Below, piece by piece: positions 1 through 64,000 of a stretch of 64,000 nucleotides of DNA; the first letter of the stretch is position 1; each line of letters opens with the position of its first letter. The stretch comes from Firmicutes bacterium ADurb.Bin153 (GTDB lineage Bacteria; Bacillota; DTU025; MWDF01): positions 1 to 64,000 of the forward strand of contig MWDF01000001.1 of NCBI GenBank assembly GCA_002070415.1. The letters are read 5' to 3'. The translations under genes and the position numbers were made by a program. The notes below the pieces were generated by a model. That model was given only the letters and a program-made list of their open reading frames with translations. It was not told the origin of the DNA and did no database searches.

Positions 1-75
1 CCCAGGCTCGATTACATGACATTTTCGCTGATGAGTTATCTACAGAATCGGTGACATAATCGCTGACCATTGACA
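1..75. mobile_element. Possible terminus of an IS21-like insertion sequence, truncated by the window edge
   Basis: Two direct repeats of the form TGACATWWTCGCTGA lie at 17-31 and 52-66 (13 of 15 bases identical), and a shorter related copy begins at 72 (TGACATCGCGCTG). Several directly repeated short motifs containing TGACA and CGCTGA are typical of the multiple terminal repeats of IS21-family elements, whose tips end in ACA; here that would be near position 75. No transposase is visible because the window starts here, so the assignment rests on memory of the family's end structure and on the repeats alone. The sequence lies just downstream of tgt and does not disrupt it. Confidence 0.35.
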
Positions 76-114
76 TCGCGCTGCTTGTCCCCGGTTCCAC
101 TTTATCCTGCGGGG

Positions 115-2269
<2,155 letters not shown>

Positions 2270-2273
<4 letters not shown>

Positions 2274-3193
2274 ACCTCTTCCCCTCCGTCGTCGTAGCCG
2301 AGCTTGATGAGCTGTGCGGGATCTTGTCTCCACTTGTCTCTCACCTTGACCCACAACTGCAGGTTGACCCTGTTGCCCAAAAGGGATTCTATGTCAAGCC
2401 TAGCCTGGGTGCCGACCTCCTTGAGCATCGAGCCTTTGGCGCCTATCACTATACCCTTCTGGGATTCCCTTTCCACGTATATCACGGCCGAGATGTCGAT
2501 CATGTCGGCGCCCCTGTTCTGCATCGATTCTACTATGACCGCGGTGGAATGAGGGATCTCCTCCCTGGTGAGCCTGAATATCTTCTCCCTTATCAGCTCC
2601 GCCACGATGAACTCCTCCGGATGGTCCAGTTCCATGCCCTCCGGATAGAAGCGCGGCCCTTCTTGCATGATAGACGCCACCTGCCCGAGCAGCTCGTCTA
2701 TGCCGCTTCCGGTCTTGGCGGATATCAGGAAATGTTTGCCGAAACCGGCGAGGTCCGCGAACCGCGCGGCGACTTCCGCTTCTTCGGCCCCTTCCACAAG
2801 GTCCGATTTGTTCATCACAAGCCAGACGTCGGACCCTGCTTTTGTCAGCTCCTCGGAGACGAATGCGTCCCCCTTGTGGCTTGCCATGCTGGCATCCACC
2901 ACGAAAAGCACAAGGTCCACGTCCCTTGCCGCGCTCCTGGCCTGGTCGTTCATCCTCTGCCCGAGAAGGTGCTTGGGCTTGTGGATGCCGGGAGTGTCTA
3001 TGAAAACGACCTGGAGGCCCGGCCTGTTCAGTATCGCCGCGACCTTGTTCCTGGTCGTCTGGGGCTTGTCCGACGTGATGACCACCTTATGTCCCATCAT
3101 CGCGTTGATGAGGGTGGACTTGCCCACGTTAGGTCTTCCTATTATACCCACGAAACCCGAGCGGAACCGCTCGGGAGCCGTTTCAACGGCCAT
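2270..3193 (-). CDS. era: GTPase Era
   Basis: Era is a GTPase that binds the 3' end of 16S rRNA during 30S subunit maturation. The 307-residue protein has G1 GRPNVGKS, G3 DTPG, G4 NKSD and G5 SAK in the N-terminal GTPase domain, then a C-terminal KH domain (about residues 200-300) with the GAKG loop. It follows cdd by one base and overlaps queA by a few bases. The order ybeY-cdd-era is conserved in Bacillota; the usual dgkA between ybeY and cdd is absent. Confidence 0.97.
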
Positions 3194-3194
3194 A

Positions 3195-3647
3195 TTAGTC
3201 CTCCTTGAGCCTCATCGGCCCGAAATGCCACGGAAGCATCTCATCCAATTTATGGTATATCGGCCTGCCCCGCCCGTCCTCGAGTACGACCTCCATGTCC
3301 GGGCTGAACTCGACCAGTGTCTGCCTGCACTGTCCGCAAGGTTCGGCGGGACCCGTTCCGTTCCCGCCCACTATGGCTATCGCGGTAAAATCCCTCACGC
3401 CCTCGGACACCGCTTTCAGCAGGGCCGTCCTTTCGGCGCATATGGTGCAGCCGTATGCTGCGTTCTCTACGTTGCATCCGAGCCAGACGCCGCCCTTGCC
3501 GTCAAGCAGCGCGGCCCCCACTTTATATCCGGAATATGGCGCGTAGGCGTTCTCCTTCGCCTTCCTTGCCAACTCGAGCAACCCCTCGCGGTCGACTTCC
3601 AATTCTAACACCTCTCGTTCGGAATTCAAGAAGGCCTCTTGCGACAA
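3195..3647 (-). CDS. cdd: Cytidine deaminase
   Basis: This is a zinc-dependent cytidine/deoxycytidine deaminase of pyrimidine salvage, homotetrameric in its family. The active site reads CAERTALLKA (catalytic Glu after the zinc Cys) and PCGQCRQ (the other two zinc cysteines), with the substrate-binding APYSGYKVGAAL segment upstream. At 150 residues it is about 15 residues longer than usual at the N-terminus; an internal start is possible but none is clearly better. It sits between ybeY and era, as in many Bacillota. Confidence 0.95.
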   Translation of the reverse strand: MSQEAFLNSEREVLELEVDREGLLELARKAKENAYAPYSGYKVGAALLDGKGGVWLGCNVENAAYGCTICAERTALLKAVSEGVRDFTAIAIVGGNGTGPAEPCGQCRQTLVEFSPDMEVVLEDGRGRPIYHKLDEMLPWHFGPMRLKED

Positions 3648-3674
3648 TCGGCCGCCTTCCCCAAGCCGTCCACC

Positions 3675-4148
3675 TCACCTGGTCCTTCCCATACCTGAAA
3701 GCACGTCCTCTTCGGCTAGCCTCATCTCCGCCTTGTCCGACTCTTCCTCATGGTCGTAACCGAGCAGGTGCAGCGCCCCGTGGACCGAGAGGTACGCGAC
3801 TTCCCTCTCTATAGGATGCCCGTATTCCTCAGCCTGCCTTCCTGCGGTCTCCAAGGATATCACGATATCTCCTAGCAGGTTCAAGATCTCCGGATCTTCG
3901 TCTTCTTCGTCATCTTCGCACATCGGGAAGGACAGCACGTCGGTGCTTGTATCCTTTCCCCTGTAGCGCAAATTCAGCTTCCTTATGCCCTCGTCGTCGG
4001 TGATGAGGACCGATACCTCATACGTCCCCTCGGGCGCGTACGCCCTGATGCACCTTCCTACGGCATCTTCTACTAGCGACGTCGTCGCCCCGGCGGCGTC
4101 CATCAACCCTTCGGGCTCATATGCGAACTCCACTGCCACCTTGTGCAT
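3675..4148 (-). CDS. ybeY: Endoribonuclease YbeY (16S rRNA maturation factor)
   Basis: YbeY is a zinc metalloendonuclease needed for 16S rRNA 3' end maturation and ribosome quality control. The signature HGALHLLGYDHEEE supplies the three zinc histidines near residue 125. The protein has 157 residues, a normal length, with an acidic insertion (CEDDEEDEDPE) before the GDIVIS strand. It starts immediately after the PgpH-like gene stops, so it is likely to be co-transcribed and coupled with it. Confidence 0.95.
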   Translation of the reverse strand: MHKVAVEFAYEPEGLMDAAGATTSLVEDAVGRCIRAYAPEGTYEVSVLITDDEGIRKLNLRYRGKDTSTDVLSFPMCEDDEEDEDPEILNLLGDIVISLETAGRQAEEYGHPIEREVAYLSVHGALHLLGYDHEEESDKAEMRLAEEDVLSGMGRTR

Positions 4149-6281
4149 CTATTCGTTCCCCCTGGCGTCCTTGCCGTCCGTCCCGTCCTTCACGGACTGG
4201 CTCGGATAGGCTATCCTCTCGTGCTTCACGCCCGAGATCGTGTTGACGAAGCTGTCCTCTATCGCCTTAAGGTCCTTCAAGGTCAGCGGCGTCTCGTTCA
4301 GGTCTCCCGCGTACAGCCTCTCCCTTATGAGGCTATGGATGGCTTCCCTTACCTTCTCCGGATCCGTGGTGTTCACGGTCCTTATCTTCGCCTCGGTGAT
4401 GTCCGCAAGCATTATGAGGGCCGCTTCCGAGGTCTGCGGCCTCGGTCCGGGATAGCTGTACTTCTCGGCGTCTTCCACCGAGCCGTACTGACCCATGGCC
4501 TTATGGTAGAAGTACCATACCTTCGAACATCCGTGATGCTGGGCTATTATGTCTATTATGCTGGCAGGTAAGCCTTTCTCCTTGGCGAGCTGTATGCCGT
4601 GCGCCACATGGTCGATTATTATCCCCGACGATACCTCAGGAGGCAGGTCGTCGTGCGGGTTCACCCTGTTGATCTGGTTCTCCACGAAGAAGTCGGGCTG
4701 CTTGACCTTCCCGCAGTCGTGGTACAGTGCCGCGGCCCTTACAAGCAGCGGGTCTGCGCCTACAGCCGAGGCGGCCGCCTCGGCGAGGTTGCCCACGATT
4801 ATGCTGTGGTGGTACGTGCCGGGCGCTTCCATCATTATCCTCCTCAGGAGCTCATTGCCCGGATTCGATACCTCGAGCAGCCTGAACGGGGACGACAGGC
4901 CCATGGCCGCTTCCGCGAACGGCATGGTACCCAGGCATAGTATCGCGCTAAACAGGCCGTTGGTGGCCGATGCCACTAAAATACCGGCGGTCGGCAGGTC
5001 CCCGGCCAAAGCGGATACGGAAGCTCCCGTGACCGCCGTGCCCGCGGCTATGTATATGGCGGCCCTCACCATGCTGAACCTGTCGGTAAGGTCCCTAGCC
5101 ATATGGATGCCGAGCACGACTCCGGCCAGGGGTCCTACCATCGACATTAGCGAACCTTGGAACATGAAGCTGTTGAAGACGGCTGTTGTGACGCCGGCCG
5201 CCATCGCGGTCCTGGAATCCACCATCAGCGTCAGGGACATCGCTATGTAGGCTACCGGCACGTAGAGGGACGCGTATTCGCCCAGGAACCGGTACGCCGC
5301 CCAGGACATGAAGACGCCCACCGTTATCAACGTTATGCTCAGAAGGAACTTCTTGTCGTTCCTGTATCCTTCGCTCTTCACCCAGCTCATGAACGCGGCG
5401 AAGGTGCCCAGGACCATGGCCGACAGCAGTCCGAGGGAGAATCTGGCCCAGACCGGTTCCATGCCCTTCATAAGACCGAGCGATTCCGTCAGGTTGATGT
5501 GTTCCTCGGTCACTATCTGGCCCTGTTTAACTATCACGGTGCCTTTCTGGATGTAGACCGGCTGCACGTTCGCCTCTGCCTCGTCCGCGCTTCTTTCAAG
5601 GGCCGCCATGTCCACGACCGTATTGGGCTCGATGAGAGCGTTTGCGATCTCGGCCGCGCCTTTCGCCGTCTCGGGGGCGAGCCCCAGCTGGGACAATCCC
5701 TGGTATGTGAGCTTCTTTTCCTGCCCTATCGTCGATTCCAGTATCTTCTTGTTCTTCAGCATCGAAACCACGTATCTTTTGATGGTGGACAGCTCCTCGC
5801 TGAACTGCTCACCAGGAAGCTCTATGAGCCTCGAAAGGGCCGACTTCGGCATGGGAGGTATGCCGGCCACCGCCATGGATTTCGTCAGTTCGTCCAACTT
5901 AGCCTGTATTCCTTTGCCGGTGTTGCCCCTGGCCTTCGACACGAGGCCGAACAAAGTGTCCAGCCTGCTTTCAGCGAGCACCGACACGGTTTCGTTTATC
6001 CTCATGTATGCAGGGTTGTCCGCCGACGACAGGAGGAAATTCTTCCTGGCTTCCTCCTTTAGCAAGTCGGTGGCGGCCTTGTTGAGCACCGTCCTGTGGG
6101 CGACAACGTTCCTCATGGCGGGCTTGCCTATCTCGAGCTTCACCGCCGACGGTGTGATGTTCGTAGACAGCAGCAAGAAGCAAAGGGCCCAGGCGGTAAG
6201 GAGCACCGTGAATTTCGCCCACCTCGAGCTGGCGTGCCTTGCGACCCTGGCTCTCATCCTGCCTTTACTGTCGCTTTTCAT
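4149..6281 (-). CDS. pgpH: 7TM-HD family protein, probable cyclic-di-AMP phosphodiesterase PgpH
   Basis: This 710-residue membrane protein has one N-terminal transmembrane segment (about 20-40), a large extracellular 7TMR-HDED-type region (to about 300), a bundle of roughly seven hydrophobic segments (about 300-480), and a C-terminal cytoplasmic HD domain. The HD domain shows YHHSIIVGNL, YHDCGKV, IIDHVAHG and IAQHHG. Listerial PgpH of this architecture hydrolyses c-di-AMP to pApA. The gene lies between phoH and ybeY, the conserved position for this family in Bacillota. The function is assigned from family knowledge and not shown by the sequence itself. Confidence 0.9.
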   Translation of the reverse strand: MKSDSKGRMRARVARHASSRWAKFTVLLTAWALCFLLLSTNITPSAVKLEIGKPAMRNVVAHRTVLNKAATDLLKEEARKNFLLSSADNPAYMRINETVSVLAESRLDTLFGLVSKARGNTGKGIQAKLDELTKSMAVAGIPPMPKSALSRLIELPGEQFSEELSTIKRYVVSMLKNKKILESTIGQEKKLTYQGLSQLGLAPETAKGAAEIANALIEPNTVVDMAALERSADEAEANVQPVYIQKGTVIVKQGQIVTEEHINLTESLGLMKGMEPVWARFSLGLLSAMVLGTFAAFMSWVKSEGYRNDKKFLLSITLITVGVFMSWAAYRFLGEYASLYVPVAYIAMSLTLMVDSRTAMAAGVTTAVFNSFMFQGSLMSMVGPLAGVVLGIHMARDLTDRFSMVRAAIYIAAGTAVTGASVSALAGDLPTAGILVASATNGLFSAILCLGTMPFAEAAMGLSSPFRLLEVSNPGNELLRRIMMEAPGTYHHSIIVGNLAEAAASAVGADPLLVRAAALYHDCGKVKQPDFFVENQINRVNPHDDLPPEVSSGIIIDHVAHGIQLAKEKGLPASIIDIIAQHHGCSKVWYFYHKAMGQYGSVEDAEKYSYPGPRPQTSEAALIMLADITEAKIRTVNTTDPEKVREAIHSLIRERLYAGDLNETPLTLKDLKAIEDSFVNTISGVKHERIAYPSQSVKDGTDGKDARGNE

Positions 6282-7279
6282 TTGTTCCTCTCCGTTTCGT
6301 CGGGCTGGAACAGAATACCGTTCCTGTTGCCCTCCAGGGCCTCGTAGGCCTTTATCACCCTTTGCACGAGCTCATGCCTTACGACATCCAGCTCGGTGAG
6401 ATAGACTACGGCTATGCCGGACACGTCCCTTAGTATGGACGCGGCCTCCACCAATCCGGAATCCTGCCCCTTGGGGAGGTCTATCTGCGTCACGTCGCCC
6501 GTGACCACAACCTTCGACGAGAAGCCCATCCTTGTGAGGAACATCTTCATCTGCTCCCTCGTGGTGTTCTGCGCCTCGTCTAGGATAATGAATGCATCGT
6601 CCAGCGTCCTTCCCCTCATGTATGCCAGGGGTGCGATCTCGAGGGCGCCCTTGTCGCGGAGCCTGTCGAACCCTTCTATGCCCATTATGTCCCAGAGCGC
6701 GTCGTACAGGGGCCTCAGGTACGGGTCCACTTTCTCTTGGATGTCGCCCGGAAGGAAGCCCAGCTTCTCCCCCGCCTCGACAGCTGGCCGCGTGAGGATT
6801 ATCCTGTTGACCTGCCTTGCCTTGTACGCCGCTACGGCCATCGCCACCGCAAGGTAAGTCTTGCCCGTGCCTGCGGGGCCTATGCCGAACGTCATGCTGT
6901 TCTCCCTCATGGCATCTATATAGACCTTCTGGCCCATGGTCCTGGGCTTGATCTGCTTACCGCGGCTCGTTACCTGAATGACGTCGCTAAGAAGCGACGA
7001 CAGTGTCATGGGGCTGCCTTCCCTCACAAGGTCCAGGGCATGCTTCGCGTCCCTTACGCTTACCCTGTTGCCGGCCCTTACGACGTCTCTTATATCCTCA
7101 AGGACGCTAAGTGCAAGGTCTACGTTCTCCTCATCACCCTTAAGCACTATATCCGCCCCTCTGGAGTTGGCGGCTACGGAGAGTTCCGCTTCCAGAAGCT
7201 TCAGTATCTCATCGCGCGTTCCGAAGACCAGCGATGCCTCGCCGGCATCGAAAACGGTAAACCTCGCCTCTTTCTCTAT
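6278..7279 (-). CDS. phoH: PhoH-like ATPase, start codon not canonical
   Basis: PhoH proteins are P-loop ATPases related to helicase domains, often next to ybeY and linked to RNA metabolism. Walker A is GPAGTGKT and Walker B FIILDEAQN; LTRPAVEAGEKLGFLPG is also characteristic. The first canonical start is GTG at 7147 (289 residues). The reading frame stays open upstream, and its translation (ASLVFGTRDEILKLLEAELS, then RGADIVLKGDEENV) is the normal PhoH N-terminal domain. No ATG, GTG or TTG lies in frame there. An ATA at 7279 has GGAGG nine bases upstream, so I extend to it; an assembly indel is the alternative. The 3' end overlaps the pgpH start. Confidence 0.85.
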   Translation of the reverse strand: MEKEARFTVFDAGEASLVFGTRDEILKLLEAELSVAANSRGADIVLKGDEENVDLALSVLEDIRDVVRAGNRVSVRDAKHALDLVREGSPMTLSSLLSDVIQVTSRGKQIKPRTMGQKVYIDAMRENSMTFGIGPAGTGKTYLAVAMAVAAYKARQVNRIILTRPAVEAGEKLGFLPGDIQEKVDPYLRPLYDALWDIMGIEGFDRLRDKGALEIAPLAYMRGRTLDDAFIILDEAQNTTREQMKMFLTRMGFSSKVVVTGDVTQIDLPKGQDSGLVEAASILRDVSGIAVVYLTELDVVRHELVQRVIKAYEALEGNRNGILFQPDETERNK

Positions 7280-7317
7280 ATCGCCCAGCCTCCATCCATC
7301 ATCCTATTTATCGCCCA

Positions 7318-7358
7318 AGCACGCGCCCAACCGGGGTACTACCGGCCGGGCGCGTGCT
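7318..7358 (-). repeat. Strong GC-rich inverted repeat upstream of phoH
   Basis: A perfect 11-base inverted repeat (AGCACGCGCCC with GGGCGCGTGCT) encloses a 19-base loop that has a further CCGG/CCGG pair. It sits between the unknown gene at 7379-8179 and phoH. No T-run follows on the minus strand, so a classic terminator is unlikely. It could be an mRNA processing or stability hairpin, or a partial terminator that lowers phoH-operon expression relative to floA. Confidence 0.6.
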
Positions 7359-7378
7359 GGAAGATGCCGTACTGCCCA

Positions 7379-8179
7379 TCAATACGCCCTTCTGGTGCGG
7401 AAACCCTTTATCGGCCTCTTGGCCAGCGGCCTTGTCATTATCTCGGCCCAGACGATGGCGTCCGCCATCTCTTTCATGTTGATTCCGCCCACAAGGTCCA
7501 CATGCTCCGGTTCTCCGATGCCGGACAGGTATTTGAGATACACTTCCAATCCTTCGCCTTCGATGCTTTCCACAGGTTCCTTGGCCCATGTCTCGAAAGT
7601 GTCGACCCCTCTCACCGTGCTGGGAGGCTCCTCCATGCCTAGGCCTTCCGTGCCGAAGCCTTCCATGCTCCTTTCGGAAAGTTCCTTCTGGAACGGGGTC
7701 AGCGCCTCAATGTCCTCCCTTATGAGACCCTTCCACTCTTTGATGCTCTCCGAGCTGGTGCCCGGCAGGCTCCCGCTGAAGCCTTCTTCGGACGGCTGCC
7801 CTTCTCCTTCGGCAAGCTGTGCCTGTTCGGGTCTGGACTCCTCGAACCTGGACCTGATGACCCTCCCGGCGACAGGCTGGGGCATCGGGGCCGGTATGCC
7901 GGGATATGGCCCTCTTGCAGGACCGGTGAAAGGACCTTCGGCCTTCTCCAGCCCCCGGGTTACGACCGCCTTGCCTTTGCCCTCCTGGCTTGCCTGGCTT
8001 TCTTCGATGGCTTTCCTTATCTCTTCCAATTTTCCCCTTACCGTCTCGGGATCGAAACCGCCGCCCTTATTCTTGGCAGCTCCCGTCACCGCCTTTACGA
8101 TACGGACGATCACCGACACAATGACGAGGAACCAGATAATCCCGAATACAAGCGGGAAAAGTTCGAACAGGTCAAACAT
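7379..8179 (-). CDS. Membrane-anchored protein of unknown function
   Basis: This 266-residue protein is not recognised. One N-terminal hydrophobic helix (MFDLFELFPLVFGIIWFLVI) would anchor it, followed by a basic stretch, a Pro/Gly-rich disordered middle (about 60-150), and a more ordered C-terminus with MKEMADAIVWAEIMTRPLAK. It follows floA by 27 bases with the same strand and spacing as the nfeD-floA genes, so a role at FloA membrane domains is a reasonable guess. No enzyme motif is visible. Confidence 0.75.
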   Translation of the reverse strand: MFDLFELFPLVFGIIWFLVIVSVIVRIVKAVTGAAKNKGGGFDPETVRGKLEEIRKAIEESQASQEGKGKAVVTRGLEKAEGPFTGPARGPYPGIPAPMPQPVAGRVIRSRFEESRPEQAQLAEGEGQPSEEGFSGSLPGTSSESIKEWKGLIREDIEALTPFQKELSERSMEGFGTEGLGMEEPPSTVRGVDTFETWAKEPVESIEGEGLEVYLKYLSGIGEPEHVDLVGGINMKEMADAIVWAEIMTRPLAKRPIKGFRTRRAY

Positions 8180-8206
8180 GGAGGGATCGCCTCCTAACCT
8201 TACGCA

Positions 8207-9214
8207 TTACTTGCCGCCTTCTGGCGGTGCTTCCTCGACTGCCGGCGCCTTCTGGCCGACCTTGGCGATGCTCTCCCTCATCTGGGTGTCGGACTGGACG
8301 TTCAGCAGGTTGTAGTAATCCATGACGCCAAGGTTGCCCTCCTTTAGGGCCTGGGCCATGGCCTTGGGCACTTCGGCCTCGGCTTCTACCACCCTGGCCC
8401 TCATCTCCTGCACCCTGGCCTTCATCTCCTGCTCGACGGCAAGGGCTGCGAAACGCCTCTCGGCCGCCTTCGCCTGGGCGATGTTCTTGTCCGCCTCGGC
8501 CTGGTCCATCTGCAGCCTGGCGCCGATGTTCCTTCCCACGTCCACGTCAGCTATGTCGATCGACAAGATCTCGAACGCGGTCCCGATGTCAAGGCCCTTG
8601 GACAGGACGGTCCTCGAGATCATGTCGGGATTCTCCAGTACCACCTTGTGGCTCTCGGCTGAGCCGACCGTGGTCACTATGCCCTCGCCCACCCTTGCTA
8701 TGACGGTCGCCTCCCCGGCGCCTCCGACAAGCCTCTCGATGTTGGCGCGCACGGTAACCCTCGCCTTCGCCCTCAGCTCGATGCCGTCCTTCGCCACGGC
8801 CGCAACGACGGGCGTCTCTATCACTTTGGGGTTGACGCTCATCTGGACCGCCTCAAGGACGTTCCTGCCCGCAAGGTCGATGGCGGTGGCGCTTTCGAAG
8901 GTCAGGTTTATGTTGGCCCTCTGGGCCGCGATGAGCGCGTCCACCACCCGGTCGACGTTGCCCCCTGCGAGATGGTGGGCCTCGAGCTTGTCTACGCTGA
9001 CCGGTATGCCCGCCTTGACCGCTTTGATCATGGGCATGATTATCCTATACGGCGCGACTCTCCTAAGCCTCATCCCCACGAGGGTGAACAGGCCCACCCT
9101 CACCCCTGCCGCAAGGGCCGATATCCACAGCCCCACGGGGATGAAGTTGAGCAGCAATATGAGGAATATGAAGATCAAGACCGGCAGGAAGATAACTATG
9201 AAACTGATATCCAT
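8207..9214 (-). CDS. floA: Flotillin-like protein FloA
   Basis: FloA is a SPFH-family scaffold of bacterial functional membrane microdomains. The 335-residue protein starts with an intramembrane hairpin ([20 protein letters not shown]), continues with the SPFH/Band 7 domain ([19 protein letters not shown]), and ends in an Ala/Glu-rich coiled coil ([15 protein letters not shown]) of the YqfA type. It follows two nfeD genes, the standard nfeD-floA pairing in which NfeD proteins interact with FloA. Confidence 0.96.
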
Positions 9215-9244
9215 ACGTACATACCTCCTTAAGCTTCGTCCGAG

Positions 9245-9565
9245 CTATCTCTTTCTTCGCACGAGCACCCTCTGGCCGATGTGGCCCATCACGACCACTT
9301 CCGTCCCCGGCTCGATGAATTCGCCTTCCGAAATCGCCTCGTAAGGTTCTGATCCTACGTCTATCACACCTACGGGCCTTAATGTTTTCGACACCACCGC
9401 GCTTGTTCCTTCAGCCGGCATCGGTGCCCTCGTCCCGGTCCTGACCGAAGGGTCCATCCTCGTCCTGAGGAGCGACCCTCTCACGACCGCCACTCCCAGC
9501 CAGACAAGGACGCCCGTTGCCGCCAGGAGGATAACGAGCCCGGTAGATCCGCTATCCATCGTCAC
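9245..9565 (-). CDS. Short NfeD protein (membrane anchor plus OB-fold)
   Basis: This 106-residue protein has one transmembrane helix (LVILLAATGVLVWLGVAVV) followed by the NfeD C-terminal OB-fold domain, recognisable by TLRPVGVIDVGSEPYEAISEGEFIEPGTEV written here only in part: LRPVGVIDVG, EGEFI, GTEVVV. It lacks the protease domain of its longer neighbour, whose 3' end it overlaps by 14 bases. Short NfeD proteins commonly accompany FloA and are thought to tune its assembly. Confidence 0.9.
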   Translation of the reverse strand: MTMDSGSTGLVILLAATGVLVWLGVAVVRGSLLRTRMDPSVRTGTRAPMPAEGTSAVVSKTLRPVGVIDVGSEPYEAISEGEFIEPGTEVVVMGHIGQRVLVRRKR

Positions 9566-10913
9566 GATCCTCCTTCGAGGCTGGAACGACGCCTCTTACG
9601 ACCTTCCTTACGATTACCTTGCTCCCCTCGACCCTCTCGACCACAACGTCCGTCCCGGGCGGCAGGAATTCGCCCTCGGAAAGCACGTCGGCCTTGGTTC
9701 TCCCGAAATAGGCCGTGCCCACCGGCCTGAGCGTCGTGAACACGACTCCTTCGTCCCCGGGGCTAAGCGCGGCCTGCCCCTTGGAGGACGCCGCGGGCTT
9801 TACCGCGATGTTCCTGCCCGTGACTTCTGTCAACACGAGGCGGCCAATGAAGCTGTTGCCCTTTATGCCCCTCTTATCCAAAAGCCTTACGAGTATCACG
9901 ATCGCCGCTATGGCGAACGCCAGGGCTATGCTGACAGCCACCATCGCCTCCCCGGGCGTAGGGTAGGACAACACGAAGCTTGCGAAGATCGCTATCAGCC
10001 CCGACACACCTATCACCCCGAAGCCAGGTATGAAAAGCTCTATCGTCAGCAGGGTTATCCCCACTGCGAACAGGGCCACGATCTCCCATCCGGCCATGCC
10101 CGTTATTATCCTTCCGTAGAAGAAAAGCGCAAAACCGAGCACCCCGGCCATCCCGAATATGCCGAAGCCCGGGGTGAATGCTTCCACTACGAGCCCGACC
10201 ACGCCCACCATGAGCAATATCTCGGACATTACGGGGGATGTCAGGAACTGCCCGAAGCGCTCCTTGTTGTTCATCGAGAAATCTACGCGCGTAAGCCCCG
10301 CAAGGCCGGTGCCGGCGAGCATGTCCGCCAGGCCCGGGTAGGCGCCATCGGCGAATCCTATCCTCACCGCGTCATCGGCCCCCAGAGTAAGGATCTTTCC
10401 CTTCTCCTTCAGCCCGGCAATCTCTATGTCGCTGTCGACCATGGCCCCGGCTACCTGCGGGTCTCTGCCGTTCGCGCTCGCTGTGCTCTCGAACTGCTGT
10501 CTGTATGCGGAGATGTATTTCTCCTCTGCCGGGCGCGTCTCGGCGGCTCCTATCGATCCGCCCTTGCCGATATAGAGCTCATCACAGCTTATCGCCACCA
10601 GCGCGCCAGCCGACCACGCCTTCTGGTCCACGAACGCTATGGTCCTCAGGCCGCTCGCCAGTATCTCGTCCCTTATCTTGTCGGATGCGTCCACCAGCCC
10701 GCCATACGTATCGATGTCGAACACGACAGCAGCTGCGCCGGCATCCCCTGCCTCCTTGAGCGCCCTCGCTATGAAAAGGACGGTCCCGTCGTCGATGTCC
10801 CCCCTAACGGGCACTACGTAGTACGGGCCAGGATCCCCCCAGGCGGTTAGCGGCAGGACGACCGCCATGAGGGAAAGAACCACAGATAAGGTAACCAACA
10901 GCCTTCTGCGCAT
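9552..10913 (-). CDS. nfeD: Long NfeD protein: ClpP-class serine protease domain plus membrane and OB-fold domains
   Basis: The 453-residue protein begins with a signal peptide (about 1-26), then a ClpP/crotonase-fold serine protease domain. The likely nucleophile is Ser101 in AWSAGALVAIS, and Lys132 in EEKYIS is a candidate dyad partner. A block of four or five transmembrane helices follows (about 215-345), and the C-terminal OB-fold has LRPVGTAYFG and EGEFLPPGTDVVV. Archaeal relatives cleave stomatin C-termini, which fits the downstream floA. This is the first gene of the nfeD-nfeD-floA-unknown operon. Confidence 0.93.
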   Translation of the reverse strand: MRRRLLVTLSVVLSLMAVVLPLTAWGDPGPYYVVPVRGDIDDGTVLFIARALKEAGDAGAAAVVFDIDTYGGLVDASDKIRDEILASGLRTIAFVDQKAWSAGALVAISCDELYIGKGGSIGAAETRPAEEKYISAYRQQFESTASANGRDPQVAGAMVDSDIEIAGLKEKGKILTLGADDAVRIGFADGAYPGLADMLAGTGLAGLTRVDFSMNNKERFGQFLTSPVMSEILLMVGVVGLVVEAFTPGFGIFGMAGVLGFALFFYGRIITGMAGWEIVALFAVGITLLTIELFIPGFGVIGVSGLIAIFASFVLSYPTPGEAMVAVSIALAFAIAAIVILVRLLDKRGIKGNSFIGRLVLTEVTGRNIAVKPAASSKGQAALSPGDEGVVFTTLRPVGTAYFGRTKADVLSEGEFLPPGTDVVVERVEGSKVIVRKVVRGVVPASKEDRDDG

Positions 10914-11027
10914 CCTTCTTCACCCCTGACAGATATAGGTTATTCCATCCCTAATATATTATATCAATTACCGGGCGGTTTTAGCGGTCTGCGGCAGTAA
11001 CCGCCGTGATATTCCCCATAAAGTAAA

Positions 11028-11049
11028 ACGCCGGGCACATGCCCGGCGT
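11028..11049 (-). terminator. Rho-independent terminator of rpsU
   Basis: A perfect 10-base stem (ACGCCGGGCA with TGCCCGGCGT, 2-base loop) lies just after the rpsU stop and is followed on the minus strand by TTTTACTTT. Confidence 0.85.
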
Positions 11050-11068
11050 CACAGGTGCGGTATTCTCT

Positions 11069-11245
11069 TTAGCGGAAGCGCCTCTTGCGCGCGGCCTCGG
11101 ACTTCTTCTTGCGCTTTACGCTAGGCTTCTCATAGTGCTCCCTCTTGCGTATCTCAGCCAAGACTCCAGACATCTGGCACTGGCGCTTGAAACGGCGCAG
11201 CGCGCTGTCCAGGGTCTCGTTCTTTCCAACTCGAACCTCTGCCAT
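11069..11245 (-). CDS. rpsU: 30S ribosomal protein bS21
   Basis: This is a 58-residue small-subunit protein that contacts the anti-Shine-Dalgarno end of 16S rRNA. It begins [20 protein letters not shown] and ends in a very basic tail ([15 protein letters not shown]), both typical. The frame is open 15 codons further upstream, but ATG at 11245 with GGAGGGGA just before it matches the family start. A promoter at 11332-11359 and a terminator at 11028-11049 make it a single-gene unit. Confidence 0.96.
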
Positions 11246-11331
11246 ACGGACTCCCCTCCCTCCGGGTTTGGATTCACGGTCCGCTACCAAGCTGATCCGT
11301 ATGACCTTGCAAAAGCAAGTTCTTTTGATAT

Positions 11332-11359
11332 GTTATCCTAACCGATATATCGTTGTCAA
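11332..11359 (-). promoter_or_regulatory. Probable sigma-70 promoter of rpsU
   Basis: The -35 box TTGACA (11354-11359) and the -10 box GATAAC (11332-11337) are separated by 16 bases, about 90 bases upstream of the rpsU start. Confidence 0.5.
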
Positions 11360-11366
11360 TAAACCA

Positions 11367-11705
11367 TCAACCCGGAGGCCAGCCGAACGGCCTTCCCCCG
11401 AGCAGGTGCATATGCAGGTGCTGTACGCTCTGGCCGCCGTCCGGGCCTGAGTTTACGACGAGCCTGAAGCCGGTGTCGGAAATGCCCATCTCAGCCGCTA
11501 TTTCGACCGCCCTCGCCGCCATCCTGCCTATGATGCTCGCGTCTTCCTTCACTTCCCTGATCCCCGGAATGTGCTTCTTGGGCACCACCAGGACGTGCAC
11601 CGGCCCCGCCGGGTTGATGTCCTTGAACGCCGCAAGCTCGTCGTCCTCGAATATGAAGCTTCCCAGCCTGCCTTGGGCTATCTTACAGAATATGCAGTCA
11701 TCCAA
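11367..11705 (-). CDS. HIT family (histidine triad) nucleotide hydrolase, HinT-like
   Basis: This 112-residue protein has the N-terminal CIFCKIAQG zinc-type motif and the histidine triad HLHMHLLGG near the C-terminus. HinT-type enzymes hydrolyse AMP-lysine and other nucleoside phosphoramidates. The length is typical. It lies 24 bases after mtaB and is probably the last gene of the queT-mtaB-hit operon. Confidence 0.93.
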   Translation of the reverse strand: MDDCIFCKIAQGRLGSFIFEDDELAAFKDINPAGPVHVLVVPKKHIPGIREVKEDASIIGRMAARAVEIAAEMGISDTGFRLVVNSGPDGGQSVQHLHMHLLGGRPFGWPPG

Positions 11706-11729
11706 CGGGATCCACCCCTTCCTTTGCCG

Positions 11730-13049
11730 TCAGCGGTCTATGAGCACTCCCCTCGCCCCTTCGGAATCTCCTGACATTATGGCTACTTCGACGCACCCTT
11801 CGGGCTTCCTGTCGGCATGAAAGAGCACCCTTACGTATTCGCCGGTATAACCTTCGCATTCGAAGCCGCCTTCCGACGGTGCGGCTCCTTCGACTATCAC
11901 CCGGCATATGCTCCCCGACATGCCCCTGGTGAACTCGCAAGCTCCCGCCTTCGACGCTTCTATGAGCATTGCGACCCTGTCGTGCTTGATTTTCTCCGGC
12001 ACCTGGCCGGGCAGCCCTGCCGCGGGCGTGCCTTTCCTCCTCGAGTACGGGAACGCATGGACCTTCAGGAAACCCAACCGCCTTACCAAGGACAGCGTGT
12101 TTTCGAACATCCGCTCGGTCTCCCCCGGGAAGCCAGCGATTACGTCGGTGGTGAGCCCGAACCTGCCTATGGCGGCCCTTGCCTTCTCCACGGCAGCCTC
12201 GTAGCCTTTCGCGTCATAGTGCCTGTTCATCAGCCTTAGCACAAAATCGTCGCCTGACTGCAGGGGAAGGTGCAGATGCCTGGCCAGCTTGGGTTCGCTG
12301 GCGAACAGCCCTATGATCTCGTCCGTAAGCTCGGTCGGCTCGAGAGACGACAGCCTCACCCTCTTGATCCCTGAGGGCCTCGCTGCGGCTTTTATCGCAT
12401 CCGCCAAGGTGACCCCCTCGAGGTCCTTCCCGTAGCATCCGAGGTGGATGCCGGTAAGTACGACCTCAAGGTAGCCTGCGTCAGCAAGGCGAGATGCCTC
12501 CTCCTCGACCGAACCGGGGTCCCTGCTCCTTACGTGCCCTCTCACGTACGGCACCAGGCAGTAGGAGCAATATGCATCGCAACCGTCCTCTATCTTGAGA
12601 TATGCCCTGGACATGCCGTCGGCGCCTTCCGCTTTCGCCTCCTCGTACGCGCCGAACGATGAGATGTCCTTGACCAGCCAGTAGCACCCAGGTTCCGCGC
12701 CGCTCCCGTCAAGTGCCCTTACGACCGCTTCCACCAGGGCAATCCTGTCGTTAGAGCCGGCGATTATATCCACTCCCTCTATGGCCTTGGCCGATTCGGG
12801 ATCTCCCTGTACGGAACATCCCGCCGCAGCCACGACCGCGCCCGGGTTCGCCTTGACGGCGCGCCTTATCATCTGCCTGGACTTCCTGTCCGCTTCCGCA
12901 GTCACCGTGCAGGTGTTGACTATGACCGCGTCCGCGGCCTCGCCTGCGGGGACTACGGCATAACCGCGCTGTGTGAATGCCTTCTCCATGGCCTGGCTGT
13001 CATATTGGTTTACCTTGCATCCCAAGGTTATGAAGGATACTCTCCTCAT
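11730..13049 (-). CDS. mtaB: tRNA N6-threonylcarbamoyladenosine (t6A37) methylthiotransferase MtaB
   Basis: This radical-SAM methylthiotransferase adds a methylthio group to t6A37 of tRNAs reading ANN codons. The N-terminal UPF0004 domain holds three cluster cysteines (LGCKVNQYDS, NTCTVT, AAGCSVQGDP). The radical-SAM triad is CDAYCSYCLVPYVRG, and a TRAM domain ends the protein. CTVT and the size of 439 residues fit MtaB better than MiaB. A longer open frame extends into queT, but ATG at 13049 overlaps the queT stop as ATGA and begins the conserved MRRVSFITLGC. Confidence 0.94.
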   Translation of the reverse strand: MRRVSFITLGCKVNQYDSQAMEKAFTQRGYAVVPAGEAADAVIVNTCTVTAEADRKSRQMIRRAVKANPGAVVAAAGCSVQGDPESAKAIEGVDIIAGSNDRIALVEAVVRALDGSGAEPGCYWLVKDISSFGAYEEAKAEGADGMSRAYLKIEDGCDAYCSYCLVPYVRGHVRSRDPGSVEEEASRLADAGYLEVVLTGIHLGCYGKDLEGVTLADAIKAAARPSGIKRVRLSSLEPTELTDEIIGLFASEPKLARHLHLPLQSGDDFVLRLMNRHYDAKGYEAAVEKARAAIGRFGLTTDVIAGFPGETERMFENTLSLVRRLGFLKVHAFPYSRRKGTPAAGLPGQVPEKIKHDRVAMLIEASKAGACEFTRGMSGSICRVIVEGAAPSEGGFECEGYTGEYVRVLFHADRKPEGCVEVAIMSGDSEGARGVLIDR

Positions 13050-13540
13050 TTCCTTTCGCTTCCGGTCCTCTTCAGCATGTTCAGCAGAGGTATCCCGAGA
13101 AGCAGCACGGCCACGGCCTCGCCCGCGGCGACCGCAAGCATGGAAGCCTCTACGGTGAGGTTGAAGCCCCACAGCGTAACCTCCGGCATCCCGTAGACGA
13201 AAGGCAGGTAACCGCCCACTATGATCCCGTTCAGCACTATCGGCGCGGCGTAACCTAGAATCTTCCATTTGTACTTCAGTGTGATCAGCGCCGCGATTAT
13301 CGTGGCCAGGGTGCCGAAGACGACGTCTATAGCGCCGACAGGGCCGAGCAGGTTCGCTATCAGCGCCCCCACGGCGAGGCCCGGCACGGCCTCGGGCCAT
13401 ATCATGGGCAGCAGCGTCATGGCTTCGGCTATCCTTACCTGTATGGACCCGTAGGATATGGGCGCCAGAGCAAGGCACGACGCGACGTATATCGCGGCTA
13501 TGGCGGCAGCCCTTGTCAGTCTCCTAGTATCGAGCTTCAA
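13046..13540 (-). CDS. queT: QueT-like ECF transporter substrate-binding membrane subunit
   Basis: The 164-residue protein has about five to six hydrophobic segments and the QueT-family opening TRAAAIAAIYVASCLALAPI, followed by QVRIAEAMTLLP. QueT proteins are S components of energy-coupling-factor importers, predicted to bring in queuosine precursors. The start is a TTG at 13540 with GGAGGT six bases upstream. Its operon partner mtaB is also a tRNA-modification gene, and tgt/queA lie 11 kb away, which supports the role. The ECF energising subunits are not in this window. Confidence 0.85.
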   Translation of the reverse strand: MKLDTRRLTRAAAIAAIYVASCLALAPISYGSIQVRIAEAMTLLPMIWPEAVPGLAVGALIANLLGPVGAIDVVFGTLATIIAALITLKYKWKILGYAAPIVLNGIIVGGYLPFVYGMPEVTLWGFNLTVEASMLAVAAGEAVAVLLLGIPLLNMLKRTGSERK

Positions 13541-13720
13541 TTCAAGACCTCCGAAACTTATTTACTATGTTAAATTATCACACGTAACCGACCGTGTCTA
13601 ACGGATGCCGCCAACGGATCGTATACGTTTAGGATCCCGCCCGCGGCTTCCGGGCTAGCATGCAACGTACTTGAAAGGTTAACCGAGACACTTTGTCGGC
13701 GTCATCGGTACGGGCTGCAA
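13541..13720 (-). promoter_or_regulatory. Leader region of queT, candidate for a precursor-sensing RNA
   Basis: About 180 bases separate the lipoprotein terminator from queT. The minus strand holds short palindromes such as CCGACAAAGTGTCTCGG and an extended -10-like TGTGATAAT about 40 bases before the start. QueT genes in other bacteria are often under preQ1 riboswitches. I could not match a known preQ1 class here, so this is only a place to look. Confidence 0.3.
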
Positions 13721-13721
13721 G

Positions 13722-13762
13722 AAACCATCCGGCCCGTTGCCTCCGAGCGCGCCGGATGGTTT
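13722..13762 (-). terminator. Terminator after the lipoprotein cluster
   Basis: A perfect 12-base stem (AAACCATCCGGC with GCCGGATGGTTT) encloses 17 bases and is followed by TTTCTT on the minus strand. The plus strand also continues TTTTCG, so it could act in both directions. Confidence 0.75.
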
Positions 13763-13817
13763 TCGTGTGTGCCATCAAATCCCGAGGACGTTCAGTAGCG
13801 TTGTTACGCCCTCAACG

Positions 13818-14441
13818 CTAGATGGCGGGATTCAGGCCGTCGAACCACAGCTCCAGGGATCCCACCACGCGGCCGGTCGACGTCTTCAACGCGCCCGTGA
13901 GGGCATAGTCTATGGACGTGGCCGGGTCCGTATAGTTTCCGGATACGTAGGCTATGCGGGTAATGAAGTTGTTGTAGGCATCGGTCCCGATGATCTTGGA
14001 TAGCTGGATGGACCCAAGGTCTGTCTCGGGCGACGACATGCCTATCGCCCCCAGGAAGTCCGACAGCGTGAACTCGCCGTACACGACGAAAGTGTCCGTG
14101 ACGACATCGAACGTGCAGCTGTCGAATCCGAGGAAATCGTACAGGTAATCGCTTATCGTATCAAGCGCCAAGTCTATTTCGCTAGGGTCCATGCTCATGC
14201 TCATGATCAGGCCCTCAAGTTCCACTTCCAGCACGGTCGGTATGGCGGGGATGAAACCCGTGACTTCCACGTCGACACTCATAACGTCCTCTTCAAAGTC
14301 GCTGTTCTCAACTTTACCGTCGCTGTAGACGATGTAGCTGTCGCTTCCGGTCAGGGTGAATTTCAGCATGCAGCCCGTAAGAGTAAACAGCAGCGCTACG
14401 GTGAGTACGGCCGCGGCCCTTCTTATGAACCTGCCTTTCAT
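13818..14441 (-). CDS. Putative lipoprotein, member of a tandem three-gene family (copy 3)
   Basis: This 207-residue protein has a signal peptide ending in the lipobox LTGC (Cys near residue 24), so it should be lipid-anchored outside the cytoplasmic membrane. After the cysteine it shares with the next two genes the pattern C-x-L-x-F-x-L-x-G-x-D-x-Y and a second block built around DYLYDFLGFDS. The family is not recognised. It is the last gene before a strong terminator. A GA-rich ribosome binding site (GGGGGGGAG) precedes the ATG. Confidence 0.85.
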   Translation of the reverse strand: MKGRFIRRAAAVLTVALLFTLTGCMLKFTLTGSDSYIVYSDGKVENSDFEEDVMSVDVEVTGFIPAIPTVLEVELEGLIMSMSMDPSEIDLALDTISDYLYDFLGFDSCTFDVVTDTFVVYGEFTLSDFLGAIGMSSPETDLGSIQLSKIIGTDAYNNFITRIAYVSGNYTDPATSIDYALTGALKTSTGRVVGSLELWFDGLNPAI

Positions 14442-14462
14442 CTACTCCCCCCCTCATAGTTC

Positions 14463-15089
14463 CTAGACAACGTCAGGTCCCACAACGGTGAAATCGCAGT
14501 CCAGAGTGGCGATTACGCTTCCGTAGCTAGTCTTCATGGTTCCTTTCAGCTTGATGTCCACGGTGGTCCCGTAGTAGGGATCGCCAAGCTCCTCGTCGCA
14601 GAGCCTTTCAAGCTCGGCCATGAGTGCCTCATAGAAATCATGCCCTATCACCCTGTGAAGGTCCCACTCATACGGGCCCAGCTCCTGGGCCTTCGCCCCG
14701 AGCACCAGCCATTCGCTTATCGACGGCATGGCTTCTTCCTTGCCGATCCTGAAAGGGTTCCCCTCGAACGTGCTCCCGCTGAACGAATCGAAGCCCAGGT
14801 AATCGTACATCGCGCCTGACAGCGCGTCTGCCAGGTCGTCCAGCTGGGCTTCGTTGAGCCCGTCATTGTGGACGTCACCCGTTATCTCGTAGACGACCGC
14901 TTCGGGCCACTTAGGCATCACGCCCCTTACCGTGATTAGCACTTTCGCTGGCCCTCCTTGGAGGCCCGCAGACGTTACCGTGTAGTCTTCCTTGCCTACG
15001 ATGATGAAATTCAGCAGACAGCCGGACAGCGCCAAAGCCACAAGAAGGACCGCGGCGCACGCCAGAGCCCGCAAGATGCCCCTTTTCAT
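14463..15089 (-). CDS. Putative lipoprotein, member of a tandem three-gene family (copy 2)
   Basis: The protein has 208 residues from the second ATG (15089), chosen because AAGGAGGA sits seven bases before it and only one base before the first ATG. The signal peptide ends in LSGC, and the mature part opens CLLNFIIVGKEDYTV. The block MYDYLGFDSFSG matches YDFLGFDS in copy 3. No known domain is recognised. It lies 21 bases upstream of copy 3 on the same transcript. Confidence 0.85.
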   Translation of the reverse strand: MKRGILRALACAAVLLVALALSGCLLNFIIVGKEDYTVTSAGLQGGPAKVLITVRGVMPKWPEAVVYEITGDVHNDGLNEAQLDDLADALSGAMYDYLGFDSFSGSTFEGNPFRIGKEEAMPSISEWLVLGAKAQELGPYEWDLHRVIGHDFYEALMAELERLCDEELGDPYYGTTVDIKLKGTMKTSYGSVIATLDCDFTVVGPDVV

Positions 15090-15198
15090 GACCATTCCTC
15101 CTTGAGTCCTCCTATTGGGAGCTTTGCTTTAATTACTTTCTACAATTAATGAATTATTCCTTCATCAAAGCTTCTGGCAGGCACTCCCGGGCAATGAA

Positions 15199-15225
15199 AA
15201 ATGCCCCGGGCACGCCGGGGCATTT
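15199..15225 (-). terminator. Terminator after lipoprotein copy 1
   Basis: An 11-base stem (AAATGCCCCGG with CCGGGGCATTT) is followed by TTTT on the minus strand. It separates copy 1 from copies 2 and 3, so the family is expressed from at least two transcripts. Confidence 0.8.
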
Positions 15226-15247
15226 AAGTGCTTCCTTGGTTTCTGGA

Positions 15248-15889
15248 CTACAAGATAACGGCAGAACCGTGGATTACGAATGTCAAGTCCAGCTCGGCAA
15301 TGGTCTTGGCTTTCGCTTCATTCTGCGCAAGGCCGTTGATGTTGAACGTAATCAACGTACCCTCGGGTATGTTGCCGCAGGTTCCTTCAAGGCTTGCTAC
15401 TACGCTGTCGTACTTCTCCGGACTGATGAGCTTCGAGAGCTCCACGTCGGGTATGGTTATCGCAGTCGATGCGCCGCTGGGATTCAGCAGCTCCTTCCAG
15501 CTAGGTATTACCATGAACACCGTTACCTTGAACGCGTCGTCGTCCAGTTCGCCCTCGGCCACCACGTCATCGAACTGGGCCTCACTCAACAAGCTGTTAT
15601 AGAGGTCGGCTTCGATGTCATTGGCAAGCGCCACGTCGAACGGATCGCTGGCGTCGGACGTGAGGGGATTCACCGTGCCCTGCACGTTCATTATGAGCAG
15701 GTCGGGCCATACCGGCCATATGCCCTTTGCGATTACGTCTACCTTGACGGGATCGGGGCTGATGTGGTCGCTGTAGACGTCATAGACGTCCGATCCGACT
15801 ATGCGGAAGTTTAGGACGCAACCGGAAAGGGAGACCATCAGGCACAGAGCCAGGATGGCGAGGATTACTCGAGAAACATTCTTCTTCAT
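15248..15889 (-). CDS. Putative lipoprotein, member of a tandem three-gene family (copy 1)
   Basis: This 213-residue protein has a signal peptide with the lipobox SLSGC and the mature start CVLNFRIVGSDVYDVYSD. That matches the opening of copies 2 and 3 (Cys, then Phe at +4, Gly at +8 and Tyr at about +12). GGAGGA precedes the ATG by nine to ten bases. Overall identity among the three copies is low outside these blocks, so the duplication is old. The function is unknown; it is most likely a periplasmic or outer-membrane-associated protein. Confidence 0.85.
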   Translation of the reverse strand: MKKNVSRVILAILALCLMVSLSGCVLNFRIVGSDVYDVYSDHISPDPVKVDVIAKGIWPVWPDLLIMNVQGTVNPLTSDASDPFDVALANDIEADLYNSLLSEAQFDDVVAEGELDDDAFKVTVFMVIPSWKELLNPSGASTAITIPDVELSKLISPEKYDSVVASLEGTCGNIPEGTLITFNINGLAQNEAKAKTIAELDLTFVIHGSAVIL

Positions 15890-15937
15890 TAAACATCATC
15901 CTCCAAATAATATGATTGATTCCTGGATAGTATCCCG

Positions 15938-15962
15938 AACGGGAGGCGTTCCGCCTCCCGTT
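15938..15962 (-). terminator. Hairpin after trxA
   Basis: A perfect 11-base stem (AACGGGAGGCG with CGCCTCCCGTT, loop TTC) lies just past the trxA stop. The following minus-strand sequence lacks a T-run, so it may protect the 3' end or be a weak terminator. Confidence 0.55.
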
Positions 15963-15984
15963 AGTCCCAGTATTTAAAGTCCCG

Positions 15985-16302
15985 TTATTTGAGCAGCCCC
16001 TTGGCCTTTACGTCCAACGCGGCGGCAGGGGTGACTCCCACGGACTTGTCCACTGCCTTGCCATCCTTGAAGAATATCAAAGTGGGGATGCTCTGTACAC
16101 CGTACTGCTGCGCCGTCGCGGTATGGTCGTCGACGTTGATCTTGCAGATCTTCACGTCCTTGTTCAGAGCCGCCAGCTTGTCCAGCTCCGGTGCTTGCAT
16201 ACGGCAGGGGCCGCACCACGGTGCCCAGAAGTCGACCAACGCCAAACCTTTATGGTCCAAAACCTCCGCCTTGAAGTTAGAATCAGTAATCTCATGCGCC
16301 AT
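15985..16302 (-). CDS. trxA: Thioredoxin
   Basis: This is a cytoplasmic dithiol oxidoreductase with the canonical active site WAPWCGPCRM and the cis-Pro loop SIPTLIFFKDG. It has about 105 residues from ATG at 16302, where GGGTGA lies five bases upstream; a GTG at 16311 would add three residues. It has its own probable promoter just after rsmE. The reductase is not in this window. Confidence 0.95.
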   Translation of the reverse strand: MAHEITDSNFKAEVLDHKGLALVDFWAPWCGPCRMQAPELDKLAALNKDVKICKINVDDHTATAQQYGVQSIPTLIFFKDGKAVDKSVGVTPAAALDVKAKGLLK

Positions 16303-16339
16303 GCTTTTCACCCATCCTTCTTTGTCGCGCGTTATAGGT

Positions 16340-16370
16340 ATTATATCACCTTGACGCCTGCACTATTCAA
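16340..16370 (-). promoter_or_regulatory. Probable promoter of trxA
   Basis: The -10 box is TATAAT with an upstream TGA (extended -10 character). A TTGAAT -35 box lies 19 bases upstream, inside the 3' end of rsmE. It would give trxA expression independent of the heat-shock operon upstream. Confidence 0.45.
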
Positions 16371-17103
16371 TGCGGGGCCCTAATTCTCCTGCTATGTACA
16401 ACACCACGGCGCCGGCCGCCACGGGTGCCGTCTCGGTCCTGAGTATCCTCGGTCCCAGGCCCGCGACATAAGCGCCTTTGGCTCTGGCGAGCTCCGCTTC
16501 CTCCTCGCTGAATCCCCCTTCGGGGCCCACTACGAGGACCACGTCCCCGGCCCCCTTTATGCTCCCGGCGCAACCCGAAAGGCCGTTCAGCTTCTCGTTC
16601 TCCCAAAGGAAAATGATGAAAGCGCCACCTTCGGCCGCTTCAGAAAGGGCCGCCTCCAGCGAAGTCACGTCGCTGACTTCGGGCACGCTCCCTCTTCCGC
16701 TCTGCTTGGCCGCCTCATGGGCGAGGCTCCTCCACCTGTTGAGCTTACCCGAGGATGCCTCCCTTGCGACGCAATACCTGCTGACGACGGGCACTATACG
16801 CGAGAAGCCCAACTCGGTGCACTTCTCTACGATATAGTCCATCTTCTGTCCCTTGGGAATGGCTTGTAGCAGGGTGATCCTCAAGTGTGCCTCCGAATCG
16901 TCCTTGACGACGGACACCGGCCTCATCAGCACCGTATCCTCGCTGATGCTTTCGATGACGCAATATGCCCTGTCTCCGGCTGGAAGGACCGCGGTGAGCG
17001 CATCCTTCGGCTTCATCCTGAGCACTGAGGCGATATGGCGCGCGTCCTGGCCTCTTATCTCCAGGAGCCCGTCTTTGCGCTCCATGGCGAAGAAGCTCCT
17101 CAT
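16363..17103 (-). CDS. rsmE: 16S rRNA (uracil-1498-N3)-methyltransferase RsmE
   Basis: RsmE is a SPOUT-class methyltransferase that methylates U1498 of 16S rRNA using SAM. The trefoil-knot signature VVGPEGGFSEEEAELA and GPRILRTETAP near the C-terminus is clear; the N-terminal PUA-like domain starts RSFFAMERKDGLLEIRGQDA. It has 246 residues, a normal length. The start overlaps the prmA stop by four bases, as in the conserved dnaJ-prmA-rsmE order. Confidence 0.95.
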   Translation of the reverse strand: MRSFFAMERKDGLLEIRGQDARHIASVLRMKPKDALTAVLPAGDRAYCVIESISEDTVLMRPVSVVKDDSEAHLRITLLQAIPKGQKMDYIVEKCTELGFSRIVPVVSRYCVAREASSGKLNRWRSLAHEAAKQSGRGSVPEVSDVTSLEAALSEAAEGGAFIIFLWENEKLNGLSGCAGSIKGAGDVVLVVGPEGGFSEEEAELARAKGAYVAGLGPRILRTETAPVAAGAVVLYIAGELGPRIE

Positions 17104-18041
17104 TTCACGGGTCTCCTCGCGACCAGGCAGACCCAGTCATGGTCCTGGACCCTGTCAGCTATCTCGAAGCCCGCGCCCGTAAGCGAATCTCTTACTCCGG
17201 CCTCGCTTTTCTCCACGTAACCAGCTGAGATGAAATGGCCACCAGGCACGAGCAGGCCGAATACGGAAGCCGACATGCTCATCACGGGCTCCGCCAGGAT
17301 GTTGGCCACGACGATGTCGAAAGGCCCCTCTATCCCCTTAAGCATGTCGCCCCTTATGACCTTGACCTTGTCCTGGACCTTGTTGAGCGCCACGTTCTCC
17401 TGCGCGCACTTCACGGCGGTCGAGTCGATGTCTACCGCGGTGACATCCCCGGCGCCAAGCAGCGCCGCCGCTATGGACAGTATCCCGGTGCCTGTGCCTA
17501 CGTCAAGCACCCGTTCTCCTCCCTCGATGTACGATTCGAGCATGAAGGCGCAATTTGCAGTAGTGGCGTGCTGGCCCGTCCCGAAGGCCTGGCCGGGGTC
17601 GATCCTTATCACGATGTCCTCGGGCAGCGCATCGGGCGCTTCCCATGTCGGGGTCACGACCATGCGCGTGCCCAGCCTGAACGGCTTGAAGGTCTGCTTC
17701 CAGGAGGACCATTCCTTCTCGTCGGCCATCCTGACCGATATGCCGAGGACTTCCCGGCAGCCCGGTATCCTATTTACCTCCTCGTCGAGCCGTCTTCTTA
17801 TCTCGCTGAGGATCCCCGTGAGCTCCTTCTCGTCGTCATCCACGTAGAACCTCACGACGGCGGGGCCCTCCGAGGGTATGCCCGCAAGCTCAAGCTCGCT
17901 GAGCGCCACTTCACCGCCCGGATCCTTGGCAAGGTCGGGGTCGATTATCGCCACTCCGCCCCTTGCGTATTCGAGCGCTATCGATGCGACCGCCTCCGTC
18001 GCCTTGCAGTTAACGTCTATGCTGATCTCGGCCCATCTCAT
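17100..18041 (-). CDS. prmA: Ribosomal protein L11 methyltransferase
   Basis: PrmA methylates lysines and the N-terminus of ribosomal protein uL11. The SAM-binding motif I is VLDVGTGTGILSIAAALLGA, followed by VTAVDID and the motif IV VVANILAEP. The N-terminal substrate-recognition domain is about 120 residues. It has 313 residues, a normal length, and lies five bases after dnaJ in the hrcA operon. Confidence 0.95.
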   Translation of the reverse strand: MRWAEISIDVNCKATEAVASIALEYARGGVAIIDPDLAKDPGGEVALSELELAGIPSEGPAVVRFYVDDDEKELTGILSEIRRRLDEEVNRIPGCREVLGISVRMADEKEWSSWKQTFKPFRLGTRMVVTPTWEAPDALPEDIVIRIDPGQAFGTGQHATTANCAFMLESYIEGGERVLDVGTGTGILSIAAALLGAGDVTAVDIDSTAVKCAQENVALNKVQDKVKVIRGDMLKGIEGPFDIVVANILAEPVMSMSASVFGLLVPGGHFISAGYVEKSEAGVRDSLTGAGFEIADRVQDHDWVCLVARRPVK

Positions 18042-18045
18042 AAGG

Positions 18046-19191
<1,146 letters not shown>

Positions 19192-19242
19192 TCACATCAA
19201 TGCTGCAAGGCACGGCCCTCGCCGCGCCATTCTGCCGTCTTG

Positions 19243-20286
19243 TCATTTATCGAAACTGGCCCTCTCCAACAGCTCGGAGATCCCCTCGGCCATGAAACGC
19301 ACCAGCGATATCGCCTTCGAGTAATCCATCCTCGTCGGCCCCACGACGCCTATCGTGCCCATGACCTTGCCCGCATGGCCGTAGCTGGCCGAGATTATTG
19401 AACAGTCCCTTAGCTCCTCCAAAGTGTTCTCGGATCCTATCCGGACGGTCACGCCGGTCCTGTAGCCCGACATCAGGTTGAGCATATGAGCCTGCGATTC
19501 AAGGAGCCTCAGGACTGGTCTGGCCCGTTCTATCTGCTTGAATTCCGGCTGCTCCAGGAAATTGGCGATGCCGTCCATGTGGACGCTTTCCTCAGATGGG
19601 CATATGCCGGAGCTTGTGAGTATCTCCAGGGCCTGGCTCGCCAGTTCGGAATAGGCCGACAGCTCGGACCTTACGGTCCTTATCACCTGCCTTGTCAGGT
19701 CGGCGAATGAAAGCCCCCTCAGACGCCTGTTAAGGATGGCGGACACCACGTCCAGGTCGTTCTGGCTCAACGAGTTCCTGAGCCTTATGAGCCGGTGCTC
19801 CAGCGCCCCGGCCGACGTTATCACTATCATCATTATGTCGTCCTGGCTGATTCCCGCCATCTGTATGTGCTTTATGGAACCGCACTGGACCCCCGGGGAT
19901 ATCACCACCGCCGCGCAGTTGGCCAGCTCGGCCAGCACTTTGGCCGCTGCCCTGGACAGCGCCTGGATCTCGCCTCTGCGCCTTGCGTACTCCTGCAGGA
20001 CCTTGCCCATCTCCTCCTGGGTCAGGGGCTTGTCCCTCATCAGCATGTCGACGTAGAACCTGTAGCCCTTCTCCGAGGGCACCCTGCCGGCGGAAGTGTG
20101 CGGCTGTTCCAGGTAGCCCTCGTACTCCAGGTCGGCCATCTCGTTTCTTATGGTCGCCGGAGAGAGCTCCGTGAGGTATTTCCTGGAAATAGTGCGCGAG
20201 CCGACGGGCTCCGCCGTTGACACGTAGTCCTCGGTCACAGCCTGCAGGATTTCCTTCTTCCTTGTGTTCATCCTGTTATCGGCCAC
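19243..20286 (-). CDS. hrcA: Heat-inducible transcription repressor HrcA
   Basis: HrcA represses heat-shock operons by binding CIRCE. The N-terminal winged helix contains AEPVGSRTISRKYL and LSPATIRNEMADLEYEGYLEQPHTSAGRVPSEKGYRFYV, quoted here in key parts (SPATIRNEM, PHTSAGR). A GAF-like domain follows. The open frame reaches 20310, but that start would lie inside the CIRCE operator. GTG at 20286 has GGAAGG nine bases upstream, giving 347 residues. The gene is autoregulated through the CIRCE element at 20304-20330. Confidence 0.95.
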   Translation of the reverse strand: MADNRMNTRKKEILQAVTEDYVSTAEPVGSRTISRKYLTELSPATIRNEMADLEYEGYLEQPHTSAGRVPSEKGYRFYVDMLMRDKPLTQEEMGKVLQEYARRRGEIQALSRAAAKVLAELANCAAVVISPGVQCGSIKHIQMAGISQDDIMMIVITSAGALEHRLIRLRNSLSQNDLDVVSAILNRRLRGLSFADLTRQVIRTVRSELSAYSELASQALEILTSSGICPSEESVHMDGIANFLEQPEFKQIERARPVLRLLESQAHMLNLMSGYRTGVTVRIGSENTLEELRDCSIISASYGHAGKVMGTIGVVGPTRMDYSKAISLVRFMAEGISELLERASFDK

Positions 20287-20303
20287 TGTCGCGCCCCTTC
20301 CTT

Positions 20304-20330
20304 TTGGCACTCTAGGACGTAGAGTGCTAA
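20304..20330 (-). promoter_or_regulatory. CIRCE operator of the hrcA-dnaJ operon
   Basis: The inverted repeat TTGGCACTC-N9-GAGTGCTAA differs from the consensus TTAGCACTC-N9-GAGTGCTAA at one position. It lies directly downstream of the promoter, where HrcA binding would block transcription. Confidence 0.95.
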
Positions 20331-20334
20331 AAAT

Positions 20335-20363
20335 AAACTACAACACGGCACGGAAGGTGTCAA
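20335..20363 (-). promoter_or_regulatory. Vegetative promoter of the hrcA operon
   Basis: A perfect -35 box TTGACA (20358-20363) and the -10 box TAGTTT (20335-20340) are 17 bases apart. The predicted start point falls at the CIRCE element. Confidence 0.7.
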
Positions 20364-20375
20364 GGATGGGTGCCC

Positions 20376-21542
20376 CTAAACGAGCTTCACAAACAGGGTA
20401 TTGGAGAGCATCATGCCTTTGGCGGTCAGCTTGTACCTCCTTTCGGGAAGGCTTTCGACAAGCCCAGCCGCTTCCCCCCATGCCAAGGCCTCGATCCTTT
20501 CGGTCGGGAAAGGCGCGCCGTAAGCGCTCTCTATCTCGTCCAACGACGCCCCGAAGCAGGTCCTGAGGGAAAGTATAAGGGCGTCGGACATCGCGGTCTG
20601 TTTCGACAGCCCCTCCTTCCCAACCTCCGCCGAAAGGCCCGCCGAGACGAAGCCCACGTACCTGTCCGGGTCGGGTGTGTTCCATGACCTGACCGAGGAG
20701 GCCGGGTCATATGAATGGGCCGCGGTCCCTATGCCTATGTAGGGCATGTCGGACCAGTAGCCAAGGTTGTGGAGGCACTCGTGACCCTTGCTGGCGTAGT
20801 TCGATATCTCGTAGCGCAGAAGCCCCATTCTCTCCAGGGCGCGTTGGGCCTCCTCCATGAGGTCCGCGCACAGCTCGTCGTCGGGCAGCCTGATCTCGCC
20901 TTTACGCACGCTTTCCATGAGCGGGGTGCCCTCCTCGAGCATAAGCGCGTAACAGGATACGTGGTCCGGTCCGAGGCCGGCCACCTTATCTAGCGTCCTG
21001 GAGAGGCTCTTCATGTCCTGGCCCGGCAGGCCCGTCATCAGGTCCATCGAGACTGACCTCGCCCCGGCCGACCTGGCCGCCCGTATCGCGGCTTCGGCCT
21101 CCTCGGCCGAGTGCATCCTCCCTATGGCTTTGAGCTCATCGTCGACGAGCGTCTGCACGCCTATCGAAAAGCGCGTCACGCCCGAATCTACGAGCATCGA
21201 CGCGCCTGAACTGTTAAACGTTCCCGGGTTGGCCTCTACGCTGGCCTCCAACGGATCGGGCCAGCCTTTTCCGCGCATGATCGATACCGAGCCCGAAACG
21301 AGCCCGGACAGCAACTCCCCGCCGAGCACGGTGGGTGTGCCGCCGCCGACGAACAGCGTCCAGCCGCAATAGGCGTCGTCTTTCGGGAAGGCCCTTGCGG
21401 CCAGCTCCCTTAGCGCCGCATCCACGTAGGCCCCCGCCCTTTTCGGCTGCAAGGCCCCTGGGTAGGACACGAAGGCGCAATAGGAGCACTTCCTCAGGCA
21501 GAACGGGACGTGTACGTATATCCCGAGCCGCCTCGGGTTCAT
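20376..21542 (-). CDS. hemW: Radical SAM heme chaperone HemW
   Basis: HemW binds heme and a [4Fe-4S] cluster and is thought to insert heme into target proteins; it was formerly called oxygen-independent coproporphyrinogen oxidase. The radical-SAM motif is [10 protein letters not shown], and the heme-associated HNxxYW is present as HNLGYW. It has 388 residues from ATG at 21542, which overlaps the lepA stop as ATGA; the longer open frame upstream is lepA read in another frame. The lepA-hemW-hrcA order is typical of Bacillota. Confidence 0.95.
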
Positions 21543-23350
21543 TCCTCGTCCTCCTCGGTGGACAGCACCGCCATGAAGGCCTCCTGCGGTATCTCGACGC
21601 TTCCTACCTGCTTGAGCCTCTTCTTTCCTTCCTTCTGCTTCTCGAGGAGCTTCCTCTTGCGGCTGATGTCGCCGCCGTAGCATTTGGCCAGCACGTCCTT
21701 GCGCATCGCCTTGACCGTCTCACGGGCGATTATCTTCGCCCCCACGGCCGCTTGGATGGGAACGTCGAACATCTGCCTTGGGATTATCTTCCTAAGCTTC
21801 TGAACGAGCAGCCTCCCCCTGAACTGGGCCGATTCGTTGTGGACTATGGAAGAAAGCGCGTCCAGCGGCCTCTCGTTCACCAGCACGTCGAGCTTGACCA
21901 GCCTTGCCGGCCTGTATTCCTTCAGCTCGTAGTCCATCGAGGCATAGCCGCGCGTCTTGCTCTTCAGCTTGTCGAAGAAATCATAGAGGATCTCCGCCAG
22001 TGGTATCTCGAACTGCATGCTCACCCTCTGTGGCGAAAGGAAGCTCATGTCCTTGTAGATGCCGCGGCGTTCTATCGCGAGCGTCATCACGGCCCCTATG
22101 TAATCGGAGGGCGTCAGCACGCTAAGCCTTACTATGGGCTCTTCTATCTCGTCGATCTCGGACGCGTCGGGCAGCTCGGCTGGGTTGTCGACCTCCACGA
22201 CCGTACCGTCGGTCCTCTTGACGTTGTATATGACGGACGGCGCCGTGGTTATTATGTCCATCCCGTACTCGCGCTCGAGCCTTGCTTGCACTATCTCCAT
22301 GTGCAGAAGCCCGAGGAAGCCGCACCTGAAACCGAAGCCCAGGGCGGCCGAGCTTTCGGGCTCGAACACGAGCGCCGCATCGTTTAGCTTCAGCTTCTCA
22401 AGCGCTTCCCTAAGGAGGGGGTAGTCGTTGTTCTCGACCGGGTAAAGGCCGGTGTAGACCATCGGGTGGACCTGCCTGTAGCCGGGAAGGGGCTCTGACG
22501 CGGGATCGGCCGCCAAGGTCACGGTGTCGCCCACCCTCGCGTCGGACATGTTCTTGATCTGGGCGGCGATGTAGCCGACCTCTCCCGCGGATAGGCAGCC
22601 CGTGGGCTTCATCTCGGGGGTGAACACGCCGGTCTCAATAACGTCGAACTCCATGCCGTTGCTCATCATCCTGATGCGTTCGCCTGTCTTAAAGGAGCCC
22701 TCCATGACCCTTACGTATACCATGACGCCCTTGTAGGGATCGAAATGGGAATCGAATACCAGGGCCTTCAGCGGTGCAGACGCGTCGCCCTTGGGGGCCG
22801 GTACTTTCCCAATTATCGCCTCGAGCACGGCTTCGACGTTCTTCCCCGTCTTGGCGCTGATCCTTATGACCTCGGAATCGTCCATGCCGATCAGCTCGCA
22901 GATCTCCTTGGCTACTTTATCGGGATCCGCATTGGGAAGGTCTATCTTGTTGACCACCGGGATTATCTCTAGGTCATGGTCCAGGGCCAGGTATAGGTTT
23001 GCCAGCGTCTGGGCCTCGATGCCCTGGGTGGCGTCGACGACCAGGAGCGCGCCCTCGCAGGCCGCAAGGCTCCTTGAGACTTCGTAGCTGAAGTCCACAT
23101 GCCCCGGGGTGTCTATCAGGTTCATCTCGTAGCTACCCTTGTCCTTGAAGATGGAGCACTCTATCCTCACCGGTTTGAGCTTGATCGTGATTCCCCTCTC
23201 GCGCTCAAGCTCCATCTTGTCGAGGACCTGTTCGGTCATCTGCCTGCGGCTCATGGCACCGGTAATCTCCAGTATCCTGTCCGCGAGCGTGCTCTTCCCA
23301 TGGTCGATGTGGGCTATTATGCAGAAGTTCCTTATGCGGGATATCTCCAT
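21539..23350 (-). CDS. lepA: Elongation factor 4 (LepA)
   Basis: EF4 is a ribosome-bound translational GTPase that affects 30S assembly and back-translocation. G1 is [16 protein letters not shown]3 DTPGHVDF and G4 [10 protein letters not shown]; the C-terminal domain shows [20 protein letters not shown] in part ([11 protein letters not shown]). It has 603 residues, the family length. It is the first gene of a leftward operon with its own promoter at 23391-23419 and is divergent from rpsT. Confidence 0.97.
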
Positions 23351-23390
23351 ATATGTGCTTCACCTTTCTTGACTTATGGACTACCATAAT

Positions 23391-23419
23391 ATTATCCTTA
23401 TCGAAGGCCGCTCTTGCAA
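23391..23419 (-). promoter_or_regulatory. Promoter of lepA-hemW
   Basis: The -35 box TTGCAA and the -10 box GATAAT are separated by 17 bases, about 40 bases before the lepA start. Confidence 0.65.
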
Positions 23420-23436
23420 GTCGGCGGAGAATTATA

Positions 23437-23466
23437 TTGACTTGTAGGAGCTTCTGTAAATATAAT
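23437..23466 (+). promoter_or_regulatory. Promoter of rpsT
   Basis: The -35 box TTGACT (23437-23442) and a perfect -10 box TATAAT (23461-23466) are separated by 18 bases, 60 bases before the rpsT start. It is back to back with the lepA promoter. Confidence 0.75.
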
Positions 23467-23525
23467 TGTAATGTTAATCTGCAAGGACATGCCATGATGT
23501 ATCCTTCGAGGGAGGTGAACCAATA

Positions 23526-23798
23526 GTGCCCCGCAATCTTTCAGGTGAGAAGCGCAACCGCACCAGCCGTATTCGTGCAATGAGGAACGCTTCCATAAAG
23601 TCCTCCGTGAGGACCGCCGCCCGCAGGGTGAACGAGGCTATCGCACTCAACGACAACGATATGTCGTCTGAGAAGCTCAGCGCTGCGTACAGCGCGATAG
23701 ACCGCGCGGTCAAGAAGGGCGTCATCCATGCAAACCAGGGAGCGCGCCGCAAGGCCAGGCTTGCAGCCAAAGTGAACGAAGCCGCCAAGGCAGAGTAA
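23526..23798 (+). CDS. rpsT: 30S ribosomal protein bS20
   Basis: This 90-residue primary rRNA-binding protein of the small subunit is rich in Lys, Arg and Ala, with the family pattern KRNRTSRIRAMRNASIKSSV and AYSAIDRAVKKGVIHANQGA. The GTG start is preceded by GGAGGTGA at seven bases. It is one of only three plus-strand genes, single and flanked by its own promoter and terminator. Confidence 0.96.
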   Translation: MPRNLSGEKRNRTSRIRAMRNASIKSSVRTAARRVNEAIALNDNDMSSEKLSAAYSAIDRAVKKGVIHANQGARRKARLAAKVNEAAKAE

Positions 23799-23819
23799 GG
23801 CTTGGTGTTTTAGGTAGAG

Positions 23820-23848
23820 AGACACCCGGGTTTATAGCCCGGGTGTCT
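23820..23848 (+). terminator. Bidirectional terminator between rpsT and holA
   Basis: A perfect 11-base stem (AGACACCCGGG with CCCGGGTGTCT, 7-base loop) lies between the convergent ends of rpsT and holA, with T-rich sequence on both sides. Confidence 0.8.
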
Positions 23849-23888
23849 TCATGCGTCAATTGCAATCCAACTTCGACGTAGGGTCATA

Positions 23889-24938
23889 TCAGCTTTTGGC
23901 CAGCGAGCAGAGGTCCAGGACGGCCGAATCGAAAGCCTGGTCCTCGCCTATCGCGGTATCGGAAAGGCCGGTACCCCCCTTCATCTGCCTGTCTGCCTCC
24001 CCCAGCCTTACCAGCATCCTTGCGGCCCTTCCGGGCCCCAGCCTCCTTGCCGAGTTCACGGTCCTCTCCAGTATGAAATCGGGCGTCCTTAGCTGCCTTT
24101 CGGACTTGACCTCCTTCACGGTCTCGAAAGTCTTCTTTCCTTCGGACAGCTTCTCCTGTATGGACAGCATTAGCCTCAGCTCGGATGCTATCGAGGCCAG
24201 CATCAGCTGGTTCGGTATCCTCGGTTCAGTGCTTTCCCTGAACTGCCTCACCAAGTGCATGGCATGGGAAGCGTTGCCGGCGACGATGGCGGTGTTGAGG
24301 TCCGATATCCCTTCGTGCTGGGCTTCGCCGACGGCCTTCCTTACGTCCTCCCCGGTCGCCCTCTTCACGTCCGGACCGAGGTACGTGACCAGTTTATCCA
24401 CCTCGGAGGCTACGAGGGAAAGGTCGGTGCCGAGCCTTTGCAACAGCGCGTCCGAGGCATCCTGGGCGAGTTCGAGTCCTATTCCCTTCGCGTACGTCCT
24501 GAGGAACTCCCTGGCTTCTCTTTCATAGGCTTTCTTGCACTCTATCAGGCACACCCACGAGGCCTTCTTCGGTATCTTGGCGCCCGTCGGGGGGAATTTC
24601 CTGTCCGCCCAGCTCACAGAGACATACGTCCCTTCCGGGAGCGGGCATTCGCTTCCTTCCGTCAACGACTCGATCAGTTTCTTAACGTCGGCTGCCTTAA
24701 GCTCCTCGGCGTTCCTTACAACCACATGGCGCACGCTGTGGAACAGTGAGCCGGTCATCGCCTCCCCGAGCACGCTTGCGACACCCGCATCGGGGGCGTT
24801 TATGGAAACGGCCTCGAATGCGTCCGAGGAAGCAAGAGCGGCCGAGACCTTGTCGGTCTCGGCGTCACGGCGGTAGTCCTCCTCGCCGTATATGAAATGG
24901 ACCCTGTACGGGAGCGACTTTTCCATGCCCTTTGCCAT
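23889..24938 (-). CDS. holA: DNA polymerase III delta subunit
   Basis: HolA is the clamp-loader subunit that opens the sliding clamp. The N-terminal segment RVHFIYGEEDY is the usual delta opening, and the C-terminal half with AREFLRTYAKGIGLELAQDA and the KRATGEDVRKAVGEA region is typical. It has 349 residues. Its start touches the stop of an inserted ABC-transporter operon; in most Bacillota it follows comEC directly. Confidence 0.92.
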   Translation of the reverse strand: MAKGMEKSLPYRVHFIYGEEDYRRDAETDKVSAALASSDAFEAVSINAPDAGVASVLGEAMTGSLFHSVRHVVVRNAEELKAADVKKLIESLTEGSECPLPEGTYVSVSWADRKFPPTGAKIPKKASWVCLIECKKAYEREAREFLRTYAKGIGLELAQDASDALLQRLGTDLSLVASEVDKLVTYLGPDVKRATGEDVRKAVGEAQHEGISDLNTAIVAGNASHAMHLVRQFRESTEPRIPNQLMLASIASELRLMLSIQEKLSEGKKTFETVKEVKSERQLRTPDFILERTVNSARRLGPGRAARMLVRLGEADRQMKGGTGLSDTAIGEDQAFDSAVLDLCSLAKS

Positions 24939-25897
24939 CAGCTCTTAAGCCCGGTCCTTGCTATGCCCTGGATGAACTGTTTCTGGGCGATGAAGAACAG
25001 AACCAGCAGCGGAGCTATGGCGGTTGTGGACGCCGCCATAAGGAGGTTCGGTTTGGTGCCGAACTCCTGGTTGAACGAAGAGAGACCTACTTGTATCGTC
25101 CTTAGCCTGGGTGAGTTGGTGACGATCAACGGCCACAGGAAAGTGTTCCAGCCGCTAATGAAGGAGAACAGGCCGGTGGTAACGAGCACGGGTACGGCAA
25201 GAGGGAGCATGACCCTCCAGAGGTACTCGAACCTCGTGCACCCGTCTATCTGGGCGGCATCCCATAGCTCAGCCGGTATCGTCATGAAGAACTGCCTCAT
25301 CATGAATATGCTGAAGACCGACGCTATCCACGGGATTATGAGAGCCTTGTACGTGTCTATCCAGCCGAGCTTTGCCACTATGACGTAGTTGGGCACCAAC
25401 GTGACCTGACCGGGTATCATCATCGTACCCAGGAAGATCATGAAGACGATCTCCTTGCCCTTGAACTTCATGGTAGCGAACGCGTACGCCGCGAGCGCCG
25501 ACGTGGCAAGCTGCAGCACCGTGGTTGTCACGGCGATTATCAGGCTGTTCATATAGTACCAGGGGAAGTTCCTGTCCTCTTTCCAGGCGTCAGCGAAGTT
25601 CACCCAGAGGGTCGAGAAGAGCTTCTTGAGCTCGCCAGTCACCGGCAGGCCCAGGCTTGCGTTCTGCCTGTCCGCTTTCCATGCGCTGATGTATTCTGTA
25701 ATCTTCCAGTTTCTGGGAACCCATACCAGTTCCGCCGTGAAAGTCTCATCGGACGTCTTAGTCGCGGTCGTCACCATGTAGTAGAAGGGGAGCAACATGA
25801 TGATTGCGCCTACCACCAGCAGGGAGTAGACGACTGCCTTGTTCAGGATCGTTGCCGGGCTGCGGCGGTTCTTGCTTGTAGCGGTCATGTCCCTCAC
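24938..25897 (-). CDS. ugpE: ABC transporter permease, UgpE/MalG-like (CUT1 family)
   Basis: This 319-residue inner-membrane permease has six predicted transmembrane helices. The cytoplasmic EAA loop is PAELWDAAQIDGCTRFEYLW, ending in MLPLAVP, which would contact the ATPase. An extra periplasmic stretch of about 50 residues follows the first helix. It is the last gene of the binding protein-PHP protein-permease-permease operon. It overlaps the holA start by one base, so holA may be partly co-transcribed. Confidence 0.9.
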   Translation of the reverse strand: MRDMTATSKNRRSPATILNKAVVYSLLVVGAIIMLLPFYYMVTTATKTSDETFTAELVWVPRNWKITEYISAWKADRQNASLGLPVTGELKKLFSTLWVNFADAWKEDRNFPWYYMNSLIIAVTTTVLQLATSALAAYAFATMKFKGKEIVFMIFLGTMMIPGQVTLVPNYVIVAKLGWIDTYKALIIPWIASVFSIFMMRQFFMTIPAELWDAAQIDGCTRFEYLWRVMLPLAVPVLVTTGLFSFISGWNTFLWPLIVTNSPRLRTIQVGLSSFNQEFGTKPNLLMAASTTAIAPLLVLFFIAQKQFIQGIARTGLKS

Positions 25898-25901
25898 CTC
25901 C

Positions 25902-26846
25902 TCACTGGTAGTAGACCTTGTTGCCGAGTGCCTTCCTCTGTATGAGCGTCAGCAAGAAGATCACGAAGAACAGGAAGTATCCTATCGCGGCTGCGTAGCC
26001 GAACCTGAACTCGCCCCAACCTACGTCGTATAGGTACTTGACCACTACGAGGGTGGTCTTCAGCGGACCTCCCCCTCCACCCGGCCATAGGACGTAGGCC
26101 TGGGTGAACACCTGGAACGAGCCGATTATCGAAATGACCGTAAGGAAATAGGTAGTGGGCGAAAGCAGGGGCCAGGTTATATTCGAGAATAGCTTCCATC
26201 CGCTCGCGCCGTCTATGGCGGCGGCGTCGTAGTATTCCTGCGGGATGTTCTGGAGGCCCGCGAGGAAGATGATCACGTTATACCCAAGGTGCCTCCATAT
26301 GCTCATGACTACCAGCGCGAACATCGACCATTTGGGATCTAGCAGCCATCTTTGGCTGGAACCGCCGAACATGTTGATGATCGAGTTGAGCATGCCTGAC
26401 GAATCGTCCTTGTATATCCACATCCACACGATCGAGATCGCGACTACGGGGGTTACGTACGGCAGGAAGTACGCGGTACGGAAGAAGCCCGACGCCCTTA
26501 TCTTCTGGTTCAGAAGATATGCCACCGCAAGCGCTATGGCAAGCCCGACTGGCACCGTGCCGAGGACATATATCAGCGTGTTGCTTACGGACCTGAGGAA
26601 ATCGGGGTCCGAGAACATCTCGATGTAGTTGCCAAGCCCCACGAAGTTCCACCTTCCGAGCAGGTTGGTGTTGAAGAGGCTTATGTATGCCGCATAGAAG
26701 GCCGGGAAGAAATGAAACACCACCAGCACGGCCGTCGCGGGGAGGATATAAAGGTACGCCCCGAGGTCCTCAAGGACGACCGTTCCAGGTCTCCTAACCC
26801 TAGGTCGCAAATCACCGTCGATACGCTTAATGCCTTCCTTGCCCAT
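25902..26846 (-). CDS. ugpA: ABC transporter permease, UgpA/MalF-like (CUT1 family)
   Basis: This 314-residue permease has about six membrane helices, first at FHFFPAFYAAYISLF-type sequence, and the EAA loop IPQEYYDAAAIDGASGWKLF followed by ITWPLLSP. It pairs with the adjacent MalG-type subunit to form the channel. No ATP-binding subunit is encoded here, so a shared MsmK/UgpC-like ATPase elsewhere is inferred. Confidence 0.92.
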   Translation of the reverse strand: MGKEGIKRIDGDLRPRVRRPGTVVLEDLGAYLYILPATAVLVVFHFFPAFYAAYISLFNTNLLGRWNFVGLGNYIEMFSDPDFLRSVSNTLIYVLGTVPVGLAIALAVAYLLNQKIRASGFFRTAYFLPYVTPVVAISIVWMWIYKDDSSGMLNSIINMFGGSSQRWLLDPKWSMFALVVMSIWRHLGYNVIIFLAGLQNIPQEYYDAAAIDGASGWKLFSNITWPLLSPTTYFLTVISIIGSFQVFTQAYVLWPGGGGGPLKTTLVVVKYLYDVGWGEFRFGYAAAIGYFLFFVIFLLTLIQRKALGNKVYYQ

Positions 26847-26850
26847 CCTC

Positions 26851-28914
26851 CTACCACCTACCCTCCATCAGCCATCCCAGTAACGACGCCGTGAAACTCA
26901 TATTGTCAAAGCCCGGCTTCTTCAGCTCGTAGTCGGAGAAAGGCACGCTGCCGATGAGCATCACCCTGCCCTTGCCCCTCTCGAAGGCCGCTACGAAGAC
27001 CGGTTCTGCGGGCGGTCCGCCCTCCTGCTTGTAGTTGAGGCCGGGGATTCCCGCCGAGAAGGCCAACCCTTCGGCATCCTTCTTCAGCTCCAATGAACAA
27101 CCTTCCGTGAACGCTATCCTGTACGTGCCGGACGGCATGGTAATGCCTGCGGAAGTAGCGTTGCTCCCTTTCGCCAAGAGCATGCCTTGGTTGAATGATG
27201 CCCTCACATCAAGCAGGTCCAGTAATGCAGCGAAATCCTTGAAATCCCTCGAGCCGTCACCTATGTCGCCCCAGCCGAGCAGCAACAGGCTCCCTCCGCC
27301 CTCCACCCATCCGGCCACGGCCTTCAGCTCTTCCTCTTCATAATACGTCGGCTTGAGCGCGAATCCTTGTTCGGGAAGGGGCAGCACGAGCAGATTCAGC
27401 CCTTCTAGCGAACCTACGTCTATATCCCCTTCCAGGATGCGGCCCTCATAGCCGATCGACTTGGCGAGGTCGATCAGTCCTGCGTAGTAGGATGTCAGCC
27501 TGTTGTTGTGACCCTCGTCTACGGCCAGCCTCATGGGCTCGTTTCCGAGCACTTCGAACCTGCCCGCCGAGTATGACTGCGGACCTTTAGGGGAATGGAG
27601 GACGAGCCTCAGCTCTATCGTTCCTTCGGTTTCCGGTACGAATGGCACGGTCAGATGGGACCACCTTCCTGGCTCGACCGACAACGATCCTTCCGCCTTC
27701 TTGGCATACCCGTCTGTGCTTCTTTCGAATAGCTCATAGCCGACCTCGGACCCAAGGCCGCCGGTCCTGTCCGCGATCCTCGCATAGAAGCTCGCCTGCC
27801 TGCCCTTGACCAGGAACGCATCCTCGATCGAAAAGTCCGACGCCACGAGCCCGGCTCCCGTCTCCACCCATATCGGCGAAGTCACGATCCTATCCCCGTC
27901 CGCCTCAACCATCTTGGCGTAGAAGTAGCTGTAATCATGGAGGAGCTCAACGTCCGCATAGTAGGTACCGCCTGCCGACGGTCCGATGCTGGCTGCAAGC
28001 TTTCCGCCGTTCGTAATCACGTCTATCCTGGAGTATGGGTCACCGTCTGGATCTTCTGCGAATATCCCGATCTTGACGCGCTTTCCCAAAACAGGTCCGT
28101 CCATCGTGATGGTGTCCCCCATCAGGCTGTCTCCGATCCATATGAGGGCCTTGGCATTCCTGTCCTCGGTCGAATAGGTGCGCATAGACCGCATCGCTTC
28201 CAAGACCGAATCCCTCGTCAGCTCCTTTGCGACAAGGCCGGTCCTCACCTGGGCCGCGCTTCCCCAGTCGTCCTTGTGGTTGTCCTGGTCGTTTACTGCG
28301 CCGACTTTCCAGCCCCTGTCCAAAGCCTTGACATAGGAGGGCTCGTTCCTCGTGTTCCTGTTGTATGCGCCCGAGCCGACCTCCAGCATGCATACGATGT
28401 CGTCGGCGTACTTCCAGTAGGAGAAGTCGCTCCAGTTGGGCTGTATGTCCGGATTGGGATGGTTGAAAGTGGCTATGCCGTCATACTCGTGCATGAAGTC
28501 CATGAAAGAGGCGAAGTCCCTTTGGGTGTCCCTTGATGCAGCGATCGGTGTGTTGTATCCGTTCATGTGGCCTTCTGAGTGGGTCCATTCGAAACCTACG
28601 AGCGATACGAACTTCCCCGGAGCGTAGAAGGCTTCCGCTTCCTGTATGGACTTGTACCACAGATGGATGTTCGTTATCTGCTGGAAGTAATAGCCGTGCT
28701 CGGTAAGCGAGAAGAAGTCCATGCCCCCGACCTTGCTTACCTGGGAGTATGCATCGGTGGGAGTCCCCATGCCGTCGGAATACGAGGTATGGGCGTGAAG
28801 GTTGCCGAAGTAGAAATTGACTTCAGGTGCGCCTTCAGGCGAGGAAAGGGCCGACGGGGCGACCATAATCAGCAACAGTATGAGGATCGCTATCTTCGCC
28901 GCATTCCTACGCAT
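26851..28914 (-). CDS. Secreted PHP-domain phosphoesterase (CehA/McbA family) with C-terminal glutamine-amidotransferase-like domain
   Basis: The 687-residue protein starts with a signal peptide (about 1-24). Its PHP metal-binding motifs are NLHAHTSYSDG, TEHGYYF, FNHPNP and NDQDNHKDDWG, the CehA/McbA pattern of exported phosphoesterases. A beta-rich middle (about 340-460) is followed by a C-terminal Rossmann-like region (about 460-687: DEGHNN, LLVLPLPEQG, GGSLLLLGWGD) that resembles DUF4350/GATase-like folds. Its place between the binding protein and the permeases suggests it releases the transported compound from a phosphodiester or ester outside the membrane. Confidence 0.8.
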   Translation of the reverse strand: MRRNAAKIAILILLLIMVAPSALSSPEGAPEVNFYFGNLHAHTSYSDGMGTPTDAYSQVSKVGGMDFFSLTEHGYYFQQITNIHLWYKSIQEAEAFYAPGKFVSLVGFEWTHSEGHMNGYNTPIAASRDTQRDFASFMDFMHEYDGIATFNHPNPDIQPNWSDFSYWKYADDIVCMLEVGSGAYNRNTRNEPSYVKALDRGWKVGAVNDQDNHKDDWGSAAQVRTGLVAKELTRDSVLEAMRSMRTYSTEDRNAKALIWIGDSLMGDTITMDGPVLGKRVKIGIFAEDPDGDPYSRIDVITNGGKLAASIGPSAGGTYYADVELLHDYSYFYAKMVEADGDRIVTSPIWVETGAGLVASDFSIEDAFLVKGRQASFYARIADRTGGLGSEVGYELFERSTDGYAKKAEGSLSVEPGRWSHLTVPFVPETEGTIELRLVLHSPKGPQSYSAGRFEVLGNEPMRLAVDEGHNNRLTSYYAGLIDLAKSIGYEGRILEGDIDVGSLEGLNLLVLPLPEQGFALKPTYYEEEELKAVAGWVEGGGSLLLLGWGDIGDGSRDFKDFAALLDLLDVRASFNQGMLLAKGSNATSAGITMPSGTYRIAFTEGCSLELKKDAEGLAFSAGIPGLNYKQEGGPPAEPVFVAAFERGKGRVMLIGSVPFSDYELKKPGFDNMSFTASLLGWLMEGRW

Positions 28915-28946
28915 GGTAATCCCTCCGTAACCGTTGAATCTATGAA

Positions 28947-28984
28947 CAGCCCAGGGCTATGGCTGCCGCCTAGTCCCTGGGCTG
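28947..28984 (-). repeat. Intergenic hairpin after the solute-binding protein gene
   Basis: A perfect 10-base inverted repeat (CAGCCCAGGG with CCCTGGGCTG, 18-base loop) lies between the binding-protein stop and the PHP gene. No T-run follows. Such hairpins after malE-like genes often stabilise the upstream mRNA so that the binding protein is made in excess; that role is inferred. Confidence 0.55.
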
Positions 28985-29013
28985 GCGCACGCTATATGGA
29001 TTTTCGATCCTTC

Positions 29014-30285
29014 TTAGAAGCCAAGCTTCTTGTTGCCGATGGTCACTGCCTCGGCTAGAGCCTCGGCTATTGTAGCCTTAGCAAGGAACGCCTTCTGAAC
29101 GGCGGTGCTGATATCGCCACGGATACCGTTCCAAGCGGCGAGGTTTGGATCGTACTTTATATAGTTGAGCTGCTTGAGGCTCTGCTCGGCCTTCGGGTTC
29201 TTGGCGAAGTGCTCCTTCATGATGCTTAGGTAGAGCGCTGATTTCCTTACCGGTATGTAGGAGGTGCCGATGGCCCATTTCGCGGTCTGCATGGGCTCAA
29301 CCATCCACTTGACGAAGGTCCAGGCAGCATCCTGTTCCGCCTTCGTCGACTTTGCGTAGATCGCAAGGTCCGTTCCGGCGACCGGTGTGGCCCTGTACTT
29401 GAGGTCGGATGCCGGTAACGGGGCTACTCCCCATTCGAACTTGCCGGCTACCGAACTCTCAGTGTAGCTGAGACCGGGTGAGCTGGTCAGATACATGGCG
29501 GTCTTGCCCGCGCCGAAGTCGGCGTCCCAGTAGCCGCTCATGTACGCGGCCACTTTGTACTTGTTGAGCATGTCGACCATGAACTGGAGGGCTTTCTGTC
29601 CTGTAGCTCCGCCTATCGCGAGCTTGCCGTCCTTGTCGAGCCAGTCGCCGCCGGAGGCGAAGTAGAAGCACGCAAAAATGTCGATGTTATCCCTCAGGCC
29701 GATGCCCGAACGGATGAACTCGCCCTTGTCGTTCTTCTTCGTCAGCTTGTTGGCGATTGTCAGAAGATCCTGCCACGTTGCCGGAGGTGCCGATATGCCG
29801 GCCTCATCGAAGGCCGTCTTGTTGTATACGAGCACGTAGACGCTCTTGTTGAATGGCATCGTATACCATTTGCCGTTTATCATCGATGCCTTCCTTAGCC
29901 CCTCGTATATGTCATCTACTTCTAGTTTCGACATTCCGTTGGGACCGCTTACGAAGTTTTCGATCGGTACGAGCGCATTGCTGGTGATGAACTCAGCCGC
30001 CCAGTTTCCGTACACCTGGGAGACGGTCGGGGGCTTCTGCGCTACCAGGGCGCCTGTAAGCTTCTGCTGGAGAGCTCCGTAGTTGCCCTGATATTCGGCC
30101 TTTACGATTATGTCCGGGTGAGTGGCGTTGAAGTCCTTCACGAGTCCTTCAAGTGTGGCGCCCAGCTGTGCTCCCATGGCATGCCAGAAAGTGATCGTCA
30201 CCTTCGAGGCGGCAAGGCTTGCACTGCCAAAGGCCAAGGCCAGGATGAGAGAAAGCGCGACGAGCATAAACGTCCTTTTCCTCAT
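29014..30285 (-). CDS. ugpB: UgpB-like extracellular solute-binding protein
   Basis: The protein has 423 residues from ATG at 30285 (MRKRTFMLVALSLILALAFG signal peptide). The mature start VTITFWHAMGAQLGATLEGL and YQGNYGALQQKL closely follow the glycerol-3-phosphate binding protein UgpB, which supports glycerol-phosphate or glycerophosphodiester import. Sugar specificity cannot be excluded. The upstream in-frame ATG at 30303 lies within a small hairpin (30294-30312) and is less likely. It is the first gene of the operon. Confidence 0.88.
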   Translation of the reverse strand: MRKRTFMLVALSLILALAFGSASLAASKVTITFWHAMGAQLGATLEGLVKDFNATHPDIIVKAEYQGNYGALQQKLTGALVAQKPPTVSQVYGNWAAEFITSNALVPIENFVSGPNGMSKLEVDDIYEGLRKASMINGKWYTMPFNKSVYVLVYNKTAFDEAGISAPPATWQDLLTIANKLTKKNDKGEFIRSGIGLRDNIDIFACFYFASGGDWLDKDGKLAIGGATGQKALQFMVDMLNKYKVAAYMSGYWDADFGAGKTAMYLTSSPGLSYTESSVAGKFEWGVAPLPASDLKYRATPVAGTDLAIYAKSTKAEQDAAWTFVKWMVEPMQTAKWAIGTSYIPVRKSALYLSIMKEHFAKNPKAEQSLKQLNYIKYDPNLAAWNGIRGDISTAVQKAFLAKATIAEALAEAVTIGNKKLGF

Positions 30286-30350
30286 TGATTCCCCGGCGGG
30301 CATAACCCGCCGAGTGCCCTCCCTTCATGTTAGGTCTGAACTCGCTTTTA

Positions 30351-30380
30351 ATTCTACATCATGCAGGAGGCTAATTCCAA
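30351..30380 (-). promoter_or_regulatory. Promoter of the Ugp-like operon
   Basis: The -35 box TTGGAA (30375-30380) and the -10 box TAGAAT (30351-30356) are 18 bases apart. The 13 bases TGATGTAGAATTA at the -10 are identical to those of the porin promoter at 59457-59486. Confidence 0.55.
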
Positions 30381-30396
30381 CACCATAAGCGGCGGC

Positions 30397-32763
30397 TCAT
30401 AGGTATCTGAAGAAAGGGGCCCTGTCCCACTCCTCCTTTTGGGTCCTGATTGTCACACCCTGTCCTTTTGTGCGAAGTTCTATCATGCCGTCATGATCCG
30501 TCCTGAATATCTCAGCTCCCATCGCCTCAAGCCTGCCCACGGTTTCCTTTGACGGGTGCCCGTAGCCGTTCTTCCCGACAGAGATGATGGCTATATGGGG
30601 CAACGCCCTTTCAAGCAGGTCGGTCGATAACGACGTCGCTGCTCCGTGATGCCCGGCTTTGATGGCGTCAACCGATCCGGCGTCGTATCCGCTTTCAAAG
30701 CCACGCCCCGCGTCGGCTTCGAGCAGTATCGAATCATCACCGTATGTGATCATGACAACCAGTGAAGCTTCGTTAAGGTCGTCACCCTGCCTTATTCCTC
30801 CTACAGGGTTGAGCACATCAACCTTTATGCCATCCGATGTGATGCAGGACCCTTCAATCAGCCCCATCGGCGATAGCCCGGCTTCAAGGGCGGCCCGTTC
30901 GGCTTCCCTATCCCCGGCCGGGACTACGGTACATCCGACTCGCATCGATTTGCGAAGCGAATACAGGCCTGAGATATGATCGAGATGCCCGTGCGTGAGC
31001 ACCAGGACGTCTATGCCGCTGATCCCCATGAATTTCAAGGCCGGCAGGATCCTTTCGTCCATGGCACATGACGAACTGAATGAGGGGCCCGTATCTACAA
31101 GCATCGTAAACCGGTCGCCGAGCGTAACCAGCGAGCAGTCGCCCTGCCCCACAGAAAGGATCCTCACCCGGAGCTGCTTGCATGGCAGAAGCGCCGATAT
31201 CGTGACGAAAAGAAGGACGGCCACCAGCAGGTAGGTCCTTATGCCGCAGAACAGCTTTACGATCCTCCTGACGGAGACGGTTCCTGACATCGAAAGAAGC
31301 CCGATAATAAGCACGAGGCAATACATGACTGTATGGATTCCGGGCCTTATGCCGGTAGGTACCGAGAGCGTCTCGGATGAGCCGAAGATGCCGGCGGTGC
31401 GTTCCAATATCATAAGGAAAGGCCTCGAGAGCTGCGCTGACATGCTTCCGAACCATGGCCAGGCAAGATTTGCAAGGAATGATATGAGCCCTATGGTCAA
31501 CGCGGACGAAGCGGCAGGTATGGCGACCAGGTTGGCGACCGGCGAAAGAAGGCCCATCCTGCCGTAGAAAGTGGCGATGTTCGGGACGAGCGCCGCCGTT
31601 ATGACGGACGAAACCAGCAAGGAATTCGACATATGAGAAGCCGCCCTGCCGATCTTGCCCTCCCCGGGCCCGGACCGCGGGAACCATGCTGAGACGACAA
31701 GGCCGGCTATGGCCAGATAGCTCATCTGGAACCCCTTGTCGAAGAGACTCAGCGGGGATGATGCGAGTTGGGCCGCGCAAGCCAAGGTCGCTACTTCAGC
31801 AAGCCCCGCCCTTCTGATGCCTGCTCTGGGCAATACCATCGAGATGATGCCCATCAGGACTGCCCTGATTATTGAAGGTCTCATCCCAGCGGCCGTCGCA
31901 TATACCGGAAGAACCGAAGCCGTCAGGAAGGTCTTGAGGCCCGCCCCTGCGCCCAATCTCGACATGACCCACGAAAACGAGGCTACCACTACCGAAATGT
32001 GGAGTCCAGACGCCGACATGACATGGGCGATGCCGCCTTCTGCGAACTCGTCGGCCACGCCTGCTTCCATGGAGGACTTGTCGCTCAGGACTATCGCGTC
32101 CATGAGGGCCTTTTCGTCCCACCTAAGGAAAGCCCTGCCGGTAAAGCCCTTGAACGCCTTATAGAACGCCCATGCAAGCCCGGTCGGCAGAGGCGCCCGC
32201 TGCTTGGTGGCAGTAAATTCCCGTATGCTAGCCCCTGTCGCATGCACTCCTTTAAGGAACCAGTAGGACCTGGCATCGAAAAGCCCCGGGTTCATGGCCC
32301 CGTTGATGAGGGCCAATTTCATCCTCGCCTTTACCGCATAACCGGGTCCAATGTCCTGTGGCAGCGCATCTTCCAGATATTTGCAATCTATCAGCACCTT
32401 TCCGCCCACCCGGCCGACGCCTTCAGCTCTGAGCCCGCCGATAACAAGCTGCGTCCCGAATGATCCTTCGTACACCCAGGCCACTTCGCCCTCTACGGTG
32501 GCCTCTTTACCGGACAACCTCGCTACTGAACCCTTCGACGACAGATCCAGCCTTGCCACGGATACGGTCCCAAGCATGAATCCCACAAGCAATGCGGCGC
32601 AACACCTGAGGATGTCGTCGAAATCATGCCTCGGCCTGGACTTCACAACAACTGCAGCAGCCGCAGCAAGCATGGACGCAAACGCCAACGCGGCGACGGC
32701 ATATCCGGCTTTGGCCGCTATGATTATGCCCGCGGCCTCGCCTAGAAACAACGGCGCTATCAT
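30397..32763 (-). CDS. comEC: DNA internalisation-related competence protein ComEC/Rec2
   Basis: ComEC forms the inner-membrane channel for single-stranded DNA uptake. The 788-residue protein has N-terminal helices with a DUF4131/OB-like region (about 1-200) and a competence-type membrane core with HVMSASGLHISVV. The C-terminal metallo-beta-lactamase domain has LTHGHLDHISGLYSL and GHHGAATSLS. It overlaps the comEA stop by four bases, the usual arrangement. Confidence 0.95.
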   Translation of the reverse strand: MIAPLFLGEAAGIIIAAKAGYAVAALAFASMLAAAAAVVVKSRPRHDFDDILRCCAALLVGFMLGTVSVARLDLSSKGSVARLSGKEATVEGEVAWVYEGSFGTQLVIGGLRAEGVGRVGGKVLIDCKYLEDALPQDIGPGYAVKARMKLALINGAMNPGLFDARSYWFLKGVHATGASIREFTATKQRAPLPTGLAWAFYKAFKGFTGRAFLRWDEKALMDAIVLSDKSSMEAGVADEFAEGGIAHVMSASGLHISVVVASFSWVMSRLGAGAGLKTFLTASVLPVYATAAGMRPSIIRAVLMGIISMVLPRAGIRRAGLAEVATLACAAQLASSPLSLFDKGFQMSYLAIAGLVVSAWFPRSGPGEGKIGRAASHMSNSLLVSSVITAALVPNIATFYGRMGLLSPVANLVAIPAASSALTIGLISFLANLAWPWFGSMSAQLSRPFLMILERTAGIFGSSETLSVPTGIRPGIHTVMYCLVLIIGLLSMSGTVSVRRIVKLFCGIRTYLLVAVLLFVTISALLPCKQLRVRILSVGQGDCSLVTLGDRFTMLVDTGPSFSSSCAMDERILPALKFMGISGIDVLVLTHGHLDHISGLYSLRKSMRVGCTVVPAGDREAERAALEAGLSPMGLIEGSCITSDGIKVDVLNPVGGIRQGDDLNEASLVVMITYGDDSILLEADAGRGFESGYDAGSVDAIKAGHHGAATSLSTDLLERALPHIAIISVGKNGYGHPSKETVGRLEAMGAEIFRTDHDGMIELRTKGQGVTIRTQKEEWDRAPFFRYL

Positions 32764-33557
32764 CGTACTATTACCTTGCCCTTGAGCGCTTCGAGCTTCG
32801 CAGGTCCGATCCCCGACACTTCCATCAGGTCCTCAACATTGGCGAAAGGCCCGTTGGACATCCTGTGGTCGATGATCCTGACAGCAAGTGAAGGACCGAT
32901 GCCGGGAAGAGTCTCGAGCTCGGACTGCCCGGCGGAATTTATATCAACGAGCCCTACTGCTTTCGACTCCTCGGGGTCCGTCTGCCCGGGGACGGTTACC
33001 GTGACGTCCAGCCTGTCCTGAGGTGCAAATGCCGCACCTGATCCTTCCTTCTCCTGCTCTTCTCCTGTCATCGTCGTTTTACACTCGATCTGCACAGCGA
33101 TCGTTCTCTTCTCGGGTATGTATACCTGCTGGCCGTCCACTATCCGAAGGGCGATGTTCACCGCATCCTTGTCGGCCTTATCGGTCATGCCTCCGGCCGC
33201 CTCTATGGCATGATGCACCCTCGACGAGGACGCCACGGCGTACAGGCCCGGCTTTGCCACATGTCCTGCCACGTGGACGAATATCTGCGGCGGTGCCTCT
33301 GCAGTACCATCGTCAACCGCAATCCGTTCTTCGCGGTTTTCCATATCAGGCGAACCATCTGCCTCACCGTCACCATTGCCAGGCTCCCCTTCAAAAGGTT
33401 GCTCCGTGGCGGGATCTTCGTTCGAATGTCCGACGGCTTCTATTACGATCATTGGTGGACGCCGGAAGCGGAAAACGAGGGGGCCTATTGCCATGGCGCA
33501 CGCGATGGCGAGATATGCTGCGGCTATGGTTCTTTTGCATATCGTAAGCCTTCCCAT
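32760..33557 (-). CDS. comEA: ComEA-like DNA-binding protein (SLBB plus helix-hairpin-helix)
   Basis: This 265-residue protein binds incoming DNA at the membrane. It has one N-terminal membrane segment (about 8-28) and an acidic linker, then an SLBB domain (IFVHVAGHVAKPGLYAVASS, about 90-150). The C-terminal double HhH has VDINSAGQSELETLPGIGPS and VSGIGPAKLEALKG. Acid-rich insertions on both sides of SLBB make it longer than typical ComEA (about 200). It is the first gene of the comEA-comEC pair. Confidence 0.93.
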   Translation of the reverse strand: MGRLTICKRTIAAAYLAIACAMAIGPLVFRFRRPPMIVIEAVGHSNEDPATEQPFEGEPGNGDGEADGSPDMENREERIAVDDGTAEAPPQIFVHVAGHVAKPGLYAVASSSRVHHAIEAAGGMTDKADKDAVNIALRIVDGQQVYIPEKRTIAVQIECKTTMTGEEQEKEGSGAAFAPQDRLDVTVTVPGQTDPEESKAVGLVDINSAGQSELETLPGIGPSLAVRIIDHRMSNGPFANVEDLMEVSGIGPAKLEALKGKVIVR

Positions 33558-33603
33558 CCTCCACCTCCGGTGTCCTTACCGGACCGTAAGAAGATGATAT
33601 GGC

Positions 33604-33630
33604 AAAGGGGGCGCACGAAGCGCCCCCTTT
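33604..33630 (-). terminator. Terminator after leuS
   Basis: An 11-base stem (AAAGGGGGCGC with GCGCCCCCTTT, 5-base loop) lies 20 bases past the leuS stop. Confidence 0.75.
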
Positions 33631-33652
33631 AATGCCTAGTCATGGTATGATT

Positions 33653-36076
33653 TTAACCTACGACTATGTTCACCATCTTGTCCTGTATTATTATCGTCCT
33701 CTTTATCGATTTCCCTTCTATCGACGAAGCGACCTTATCGCTGGCCATGGCTGCCTTCAGCAGCGTATCCTGGTCCGATCCTGCCGCCACCTTGATTACG
33801 TCCTTGAGCTTTCCGTTCACCTGCACCGGCACTTCGATCTCGTCTTCCTTAGCCTTCTCGGGGTCGAAGACGGGCCACGGCTCACGCGCCAACCCTTTCT
33901 TGTGCCCCCTTGCCTCATACAGCTCCTCCGCTATGTGGGGGGCGAACGGCGCCATCAGCTTCACGAACGCGTCCCAATGAGAAGGTTCGATCCGCTCTTT
34001 CTTGCCGAACCAGTTGGCAAGGCTCATGAGCTGGGCCAGGGCGGTGTTGTACTTCATCTCCTCTATGTCTTCGCCGACTTTCTTTATCGTCTGGTGAACC
34101 AGCCTGTCCCCGTCTTGCTGGCCGTCGCCGTTCGACGGCATGACCTTGTACTGGAGGTCCCAAACCCTGTAAAGGAACCTCTGCATACCTACCAGGCCCT
34201 GCGTAGACCACGGTATCGGCTGGTCGAACGCTCCCATGAAAAGCTCGAACAACCTGAACGAATCAGCACCGCACCTGTCCACCATCTCGTCCGGGTTTAT
34301 TACGTTACCCCTGGACTTCGACATCTTCTCGTTGTCCTCGCCCAGCACCAGCCCATGCGACGTCCTTTTGCTATAGGGCTCCGGCGTCGGCACGATGCCT
34401 ATGTCATAGAGAAACTTGTACCAGAACCTGGAGTAAAGCAGATGAAGCGTGGTGTGCTCCATGCCGCCGTTGTACCAGTCGACCGGCATCCAGTATTCGA
34501 GCGCCTCCTTGGAGGCAAGCTCCTTATTGTTCTTGGGGTCCGCATACCTTAGGAAATACCAGGACGATCCGGCCCAGTTGGGCATGGTGTCCGTTTCCCT
34601 AGTCGCAGGTCCACCACAGCACGGGCAGGTCGTATTCACCCAGTCCCTCATCTGCGCGAGCGGGGATTCTCCGGTCTCTGTGGTCTGGTACCTTTCTACC
34701 TCAGGCAGTCTCAACGGGAGCTGCTCATCGGGTACGGGCACCCAACCGCACTTCTCGCACTCGACCATGGGTATGGGTTCGCCCCAGTACCTCTGCCTGG
34801 AGAACACCCAGTCCCTCAGCTTGTAGTTCACCTTCTGCTTGCCGATGCCGCGTCCTTCCAGGGATTTGGTCATAGCAAGTATCGCATCTTGCACGTTGAG
34901 CCCGTTGAGGAAGCCCGAATTGATCATCGTGCCGGTCTCGGTGGACGTATGCGGGCCGTTGTTCATGTCGCCACCGGATATCACCTCGACGACCGGGATC
35001 CCGAAGTTCTTCGCGAACCTCCAGTCCCTGTCGTCGTGCCCGGGTACGGCCATGATCGCGCCTGTCCCGTACGATGCCAGTACATAGTCGGAAGTCCATA
35101 TGGGGATGTTACCGCCAGTCGCGGGGTTTACGCAGTAGACTCCCTTGATTTGGCATCCGGATACTTCCTTGGCCACCTCGGTGCGTTCGAAGTCGGACTT
35201 CTTCGCAGCGGCGTCGCAGTAGGCCTTGACCTCGCCAGGATTTTCGCACATCCCCAGGAACCTTGCCAGATACGGATGCTCCGGGGATACGACCATGTAA
35301 GTGGCGCCGAACATCGTGTCAGGCCTTGTTGTGAACACTTTCAGGCTCATCGCCCCGTCCGTCCCGGCCACCTCGAAGTCAACCTCGGCGCCGACGGACT
35401 TGCCGATCCAGTTGACCTGCTGCATCTTTATCTTGTTCCAGAAATCCACCGTATCGAGGTCGTTCAGGAGCCTCTCGGCATATTCCGTGATCTTGAGCAT
35501 CCATTGCTTCTTTACTTTACGGACCACGGTCCCGCCGCACCTTTCGCATACGCCGCCCACGACTTCTTCGTTGGCAAGGCCTATCTTGCAGCTCGTGCAC
35601 CAGTTTATCGGTATCTCGGCTTTATAGGCGAGGCCCTTTTCCCATAGCCTCAGGAATATCCATTGCGTCCATCTGTAATACTCGGGGTCCGTGGTGTCCA
35701 CCTCACGGTCCCAATCGAAACTGAAGCCAAGCCTCTTCAGCTGGCTGCGGTACCTTGCGATGTTGCGTTTCGTGACCACCGCGGGGTGTTCCCCTGTCTT
35801 TATCGCATGGTTTTCGGTCGGAAGTCCGAAGGCGTCCCAGCCGATGGGATACAGCACGTTATATCCTTGCATGCGGCGTTTCCTTGCTAGAGTATCCAGT
35901 GCCGTATAAGAGCGCGGATGCCCGACATGCAGGCCCGCTCCCGACGGATACGGGAACTCTATCAGCACGTAGTACTTCGGTAGCGTATAGTCGTCGACCG
36001 CAGCGAAGCACTTGGTCTCCTCCCATCTGCGTTGCCATTTCCCCTCGATCGATTTGAAATCGTACTTCTCGGCCAA
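33653..36076 (-). CDS. leuS: Leucyl-tRNA synthetase
   Basis: This class I synthetase charges tRNA-Leu. The HIGH-like motif is HVGHPRSYT, the KMSKS loop EKMSKSRGN, and a CP1 editing domain (TTRPDTMFGATY, LASYGTGAIMAVPGHDDRDW in part) is present. It has about 807 residues. The start is best placed at TTG 36076 with GGAGGG six bases upstream, because an in-frame TTG at 36082 abuts the Shine-Dalgarno. It is controlled by the T-box leader at 36097-36420. Confidence 0.96.
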   Translation of the reverse strand: MAEKYDFKSIEGKWQRRWEETKCFAAVDDYTLPKYYVLIEFPYPSGAGLHVGHPRSYTALDTLARKRRMQGYNVLYPIGWDAFGLPTENHAIKTGEHPAVVTKRNIARYRSQLKRLGFSFDWDREVDTTDPEYYRWTQWIFLRLWEKGLAYKAEIPINWCTSCKIGLANEEVVGGVCERCGGTVVRKVKKQWMLKITEYAERLLNDLDTVDFWNKIKMQQVNWIGKSVGAEVDFEVAGTDGAMSLKVFTTRPDTMFGATYMVVSPEHPYLARFLGMCENPGEVKAYCDAAAKKSDFERTEVAKEVSGCQIKGVYCVNPATGGNIPIWTSDYVLASYGTGAIMAVPGHDDRDWRFAKNFGIPVVEVISGGDMNNGPHTSTETGTMINSGFLNGLNVQDAILAMTKSLEGRGIGKQKVNYKLRDWVFSRQRYWGEPIPMVECEKCGWVPVPDEQLPLRLPEVERYQTTETGESPLAQMRDWVNTTCPCCGGPATRETDTMPNWAGSSWYFLRYADPKNNKELASKEALEYWMPVDWYNGGMEHTTLHLLYSRFWYKFLYDIGIVPTPEPYSKRTSHGLVLGEDNEKMSKSRGNVINPDEMVDRCGADSFRLFELFMGAFDQPIPWSTQGLVGMQRFLYRVWDLQYKVMPSNGDGQQDGDRLVHQTIKKVGEDIEEMKYNTALAQLMSLANWFGKKERIEPSHWDAFVKLMAPFAPHIAEELYEARGHKKGLAREPWPVFDPEKAKEDEIEVPVQVNGKLKDVIKVAAGSDQDTLLKAAMASDKVASSIEGKSIKRTIIIQDKMVNIVVG

Positions 36077-36096
36077 TTCCAACCCTCCTCGAATCT

Positions 36097-36127
36097 AAAA
36101 AACGCCCCTGGCACTAGGCCAGGGGCG
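36097..36127 (-). terminator. T-box-controlled intrinsic terminator of leuS
   Basis: The stem CGCCCCTGGC/GCCAGGGGCG with a 5-base loop is followed by six Ts. It forms when uncharged tRNA-Leu is scarce and ends transcription before leuS. Confidence 0.92.
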
Positions 36128-36164
36128 AAAGTACGCGGTACCACCCTGTTCACGGTGCTATAAT

Positions 36165-36240
36165 TGGTGGAGCTGAGGGGGATCGAACCCCTGACCTCCT
36201 GAATGCCATTCAGGCGCTCTCCCAGCTGAGCTACAACCCC
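36165..36240 (-). tRNA. tRNA-Ala (GGC anticodon), nested in the leuS T-box leader
   Basis: The 76-base cloverleaf is complete: acceptor GGGGTTG with CAGCTCC including the G3-U70 alanine identity pair, D stem GCTC/GAGC, anticodon stem CCTGA/TCAGG with loop ATGGCAT (GGC), T stem AGGGG/CCCCT with TTCGATC, and an encoded CCA. No promoter is seen between the specifier domain and the gene, so it is transcribed with the leader. It is flanked by GTGCT on the 5' side and AGCAC on the 3' side, the two strands of T-box stem III. Confidence 0.96.
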
Positions 36241-36425
36241 ACATAAGCACGGTCTCGTCGCCCTTAACGCAGGGCAGCGTCCCTGCCTACTTCGTTCAGC
36301 AGGACCACTCGCGGGCGAGTCTCGGCCCAACCGTCGGCCATTCACACCTAACATGGCCTCTCTTTGGCGGTTTTATCACCGATGCTCCCGGTCATCGCGT
36401 TGGTATTTTAATGTCAACAGAGAGA

Positions 36426-36455
36426 ATTATACTAATGCCTTTGCCGTCCCGTCAA
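36426..36455 (-). promoter_or_regulatory. Promoter of the T-box / tRNA-Ala / leuS transcript
   Basis: The -35 box TTGACG (36450-36455) and a perfect -10 box TATAAT (36426-36431) are 18 bases apart. The transcript would begin close to 36420, just before stem I. Confidence 0.75.
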
Positions 36456-36516
36456 TACACGGCATGCTCATAAGTCCCTATTTTTAACGTCAATCCGTGT
36501 CGGATCCCTGGGTCAA

Positions 36517-36873
36517 TCAGCCCTCGTGCCTTGCCAACGGTGCGTCACCCCAGGTCCTTTCGAGGTTGTAGTACTCCCTTTCTCGCCTCAGCATCAGGTG
36601 TACCACCACGTCACCGGAATCAAGCAGGACCCAGCCCGATTCATCCATGCCTTCCTTCTTCGTGGATGACCCTCCGGCCTCCTCGATCCTCTCTATGACC
36701 TTCTCCCTGGTATTCTTAAGGTGCGTTGGCGTGTTGAACGTCCCTATCACGAAGAAGTCCGTCACGACCGACTTGCCTGTAAGATCTATGCTCACGATAT
36801 CCGTCGCTTTCATCTCGAGCATCGCCTCTACCACAAAAGCCGCCTTTTCCTTCGCATCCATGTTGCCCGCCAT
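36517..36873 (-). CDS. rsfS: Ribosomal silencing factor RsfS
   Basis: RsfS binds uL14 and blocks subunit joining when nutrients are low. The 118-residue protein shows the DUF143 pattern: DIVSIDLTGKSVVTDFFVIG, HLKNTREKVIERIEE, then GWVLLDSGDVVVHLM and ReyYnLErtWgDA as EYYNLERTWGDA. It is the last gene of obgE-nadD-yqeK-rsfS. Confidence 0.95.
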   Translation of the reverse strand: MAGNMDAKEKAAFVVEAMLEMKATDIVSIDLTGKSVVTDFFVIGTFNTPTHLKNTREKVIERIEEAGGSSTKKEGMDESGWVLLDSGDVVVHLMLRREREYYNLERTWGDAPLARHEG

Positions 36874-36887
36874 CTCAGACCTCCTTT

Positions 36888-37472
36888 CTAGTTTAATCCT
36901 TTGGCCCTTGTGTTGAGCTCATTCAATATCCAATTCCTGGCAAGGACGGATTCAGGCGCGATCTCCCGGTTCTTTGAGAGAGTCCTTGATATCTTCCTGT
37001 TCAGGATCATCAGTATAGCGCTGTCTATGTTGAAATCCAGCTCCCTTCTTATGTCGTCCATGTTGAAGCTTCGGCCAAGCTCGCAGTAGTCCGAAGCGAA
37101 TATCACCTTCTCTTCGATCGACATGTCCGGCCTTCCGAGCGTGTGGCTCGCTACTGCCATCAGCACCTTCGGGTCGTCTATCCCGAAGATCGCCTGGGCG
37201 ATCACAGCCCCTACGAGAGGGTGCAGAAGATGCGGATTCCTTAGGAGGGTGTCGGAGTATATGAGCTCATGCGAAGCCGCTACCGAGAGGAGCTCGTCGT
37301 TGGGCATCTCCTTCGCGCAGTCGTGCAGCAGCGCCGCCCTGGAGACCACCGTCTCGTCCGCATGGTAGAGCTTGGCGAGCTTAAGCGCCATATCCTCCAC
37401 GTTCAGCGTATGTTTCAGCCGGGCCGGGGACAGCATGCCGGTCAGCTTGTCGATTATCTCAGCCCTCTCCAA
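36888..37472 (-). CDS. yqeK: HD-domain hydrolase YqeK (probable symmetrical Ap4A hydrolase)
   Basis: YqeK-family proteins hydrolyse diadenosine tetraphosphate to ADP. The HD residues are KHTLNVED, ALLHDCAKEM, HPLVGAVIA and ASHTLG. It has 194 residues from TTG at 37472, which has AGGGGAGGTG eight bases upstream; the longer open frame runs into nadD. It lies between nadD and rsfS, its conserved place in Bacillota. Confidence 0.93.
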   Translation of the reverse strand: MERAEIIDKLTGMLSPARLKHTLNVEDMALKLAKLYHADETVVSRAALLHDCAKEMPNDELLSVAASHELIYSDTLLRNPHLLHPLVGAVIAQAIFGIDDPKVLMAVASHTLGRPDMSIEEKVIFASDYCELGRSFNMDDIRRELDFNIDSAILMILNRKISRTLSKNREIAPESVLARNWILNELNTRAKGLN

Positions 37473-37488
37473 AGCGGTGCCACCTCCC

Positions 37489-38091
37489 CTATTCGGAATA
37501 GAGCCCATTTTTCGATATATAGCTTATCACTTCGTCGGGGAGAAGGTACCTGACCGGCCTTCCTTCCTTTACCCTGCGCCTTATGTCGGTCGAAGATATC
37601 GCAAGGGCCGGCACTTCGAAGAAATCCACCTTGCCGGTCCCGAATTTGTCCAACGACTTGAGAAGGTCTTCCGAAACCACGTAACCAGGCCTCGTGGCGG
37701 CCGCGAACCGGCACATCGTGAATAGCTCCGCGGGATTCTTCCAGGTGAATATCTCCAATATAGCATCGGCGCCCGTTATGAATATCAGCTCCGCGTCCTT
37801 GTACTCGCCCACTTTGAGCTTCTTCAGCGTATCGACCGTATAGGTCGGCCCTTTCTCGTCCACCTCTATGCGGCTCACATCGAAGTGGGGATTCGTTATG
37901 GTCGCCATCTGGGCCATTATGAACCTGTGGGCTCCATCCGCCACTTTCCTCTCCGACTTGTGCGGCGGCATGCCGGAAGGTATGAATATCACCCTGTCGA
38001 GCTTGAACCTGACGAAGGCTTCCTCGGCCGTCACCAAGTGGCCGTAATGTATAGGGTCGAAGGTCCCGCCCATAAGGCCTATCCTCGTCAA
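37489..38091 (-). CDS. nadD: Nicotinate-nucleotide adenylyltransferase
   Basis: NadD adenylates nicotinate mononucleotide in NAD synthesis. The nucleotidyltransferase motif is GGTFDPIHYGHLVTAEEA, and the ISSTDIRRRVKEGRPVRYLL C-terminal motif (ISSTxIR) is present. It has 200 residues. It sits between obgE and yqeK. A nicotinate phosphoribosyltransferase, which makes its substrate, is at 52596-53639. Confidence 0.96.
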   Translation of the reverse strand: MTRIGLMGGTFDPIHYGHLVTAEEAFVRFKLDRVIFIPSGMPPHKSERKVADGAHRFIMAQMATITNPHFDVSRIEVDEKGPTYTVDTLKKLKVGEYKDAELIFITGADAILEIFTWKNPAELFTMCRFAAATRPGYVVSEDLLKSLDKFGTGKVDFFEVPALAISSTDIRRRVKEGRPVRYLLPDEVISYISKNGLYSE

Positions 38092-38094
38092 CAG

Positions 38095-39396
38095 CTACAC
38101 CCCGATCCCGGTGCCCTCGGAGTATTCGAACTCATAGTCGAGCACCCTTACTAAGTCGCCTTCCTTGATATCCATTTCCCTGAGCCTTCCGATGATGCCT
38201 GACTTTATGAGCATGCCGTACATCCTCTTCAGGGCGTCCGGATTGTTTATGTCCGTACGCAGGATGAGCCTTTCCACGCCTTCGCCGGATAGCACGAACG
38301 CGCCTGCGTAATGGGTAATCCTGGCGTCCCTGAGCCTTTCGCCCCTGAGCACGTAGACCTTCTCTCCGCCTTCTGCGGTCTCGATCGCCGCCAGCTCCCT
38401 TAGCCTGCGCTCCTCCTGGGCGAGCAGCCTCGCCACCGCACCCATCAGCACGCCGATCCCTTTGGTAGTCGCGGCGGAGATCAGATAGACCTCGGTGCCC
38501 GATGCTTCTTTCAGCCTCTCCAATACGCTCTTGTCTTCGATCAGGTCCGCCTTGTTGGCGGCGACGATGAAGGGCTTCTTGAGCATCGCCTCGTCGAACA
38601 GGCCGAGCTCTTTTCTCACCTTATGGAAATCGTCCACGGGGTCTCTTCCCTCGGTACCCGCGGCGTCGACCACATGTACTAGGACCTTTGTCCTTTGCAC
38701 GTGCCTCAGGAACTCATGGCCGAGCCCGGCGCCTGAAGAAGCGCCTTCTATGAGCCCCGGGATGTCGGCAATGACGAAGCTGTCGTCACCGTTCTCGACG
38801 ACTCCCAGCACAGGCGACAATGTTGTGAACGGATAGTTCGCTATCTTCGGCTTTGCGGCGGTTACGACGGATATAAGGGTGGATTTGCCCGCATTCGGAT
38901 ATCCTACGAGACCTACGTCGGCAAGTAGCTTAAGCTCCACTCTGAGCGCCTTCTCCTGCCCGGGAAGCCCGTTCTCCGCATATCTGGGCGCTTGCCTGAT
39001 GGGCGTGGCGAAATGGGAGTTGCCCCTCCCGCCGGGGCCTCCTTTGGCGAGCACGACCTGTACGTCCTCGTCTACGAGGTCCGCCACCAGATCTCCCGTG
39101 TTATCGTCGAATATCATCGTCCCTTGCGGGAACTTCAGGATCAGGTCCTCGGCGCTTTTGCCGCTCCTGTTCCATGCTTCTCCGTCGGCTCCGTTATCTG
39201 CCTTTATGACCGTCTTGTACCTGTAGTCGGCCAATGTCCTCAGCGAAGGGTCCACCATAGCGATGATGTCACCGCCGCGCCCTCCGTCACCGCCGTTGGG
39301 ACCGCCCCTCGGTACGAACTTCTCCCTGCGGAAGCTCACGATCCCATTCCCGCCTTTACCTGCAAAGACCTTTATCTTAGCGTTATCAACGAACAT
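38095..39396 (-). CDS. obgE: GTPase Obg (CgtA)
   Basis: Obg is a large-subunit assembly and stress GTPase. The Gly-rich Obg fold opens FVDNAKIKVFAGKGGNGIVS. The G domain follows (GYPNAGKSTLIS, DIPGLIEGAS, NKADLIE), and a C-terminal OCT domain covers roughly 355-433. It has 433 residues. rplU and rpmA, usually just upstream, are absent; a CPBP protease gene lies there instead. Confidence 0.96.
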   Translation of the reverse strand: MFVDNAKIKVFAGKGGNGIVSFRREKFVPRGGPNGGDGGRGGDIIAMVDPSLRTLADYRYKTVIKADNGADGEAWNRSGKSAEDLILKFPQGTMIFDDNTGDLVADLVDEDVQVVLAKGGPGGRGNSHFATPIRQAPRYAENGLPGQEKALRVELKLLADVGLVGYPNAGKSTLISVVTAAKPKIANYPFTTLSPVLGVVENGDDSFVIADIPGLIEGASSGAGLGHEFLRHVQRTKVLVHVVDAAGTEGRDPVDDFHKVRKELGLFDEAMLKKPFIVAANKADLIEDKSVLERLKEASGTEVYLISAATTKGIGVLMGAVARLLAQEERRLRELAAIETAEGGEKVYVLRGERLRDARITHYAGAFVLSGEGVERLILRTDINNPDALKRMYGMLIKSGIIGRLREMDIKEGDLVRVLDYEFEYSEGTGIGV

Positions 39397-39457
39397 AAGC
39401 CTGGCAGCACCTCACTTGGAAGACTTTCCTCTTTCCCGATTAGCTATACTATACACT

Positions 39458-40117
39458 TCAATGAGCATCGTAGTATACCTTCCCGGTTCTGCCGTTCGCC
39501 CTCCAGACGGCGCCGGCATTTAATACCCAGTGTACCATAGACGGTGCCGCCACACCCCCGGAAGCAAGATACAGCCTCTGTAGCAGCAGGCCTGAAACAA
39601 ACGGGAACACCGCAGCATAGCATGCAATCTTCCTGCCGTGCCTGAGCATCAGGGCCGGTACGGCATGTACCGCGGCGAACACGACCGCGGTCCTGCTGCC
39701 GAATGCGTCTGACAGCCACGAATAGACGAAATGACGGAACGCTATCTCCTCGAGCAGCGCACCGGCGAAGCAGTAAGGGATTGAGGCCAGCCTGGCAAGT
39801 CCCGTGTCCAGGTTCCTCAGCGAGTACGCTGCGCCGCCGGGGCTTACCCCCTTCAGCTTCCCCCTTCTTTCGAGGGCCAGCGCACCGGACAGGGCCCTCC
39901 CGAGCAAATAGAGTAAGACAGCTGCCAGGATGGCCAAGTATATTCCTGCGGCCCCCGGCAGCTCCAGTACATCGATTTCCCCAGTCGGAGGTATGGCAAA
40001 GAATATCAGGCATATAAGGAGCAGGTCCCCGGCATCAAGCGTTGATGTGCTGTTCGTTGCGGCCCTTATCCATGCCTTGAATTGTACCGATGCAATCGCT
40101 AACGCCCTTGTCGGCAT
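39458..40117 (-). CDS. CPBP-family intramembrane metalloprotease, likely RiPP-associated
   Basis: This 219-residue membrane protein has about six hydrophobic segments and the three CPBP (Abi) motifs: EEIAFR in LLEEIAFRHFVYSW, FAAVH, and HWVLN. Such proteases are relatives of Rce1 and often sit in peptide biosynthetic clusters, where they remove leaders. It overlaps the 3' end of the radical-SAM gene by 83 bases. The start is nevertheless well supported by GGGAGG about 10 bases before ATG 40117, and no other in-frame start exists. It is the last gene of the luxR-peptide-rSAM-CPBP group. Confidence 0.85.
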   Translation of the reverse strand: MPTRALAIASVQFKAWIRAATNSTSTLDAGDLLLICLIFFAIPPTGEIDVLELPGAAGIYLAILAAVLLYLLGRALSGALALERRGKLKGVSPGGAAYSLRNLDTGLARLASIPYCFAGALLEEIAFRHFVYSWLSDAFGSRTAVVFAAVHAVPALMLRHGRKIACYAAVFPFVSGLLLQRLYLASGGVAAPSMVHWVLNAGAVWRANGRTGKVYYDAH

Positions 40118-41351
40118 AGCCTGCTAACCTCCCGAGATTTTCCCCGACGCTTCTTGAATCGTCCCATCCCCATGCGAATGCGCTATATACAAACTTATAG
40201 ATACCGCAGTTGGGATCATGCCCTCCGTTGGCCATGGCTGCGGCCCTGCAGCCGCCTCCGCAAAGGTACCTGACATCGCACGCCTTGCATCCGGCATCGT
40301 TGTCAACGTCGTAATCGGTATCAAATTCCTCCAGAGGTACGTTCCAAAGCAGATGGCAAGGATGCAAACGCATGTCCTGCGTACACGAGACGACTCTCTT
40401 GCCGGCTCCGCATGACGATTTCGATAACATGGGCATGATGTCTTCCAAAACCGCGTCTTCCTTTATCTCTCCCCTTTTAAGGCATGAGGCAAGATGCCTG
40501 AGCATCATCCTCAGCATGCTCTCCCCCCCGCCGTTCTCCGCCGTCTTGCCTCTGCCCACGTTCGTGAGCAGGCTTCCGTGGCAGCCGGTACCCAAGCTGC
40601 CAGCGAACTTCACCATCTCCGAGATGTCCATCCCGCTTTTCGGCGACAGCGTAGGCACTATCTCGACTTCGATGCCCATCTGCGCCGCCTTCTTTGCGGA
40701 ACCTACCGACAATTCGTGGGTGCCGCTACCCCTTATGAAATCGTGCTCGGCCGCATTACAGCTCTCCAGTGAGATTTGCAGCTTCGTGCCGGATGCCAGC
40801 ATTGCCTCGAAAGGTATCCTGTCGGGCATGGTTCCGTTCGTGCACAGGACAGTTTCGATTCCCTTGGTCCTTTCGATTATTGTGTCGAGATCGTCTCTCA
40901 GACACGGTTCGCCCCCGGTGATGTACAACCTGGAAGGTCCCATGGACCTCAATTTTTCGATCGCCTCAAGAACGGTGCCCGTGTCATGCGCCTCTTCCGC
41001 CCGATTCCCCATGTAGCACGACGGACACCCCAGATTGCATCTCCTTGTCACGATCAGGTAGGCCTTACTGAGCCTTTTCGCCTGCCTTGCCCCCTCCTCG
41101 CCCCTTTCTACCAGCATGCCGGTCTCGGCCAGCTCGGCTGCCAACCTGAGCATCCCGACCGCGTCCTTGCCCTCCATACATGCGGCTTCCTTGGCAAGGT
41201 CCAGCCCCCCGTCCCTTCCGAAGAACCCGGCGGCGAAGCCGGACACCCTGCACCAAGAACCGTTGGCAAGGTTATGCATCAGGGCGTCCTCCCCCTTGCG
41301 GACCACCCTGGCGCATCTGGACAAAGTAACTATCCTTTCGGCCTTAGCCAT
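40035..41351 (-). CDS. Radical SAM/SPASM peptide-modifying enzyme with PqqD-like N-terminal domain
   Basis: This is a 438-residue maturase candidate. The N-terminal ~90 residues look like a PqqD/RRE winged helix that would bind a leader peptide. The radical-SAM cluster is C105-x3-C109-x2-C112 (CNLGCPSCYM). The C-terminal SPASM domain has SCGAGKRVVSCTQD, then CKACDVRYLCGGGC and a final Cys, enough for two auxiliary clusters. ATG 41351 with GGGGGG upstream is the start; a GTG at 41396 lies in a hairpin. It lies 54 bases downstream of the 33-residue peptide gene. Confidence 0.88.
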   Translation of the reverse strand: MAKAERIVTLSRCARVVRKGEDALMHNLANGSWCRVSGFAAGFFGRDGGLDLAKEAACMEGKDAVGMLRLAAELAETGMLVERGEEGARQAKRLSKAYLIVTRRCNLGCPSCYMGNRAEEAHDTGTVLEAIEKLRSMGPSRLYITGGEPCLRDDLDTIIERTKGIETVLCTNGTMPDRIPFEAMLASGTKLQISLESCNAAEHDFIRGSGTHELSVGSAKKAAQMGIEVEIVPTLSPKSGMDISEMVKFAGSLGTGCHGSLLTNVGRGKTAENGGGESMLRMMLRHLASCLKRGEIKEDAVLEDIMPMLSKSSCGAGKRVVSCTQDMRLHPCHLLWNVPLEEFDTDYDVDNDAGCKACDVRYLCGGGCRAAAMANGGHDPNCGIYKFVYSAFAWGWDDSRSVGENLGRLAGYADKGVSDCIGTIQGMDKGRNEQHINA

Positions 41352-41370
41352 GAATGCACCCCCCAAATCG

Positions 41371-41396
41371 TTGTGCGGGGCTTCATAGCCCCGCAC
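41371..41396 (-). repeat. Hairpin between the peptide gene and the radical-SAM gene
   Basis: An 11-base perfect inverted repeat (TGTGCGGGGCT with AGCCCCGCACA, 4-base loop) lies just after the peptide stop. No T-run follows. It would leave extra transcripts of the peptide relative to the enzyme by partial termination or 3' protection, as is common for RiPP precursors. Confidence 0.65.
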
Positions 41397-41405
41397 ACGT
41401 CCTGT

Positions 41406-41507
41406 CTAGCCCAGGGTTATCTCGAAGATCCAAAGTGGAAAATGGATACAGTAACCGTCGATCGCAATATCCAGTCTTGCGTACTTCCCTGTGCTTCTCC
41501 TGAACAT
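41406..41507 (-). CDS. Putative 33-residue RiPP precursor peptide
   Basis: This small gene encodes 33 residues, starting with ATG at 41507, with AGGAGGTG eight bases upstream. The N-terminal half is basic (MFRRSTGKYARLD), as a leader might be. The C-terminal half is hydrophobic and aromatic with one Cys: DGYCIHFPLWIFEITLG. It sits directly before a radical-SAM/SPASM gene and a CPBP protease gene, the normal place for a precursor. I do not recognise the family. IDGYC recalls the IDGxC of mycofactocin precursors, and FEIT the ExT of PqqA, but both are too short to rely on. Confidence 0.65.
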   Translation of the reverse strand: MFRRSTGKYARLDIAIDGYCIHFPLWIFEITLG

Positions 41508-41637
41508 CCAGCGCACCTCCTGTCCTTAGTCAAACGCCTTTCCCAGGGAGACATAGCCCGCGAAAGCCTCGTCTGTGCCTATATGCTCGCACACCCCGGG
41601 AGGTGGTTGAACTAGACGGAAGTATGAAAGGCCGGCA

Positions 41638-42114
41638 TCATTCGGAGCATCCTACTATCCCATAGTCCAGTGCCTTCCTTACGGCCGCGCTTCTGCAATT
41701 CACGTTCAGCTTCTGGAATATTGACCTTACGTGCGTCTTGACCGTGTTCACCGAAACGAAGAGGTCATCCGCTATGGCCTTGTTGCTCTTCCCGTCGGAT
41801 AGTTTGTCGAGCACGCATCTTTCCGTCGCCGTAAGCTTCAACGATCCGATGTCGAAATCCATGTCCGACGATCTGCGCATTCTCGGATAGGCCTTGAACA
41901 TCTGGCGGTCCTTCTCGGAGTTGAGGTACAAGAGAATGACTCCCCTGCCGATACTTCCTTCGATAGGCCCCTTCATGGCTGCCTTATAGGAACCTGGGAT
42001 GATTTCGTCCGAAGCATCAGCCGGCATTAATAGAGCTTCCATAACACAGGTTATCGGTTCGTCCTGCTTCTTCGTCTCCGCGTTCTCCACTTTGGGCAGG
42101 TCTTCCTTGTTCAT
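41638..42114 (-). CDS. LuxR-type helix-turn-helix regulator
   Basis: The 158-residue protein has a C-terminal LuxR/FixJ HTH (about 92-152: LTATERCVLDKLSDGKSNKA, VSVNTVKTHVRSIFQKL). The N-terminal ~85 residues are of unknown type, with no receiver Asp. A strong ribosome binding site (AAAGGAGGGG) precedes ATG 42114. It is the first gene of the RiPP locus, with a palindrome at 42247-42262 in its upstream region. The likely role is control of the peptide operon. Confidence 0.85.
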   Translation of the reverse strand: MNKEDLPKVENAETKKQDEPITCVMEALLMPADASDEIIPGSYKAAMKGPIEGSIGRGVILLYLNSEKDRQMFKAYPRMRRSSDMDFDIGSLKLTATERCVLDKLSDGKSNKAIADDLFVSVNTVKTHVRSIFQKLNVNCRSAAVRKALDYGIVGCSE

Positions 42115-42246
42115 GCCGCCCCTCCTTTAAATAATTGATGCTCCAAATGAGCTTCATTATTGCCCGATCTTCCCCTCCGCCATGGCTCACCTGTCATCGA
42201 CACCCTTCTGTCGCTCCGAGTAAAACTTTGAATTACTAACTTATAT

Positions 42247-42262
42247 TTACCAGCAGTGGTAA
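42247..42262. promoter_or_regulatory. Palindromic operator candidate upstream of the LuxR-type gene
   Basis: The perfect inverted repeat TTACCA-N4-TGGTAA lies about 135 bases before the regulator start, immediately before a TATAAG that could be a minus-strand -10. It is a candidate binding site for the LuxR-type protein. Confidence 0.4.
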
Positions 42263-42321
42263 CTTACTTCCATCACCATTTCGGGTTAATTATGTAGGAT
42301 ATATGAGAAATAGGCAGGAAA

Positions 42322-42340
42322 AGCCGGCAAAAAGCCGGCT
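42322..42340 (-). terminator. Terminator after the SCIFF maturase gene
   Basis: The stem AGCCGGC/GCCGGCT with a 5-base loop is followed by TTTT on the minus strand. It separates the SCIFF operon from the LuxR-RiPP operon. Confidence 0.65.
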
Positions 42341-42372
42341 CCTACCAGCGAAATTTTGGAACCATTACCAGT

Positions 42373-43764
42373 TTATAGGTCGGCCTGGAGCCTTAAAGCG
42401 CACTCAAGTCGCTTCTTTGTGATCTCACAAGCTAATTGGTAGGGTTTGAATATGCTCCCGTTTGATGAGAAAGCGTTGGCATGGCAGCCACCGCTGCAGA
42501 AGAACCTGGCCCAGCAATCCTTGCAGCCGCTCTTCGTGTATATGTTCGCGTCCGAGAATTTCCTTACGCATTCCGTATTGTCTATCCCGTTCCAGACGTC
42601 ACCGAGCCTGAACTCCCCCTTGCCTACGAATTGGTGGCAGGGGTATATGTCGCCTTCCGGAGTGACGGCCACGTAATCTGCGCCTGCACCGCAACCGGAC
42701 AGCCTCTTGGCAAGGCAGGGTCCTTTCGCCACGTTCATGTCGAAATGGAAGAAGAGTATGGGCTTCCCCTCACTCCTTCTTTCCAGCATGAAATCGACCA
42801 GCCTGTCGTATTCGGCGAATATCTCAGGAAGATGCGATTCCCTGATTTGCATGGGCGTACCGTCGAAAAGCACAACCGGTTCGAACGATATCCTGTCGAA
42901 CCCCTCCTCCGCCATGAACCTGACGTCCTTTGCGAAGTCCAGGTTCAGTGCGGTATACGTACCTCTTGCGTAATAGTTGTCCCCGCCTCTTGAAGAAACG
43001 AACTTCTTCATGTTCTCCAGCACTTTACCGCTGGTGACGCTGCCGTCGTCGGCCCTCCTCACCCTGTCATGGACCTCGGGCCTTCCGTCCATGCTCAATA
43101 CGGTGGCCATGGCATTGTCGTTCAGGAATCGTGTCGTCTCATGGTCCAGCGTCAGTACGTTGGTCGTAAGCGTGAAATTGATGGACTTGCCGTGCTTGGC
43201 CTCCAGCTCCCTGCCATATGAGACGATTTCCTTTACGGCTCCCATGTTCATCAGCGGCTCTCCGCCGAAGAAGTCCACTTCGAGATGCTTCACGTCCCGG
43301 GACGCCCTGACCAGGAAGTCCAGGCCGGCTTTTCCGACCCTTGCGTCCATGAGCTTCCTCTGCCCTCCGAATCCGCCCTGACCCGCAAAGCAGTATGCGC
43401 ACCTCATGTCGCAGTCATGGGAGATGTGCAGGCAAAGGGCCTTCACTACCCGCTCATGCGTCCAGGTGACCGCGGGATCCGGCGTCTCGGGATCCGTGAG
43501 CGTGCCCTCTTCCAGCATGCGGCCCATCTCGGCCAATGCCTCTACCTCGCCTGCTCCGGAAGGCCGGATTGGAGCGTTTCCTCCCCTATCTGATGCGATG
43601 CTGTCGACCAGACTGCTAGCTTCGCCATCAAGCACGTGAAGGCTGCCGGAGAGCACGTCATAAAGAAAATCCGCCCCTCCGGCCGTAAACCTGTGCCAAT
43701 TCCGCTTCAGGCCTTCGGACGTGGGACGGATGCCAAGGGAACTGATATCGCCTATTTGCGGCAC
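42373..43764 (-). CDS. scfB: SCIFF radical SAM maturase (thioether-forming)
   Basis: SCIFF maturases (CteB type) make Cys-derived thioether links in the six-cysteine peptide. The radical-SAM motif is HISHDCDMRCAYCFAGQGG. Family-specific blocks LEVDFFGGEPLMNMG, YYARGTYTALNLDF, FFHFDMNVAKGPC and VTPEGDIYPCHQFVG are all present, followed by SPASM cysteines CKDCWARFFCSGGC. The N-terminal ~90 residues are a leader-binding type domain. The open frame reaches 43914, but that part overlaps the precursor in another frame. The best starts are GTG 43764 (overlapping the precursor stop by 13 bases) or ATG 43785. Confidence 0.92.
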   Translation of the reverse strand: MPQIGDISSLGIRPTSEGLKRNWHRFTAGGADFLYDVLSGSLHVLDGEASSLVDSIASDRGGNAPIRPSGAGEVEALAEMGRMLEEGTLTDPETPDPAVTWTHERVVKALCLHISHDCDMRCAYCFAGQGGFGGQRKLMDARVGKAGLDFLVRASRDVKHLEVDFFGGEPLMNMGAVKEIVSYGRELEAKHGKSINFTLTTNVLTLDHETTRFLNDNAMATVLSMDGRPEVHDRVRRADDGSVTSGKVLENMKKFVSSRGGDNYYARGTYTALNLDFAKDVRFMAEEGFDRISFEPVVLFDGTPMQIRESHLPEIFAEYDRLVDFMLERRSEGKPILFFHFDMNVAKGPCLAKRLSGCGAGADYVAVTPEGDIYPCHQFVGKGEFRLGDVWNGIDNTECVRKFSDANIYTKSGCKDCWARFFCSGGCHANAFSSNGSIFKPYQLACEITKKRLECALRLQADL

Positions 43765-43901
43765 GCCTGGTTCCCCAGAGTGCATGAAGTCTTGCACGCG
43801 GACTGGCAGGATGTCTGGCACTCCCTGCAGCCTCCGCCTACTGCCTTCGACTTTAGGTCGGAAGCTATGACGGTCTTGAAATGCTTCTTTGCGTTTTCCA
43901 T
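43752..43901 (-). CDS. scfA: SCIFF ribosomal peptide precursor (six cysteines in forty-five residues)
   Basis: This 49-residue peptide has the defining six closely spaced cysteines: CRECQTSCQSACKTSC and then TLGNQACRK at the end. The leader begins MENAKKHFKTVIASDLKS. GGAGGG lies six bases before ATG 43901. The gene overlaps the 5' end of the maturase frame, which is why it is easily missed. SCIFF peptides are nearly universal in Clostridia; their product and role are still poorly known. Confidence 0.95.
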   Translation of the reverse strand: MENAKKHFKTVIASDLKSKAVGGGCRECQTSCQSACKTSCTLGNQACRK

Positions 43902-43948
43902 GTTTTCCCTCCATTCAAGGATCTTGCTTGTTCATTATACAACCAATT

Positions 43949-43975
43949 AGGCGGGCGGTAAAAGGCCGCCCGCCT
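43949..43975 (-). repeat. Hairpin between the M42 peptidase genes and scfA
   Basis: The perfect 10-base stem AGGCGGGCGG/CCGCCCGCCT lies 3' of the third M42 gene and 47 bases before the SCIFF precursor. It has no T-run, so termination may be partial and the peptidase and SCIFF genes may be co-transcribed. Confidence 0.6.
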
Positions 43976-43981
43976 GGGGCG

Positions 43982-44989
43982 TTAAATTTTCGAGAAGTCG
44001 GCGTTCATGAACTCCACGGTCAACTTTATCGCCGCTTCATAGTCGGACATGTCTATCATCTCCGACGGAGTGTGCAGGTTCCTGGTCGGCACGGATATTG
44101 TGCCCGAGGGCACTCCCATCCTCGTGAGCTGGATCGCGGCGGCATCGGTGGAACCGCCGTCCAGCACTTCCATCTGGTAGGGGATCTCGTTCTTCTCCGC
44201 GAGGGATATTAGCAGGTCCTTTATCCCCGGGTGCGCCACCGCGCCCGAATCTTTCGCCTTGATCGCGGCACCTTTCCCGAGTTCCATGTTCATCGGCGGT
44301 CCGTTGGGAGTATCCCCCGCGCCGGTGACGTCAAGAGAAAGGCCGATCTCCGGGTCGATCCCGTACGCCGCCACCCTGGCTCCCCTGAGGCCCAGCTCCT
44401 CTTGCGCGCTGAACACGCAGTAGAGCTCGTTCTTCGGGTTCTTCACCTTTTTCATGGCCTCGATGAGAATCGCACAGCATGCCCTGTCATCGAGCGACTT
44501 CGAGATCACGCGGTCCCCGTTGTCGTAGAAGTACGAAACGTAACCGCAGATGTCTCCAACCTTGACCTTCTTGAGCGCCTCTTCCTTATTCTTCGCGCCG
44601 ATGTCTATGTACATCTTCGAGAAATTCAGCTCGGCAGGGTTATCCAATTTCTCAAGGCCGAAATATCCGATCGTGCCGTTCTCGAACACGACTTTCTGCC
44701 CTACAAGCGTATGAGGCCTGTGGCCGCCGATGTTCGAGAAGCGTATGAACCCCTTCTCGTCTATGTGCATGGCGGCGAACCCGATCTCGTCCATATGGGC
44801 CGAGATCATCACTTTCTTCGTCTTCGACGTAGGTTTCGAGGGGCGCTTCACACAGATGAGGTTCCCTAGGCTGTCGACCCTGAAATCGTCACAGTACTTG
44901 GCTACCTCGCTGCTTATTATGTCCCTGATTTCCTTCTCGGCACCCGACGGTCCGAAGGCTTCCGCAAGCTTCCTGAGGAGCTCCTTCAT
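43982..44989 (-). CDS. M42 family metallo-aminopeptidase (third of a tandem set)
   Basis: This 335-residue co-catalytic zinc aminopeptidase is of the tetrahedral (TET)/FrvX type. Metal and catalytic motifs are SAHMDEIGF, SKSLDDRACCA, AQEELGLRGA, SLDVTGAGD and the C-terminal RNLHTPSEMIDM. The ATG overlaps the stop of the second copy. M42 enzymes degrade short peptides in the cytoplasm. Its place just upstream of scfA is notable but a role in SCIFF processing is only a guess. Confidence 0.92.
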   Translation of the reverse strand: MKELLRKLAEAFGPSGAEKEIRDIISSEVAKYCDDFRVDSLGNLICVKRPSKPTSKTKKVMISAHMDEIGFAAMHIDEKGFIRFSNIGGHRPHTLVGQKVVFENGTIGYFGLEKLDNPAELNFSKMYIDIGAKNKEEALKKVKVGDICGYVSYFYDNGDRVISKSLDDRACCAILIEAMKKVKNPKNELYCVFSAQEELGLRGARVAAYGIDPEIGLSLDVTGAGDTPNGPPMNMELGKGAAIKAKDSGAVAHPGIKDLLISLAEKNEIPYQMEVLDGGSTDAAAIQLTRMGVPSGTISVPTRNLHTPSEMIDMSDYEAAIKLTVEFMNADFSKI

Positions 44990-46011
44990 CTTGGCAATCC
45001 CCTTTCATCTATGCTGTCCAGGAAGGCTTCGACGAGCTTCCCTGCGTTTTTGAAGTCGTTCTCGTCAATTATGCTGACCGGTGAATGTATGTACCTGCAG
45101 GGTACCGATACCGCAGTGACGGGAAGCCCGGCCCTGGTATGCCTTATCCTGCCCGCGTCGGTGCCGCCGCTGATTGTGGTCTTGTGCTGGTACGGGATTC
45201 CCCTGGCCTCGGCCACTTCCACGAGCCTCGCGACGAGCTTGGGCTCCGCGAACATGCTGGCGTCCATCTGAACGATGACAGGGCCCTTTCCAAGGAATGT
45301 AGAGCTCTTGTGCTCTTCCGTGGGATATACGTCGTGGGCCGTGGTGCCCTCGAGCACAAGGCCCAGGTCCGGGTTCACTGCCCATGCCGCCACCTGCGCG
45401 CCTCTTAGGCCCACTTCCTCCTGCACGGTGAACACTCCGTACAGGTCGAAATCGTGCTGCTTCTTCAGCGCCTCGATTATATGCGCACAGCCGACCCTGT
45501 CGTCCAGGGCCTTGCCCTTCAGCCTGCCGGTGCCGATGCTCTCGAACTGGGTATCGAATACGACCTGGTCACCCAGTTCCACCATCTTGGAGGCATCTTC
45601 CTTGTTCTTCGCCCCGATGTCAACATAGAGCCCTTCCATCGGGATCGGCAGGTCCCTTTCCTCCTTTTTCTGGAGGTGAATCGGCTTGCCCCCTATTACG
45701 CCCGGGATCATTTTGGGGCCTACCCTTACGGATTTCGATACCAACACCCTTGTGTCGACCCCTCCGCACGCCTTGACCTTCAGAAGGCCGCTGGGGTCTA
45801 TGCTCCAGACGACCAGCCCCACTTCGTCCATATGGGCGGCAAGCATAACCTTGGCGTCCCTTTTGCGGCCCTTCCTGAGCGCAATGAGGTTGCCCATGCT
45901 GTCCACCCTTATCTCGTCTGCATACTTCATTATCTCGGCCGCTATGACGTCCCTGACCGCATCCTCATGGCCCGGTACGCCGGCCGTCATGCTCAGCTTT
46001 TCAAGCAGCAT
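44986..46011 (-). CDS. M42 family metallo-aminopeptidase (second of a tandem set)
   Basis: This is a 341-residue M42 peptidase with AAHMDEVGLV, KALDDRVGCA, TVQEEVGLRGA and CRYIHSPVSIID. ATG 46011 is chosen because AAGGAGGG precedes it and the family N-terminus MLLEKLSMTAGVPGHE begins there; the longer frame overlaps the upstream gene. It overlaps that gene's stop by 19 bases. Confidence 0.92.
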   Translation of the reverse strand: MLLEKLSMTAGVPGHEDAVRDVIAAEIMKYADEIRVDSMGNLIALRKGRKRDAKVMLAAHMDEVGLVVWSIDPSGLLKVKACGGVDTRVLVSKSVRVGPKMIPGVIGGKPIHLQKKEERDLPIPMEGLYVDIGAKNKEDASKMVELGDQVVFDTQFESIGTGRLKGKALDDRVGCAHIIEALKKQHDFDLYGVFTVQEEVGLRGAQVAAWAVNPDLGLVLEGTTAHDVYPTEEHKSSTFLGKGPVIVQMDASMFAEPKLVARLVEVAEARGIPYQHKTTISGGTDAGRIRHTRAGLPVTAVSVPCRYIHSPVSIIDENDFKNAGKLVEAFLDSIDERGLPR

Positions 46012-47054
46012 GTCAATCCCTCCTTGAACTCTTTGTCTACTGAGGCGCAGAAGTAGGCCATGAGCCTGCCGCACTTCTTCACGTCCTCCAATTCAAGGGT
46101 TTCGACGCTGGTATGCATGTACCTCACCGGGACTCCCAGGATGGCGGTGGCGACGCCGGCGCCGGTCGTCTGCATGGGGAACGCGTCCGTGCCGCCCGGC
46201 CTTCCGTTGACGCTCACCTGCAGGTTGATGCCATAGTCCGACGCGACCTTCCTCATCCTGCCGAACACCTTGCTGTTTACGTCGGGCGCAATCTCCGCGT
46301 TCGGGCCCTCGCCCATCCTGTTGCTCTCATCATCCGGGATGCCAGGCATCGAGGCGAACCCGACGTCTACTGCTATACCGATATCGGGCATGATGCCAAA
46401 CGTAGCCGTCAGGCCTCCGCCGTACGTTATTTCCTCCTGGACGGTCGCGACATAGTACACGTCCGCGTCATGTTCCATCTTCTTAAGCTCCGCGGCGCAC
46501 TGCCATATCGCGCCCAGACAGCACCTGTCGTCCATCGACTTGCCCGCTAACCTGCCATTTGCAAGCTCCTGGCACTTGCGCCTGAAGCTGACTATGTCGC
46601 CCACTCTTACGAGCTTCTTCAGCTCCTCCTCGCCATAACCGCAATCGATGACCAGCTCGTCCATCTTCCATGCCTTTTTCCTGTCCTCATCCGTCTGCAG
46701 ATGGGGAGGACAGGCAGAGAAAACCCCGGGTATGTCCTTCCTTCCGTGCACTGTGACTTCCATAGACGGCAGGATGCGCTGGTCTATGCCCCCTACTTGC
46801 GCCACCCTCAGGAAACCGCCCTGTTCGATCCTCTTTACGATCATGCCTATCTCATCATAATGGGCGGCAAGCATGATCTTCGCCGTCTCCGGTTTCCTAC
46901 CCCGCTTGAGCATTATGACATTACCCATCCTGTCGACTCTCATCTCGTCGGCCAGGTCCTTGAAAAGAGACATTACAAGCTCCGCGGAGTTCGCCTCGTG
47001 ACCGGACACGCCATACGCGTCCGAGAGCTTCATTACTACGTCTTTGAGCTCCAT
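45993..47054 (-). CDS. M42 family metallo-aminopeptidase (first of a tandem set)
   Basis: The 353-residue protein has AAHYDEIGMIV (Tyr instead of Met in the usual AHMDE), KSMDDRCCLGA, TVQEEITYGG, DVGFASMPG and VRYMHTSVETLE. The Q-E-E catalytic pair is kept, but GLRG is replaced by TYGG, so substrate preference may differ from the other two. It is the first gene of a three-gene overlapping set. Confidence 0.9.
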   Translation of the reverse strand: MELKDVVMKLSDAYGVSGHEANSAELVMSLFKDLADEMRVDRMGNVIMLKRGRKPETAKIMLAAHYDEIGMIVKRIEQGGFLRVAQVGGIDQRILPSMEVTVHGRKDIPGVFSACPPHLQTDEDRKKAWKMDELVIDCGYGEEELKKLVRVGDIVSFRRKCQELANGRLAGKSMDDRCCLGAIWQCAAELKKMEHDADVYYVATVQEEITYGGGLTATFGIMPDIGIAVDVGFASMPGIPDDESNRMGEGPNAEIAPDVNSKVFGRMRKVASDYGINLQVSVNGRPGGTDAFPMQTTGAGVATAILGVPVRYMHTSVETLELEDVKKCGRLMAYFCASVDKEFKEGLTCCLKS

Positions 47055-47139
47055 GGTCCGGCTCCTCTCAATAATCTTGAACCCACAAAATCAATTTTAC
47101 CTTTTTCATGGGCTTTTTTCACCCTTTATTGAACAAAGA

Positions 47140-47166
47140 AGCAGGCAGTCCCGCTAACTGCCTGCT
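47140..47166 (-). terminator. Terminator after the zinc-ribbon cassette
   Basis: A perfect 10-base stem (AGCAGGCAGT with ACTGCCTGCT, 7-base loop) is followed on the minus strand by TTCTTTGTTC. Confidence 0.7.
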
Positions 47167-47284
47167 CTAAGGGAGGTATTCTACATGTCTTCGCATCCGT
47201 CTATGGTCTCTCGTCCGCTCTTCGTCCCTACCTTTTAGAACGAAGCACGATATAAAAAGTTCCGTCGGATCCGGCCTTTTCGCG

Positions 47285-47953
47285 CTACTTGAACCTTTCG
47301 CCGCATTCGCTGCAGAATCTGGCCCCGGGCTGGGATTTCGCTCCGCAGGAGGGGCATGTGTCCATTACGGCTTTCGCGCCGCAGTTGCTGCAGAACTTGC
47401 CCTGCGTCACGGGCTTGCCGCATTCGGGGCACACTATCGCCTTTGATTCTATCTTGCCCTCGAAGACTTTCGTCTCCTGGGCCTTCTCCTCGATATCCTG
47501 CACCATCTTCCTTGATTTCGCCGCCGCGACTTCGACGTTCAGCCTCGGGGCGCATTCTACGCACAACCCTTCTTCTTCGTTGAAGTCGGATTCGCAAACC
47601 CAGCTTCGGCATTTCTGGCATCTATGGAAATGCCCCTTGGCCTCATTCATGGCGACCTCGAACGCCCGCTCATGCTCCTTGTGCCATTCGGGGCTCATCC
47701 CTTCGAACCTCTCCGAGATAACATCCGCGCCTCTTTCCAGGCTCCAGCCAAGGTTCTGTCCCCTGCCTATAAGGGACGTACCAATTGATATGCCCCTCGA
47801 TATGCCCCTTAGCAGGTTGCCCTTCCTATAAGTCTGGGATTCGATGAACTTGGTCTTGAATCCGTCCTCGCACTTGTCACAATAGAAAGTGAACTGGAAA
47901 CCCGCCTCTGTGCTGTTGTCCTCATAATTCCTGGTAAATGACTGCATCGGCAT
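47285..47953 (-). CDS. Zinc-ribbon protein of unknown function (222 residues)
   Basis: The protein is not recognised as a known family. It has an N-terminal treble-clef-like pair (FYCDKCEDGFKTKF), a Gly-rich middle that could associate with membrane or form repeats (RGISRGISIGTSLIGRG), a second Cys cluster (HRCQKCRSWVCESDFNEEEGLCVEC), and two C-terminal zinc ribbons (CPECGKP/FCSNCGAK and CPSCGAK/FCSECGERF). It follows the 110-residue zinc-ribbon gene by 12 bases. It is the last gene of a three-gene unit. Confidence 0.85.
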   Translation of the reverse strand: MPMQSFTRNYEDNSTEAGFQFTFYCDKCEDGFKTKFIESQTYRKGNLLRGISRGISIGTSLIGRGQNLGWSLERGADVISERFEGMSPEWHKEHERAFEVAMNEAKGHFHRCQKCRSWVCESDFNEEEGLCVECAPRLNVEVAAAKSRKMVQDIEEKAQETKVFEGKIESKAIVCPECGKPVTQGKFCSNCGAKAVMDTCPSCGAKSQPGARFCSECGERFK

Positions 47954-47965
47954 AGTTATAACCTC

Positions 47966-48298
47966 CTAGATGACTACCTTGCTCTTGCATTTGGTGCATA
48001 CCGCCATGGTATACAGCTGTTTGTTGCCGCATCTCCTGTTGCTGCAGGTTCCGAGCATCGAAGCGGCACAGTGCGGGCAGGCCCTCAGATATGCCGGGAC
48101 GTCCTTGGCGCATGAAGGGCATCTAGCTACAAGTTCCAGCCCGCATGAGGGACACGCCTTGTAGCCTTCCTCGATGGGTCCCCTGCATCTGGGGCACCTC
48201 AGGTTGAACGGGTCCTCGGCGCCGCAGTAGGGGCACACGTTGGCGTCGCCCGGGATAAGTTTTGCACAGTGGATGCAGAAATGCTTGTAGACCGCCAT
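47966..48298 (-). CDS. Small multi-zinc-ribbon protein (110 residues)
   Basis: Nearly the whole protein is a chain of zinc-ribbon knuckles: CIHCAK, CPYCGAE, CPRCRG, CPSCGLE, CPSCAKD, CPHCAAS, CSNRRCGNK and CTKCKSK, about sixteen cysteines in all. This is the double-zinc-ribbon type (DZR). Such proteins are usually adapters binding nucleic acid or protein. It lies two bases after the 398-residue gene, so the two are likely to be coupled. Confidence 0.85.
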   Translation of the reverse strand: MAVYKHFCIHCAKLIPGDANVCPYCGAEDPFNLRCPRCRGPIEEGYKACPSCGLELVARCPSCAKDVPAYLRACPHCAASMLGTCSNRRCGNKQLYTMAVCTKCKSKVVI

Positions 48299-48300
48299 TG

Positions 48301-49497
48301 TTATCTACCTCCCGGTGGCTGCTTTCCTGCGGCTTCAAGGATCTTCTCGACCCAGCTGCCGCCATCGGTATGTGCCACCCTCCCTTTGTAGATCGTCCTA
48401 AGCCTTGCGAGCTCGGGGACGTCTTCTACCGCCTGAAGGTAGCTCTCCCTGCCTGGCTCCCTCAATGCCTCGTCGGACAGGTAGATGGGCTCTCTGCGGA
48501 ATCCCACAAGCGTCAAGCACCAGCTCAGGTCCTCCACGAACGCCTGGAAAAGCTGTCCTTGCATGTCGAATAGGTAGGCCGCCCTCGATGAATCTTCCAA
48601 AGCCAAGACCGTCTCCATGACAGCTATACCGCCAAGCCTTGCCACCATCCAGATATAATCGTCGTCCAGCCCGCCGATGCTGCCTTTCTTGAAGCCGAAC
48701 GCGAGCTCGTCGGACTTCTCGATTATGGGCGCAAGCTTGGTTTCCGATGCCTTGTGCATGAGCGCTTCGGCCAGGAGCGGTGATTTCGCGCCTATCGCGC
48801 CCAGCGGGATCGCCCTTCCGTCGGGAAGGGCCCCGGATATCTCCTTGGCCCGGCTTTCGGCTTCCATGCCGAGCATTTCGGCCGCCCTGGTGCCCACGTC
48901 ATTTGCCAACGAGTCGATGAGCTCCCTGAGCCTCTTGAGGAACACGTCCTTCCTCCTGCCCAGCATCGAGAGCGCAATATCGGGTCCCTTCTGCATCCTT
49001 ACGTTGACCGAGAGGCCCTCGTCCAGGATGTCCCTTATGTAAGGGTATGGCATCCGCTTCACCTTGCCGTTCCTGGAATCCACAATAGCGGCGTACATCG
49101 CGTACATCCTGAGGCTTGCGGGGCGCCTTCCCTTCCTGGAGAGCTCGTACTGGATATCGTCGAACGTCTCCAGGGACTTCTCCATGACGACGCTGTCTGC
49201 CAGCTTGCCCTTCTTGTACCATAGCCCTATAAGCTCAGCTGCTTTGTCGAACCTCCTGCCGAACCTGAAGAGCCTTATCGCGGACGCCTGCGCTGTAATC
49301 CTTATGTCGATATCGCCGATGTCGAGCGCGCTGATTTGCCTTGCCTTGAGCAAGAGCGCCCTGCCGTCTTCCGTTTCTATATTGAGGGTTTCGCCGTCCA
49401 ACCTGACCTTCGCGTCATGAACCCCTTTGCCCTGGATGTCACAGGCGCATTCGAAAACGTCTCCGAAAGCTTCTCTTGCGTTATCCGTACTTTCCAT
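48301..49497 (-). CDS. Unknown 398-residue protein, first gene of the zinc-ribbon cassette
   Basis: The function is not recognised. Residues about 10-100 alternate short strands (VHDAKVRLDGETLNIETEDG, LLLKARQISALDIGDIDIRI) and end in a helix with RLFRFGRRFDKAAELI, a pattern like a PH-type domain. The remainder is mainly helical, without transmembrane segments or catalytic motifs. GGAGG precedes the ATG. A membrane- or protein-binding adapter working with the two zinc-ribbon proteins is one reading. Confidence 0.8.
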   Translation of the reverse strand: MESTDNAREAFGDVFECACDIQGKGVHDAKVRLDGETLNIETEDGRALLLKARQISALDIGDIDIRITAQASAIRLFRFGRRFDKAAELIGLWYKKGKLADSVVMEKSLETFDDIQYELSRKGRRPASLRMYAMYAAIVDSRNGKVKRMPYPYIRDILDEGLSVNVRMQKGPDIALSMLGRRKDVFLKRLRELIDSLANDVGTRAAEMLGMEAESRAKEISGALPDGRAIPLGAIGAKSPLLAEALMHKASETKLAPIIEKSDELAFGFKKGSIGGLDDDYIWMVARLGGIAVMETVLALEDSSRAAYLFDMQGQLFQAFVEDLSWCLTLVGFRREPIYLSDEALREPGRESYLQAVEDVPELARLRTIYKGRVAHTDGGSWVEKILEAAGKQPPGGR

Positions 49498-49884
49498 CTC
49501 AACCTCCGTATATATCTGTTTTCTATCGAAAACGCCTTGTTCCTGCTATCCACCCACATGTTTGGAACATTGTTTATACTATATGGAGAATAACCATTTT
49601 CTTGTATGGCATTTTTCTATCCTTTTTGTTATTATTTCAATAACTGAATTGAGATTGTTTCCCAACATTCGACTGCTTAGGGCGCTTCTCCAAGATACTA
49701 GCCGCAGGATATTATTATTAGGTGCCTGATATTTGAGGCTTTATGCCATTGTGAGCTTAAGCTGTGTTTATATTTGTACGAGTTGATTGATGATGTTCTG
49801 GAATTTATACATATGCACTAATGTGTTCCTTTAGTGAATATTGCATTGTAAAATATTAAGTACAGACAAAAAGGAGGCCAGGAA
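49498..49884. other. AT-rich divergent intergenic region
   Basis: This 387-base gap between the zinc-ribbon cassette and marR is clearly richer in A and T than its surroundings. Possible promoter elements are TATAAA toward the cassette and, toward marR, TTAGTG with TATTAA at 17 bases just before the ribosome binding site. The stretch AATATTGCATTGTAAAATATT repeats AATATT and could be an operator. No gene is supported here. Confidence 0.4.
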
Positions 49885-50316
49885 ATGCTCGCAACCGATT
49901 CCCAGCAAATCGTAAGCCTTATCATGAAGCTATCCGACAAGATCGAAAAATCCTATGTTAAGAAAGCCATCGATAAGAACCTAGGAGACCTCACCCTGGG
50001 AGAGGCGAGGACGATAATCGCCATCGACACCGAAGGGTTCAAGACCATGAAGCAGGTCGCAAAGGCGATTGCCGTCGCACCGAACGCAGCTACCGCGGTA
50101 GTGGATAGGCTGGTCAACAAGGGTCTCGTGGAGCGCAAACCGGGAGAAGAGGACAGGAGGCTGTGCCTGGTCAAGCTCACCGAGAAGGGAGCCAACATGC
50201 ACGCCAGGATCGACAGCACACTCAAGGACGAGACGAAGGATTTCTTCCACTACCTCGATGAGCAGGAGACCAACAGCTTGCTCATGACGTTAGAGAAGAT
50301 ACACGAGAACATCTGA
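49885..50316 (+). CDS. MarR-family transcriptional regulator
   Basis: This 143-residue winged-helix repressor has LTLGEARTIIAIDTEG, MKQVAKAIAVAPNAATAVVD, then GLVERKPGEEDRRLCLVKLT (wing with DRR) and a C-terminal dimer helix. AAAGGAGG precedes the ATG. It has no co-oriented target gene. The likely targets are its own promoter and perhaps the divergent zinc-ribbon cassette. Confidence 0.93.
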   Translation: MLATDSQQIVSLIMKLSDKIEKSYVKKAIDKNLGDLTLGEARTIIAIDTEGFKTMKQVAKAIAVAPNAATAVVDRLVNKGLVERKPGEEDRRLCLVKLTEKGANMHARIDSTLKDETKDFFHYLDEQETNSLLMTLEKIHENI

Positions 50317-50338
50317 TCGACTGACAATGGGCTGATCT

Positions 50339-50377
50339 AGACAGGTCGGAGGGCGACAGAGCCACGGCCTGTCTTTT
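50339..50377 (+). terminator. Terminator after marR
   Basis: AGACAGGTC pairs with GGCCTGTCT (one G-T) and is followed by TTTTCC on the plus strand. Confidence 0.65.
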
Positions 50378-50410
50378 CCTTTCGACCCACAACGTCGCCA
50401 CGAATACGAA

Positions 50411-50437
50411 GACCCCGCCCCTTAATGAGGCGGGGTC
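50411..50437 (-). terminator. Terminator after tRNA-Leu
   Basis: A nine-base stem GACCCCGCC/GGCGGGGTC lies just 3' of the tRNA on the minus strand. It may also back up marR termination on the other strand. Confidence 0.6.
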
Positions 50438-50443
50438 CATATC

Positions 50444-50528
50444 TGGTGCGGGAAGTGGGACTTGAACCCACACGGAGTAATCCATACGCCCCTCAAACGT
50501 ACGCGTCTGCCAGTTCCGCCATTCCCGC
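50444..50528 (-). tRNA. tRNA-Leu (GAG anticodon)
   Basis: This 85-base class II tRNA has acceptor GCGGGAA pairing TTCCCGC, anticodon stem TACGT/GCGTA with loop TTGAGGG (GAG), a long variable arm, T loop GGTTCAAGTCC and an encoded CCA with discriminator A. It reads CUC/CUU and is the tRNA that the CUC specifier of the leuS T-box should sense. Confidence 0.95.
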
Positions 50529-50584
50529 AATGACCATCGCAAATAGGATTATCCTATACTAAAGCCCCGGTGTCAATAATCCTT

Positions 50585-51571
50585 TCAGGCGTTTGCCGAC
50601 TTCCTCAGGTGGCATGCGCAATAATGCGCGCCTCCCAGGTCTACGAACTCAGGCTCTTCCACCTTGCAGATGTCCATGACATAACGGCAGCGGGTATGGA
50701 ACCTGCACCCTGATGGAGGCGATATCGGCGACGGGACGTCCCCTTCAAGGATTATACGGTTCTTTGCATAATCCGGGTCCGGTACCGGTATCGCCGAAAG
50801 AAGGGCTTCCGTGTATGGGTGCATGGGGTTCGCGAACAAGTCGTCCTTGGAAGACATCTCGACTATCTTCCCCAGATACATGACCGCTATCCTGTTCGAT
50901 ATGTGCTTGACCACCGATAGGTCGTGGGCTATGAACAAGTAAGTCAGTCCCATCTTCCTTTGCAGGTCCTGCAGCAGGTTGATGACCTGTGCCTGGATCG
51001 ATACGTCCAAGGCCGAGACGGGTTCGTCACAGATGATCATCTGCGGGTTCACCGCAAGGGCCCTCGCCACGCCTATCCTCTGCCGCTGGCCTCCCGAGAA
51101 CTCGTGAGGATACCTCCTCGCGTGCGTCGCATTGAGGCCTACCGTCTCGAGCAGCTCGACGACCCTGTCTTCCCTTGCCTTCCCGCTGGCGAGGTTGTGG
51201 ACTATCAGGGGTTCTGCGATTATCTCGCCGACTTGCATCCTCGGATTGAGCGAAGCGTAAGGGTCCTGGAAGACCATCTGCAGCTCACGCCTAATCTCGC
51301 GCATGCGCTCCCTGGACAGGGCGAATATGTCCTTGCCGTCGTAATATGCCTTGCCGGAGGTGGGCTCCTCCAGCCTGATTATCACCTTGCCGGTGGTTGA
51401 TTTACCGCAACCCGACTCGCCGACCAGGCCCAGGGTCTCCCCCTTGTTCACATAGAAAGAGATGCCGTCCACTGCGCGGACCGCGGCTACCTGCCTCTTC
51501 CTCAACACCCCCCTGGTTATGGGGAAGTGCTTTACCAGGTTCTCGACCTTTAGAAGTGGTGTGGTGGTCAT
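50585..51571 (-). CDS. oppF: Oligopeptide ABC transporter ATP-binding protein OppF-like
   Basis: The 328-residue ATPase has Walker [14 protein letters not shown]-loop, signature [13 protein letters not shown], Walker [13 protein letters not shown] and the C-terminal Opp/Dpp zinc-type extension (CRFHTRCRY...C). It pairs with the preceding OppD-like subunit (two bases apart). Permease and binding-protein genes are not adjacent. Confidence 0.93.
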
Positions 51572-51573
51572 TT

Positions 51574-52578
51574 CTATGCCTCCTTGCCGGCGGTTTCAGC
51601 GTCTTTATAGTCAGTGACCATCCAGCAGGCCACTTCGTGGTCCTCGTCCACCTTGAAAAGCGGTGGTTGCTTGCAAAGGCAGATATCCTTCGTATATTTA
51701 CAACGCGGGTTGAAGCGGCAGCCCTCCGGCATCGCGAACGGGTTTGGCACCGTCCCTTCGATAACGGCCAGCCTGTCCTTTGCCTCATTCAGCTTGGGTA
51801 TAGATCCGAGCAGGCCTCTCGTGTAGGGATGCTGCGGATTCTTGTAGATGCCCCTTACTGCCGATTTCTCCACGATCTTGCCAGCGTACATGACCACAAC
51901 GTCGTCGGCCAGGTCCGCCACGACACCAAGGTCATGCGTAATGAGCATTATAGAGGCGTTGAAATCGTTACGGACCTTCTTCATGAGGTCCAGTATCTGG
52001 GCTTGTATAGTAACGTCCAGAGCCGTGGTAGGCTCGTCCGCTATAAGCAGCTTTGAGTTGCAGGACAGGGCCATCGCTATCATCACCCTCTGCCTCATGC
52101 CTCCCGACATCTGGTGGGGGTAGTCGTCTATCCTGCGCTCGGCCGAAGGTATGCCGACTTTCTTGAGGAGCTCTATGGCCTTCTGCCTGGCTTGCTTCTT
52201 GTTCACGTCCTGGTGCAGCAAGATCGCCTCGCAGATCTGGTCGCCGATGGTAAAGACCGGGTTAAGGCTCGTCATCGGCTCCTGGAATATCATGGATATT
52301 TCGTTGCCGCGGACGCTCCTCATGTCCTTCTCGCTCTTCTGAAGAAGGTCCTCCCCTTCGAAGAGAATCTTCCCGGATACGATCTTGCCAGGAGGGCTCG
52401 CGATGAGCCTCATCACAGAAAGAGACGTAACGCTCTTGCCGCAGCCGGATTCTCCGACTATACCAAGGGTCTTGCCCTTGTCCAGTGTGAAACTCACCCC
52501 GTCCACCGCGGGGACTACACCGTCTTCGGTGTAGAAGTAGGTTCTGAGGTCTTGAACCTCAAGCAGTCTTTCCGCCAT
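51574..52578 (-). CDS. oppD: Oligopeptide ABC transporter ATP-binding protein OppD-like
   Basis: The 334-residue ATPase runs from ATG 52578 (GGAGGGA upstream). It has Walker [13 protein letters not shown], signature [15 protein letters not shown], Walker [13 protein letters not shown], and the C-terminal [14 protein letters not shown] motif. It is the first gene of an oppDF pair. A role in di/oligopeptide import is inferred from family; with membrane subunits missing here, the substrate is open. Confidence 0.93.
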
Positions 52579-52595
52579 CGATCTCCCTCCGAACT

Positions 52596-53639
52596 TCAAA
52601 TAAAGCGCACGAGTGCCGGATTATCTATCTTACCAGGTATCCTGCCCCTCTTCGCTATGGGTTTTCCGCCGACTTCCTTAAGGTCCATGGTCATGTCGAT
52701 CGGTTTTGCGCCTGATATGTAACTGCCCACTCCGAAAGAGTCCGCACCCGCTTCGGAAAGCAGCCTTACCCTATCCGGATTAAGTCCGCCGGACACGAAA
52801 ATCCGGACATGGCCGTATCCTGCCTGGTCGAGCCTGGCCCTCACTTCGCGGACGAGGCCGGTGGTCACACCGCCTCTTTCGCCTGGAGTGTCCAGCCTTA
52901 CGCCCTTCAGCCTGTCGCCAAGGGCCCTGGCCACGTTCAGCGCCTCTTCGGCTTCGTCCTTGAACGTGTCTATCAGTATTATCCTTGCCTCTTCTGACGG
53001 CATTAGCTCATCATACTTCAGCGCCACCGATACGGTGTCCCCTGCCACGAGGAAAGCTGCGTGCGGGCATGTCCCCCTGGGTTCCCTTCCTAGAAGCTTC
53101 GCCGCCAGGATGCAGCTTGCCCCGTCTGCGCCCCCGATTACAGCAGCCCTTTCCATCACCGGCGCCACGGCGGGATGGAGGTGCCTTGCTCCGAAGCTTA
53201 TGAACGTCTTGTCGCCTGCCGCTTCCCTTACGCGCCTTGCCGCCGTCGCCCATGCGCTCGAGCTCGCGAGGATGCCGAGAAGGGCCGTTTCGTATATCCC
53301 GAAATCGGAGTACTTTCCTATGATCCTCATGACGGTATCCTTGGGCTTGAATGCGTCACCTTCGCGCAACGACCAAACTTCGAGGTCCATGCCCTCAAAA
53401 AGGGCGATGACCTCTTCCACGCCCGCAAGGATGCCCTCCTCCCTCGGAAAGACCTCCGCCGTGACGATTGTGTCCTGGAGTCCCATGCCGTGAAGGATTT
53501 CCTTGGTCTTCACGAAATATACATCGGTCGTCAATCCTTCGAAGATCTCCTCGTGTGACGCCGAAAAGAGCTTCCTGCCCTCTTTAAGTTTGTACTCCCT
53601 AACTTGTTTCATGGTAGAAATGCGATCGCTCGTGGGCAT
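52596..53639 (-). CDS. Nicotinate phosphoribosyltransferase
   Basis: The 347-residue enzyme of the NAPRTase/QAPRTase fold makes nicotinate mononucleotide from nicotinate and PRPP. Characteristic parts are DVYFVKTKEIL, the SFGARHLHPAV strand-loop with its active-site His, GTCPHAAFL, LIDTFKDE, VRLDTPGERGG and the phosphate-binding VSGGLNPDRV and FGVGSYISG. The short form is like that of archaea and some Bacillota. It supplies the substrate of NadD (37489-38091). Confidence 0.9.
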   Translation of the reverse strand: MPTSDRISTMKQVREYKLKEGRKLFSASHEEIFEGLTTDVYFVKTKEILHGMGLQDTIVTAEVFPREEGILAGVEEVIALFEGMDLEVWSLREGDAFKPKDTVMRIIGKYSDFGIYETALLGILASSSAWATAARRVREAAGDKTFISFGARHLHPAVAPVMERAAVIGGADGASCILAAKLLGREPRGTCPHAAFLVAGDTVSVALKYDELMPSEEARIILIDTFKDEAEEALNVARALGDRLKGVRLDTPGERGGVTTGLVREVRARLDQAGYGHVRIFVSGGLNPDRVRLLSEAGADSFGVGSYISGAKPIDMTMDLKEVGGKPIAKRGRIPGKIDNPALVRFI

Positions 53640-53731
53640 TGTACCTTCCCCTATCGATTATAAAGATGCACTAAACTAAATTATACACTGCCAAAGTCCG
53701 TCTGCACAGTAGATAACGTAAAAGGTATACA

Positions 53732-54334
53732 TCAGTGTATAAGGCCGCCGACCGGGCCATAAATGTCCGAATACATCTCCCAGGCCCTCATGACCTTCTT
53801 TATGAACTCCCTGGTCTCCTTGTACGGGACGTCCGAGGCGGCTTCGGCGGCACCCGACCATGTCCCGTCCGCGAGCCAACGGTCCACGTTGCCCCTGCCG
53901 GCGTTATAGGCGGCGACGGCAACCGTAGGATCGTTATACAAGGACAGCATGTGGGCCATGTACCATGAGCCGATCATTATGTTGAAATCAGGCTCCTTCA
54001 GCCTGTCGTCGTAGTAACTGCCCGCTCCGAGCATCTGTGCCGCCCATGCGCCCGTATCTGGCATTATCTGCATGAGGCCTATTGCTCCGCTCTTCGAGAC
54101 GGCAGACGGCCTGAAATTGCTCTCTACTTTTATCAATGCCATCACAAGGTACGGATCGATCCCGAAGGCATCCGCGTATTGCTCTACCTTGTCCCAATGG
54201 AGCTTCGGATACATTATCTTCTCCGGGGTCCTGGTAAGGAAGAGCACCGCTATCAGCACTACTGCTATCGCCCTTATCGTAAGGAGGAAAATCACGGGCC
54301 TCGGGGCTTTGTACGAACTTTTCCTGTCAGTCAT
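53732..54334 (-). CDS. Lytic transglycosylase, Slt70-like catalytic domain
   Basis: The 200-residue protein has one N-terminal membrane anchor (about 14-33) and a periplasmic goose-lysozyme-like domain that cleaves peptidoglycan glycan strands. The catalytic Glu is in IKVESNFRPSAVSKSGAIGL; GLMQIMPDTGAWAAQM and AVAAYNAGRGNVDRWL are the other family motifs. It overlaps coaE by eight bases. The coaE-slt pairing is common in Bacillota. Confidence 0.93.
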   Translation of the reverse strand: MTDRKSSYKAPRPVIFLLTIRAIAVVLIAVLFLTRTPEKIMYPKLHWDKVEQYADAFGIDPYLVMALIKVESNFRPSAVSKSGAIGLMQIMPDTGAWAAQMLGAGSYYDDRLKEPDFNIMIGSWYMAHMLSLYNDPTVAVAAYNAGRGNVDRWLADGTWSGAAEAASDVPYKETREFIKKVMRAWEMYSDIYGPVGGLIH

Positions 54335-54947
54335 TGCGCATTCCCTTCGCTATCCTCAATATCCTCTCCGCCCATGAATCCATCTCTGTCGGATCTCCCC
54401 GGGATATCACAGTAATACCCGCCCTGCGGTACATGTCATAGTCGCATACCTTGGCTTTCTGCGACTTTATCCTGTCCAATGCCTTCTGTTTGGTTAAGCC
54501 GTCCCTTAGTGCTATCCTATCAGCCATGTCCTCATCGTCGCAGATGACCGCCACCACGAGGTCGCAGAGCGCGTCAAGGCCTGCTTCGAAGAGCACCGCG
54601 GCATCGATCACGGCATAGTCTGGAGCTTCCGGACCCGTCTCCAATCCTTCCAGTAGATCCCTGATCCTCCCGTAGAACGCAGGATGCACGATAGCGTTCA
54701 GCAGCGTAAGGGCCTTTTCGTCAGAGAACACCCTCTCGCCCAGCTTTTTCCTGTCCAGCGCGCCTCCTTCAGTGAAATAGGAGGGGCCGAATGATTCCCG
54801 TACCTTATTCAATACAGGGCTTCCGGGTTGCATCAAGCCCGCGGCGATAAGGTCACCGTCCAGGACGTAAGCTCCGAGATTGCCCATGGCCCTAGCCAGG
54901 GTCGATTTCCCGGATCCGCTCCTGCCCGTTACACCGATTGTCTTCAT
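54327..54947 (-). CDS. coaE: Dephospho-CoA kinase
   Basis: CoaE catalyses the last step of CoA synthesis. The P-loop is GVTGRSGSGKSTLAR, followed by DGDLIA and the lid/CoA-binding DYAVIDAAVLFEAGLD region. It has 206 residues. In related genomes coaE follows polA directly; here two porin genes intervene. Confidence 0.95.
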   Translation of the reverse strand: MKTIGVTGRSGSGKSTLARAMGNLGAYVLDGDLIAAGLMQPGSPVLNKVRESFGPSYFTEGGALDRKKLGERVFSDEKALTLLNAIVHPAFYGRIRDLLEGLETGPEAPDYAVIDAAVLFEAGLDALCDLVVAVICDDEDMADRIALRDGLTKQKALDRIKSQKAKVCDYDMYRRAGITVISRGDPTEMDSWAERILRIAKGMRND

Positions 54948-55073
54948 TCTCTCCTCCGGACCCCAAGGGTTTATTCAATTCTTCCACAGGCGGCTTCCAT
55001 TTGCAAGTTCTATGCTGCAGCGTCTCTAAATCGGCCGGCTTACCTCCAGATATGCGAAAGCCGTATTTACCTG

Positions 55074-55100
55074 AAAAAGGAGGGGCCTTTGAGCCCCTCC
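55074..55100 (-). terminator. Terminator after porin 1
   Basis: The stem GGAGGGGC/GCCCCTCC with a 6-base loop is followed by TTTTT on the minus strand, 24 bases past the porin stop. Confidence 0.88.
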
Positions 55101-55124
55101 CGAGCGCATATCGATAGCACGGTG

Positions 55125-56903
55125 CTAGAAGTTCACGGTGTAGCTGACGCCGAACGTGTCCCAATACATCGGCTTCGTTACCTCAAAGTACTCACCCCAA
55201 GGATAGTTCAGCTCCTTGTTTCCGTCAGGTACCTTCTCAAGGCCGCTCTTTCCCCAATAAGCTGAGGCGGTTACGTCGTTGCTGAGCTTTATGTCGCCTT
55301 TAAGCTGGGCGAATACGTTATGGACCTTAGCGACGTCGCCCACTCCGTACATACGGTAGGTGACCCTGCCTGTAAAAGAGGTCTCGCCCGAAGGCGAGTA
55401 CTGGAAGTATATACTGGCAATCGGCTCGAAACCCAAGTCGGCGCTCCCGTTGTTCCTGCTAATGAACAGGACGCCCCCCTTCCAGTTCTCGTTGATAGTC
55501 GAATCCAGCTTCACCATACCTATGGCTTCAGGCTCATGTACGTCGGGCGCGCTTGCAGGCGTCCCCTCGTTCCAAAGGTATCCCACCCTGCACGCTAACA
55601 AACTGGAGAAATCCATTACAGAGGGTATCTTGTCGAAGGTGTTGTCGTACTCCAAGTACAGGCCCGCTTCGGCATCGTTGGTGCCCTTCTGGTCGTACTC
55701 GCCGAAAGCCTCGAAATGGAAACCGAGGTAGTCATCATAATCTATATCGGCGTATACGCGGTCCTCGGCATAGTCCTCCTCGTCGATTATGTACTGGTAT
55801 ACGCCCTCCCAGTTGGACACGTATCCCAGATGGCTGCTTACCGTGTACTGCTTGTTCCTGAAGCTCGCCCTGAGCTCTGTGGTCCATCCCCATGCGATCT
55901 GGGGCGCAAGGTCCTTCCAGTTGAGCTTGGAATCGAACTTGAGTCCAAGGGTAAGGGCTCCGAACATCGCGCTTACGTCAAGGTTCGAGTTGTATCCTCC
56001 GAGCGGGGAATCGAAAGTAGAAGGAAACCATACTCCGTTCTGGAGCTTTACCTTTACCGGCCCGAACTTCCCCGAGACGTTGAACACCGCTTCTTGCAAT
56101 CCTCTCCGGTAGAAGGAGGTCGATTTCAGCAGATATCCATTGACCTGGGAAAGGCCCAGCTTATACGACATCTCGTCCAGTGTTACGGCCGTACCGAGCT
56201 TTATACCGGTAACGCCTGCGTAGGCGGCAAACGCCAGGAGGTCGTCAGTGCTCCAGAACAGCATCCCCGGATATACCGTGTAGTCCAGGTCGGCGAAATT
56301 GGCCAGCGCAAGCTTCATGTTGCCGCCCTTCGTGTTGATCGGGAAGGTTACAGCCATGGACAATCCCATGTTATAGCCCGTATCGCCTAGTCCGTTATAG
56401 GTCCAGCCGAAGTCGGATACCACTTTCACTACTTTAGGCAGATCATAGGTCAGCTCGGCCTCTATCATATACTTATCTATCGGAGTCGCACTGTCGTCAA
56501 GGATTAATGCCTGGGCGATATAACTGAGGTTGGGCGCTATCTTTCCCCACATCTTGCTGTACCTATTGGTGGTTATACCCGTAGTGAGCATACCGAACGT
56601 CTTCTCTATGGATGTCCATTTACTTACGCTGCTGAACATCAGGTTCAAGGGTTCTGTAGTGAATATCACCCACCAACCGTCAGCGATACCTATGCCGCTC
56701 GTCAATGTCAATGGCGCATAGGCAGTCAGCAGTCCCGCTTCGTCTAGATTAAGGTTCAAAGTAAGCTCGATCTTGTCTTGTCCAATACCGTTGGTATAGG
56801 AATACCCACCTGCAAACGTACCGGAAAATCTCAGGTTCGCCGCTGATGCAGGGACGGCCAACAACATGAAAGATATCATTGCCCATAATAACGTTCTTCT
56901 CAT
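55125..56903 (-). CDS. Outer-membrane beta-barrel protein (porin-like), copy 1
   Basis: The 592-residue protein has a signal peptide (MRRTLLWAMISFMLLAVPAS, cleaved near ASA-A) and a long series of alternating amphipathic strands rich in Tyr, Gly and Asp. The last residues, SYTVNF, end in Phe, the outer-membrane assembly signal. There is no SLH domain. ATG 56903 has GGAGG eight bases upstream. It is a paralogue of copy 2 (shared EAGLLTAYAPL, EAFGEYDQKGTN, VTYRMYGVGD, KVHNVFAQLKGDIK). Confidence 0.85.
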   Translation of the reverse strand: MRRTLLWAMISFMLLAVPASAANLRFSGTFAGGYSYTNGIGQDKIELTLNLNLDEAGLLTAYAPLTLTSGIGIADGWWVIFTTEPLNLMFSSVSKWTSIEKTFGMLTTGITTNRYSKMWGKIAPNLSYIAQALILDDSATPIDKYMIEAELTYDLPKVVKVVSDFGWTYNGLGDTGYNMGLSMAVTFPINTKGGNMKLALANFADLDYTVYPGMLFWSTDDLLAFAAYAGVTGIKLGTAVTLDEMSYKLGLSQVNGYLLKSTSFYRRGLQEAVFNVSGKFGPVKVKLQNGVWFPSTFDSPLGGYNSNLDVSAMFGALTLGLKFDSKLNWKDLAPQIAWGWTTELRASFRNKQYTVSSHLGYVSNWEGVYQYIIDEEDYAEDRVYADIDYDDYLGFHFEAFGEYDQKGTNDAEAGLYLEYDNTFDKIPSVMDFSSLLACRVGYLWNEGTPASAPDVHEPEAIGMVKLDSTINENWKGGVLFISRNNGSADLGFEPIASIYFQYSPSGETSFTGRVTYRMYGVGDVAKVHNVFAQLKGDIKLSNDVTASAYWGKSGLEKVPDGNKELNYPWGEYFEVTKPMYWDTFGVSYTVNF

Positions 56904-57281
56904 GTGACTACCTCCACGTACGCGAGTGGTCAGCAATCAACCTGCGTTAAGGCTATCGGCCCTTTTGTATCCTCCCTACGTCCTTTTCCATTTTCATACA
57001 TGCCTTTTAGGAGTATACTACACCTATATTATATTACTGTATATTTCTATTTATTGAATTATTCGCTTTTAATGCTATTCTACCTTCTACCTCTCTTATT
57101 GATTCATGAAATAAAACTATCCTTGCCATGATAATCATGGTAAAGGTCTTTAAAGCTCTTTTCTTCATGCTAAATGTTGTTTTCCTGATATGGATAGCTA
57201 GAAAACGGATTGTCATGGTGTATACGGATCTACAACCGTTTCGCCTTGCTTAAAAGCATCTCATTCTGCAAGCGGAAAAGA
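56904..57281. other. AT-rich leader and promoter region of porin 1
   Basis: No gene is supported in this gap. The minus strand has a perfect -10 box TATAAT at 57028-57033 in an AT-rich context (57010-57140) without a good -35 box, which would give a leader of about 115 bases for porin 1. Confidence 0.4.
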
Positions 57282-57307
57282 AAAGGGCCCCCCGAAGGAG
57301 GCCCTTT
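57282..57307 (-). terminator. Terminator of porin 2 with UUCG tetraloop
   Basis: An 11-base stem (AAAGGGCCUCC with GGGGGCCCUUU as RNA) closes a UUCG tetraloop, followed by U-rich sequence. It is a very stable intrinsic terminator 16 bases past the stop. Confidence 0.9.
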
Positions 57308-57323
57308 CTGCTGGTTATCGTGA

Positions 57324-59177
57324 TTAGAACTTTACTGTGAAGCTGGCGCCGAAAGTATCCCAGTACATCGGGGATACCAATTCGAAATAGGCGCCCCAAG
57401 GCTTGCTGTAGTTCGACGAATCCGAGGAAGCGACCGACTTATATCCAGTCGAGCCCCAGTACACGGATGCAGTAGCGTTCGCGCTTACTTTTATATCGCC
57501 CTTGAGCTGTGCGAACACGTTATGTACTTTAGTAGTATCGACTATCCATGTAGAAGTGTCGCCTACGCCATACATGCGGTAGGTTACGGTTCCTGTTATG
57601 GTCACCATGTCGGTAGCCAGATACTTGGCGTATATGCTGGCTATGGGCTTGAAGCTGAGGTCTTCGCTCCTATTGTTCCTCGTGATGAAGAGCAGACCAC
57701 CGCTCCACTGACCGTTCACGGTCGTGTCGAGCTTCAGCATGCCGATTGCTTCAAATGCATGCGTATCAGGATCACTTGCCGGAACTCCCTCGTCCCAGTA
57801 GTAACCGAAGCGGCCAGCAACCAAGGTCTTGAGGTCTACTACGTAAGGTACGTTGGTGAATGCGTTCTCGTACTTGGCATAGAGACCAGCGTTGGCATAG
57901 TTGGTGCCCTTCTGGTCGTACTCCCCGAAAGCTTCGACGTGCAGTCCGAACGGGGCGTCGAAGTATAGGTCAGCGTATACTTTGTCAGCAGCGTAGTCAG
58001 CTTCGCTGATTACATACTGGCCGACGCCTTCCCAGTTGCTGTTGTAGCCGACGTCGCCGCCGACGGTGCCGAATGCGCCTTCGTACTCAGCCCTGAGCTC
58101 GGCTATCCAGCCCCACTCGATAGCGGGTGCGTAAGCTAGCCAGTTGAGCTTGGAGTCGAAGTTGAGTCCGACGGTCAGACCGCCGAAGCCGGCTTCTACG
58201 TCGAGGTTAGCGTTGTAGCCGCCGAGCGGAGTCGCGAAATTAGCAGGGAACCAAACAGCGTTCTTGAGGGCCACTGCTACAGGGCCGATCTCACTGGATA
58301 CGTTGAGGACAGTCTCCATGAGTTTCTTCGTGTAGAAGGAGCCGTAGAGAAGGCTGTCGTAGATGCCGGGCATACCGAACTTGTAGGACAGCTCGTCGAT
58401 CTTTATGGGACCGACCTGTGGTCCGGTTACACCAGCATACGCCGCGAACGCCCAGAGGTCGTCAGCGGTCCAGAACAACATCTCTGGATCCGGAGCTACG
58501 AGCATTTCGAGGTCTGCGAAGTTACCTACTGCTACCTTGAAGTCGCCGCCGATTACCGGTACCTTACCGGTGAGTGCAGTGGCGAGGCCCATTCCGTACG
58601 CTGCGTCCTTATAGAGCCAGCCGAAGTCGGAGGTGAGCTTGAGGCCGAGAGGCAGGGTCGCGCCCAGCTGTGCGGCTATTGCATAGTCACCTTCAACATC
58701 GTCAACGACTGCCTCAGCAGCGTATGAAAGGTTAGGAGTTACCTTACCCCATACTTTGCTGAACCTGTTGTCAGTATCCGAAAGGCCGCCGAAGAGCTTG
58801 AAGTTGTCACCTGCGGACGAGCTGGAGGCCTTCACGCCCAAAAGCTTGAAGGTGCCCTCGAGGCCTGCCCACTGGTATTCGCTGGCGCTCTCATAGTAGT
58901 TGTCGCTTATGATCACGTTCAACGGCTCGGTTGCGAACTTGGCATACCAACCCTTGTTTACGCCAATGCCGCCTACGAGGTTGAGGGGTGCATAAGCTGT
59001 CAGAAGCCCAGCTTCGTCGAAGCTGAGGTTGAGGGCGAGGCTGAGGCTGTCGGTGCCTGCGCCGTTCGAATACTTATAGCCGCCGGAGAAAGAGCCCGAC
59101 AGCTTGTAGTTTGCCGCTGCTGCCGGGATGGCGAGCAGGAGCATCGCTACTACTGCGAATGCGAATATCTTCTTCAT
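57324..59177 (-). CDS. Outer-membrane beta-barrel protein (porin-like), copy 2
   Basis: The 617-residue protein has a signal peptide MKKIFAFAVVAMLLLAIPAA (cleavage near AAA-N) and repeated beta strands through the whole length. It ends in GASFTVKF with terminal Phe. It closely matches copy 1 in the barrel and has extra loops near residues 100-150. It is probably a major outer-membrane porin: GC-rich optimal codons, a strong terminator and a long structured leader all suggest high expression. The ribosome binding site AGGGGGA precedes the ATG. Confidence 0.87.
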   Translation of the reverse strand: MKKIFAFAVVAMLLLAIPAAAANYKLSGSFSGGYKYSNGAGTDSLSLALNLSFDEAGLLTAYAPLNLVGGIGVNKGWYAKFATEPLNVIISDNYYESASEYQWAGLEGTFKLLGVKASSSSAGDNFKLFGGLSDTDNRFSKVWGKVTPNLSYAAEAVVDDVEGDYAIAAQLGATLPLGLKLTSDFGWLYKDAAYGMGLATALTGKVPVIGGDFKVAVGNFADLEMLVAPDPEMLFWTADDLWAFAAYAGVTGPQVGPIKIDELSYKFGMPGIYDSLLYGSFYTKKLMETVLNVSSEIGPVAVALKNAVWFPANFATPLGGYNANLDVEAGFGGLTVGLNFDSKLNWLAYAPAIEWGWIAELRAEYEGAFGTVGGDVGYNSNWEGVGQYVISEADYAADKVYADLYFDAPFGLHVEAFGEYDQKGTNYANAGLYAKYENAFTNVPYVVDLKTLVAGRFGYYWDEGVPASDPDTHAFEAIGMLKLDTTVNGQWSGGLLFITRNNRSEDLSFKPIASIYAKYLATDMVTITGTVTYRMYGVGDTSTWIVDTTKVHNVFAQLKGDIKVSANATASVYWGSTGYKSVASSDSSNYSKPWGAYFELVSPMYWDTFGASFTVKF

Positions 59178-59450
59178 TTGTTATCCCCCTATAAATAATT
59201 AGTCGAGGATTTCCGCCGTGCAGCGGTGCCGTATGGGGGATTCGCCTCAGGAGTTTCCTAGTTGCCTCACAAGGTCCATCCTTCAGATTGCACTTTACAC
59301 GGCTTCGCCGTACAGCACACATTGTGTGGCCTTACAGCAAGGCCCGATCCGGAAACCTGCGGGGGTGCACCTCCTTCCCTCTTTCCGTACCGGCTGAAAT
59401 ACATAAAACCGCTTTAGCAGCGCTTAAGCGGGATCATGCCGGGTTCTGCA
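59178..59450 (-). promoter_or_regulatory. Long hairpin-rich 5' leader of porin 2
   Basis: About 270 bases lie between the predicted transcription start and the porin 2 ATG. On the minus strand three hairpins follow one another: GGCCTT/AAGGCC (59328-59344), CACAC/GTGTG (59316-59328) and ACGGC-GAA-GCCGT (59299-59311). CCGCTT/AAGCGG lies upstream and CCGC/GCGG-type pairs lie nearer the start. I could not match it to a known riboswitch. It may control translation or stability of the abundant porin mRNA. Confidence 0.5.
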
Positions 59451-59456
59451 AGTGTA

Positions 59457-59486
59457 ATTCTACATCAATCGGCTCTATTCCTGCAA
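59457..59486 (-). promoter_or_regulatory. Promoter of porin 2
   Basis: The -35 box TTGCAG and the -10 box TAGAAT are 18 bases apart. TGATGTAGAATTA is shared with the Ugp-operon promoter at 30351-30380. Confidence 0.55.
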
Positions 59487-59612
59487 GTTCGTCGAAATTT
59501 CCGATAATTTATTCGAAAATCCGAATATGTCCCGGAAAAGAAACCAATGACCGTTACACACAGATTATAGTTAATCTACCACCTTGTTTGATACTTAGGC
59601 AATAGCCAGGCG

Positions 59613-62309
59613 CTATTTAGCATCCTTCCAGTTGGTGCTCGTGCCCGCGTCAGCGATCAAGGGTACTGCCAGCACGACCGCCTTCTCCATGACCTCCTTC
59701 ACGAGCGATGCCACATCGGCGGCTTCCTTCTCAGGCGCTTCGAGAACCAGCTCGTCGTGCACCTGCAGAATCAGCTTCGCGTCCTTGTGCCGCACCTTGA
59801 GCCTTTCTAGAAGCCTTATCATGGCTACCTTAATGATATCGGCGGCGCTTCCCTGGATGGGGGCGTTCATCACTATCCGCTCACCGAACTTCCTCATGTT
59901 GAAATTGCCGCTGTAGAGCTCCGGCACGGGCCTTCTCCTTCCCATCATCGTCGAGATGTAGCCGGCCTTCCTCGCGTCGGCAATGGCCCTTGCGAAGTAT
60001 TCCTTCACCCCGGTGTAGCGTGAGAAGTACTTGTCTATGTACTCCTTCGCCTCGGACTGGGCTATCCCGAGGGTCCTCGCCAGTCCGAACTCCGATTGCC
60101 CGTATATGAGGCCGAAGTTCACTGTCTTGGCCCTGTTCCTCATCTCCCGGCTGACAGCTTCCATCGGCACCCCGAAGACCTCCGATGCGGTCCTGGTATG
60201 CACGTCCTGACCCAGGTTGAAAGATTCCACGAGCACCGGGTCTCCGCTCAGGTGGGCCAGGAGCCTCAGCTCTATCTGTGAGTAGTCCGCGCTGATGATC
60301 AACTTGCCCTCATCCGCCTCGAAGGCGGACCTTATCTCCAGCCCTTCGGCGCTTCTGGCGGGTATGTTCTGCATGTTCGGGTCCGACGAGGACAACCTGC
60401 CCGTCACGGCAACAGTCTGGTTGAACGTTGTGTGTATCCTTCCGCCGTGCCTGCCAGACAGCTCCGGCAGCACGTCCACGTATGTGGACTTAAGCTTTGA
60501 GATGCCACGGTAGTCCAATATCCTCCCTACTATGGGACTGAGCGGCATCAGCCCCTCCAGCACGTCGGCGTCTGTCGAATACCCGGTCTTCGTCTTTTTC
60601 TCGGCAGGAAGCCCGAGCTTGTCGAAGAGCACGGTCGCCAGCTGCTTCGGTGAGCCTATGTTGAACTCCTCGCCCGCTATCTGGAATATCTCGCCTTCGA
60701 GGCTCTCAAGCCTTGCCGCCATGTCTTGCGATATCGACCTAAGCCGCAATACGTCCACCTTGACCCCGTTGAGCTCCATCTCGGCAAGCACTTCAACCAG
60801 GGGCATGTCTATCTCGGCAAGCAACCCGGCCATGCCTAGTTCTCCTAGCTCTTTTTCCATGAGCGTCTTCAGCTTCGGAATGTTGGCCGCCACCGCAAGC
60901 CGCTCCTCGTGCGGCCTGGATGCCCCGTCCATCGTCATCCTGAAGTACTTGAAGAGCAGATCGGACGGAGAATCGGTCCTCCCCAGCGGGTTTATAAGGA
61001 ACGTCGCGAGCATGGGGTCGAATGCGGACCTGAACCTGACGGCGCCGTACTTTCCAAGCATGACGGCCGTCGTCTTGATGTCCCACCCGTATTTTGCGAC
61101 CTTCCCGTCACTTAGCGCCGGGTCTAGTATGCCGGCCGCTTCCCTCAGGCTGAGCCCGTTTCCCCCGAGGAGGGAATCCTCCGCGTCGACGGGGAAATCG
61201 TACGCCTTCCCGTCTCCTGCGACGATGAGCCTTCTGGGCACAGCGGTCCAGCCCTTGCCCTCGGTTATAAGGTCGATGGAGATGAAGCCGGACTTGCAGG
61301 CTCTTGCGACGGCATCGAATAGCTCATCCTTGCCCTGGGCCTCCACTACCTCGTATTCCGCAAACTGTCCTTCCATGGGCTTGAATGAGGCCGCGGGCGG
61401 CATCGAACCGAAGAGCTCGGCTTGTGGGCTCTCCTTCTTGACGGCGGGCTTCCCGAGCTTGGAAAGCAGGCTCTTGAAGCCCTTCTGGGCCAGGAACTCC
61501 CTCAGAGGGGAATCGTCCTTCTCCTGCGGGGCGGCCTTGGGGTCGAATTCGATGGGCGCTTCCTTATCTATTACGGCCAGCTTCTTGCTCAGCAAGGCCT
61601 TGTCTGCGCCTTCCGCGAGGAGACCTGCCACCCTGTCCTGCTTCATGCCGTCCAACGCCGACAGGATGTTCTCCAGGCTGCCGTATTGCCTTATCAGCTT
61701 CGCGGCGGTCTTACCGCCTATTCCCTTCACTCCGGGTATGTTGTCGGATGCATCCCCCGTAAGTCCCTTGAGGTCCGGCACTAGATCGGGCGACACGCCG
61801 CATGCTTCTTCCACCTCGGCCGGTCCCATCATCTCGAACTCCGAGAGCCCCTTCTTCGTGATCATCAGGGTGACCTTATCGGATGCCAGCTGGTAGGAGT
61901 CCCTGTCGCTCGTCACTATCACGACATCCTTGCCGGCCTCCTCGAGCAGCCTTGCCATAGTACCTATGAGATCGTCCGCCTCGAAGCCCTTGAGCTCTAC
62001 CACGTCCGCGCCGAACGCCCGGCAGGCCTCCTTAATCACCGGCATCTGCTCCCTGAGGTCCTGGTCCATGGGCTTCCTGGTCGCCTTGTAGTCGGCGTAG
62101 TCCTCGTGCCTGAACACGGGGCCTGAGCTGTCGAAGGCGCAGACGAGCCTTTCGGGGCTCTCCTGGCCAATGAGCTTTATGAGCATGTTGCAGAAACCCA
62201 GCACGGCGTTGGTCGGCCTGCCCTCGGGATCGGTAAGCGTAGGCGGAAGCGCGTGATACGCCCTGTGAGCCAGGCTGTGCCCGTCCAGGATTATCGTCTT
62301 GCCGGCCAA
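59613..62309 (-). CDS. polA: DNA polymerase I
   Basis: The 898-residue family A polymerase has a 5'-3' exonuclease domain (ILDGHSLAHRAYHALP, AFDSSGPVFRHEDYADYKA in part, GVKGIGGKTAAKLI), a central 3'-5' exonuclease-like domain, and the polymerase domain (DYSQIELRLLAHLSGD, RNRAKTVNFGLIYGQS, LQVHDELVLEAP). In the central domain the DxE motif is not visible (ISIDLITEG), so proofreading is probably lost, as in Bacillus-type enzymes. TTG 62309 is chosen because the family start AGKTIILDGHSL begins there. Confidence 0.95.
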   Translation of the reverse strand: MAGKTIILDGHSLAHRAYHALPPTLTDPEGRPTNAVLGFCNMLIKLIGQESPERLVCAFDSSGPVFRHEDYADYKATRKPMDQDLREQMPVIKEACRAFGADVVELKGFEADDLIGTMARLLEEAGKDVVIVTSDRDSYQLASDKVTLMITKKGLSEFEMMGPAEVEEACGVSPDLVPDLKGLTGDASDNIPGVKGIGGKTAAKLIRQYGSLENILSALDGMKQDRVAGLLAEGADKALLSKKLAVIDKEAPIEFDPKAAPQEKDDSPLREFLAQKGFKSLLSKLGKPAVKKESPQAELFGSMPPAASFKPMEGQFAEYEVVEAQGKDELFDAVARACKSGFISIDLITEGKGWTAVPRRLIVAGDGKAYDFPVDAEDSLLGGNGLSLREAAGILDPALSDGKVAKYGWDIKTTAVMLGKYGAVRFRSAFDPMLATFLINPLGRTDSPSDLLFKYFRMTMDGASRPHEERLAVAANIPKLKTLMEKELGELGMAGLLAEIDMPLVEVLAEMELNGVKVDVLRLRSISQDMAARLESLEGEIFQIAGEEFNIGSPKQLATVLFDKLGLPAEKKTKTGYSTDADVLEGLMPLSPIVGRILDYRGISKLKSTYVDVLPELSGRHGGRIHTTFNQTVAVTGRLSSSDPNMQNIPARSAEGLEIRSAFEADEGKLIISADYSQIELRLLAHLSGDPVLVESFNLGQDVHTRTASEVFGVPMEAVSREMRNRAKTVNFGLIYGQSEFGLARTLGIAQSEAKEYIDKYFSRYTGVKEYFARAIADARKAGYISTMMGRRRPVPELYSGNFNMRKFGERIVMNAPIQGSAADIIKVAMIRLLERLKVRHKDAKLILQVHDELVLEAPEKEAADVASLVKEVMEKAVVLAVPLIADAGTSTNWKDAK

Positions 62310-62448
62310 TTCAACCACCACCCAAAGGAATTTTCGAATGAATGTCGGGAGAACGGGAACAATGACCGCCACTTTAGTAGTCATATAATATAGTCATCAA
62401 CTAAAGGATAACACAAAGGAAAAGTCAGAAAGACGGGAGATGTACCAT

Positions 62449-63837
62449 ATGAGAAGATGTATCAGGATACTTGCGGCAGCCGCGTTGGCCGCCTCGATCC
62501 TTTCGTTAGGAGCCGCCGCCGCGACCAAGGATCAGGTGAGCCTTACGGTCTACAATTCCGACCTGGCCCTTGTGCGCATAGAGAAGCAGATGGAGATACC
62601 GCTGGGCGAAGGGCAGGTCCTTTTCCCGTTCATCCCTTCGAGGATCCTCGCCAATACCGTGATGTTCGAGACCACCACCTCGCCCTCGAAGGTATGGGTG
62701 AAGGAGCAGAACTACGAATACGACCTCGTAAGCGAGGCGAAGCTCTTGCAGAAGTTCATAGACCAGAAGATCACCGTCGTTACCAAGGGCGGCCAGGTCT
62801 ACACCGGCTTCCTCATGAGCGGAAGCAACAGCCCCGTCATACTGTCCGAGAAGGAGTCCGGCAAGGGCGAGATATTCTCCGTACAGCTTAGCGACATACA
62901 ATCGATAAGGTATCCGAGCCTTCCCGAGGGGCTTATCACGAGGCCGACGCTAAGATGGACGACGGTGAACAACACGTTGTCGAAGAACCAGCAGGTAAAG
63001 GTGAGCTTCCTCACGGAGGGCATCTCGTGGAGCGCGGATTATGTGGCCCTTCTTGCGAAGGACGAGAAGAGCATGAAGCTTACGGGCTGGGTGACGCTTC
63101 AGAACCAGAGCGGGGTCACATATGAGGACGCCAAGCTCAAGCTGGTCGCCGGGGACGTGAACAGGGTGAGCGCGGCGAGGGACTATGAGATGATGGCGAA
63201 AGTATCGGCCATGCCCAGCGTCAGCGAGCAGTCCTTCCAGGAGAGGGGCCTGTTCGAGTACCACCTCTACGACCTGCAGTTCCCCACTACTGTGAAGGAC
63301 AACCAGACCAAGCAGATAGGGTTCATGGGCGCGTCCGAGGTGCCCGTCGAGAAGACCTACCTTTTCAACGGCAGGTATGATTCCGAAAACGTAGGCACCT
63401 ACATAGAGTTCAGGAACGACCAGAAGTCCGGGCTCGGCATCCCGCTGCCCGCAGGGATCGTAAGGGTCAACAAGCTAGACACGGACGGTTCGGAGCAGTT
63501 CATCGGCGAGGACAGCATAGGGCACACCCCCAAGGACGAAAAGGTCTCCTTGTTCCTGGGCAACGCATTCGACATCAAGGGGAGCTGGAGGCAGGATTCC
63601 TTCAGGGACATAACCAAGAGCATGCGCGAGGAGACCTACGTGATCGAGATAAGGAACCACAAGAACGAGGCGGTCAAGGTCAAGGTGCTGGAAACTCTCT
63701 CCTATTGGACCGCGTGGAGCATAACCGGTTCCACCGAGCAATTTAGCAAGTTGAATTCCACGACGATACAGTTCGAACCCCTCGTTCCCGCCAACGGCAC
63801 AGCTACGATAACCTATACCGTCCGCTACACAAGGTAA
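62449..63837 (+). CDS. Exported DUF4139-family protein
   Basis: The 462-residue protein has a signal peptide (MRRCIRILAAAALAASILSL, cleaved near AAA). The DUF4139 type is indicated by the N-terminal VYNSDLALVRIEKQMEIPLG and central ISWSADYVALL and LTGWVTLQNQSGVTYEDAKL segments, then the beta-rich C-terminus with YVIEIRNHKNEAVKVKVLE. The function of the family is unknown. ATG 62449 is preferred over 62440 because GGGAGA lies at a proper distance. It is divergent from polA. Confidence 0.85.
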   Translation: MRRCIRILAAAALAASILSLGAAAATKDQVSLTVYNSDLALVRIEKQMEIPLGEGQVLFPFIPSRILANTVMFETTTSPSKVWVKEQNYEYDLVSEAKLLQKFIDQKITVVTKGGQVYTGFLMSGSNSPVILSEKESGKGEIFSVQLSDIQSIRYPSLPEGLITRPTLRWTTVNNTLSKNQQVKVSFLTEGISWSADYVALLAKDEKSMKLTGWVTLQNQSGVTYEDAKLKLVAGDVNRVSAARDYEMMAKVSAMPSVSEQSFQERGLFEYHLYDLQFPTTVKDNQTKQIGFMGASEVPVEKTYLFNGRYDSENVGTYIEFRNDQKSGLGIPLPAGIVRVNKLDTDGSEQFIGEDSIGHTPKDEKVSLFLGNAFDIKGSWRQDSFRDITKSMREETYVIEIRNHKNEAVKVKVLETLSYWTAWSITGSTEQFSKLNSTTIQFEPLVPANGTATITYTVRYTR

Positions 63838-63909
63838 GGGGCATCGCCTGGAACGAGCCAGGATTAGCTTTTCAAGTCTTTCATCGTAGGCGAATAACGT
63901 TTATTATAG

Positions 63910-63943
63910 AACCGGACACATGACAACATGGGAGTCCGGTTCT
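63910..63943 (+). terminator. Terminator after the DUF4139 gene
   Basis: The nine-base stem GAACCGGAC/GTCCGGTTC is followed by TTGATTT on the plus strand, about 70 bases past the stop. Nothing else is seen to the window end. Confidence 0.7.
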
Positions 63944-64000
63944 TGATTTAGCCAGCATAAAGGCATTTAATTTTCTAACCGCACTAAGGCATATTCATAT

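Follow-up and report, generated by a model that had tools for sequence, protein, structure and literature searches.

The window, a 64,000-nucleotide stretch of contig MWDF01000001.1 of Firmicutes bacterium ADurb.Bin153, carries on its minus strand the leucine--tRNA ligase gene leuS (33653-36082; from the list of open reading frames; TIGR00396, 983 bits), whose start is likelier to be the TTG at 36076-36074, since in a sister genome (L128) the upstream TTG reads TTAG and the frame is closed there. Preceding leuS on the same strand is a leucine T-box leader, which cmscan aligns with RF00230 at 36118-36404 over model positions 1-219 (86.7 bits, E 1.5e-19). The alignment accommodates the apical AGAGAG and GGTG segments, the specifier, the linker, stem III and the T-box bulge, and the specifier codon, CTC (36317-36319), encodes leucine, which fits the regulated gene. 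The T-box sequence itself (AGGGTGGTACCGCG, 36134-36147) forms the 5′ part of the antiterminator, and the conserved T-box sequence AGGGTGGNACCGCG is matched exactly at 36147-36134. The intrinsic terminator (CGCCCCTGG...CCAGGGGCG-TTTTTT, 36097-36127) lies between the T-box sequence and leuS. When the helices are drawn on the sequence, the antiterminator (AGGG-UGGUACC-GCG ... CGC-CCCU) and the terminator are mutually exclusive, both containing the segment CGCCCCU (CGCCCCT in the DNA). Direct inspection of the minus strand thus located every T-box part where the first-pass annotation, made from the sequence alone, had put it. Elsewhere in the window are a tRNA-Leu(GAG) gene (50444-50528), whose anticodon matches the CTC specifier, and, between 40035 and 43914, two open reading frames with cysteine motifs that by eye resemble radical-SAM proteins and flank a short one resembling a LuxR-type regulator, an arrangement that may represent a peptide-modification cluster.

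The key feature of this leader is a single large insertion of 84 nucleotides in the RF00230 alignment, falling exactly at the loop of stem III and consisting of a tRNA gene and its short flanks. Both ARAGORN and Rfam (62.8 bits) call a full tRNA-Ala(GGC) gene at 36165-36240 (minus strand), as had been proposed; it has an encoded CCA end and a G3:U70 pair. The two strands of stem III, ACCGTGCT (36246-36253) on the 5′ side and AGCACCGT (36152-36159) on the 3′ side, pair around the tRNA with one C.C mismatch; the pairing of GTGCT with AGCAC reported earlier is therefore upheld, while the helix extends beyond the five base pairs then assigned to it. The first-pass annotation had made its interpretation depend on the covariance model placing stem I upstream of the tRNA, and this is where the model places it. 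The T-box was found with a permissive threshold, its score lying below the Rfam gathering score of 93, which is a curation cut-off rather than a structural feature, so that a default Rfam scan misses it; the lower score is presumably caused by the insert. Energy folding, which disregards tRNA tertiary structure, modification and co-transcriptional order, is uninformative for the leader as a whole (z -1.48), and for the window segment the fold of lowest energy (-68.3 kcal/mol) differs from the nested cloverleaf fold (-51.0 kcal/mol with the terminator).

To assess the distribution of this arrangement, we searched 84,980 species genomes (T-loop GTTCGA; hits are the matches listed), samples of the phylum of the window (399 genomes, also with a second T-loop, GTTCAA) and a sample of the Sphaerobacter phylum for a tRNA T-loop with a T-box close behind it, and applied ARAGORN to the matched loci. 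The nesting recurs in at least 79 distinct leaders from Bacillota and Chloroflexota/Thermomicrobiota. In all 79 leaders listed, the tRNA, which lies 10-72 nucleotides upstream of the T-box, is tRNA-Ala(GGC), a uniformity that excludes chance nesting; ten further loci from the GTTCAA scan likewise contain tRNA-Ala(GGC), and no other tRNA occupies the stem III position among the checked matches listed for the species genomes (GTTCGA) and the 399 genomes (GTTCAA). Within the phylum of the window, at least 70 of the 399 sampled genomes carry the nesting, a figure composed of 53 from the first phylum scan and 12 from the GTTCAA scan, in which the tRNA ends in the matched letters, together with five carriers that the patterns missed (G004, G006, G007, G008 and G038). 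Upon re-scanning, nested relatives give full-length RF00230 matches (1-219) of 53-142 bits, seven of them (L201, L196, L152, L274, L253, L329 and L136; 96-142 bits) above the gathering score. The specifier is of the CTC type in 75 of the 79 leaders. In the genome of the window, none of the eight other T-box matches (E up to 10) holds a nested tRNA.

Downstream of the nested leader, leuS is found in 72 of the 79 cases. Of the seven remaining loci, L087 and L132 end early, three (L175, L176 and L179) have a gene resembling fatty-acid-CoA ligases next after the nested leucine T-box, and the downstream genes of the last two (L177 and L178) were left out of the gene check. A similar ligase-like gene stands between the nested leader and leuS in Desulfofundulus thermosubterraneus DSM 16057 (L065), a cultured carrier. 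The best NCBIfam match of the gene in L175 and L176 is PRK12583, and a link of the ligase-like gene to the use of leucine or branched-chain acids is possible. At one of the early-ending loci (L132, genome G003), the sequence after the T-box terminator, GTGAAAGTCCCGAGC..., is similar to the start of a group II intron, at the place where leuS would be expected. At a further locus (L006, G000 C14:40635-41475), a T-box leader begins about 90 nucleotides after a cluster of six tRNA genes and perhaps shares its transcript.

The nested tRNA-Ala looks functional by its sequence features. A G3:U70 pair, which is the alanine identity pair, an A at the discriminator position and a fully paired acceptor stem (7/7) are present in 79/79 nested tRNAs. 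The residue at position -1 of the RNase P site is U in 62 of the 79 leaders, and the 3′ flank is rich in A and U (79%), features that are suggestive of a fit with tRNA processing. No second tRNA-Ala(GGC) gene was found in the ten genomes examined, of which G019, G026, G058 and G109 are single contigs, the genome of the window itself being 89% complete; in the latter, the search also turned up an alanine tRNA of the CGC type, with a partial match at the end of a contig. The nested gene appears to be the sole tRNA of the GGC type in the cell. In five Chloroflexota loci (L328, L329, L333, L341 and L344), the same leuS leader is preceded, at a greater distance, by a second alanine tRNA gene (CGC).

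The position of the promoter is similarly consistent among these loci. In the window, a consensus-like promoter with a TTGACG -35 element (36450-36455) and a TATAAT -10 element (36426-36431), separated by an 18-nucleotide spacer, lies before stem I at 36455-36426 on the minus strand, so placed that transcription would be expected to start near 36419. A scan of the 79 nested leaders puts the best sigma-70-like site, often a 12/12 match to consensus, with its end 145-275 nucleotides before the tRNA, a position ahead of stem I, in 74 of them, and in nearly all of the 79 there is no promoter as good between stem I and the tRNA. Among the exceptions, one leader (L164) has apparently lost stem I; its promoter, a perfect one, lies 64 nucleotides before the tRNA and is followed by stem III, tRNA-Ala, the T-box and leuS, an arrangement that may represent a stage of decay. 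Three Chloroflexota leaders (L328, L333 and L336) contain an extended -10-like element, TGcTAnaAT, about 40 nucleotides before the tRNA, at which a second start may occur; the others are a few weak sites. The claim that the leader is transcribed through the tRNA is thus supported by the sequence, and no consensus-like internal promoter, which would have given the tRNA an expression of its own, was seen in the lineage of the window.

Stem III itself is preserved around the insert. Across 51 non-redundant leaders, its two strands pair in cis with a mean energy of -12.06 kcal/mol, as compared with -8.65 kcal/mol for permuted partners, and none of 20,000 permutations gave a value as low; since each permutation uses every strand once, base composition cannot explain this pairing. 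T-boxes possess a discriminator motif of the form RRRxG-stem III-AA, as given in a T-box review (PMC7583486). The flanks in most nested leaders appear to follow this rule, although the helix finder used to delimit them maximises pairing and its pair counts do not constitute an independent test. AA stands directly 3′ of stem III in 52 of the 79 leaders, and the window has GAG-stem III-GAA, lacking the exact G. At a locus where the same gene slot is devoid of the tRNA (L300), stem III is ordinary and short (GGCAUUCUGCC). At another (L338), it holds a short hairpin, GGGCCTG/CAGGTCC, whose sequence suggests what is left of a tRNA-Ala acceptor stem after decay, the other arms being gone.

Similar comparisons bear on the history of the arrangement. 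In a LeuS tree built with FastTree, the nested state is clustered, requiring at least 16 changes against a mean of 38 for shuffled labels, and is intermixed with T-box-only and T-box-free states; some labels in this tree are wrong, for L076 is scored as T-box-only owing to the truncation of its locus, and L347 falls between the two T-box patterns applied. The nested state may have had one origin followed by many losses, or it may have spread by transfer. In two Chloroflexota loci (L321 and L332), tRNA-Ala(GGC) precedes leuS without a T-box, and in a third locus (L344) both alanine tRNAs precede an ordinary T-box leader, with the GGC tRNA just upstream of it. The link between tRNA-Ala(GGC) and leuS therefore looks old. 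The LeuS of the genus of the window is closest to T-box-free LeuS from other families (G050 and G023), at about 64% identity, against about 48% to that of its order mates, while the leader is of the common nested kind. By these sequence comparisons, this genus seems to have exchanged its leuS coding sequence and kept the leader.

Taken together, these features suggest that the nested leader is probably a leucine T-box of the transcription-terminating type which at the same time forms a tRNA transcription unit. The order of its parts, their conservation, the sole GGC copy found, the pairing of stem III and the position of the promoter can all be read directly from the sequences. From these we infer co-transcription in vivo, folding, processing and antitermination, as follows. 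RNA polymerase would start at the sigma-70 promoter just before stem I and transcribe in turn the sensor (stem I, the CTC specifier and the stem II region), the 5′ strand of stem III, tRNA-Ala(GGC), the 3′ strand of that stem and finally the antiterminator/terminator. Once folded, tRNA-Ala would constitute the apical part of stem III and, because its acceptor stem joins the stem III strands and their flanking purines, the discriminator could still read uncharged tRNA-Leu. With charged tRNA-Leu, or none, transcription would terminate, leaving an RNA of about 320 nucleotides able to yield tRNA-Ala, an expectation of the first-pass annotation with which the order of the parts agrees. With uncharged tRNA-Leu, polymerase would read through into leuS, and the same transcript would also yield tRNA-Ala. 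The presence of the tRNA in both transcripts would make its supply independent of leucine while leuS stays under leucine control. RNase P and 3′ processing would later remove the sensor, leaving a leuS mRNA that begins near the T-box.

Other readings of the same leaders differ mainly in what the tRNA and the switch would do for one another. Conceivably, there is no functional link in either direction, and the tRNA borrows the leuS promoter and terminator from within a stem III that tolerates inserts; we would put this at somewhat below an even chance. Insertions in every T-box domain are documented in the T-box review (PMC7583486), and such independence is in keeping with the T-box that retains a decayed tRNA (L338), with the one that has none (L300), and with the tRNA-Ala genes upstream of T-box-free leuS (L321 and L332). 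It accords less well with the finding that, across two phyla, neither the identity nor the position of the tRNA varies and stem III persists on both sides of it. That constancy, however, points to one ancient origin followed by strong retention rather than to a regulatory link. At the opposite pole, cleavage of the nested tRNA by RNase P and at its 3′ end could take part in the control of leuS, either by competing with antitermination, if the sensor is removed ahead of the decision, or by determining where the induced leuS mRNA begins and how stable it is. In every nested case the tRNA lies between the sensor and the antiterminator, so that processing necessarily separates the two. The suggestion in the first-pass annotation that the timing of processing would matter is plausible. 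Nevertheless, maturation of tRNAs is generally regarded as slower than the co-transcriptional termination decision, and the need for the tRNA alone can explain its conservation. A precedent exists in the thrS and thrZ T-box leaders, which are cut upstream of the terminator, a cleavage reported to be important for thrS induction (PMC3997798, PMC3542257). On balance, such coupling is possible, although we consider it rather unlikely. A stronger form, in which maturation of tRNA-Ala is a second input to leuS, the uncut tRNA holding stem III closed and its cutting destroying the sensor and committing or stabilising the leuS transcript, seems to us doubtful. If it were true, leuS output would integrate the charging of leucine tRNA with the capacity for tRNA processing, and production of the GGC alanine tRNA would depend on the leuS promoter.

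Two further readings would change the identity of the parts. The tRNA might be driven by an internal promoter of its own, with the upstream T-box parts left as vestiges. The leader without stem I (L164) and the extended -10-like elements of L328, L333 and L336 would suit this reading, which is nonetheless very improbable given that the best promoter precedes stem I in 74/79 leaders, including that of the window, and that full-length RF00230 matches have been kept. Alternatively, the T-box might sense the nested tRNA-Ala itself as its ligand, either in cis or once the tRNA has been released. Pairing between the ACCA end of this tRNA and the UGGU of the T-box would be feasible, yet that end is not free within the transcript, and the specifiers are of the CTC type (75/79) whereas the anticodon is GGC; this candidate was rejected, and we give it almost no credence.

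The reading of the leader as a leucine switch that also delivers tRNA-Ala describes an RNA in which, as judged from its sequence, the defining parts of a T-box and those of a tRNA gene are both present. A term search covering the review, a database paper and a 2008 survey on T-boxes, as far as their searched text extends (PMC7583486, PMC7778990, PMC2494555), and the wider literature found no tRNA nested in a T-box, in agreement with the first-pass annotation, which knew of none; the search was limited, and an earlier mention is possible in other surveys (doi 10.1261/rna.819308, 10.1128/MMBR.00026-08). A T-box with a nested tRNA is thus new within the literature searched, apparently old, and widespread. 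With the tRNA embedded in the leuS switch, one transcript would serve as both mRNA switch and tRNA precursor, and the supply of what is apparently the only tRNA of its type is tied to an unrelated synthetase operon. More generally, a complete gene for a different RNA can take the place of the tip of a riboswitch hairpin and persist there in more than one phylum. T-boxes of this kind can escape default scans, as illustrated by the window example, which scores below the curated threshold. The arrangement also offers a natural system in which to study the timing of tRNA processing relative to the transcription-termination decision.

The nested leader resembles several known systems in part. With the leuS-type transcriptional T-box (RF00230) it shares stem I, the CTC specifier, the linker, stem III, the T-box bulge and the mutually exclusive antiterminator and terminator, differing in that its stem III loop consists of a complete tRNA gene specific for a different amino acid. 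In tRNA-mRNA operons such as E. coli thrU-tufB, one primary transcript likewise gives rise to tRNA and mRNA, which are separated by tRNA processing; the tRNAs of thrU-tufB, unlike the nested tRNA-Ala, stand before the mRNA and outside any regulatory RNA structure. The predicted removal of the sensor resembles the cleavage of the B. subtilis thrS/thrZ leader by RNase J/Y, which also occurs upstream of the terminator and leaves an mRNA with a structured 5′ end (PMC3997798, PMC3542257). There, an mRNA decay nuclease cuts an unstructured site, whereas RNase P and 3′ tRNA processing would be expected to act on the nested leader. Finally, in Alphaproteobacteria, a tRNA-Sec gene is predicted to be nested in selB, with a possible regulatory link (PMC8124441). 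Like the nested tRNA-Ala, it is a tRNA gene within another functional gene, the host being the selB coding sequence in the one case and a riboswitch in the other.
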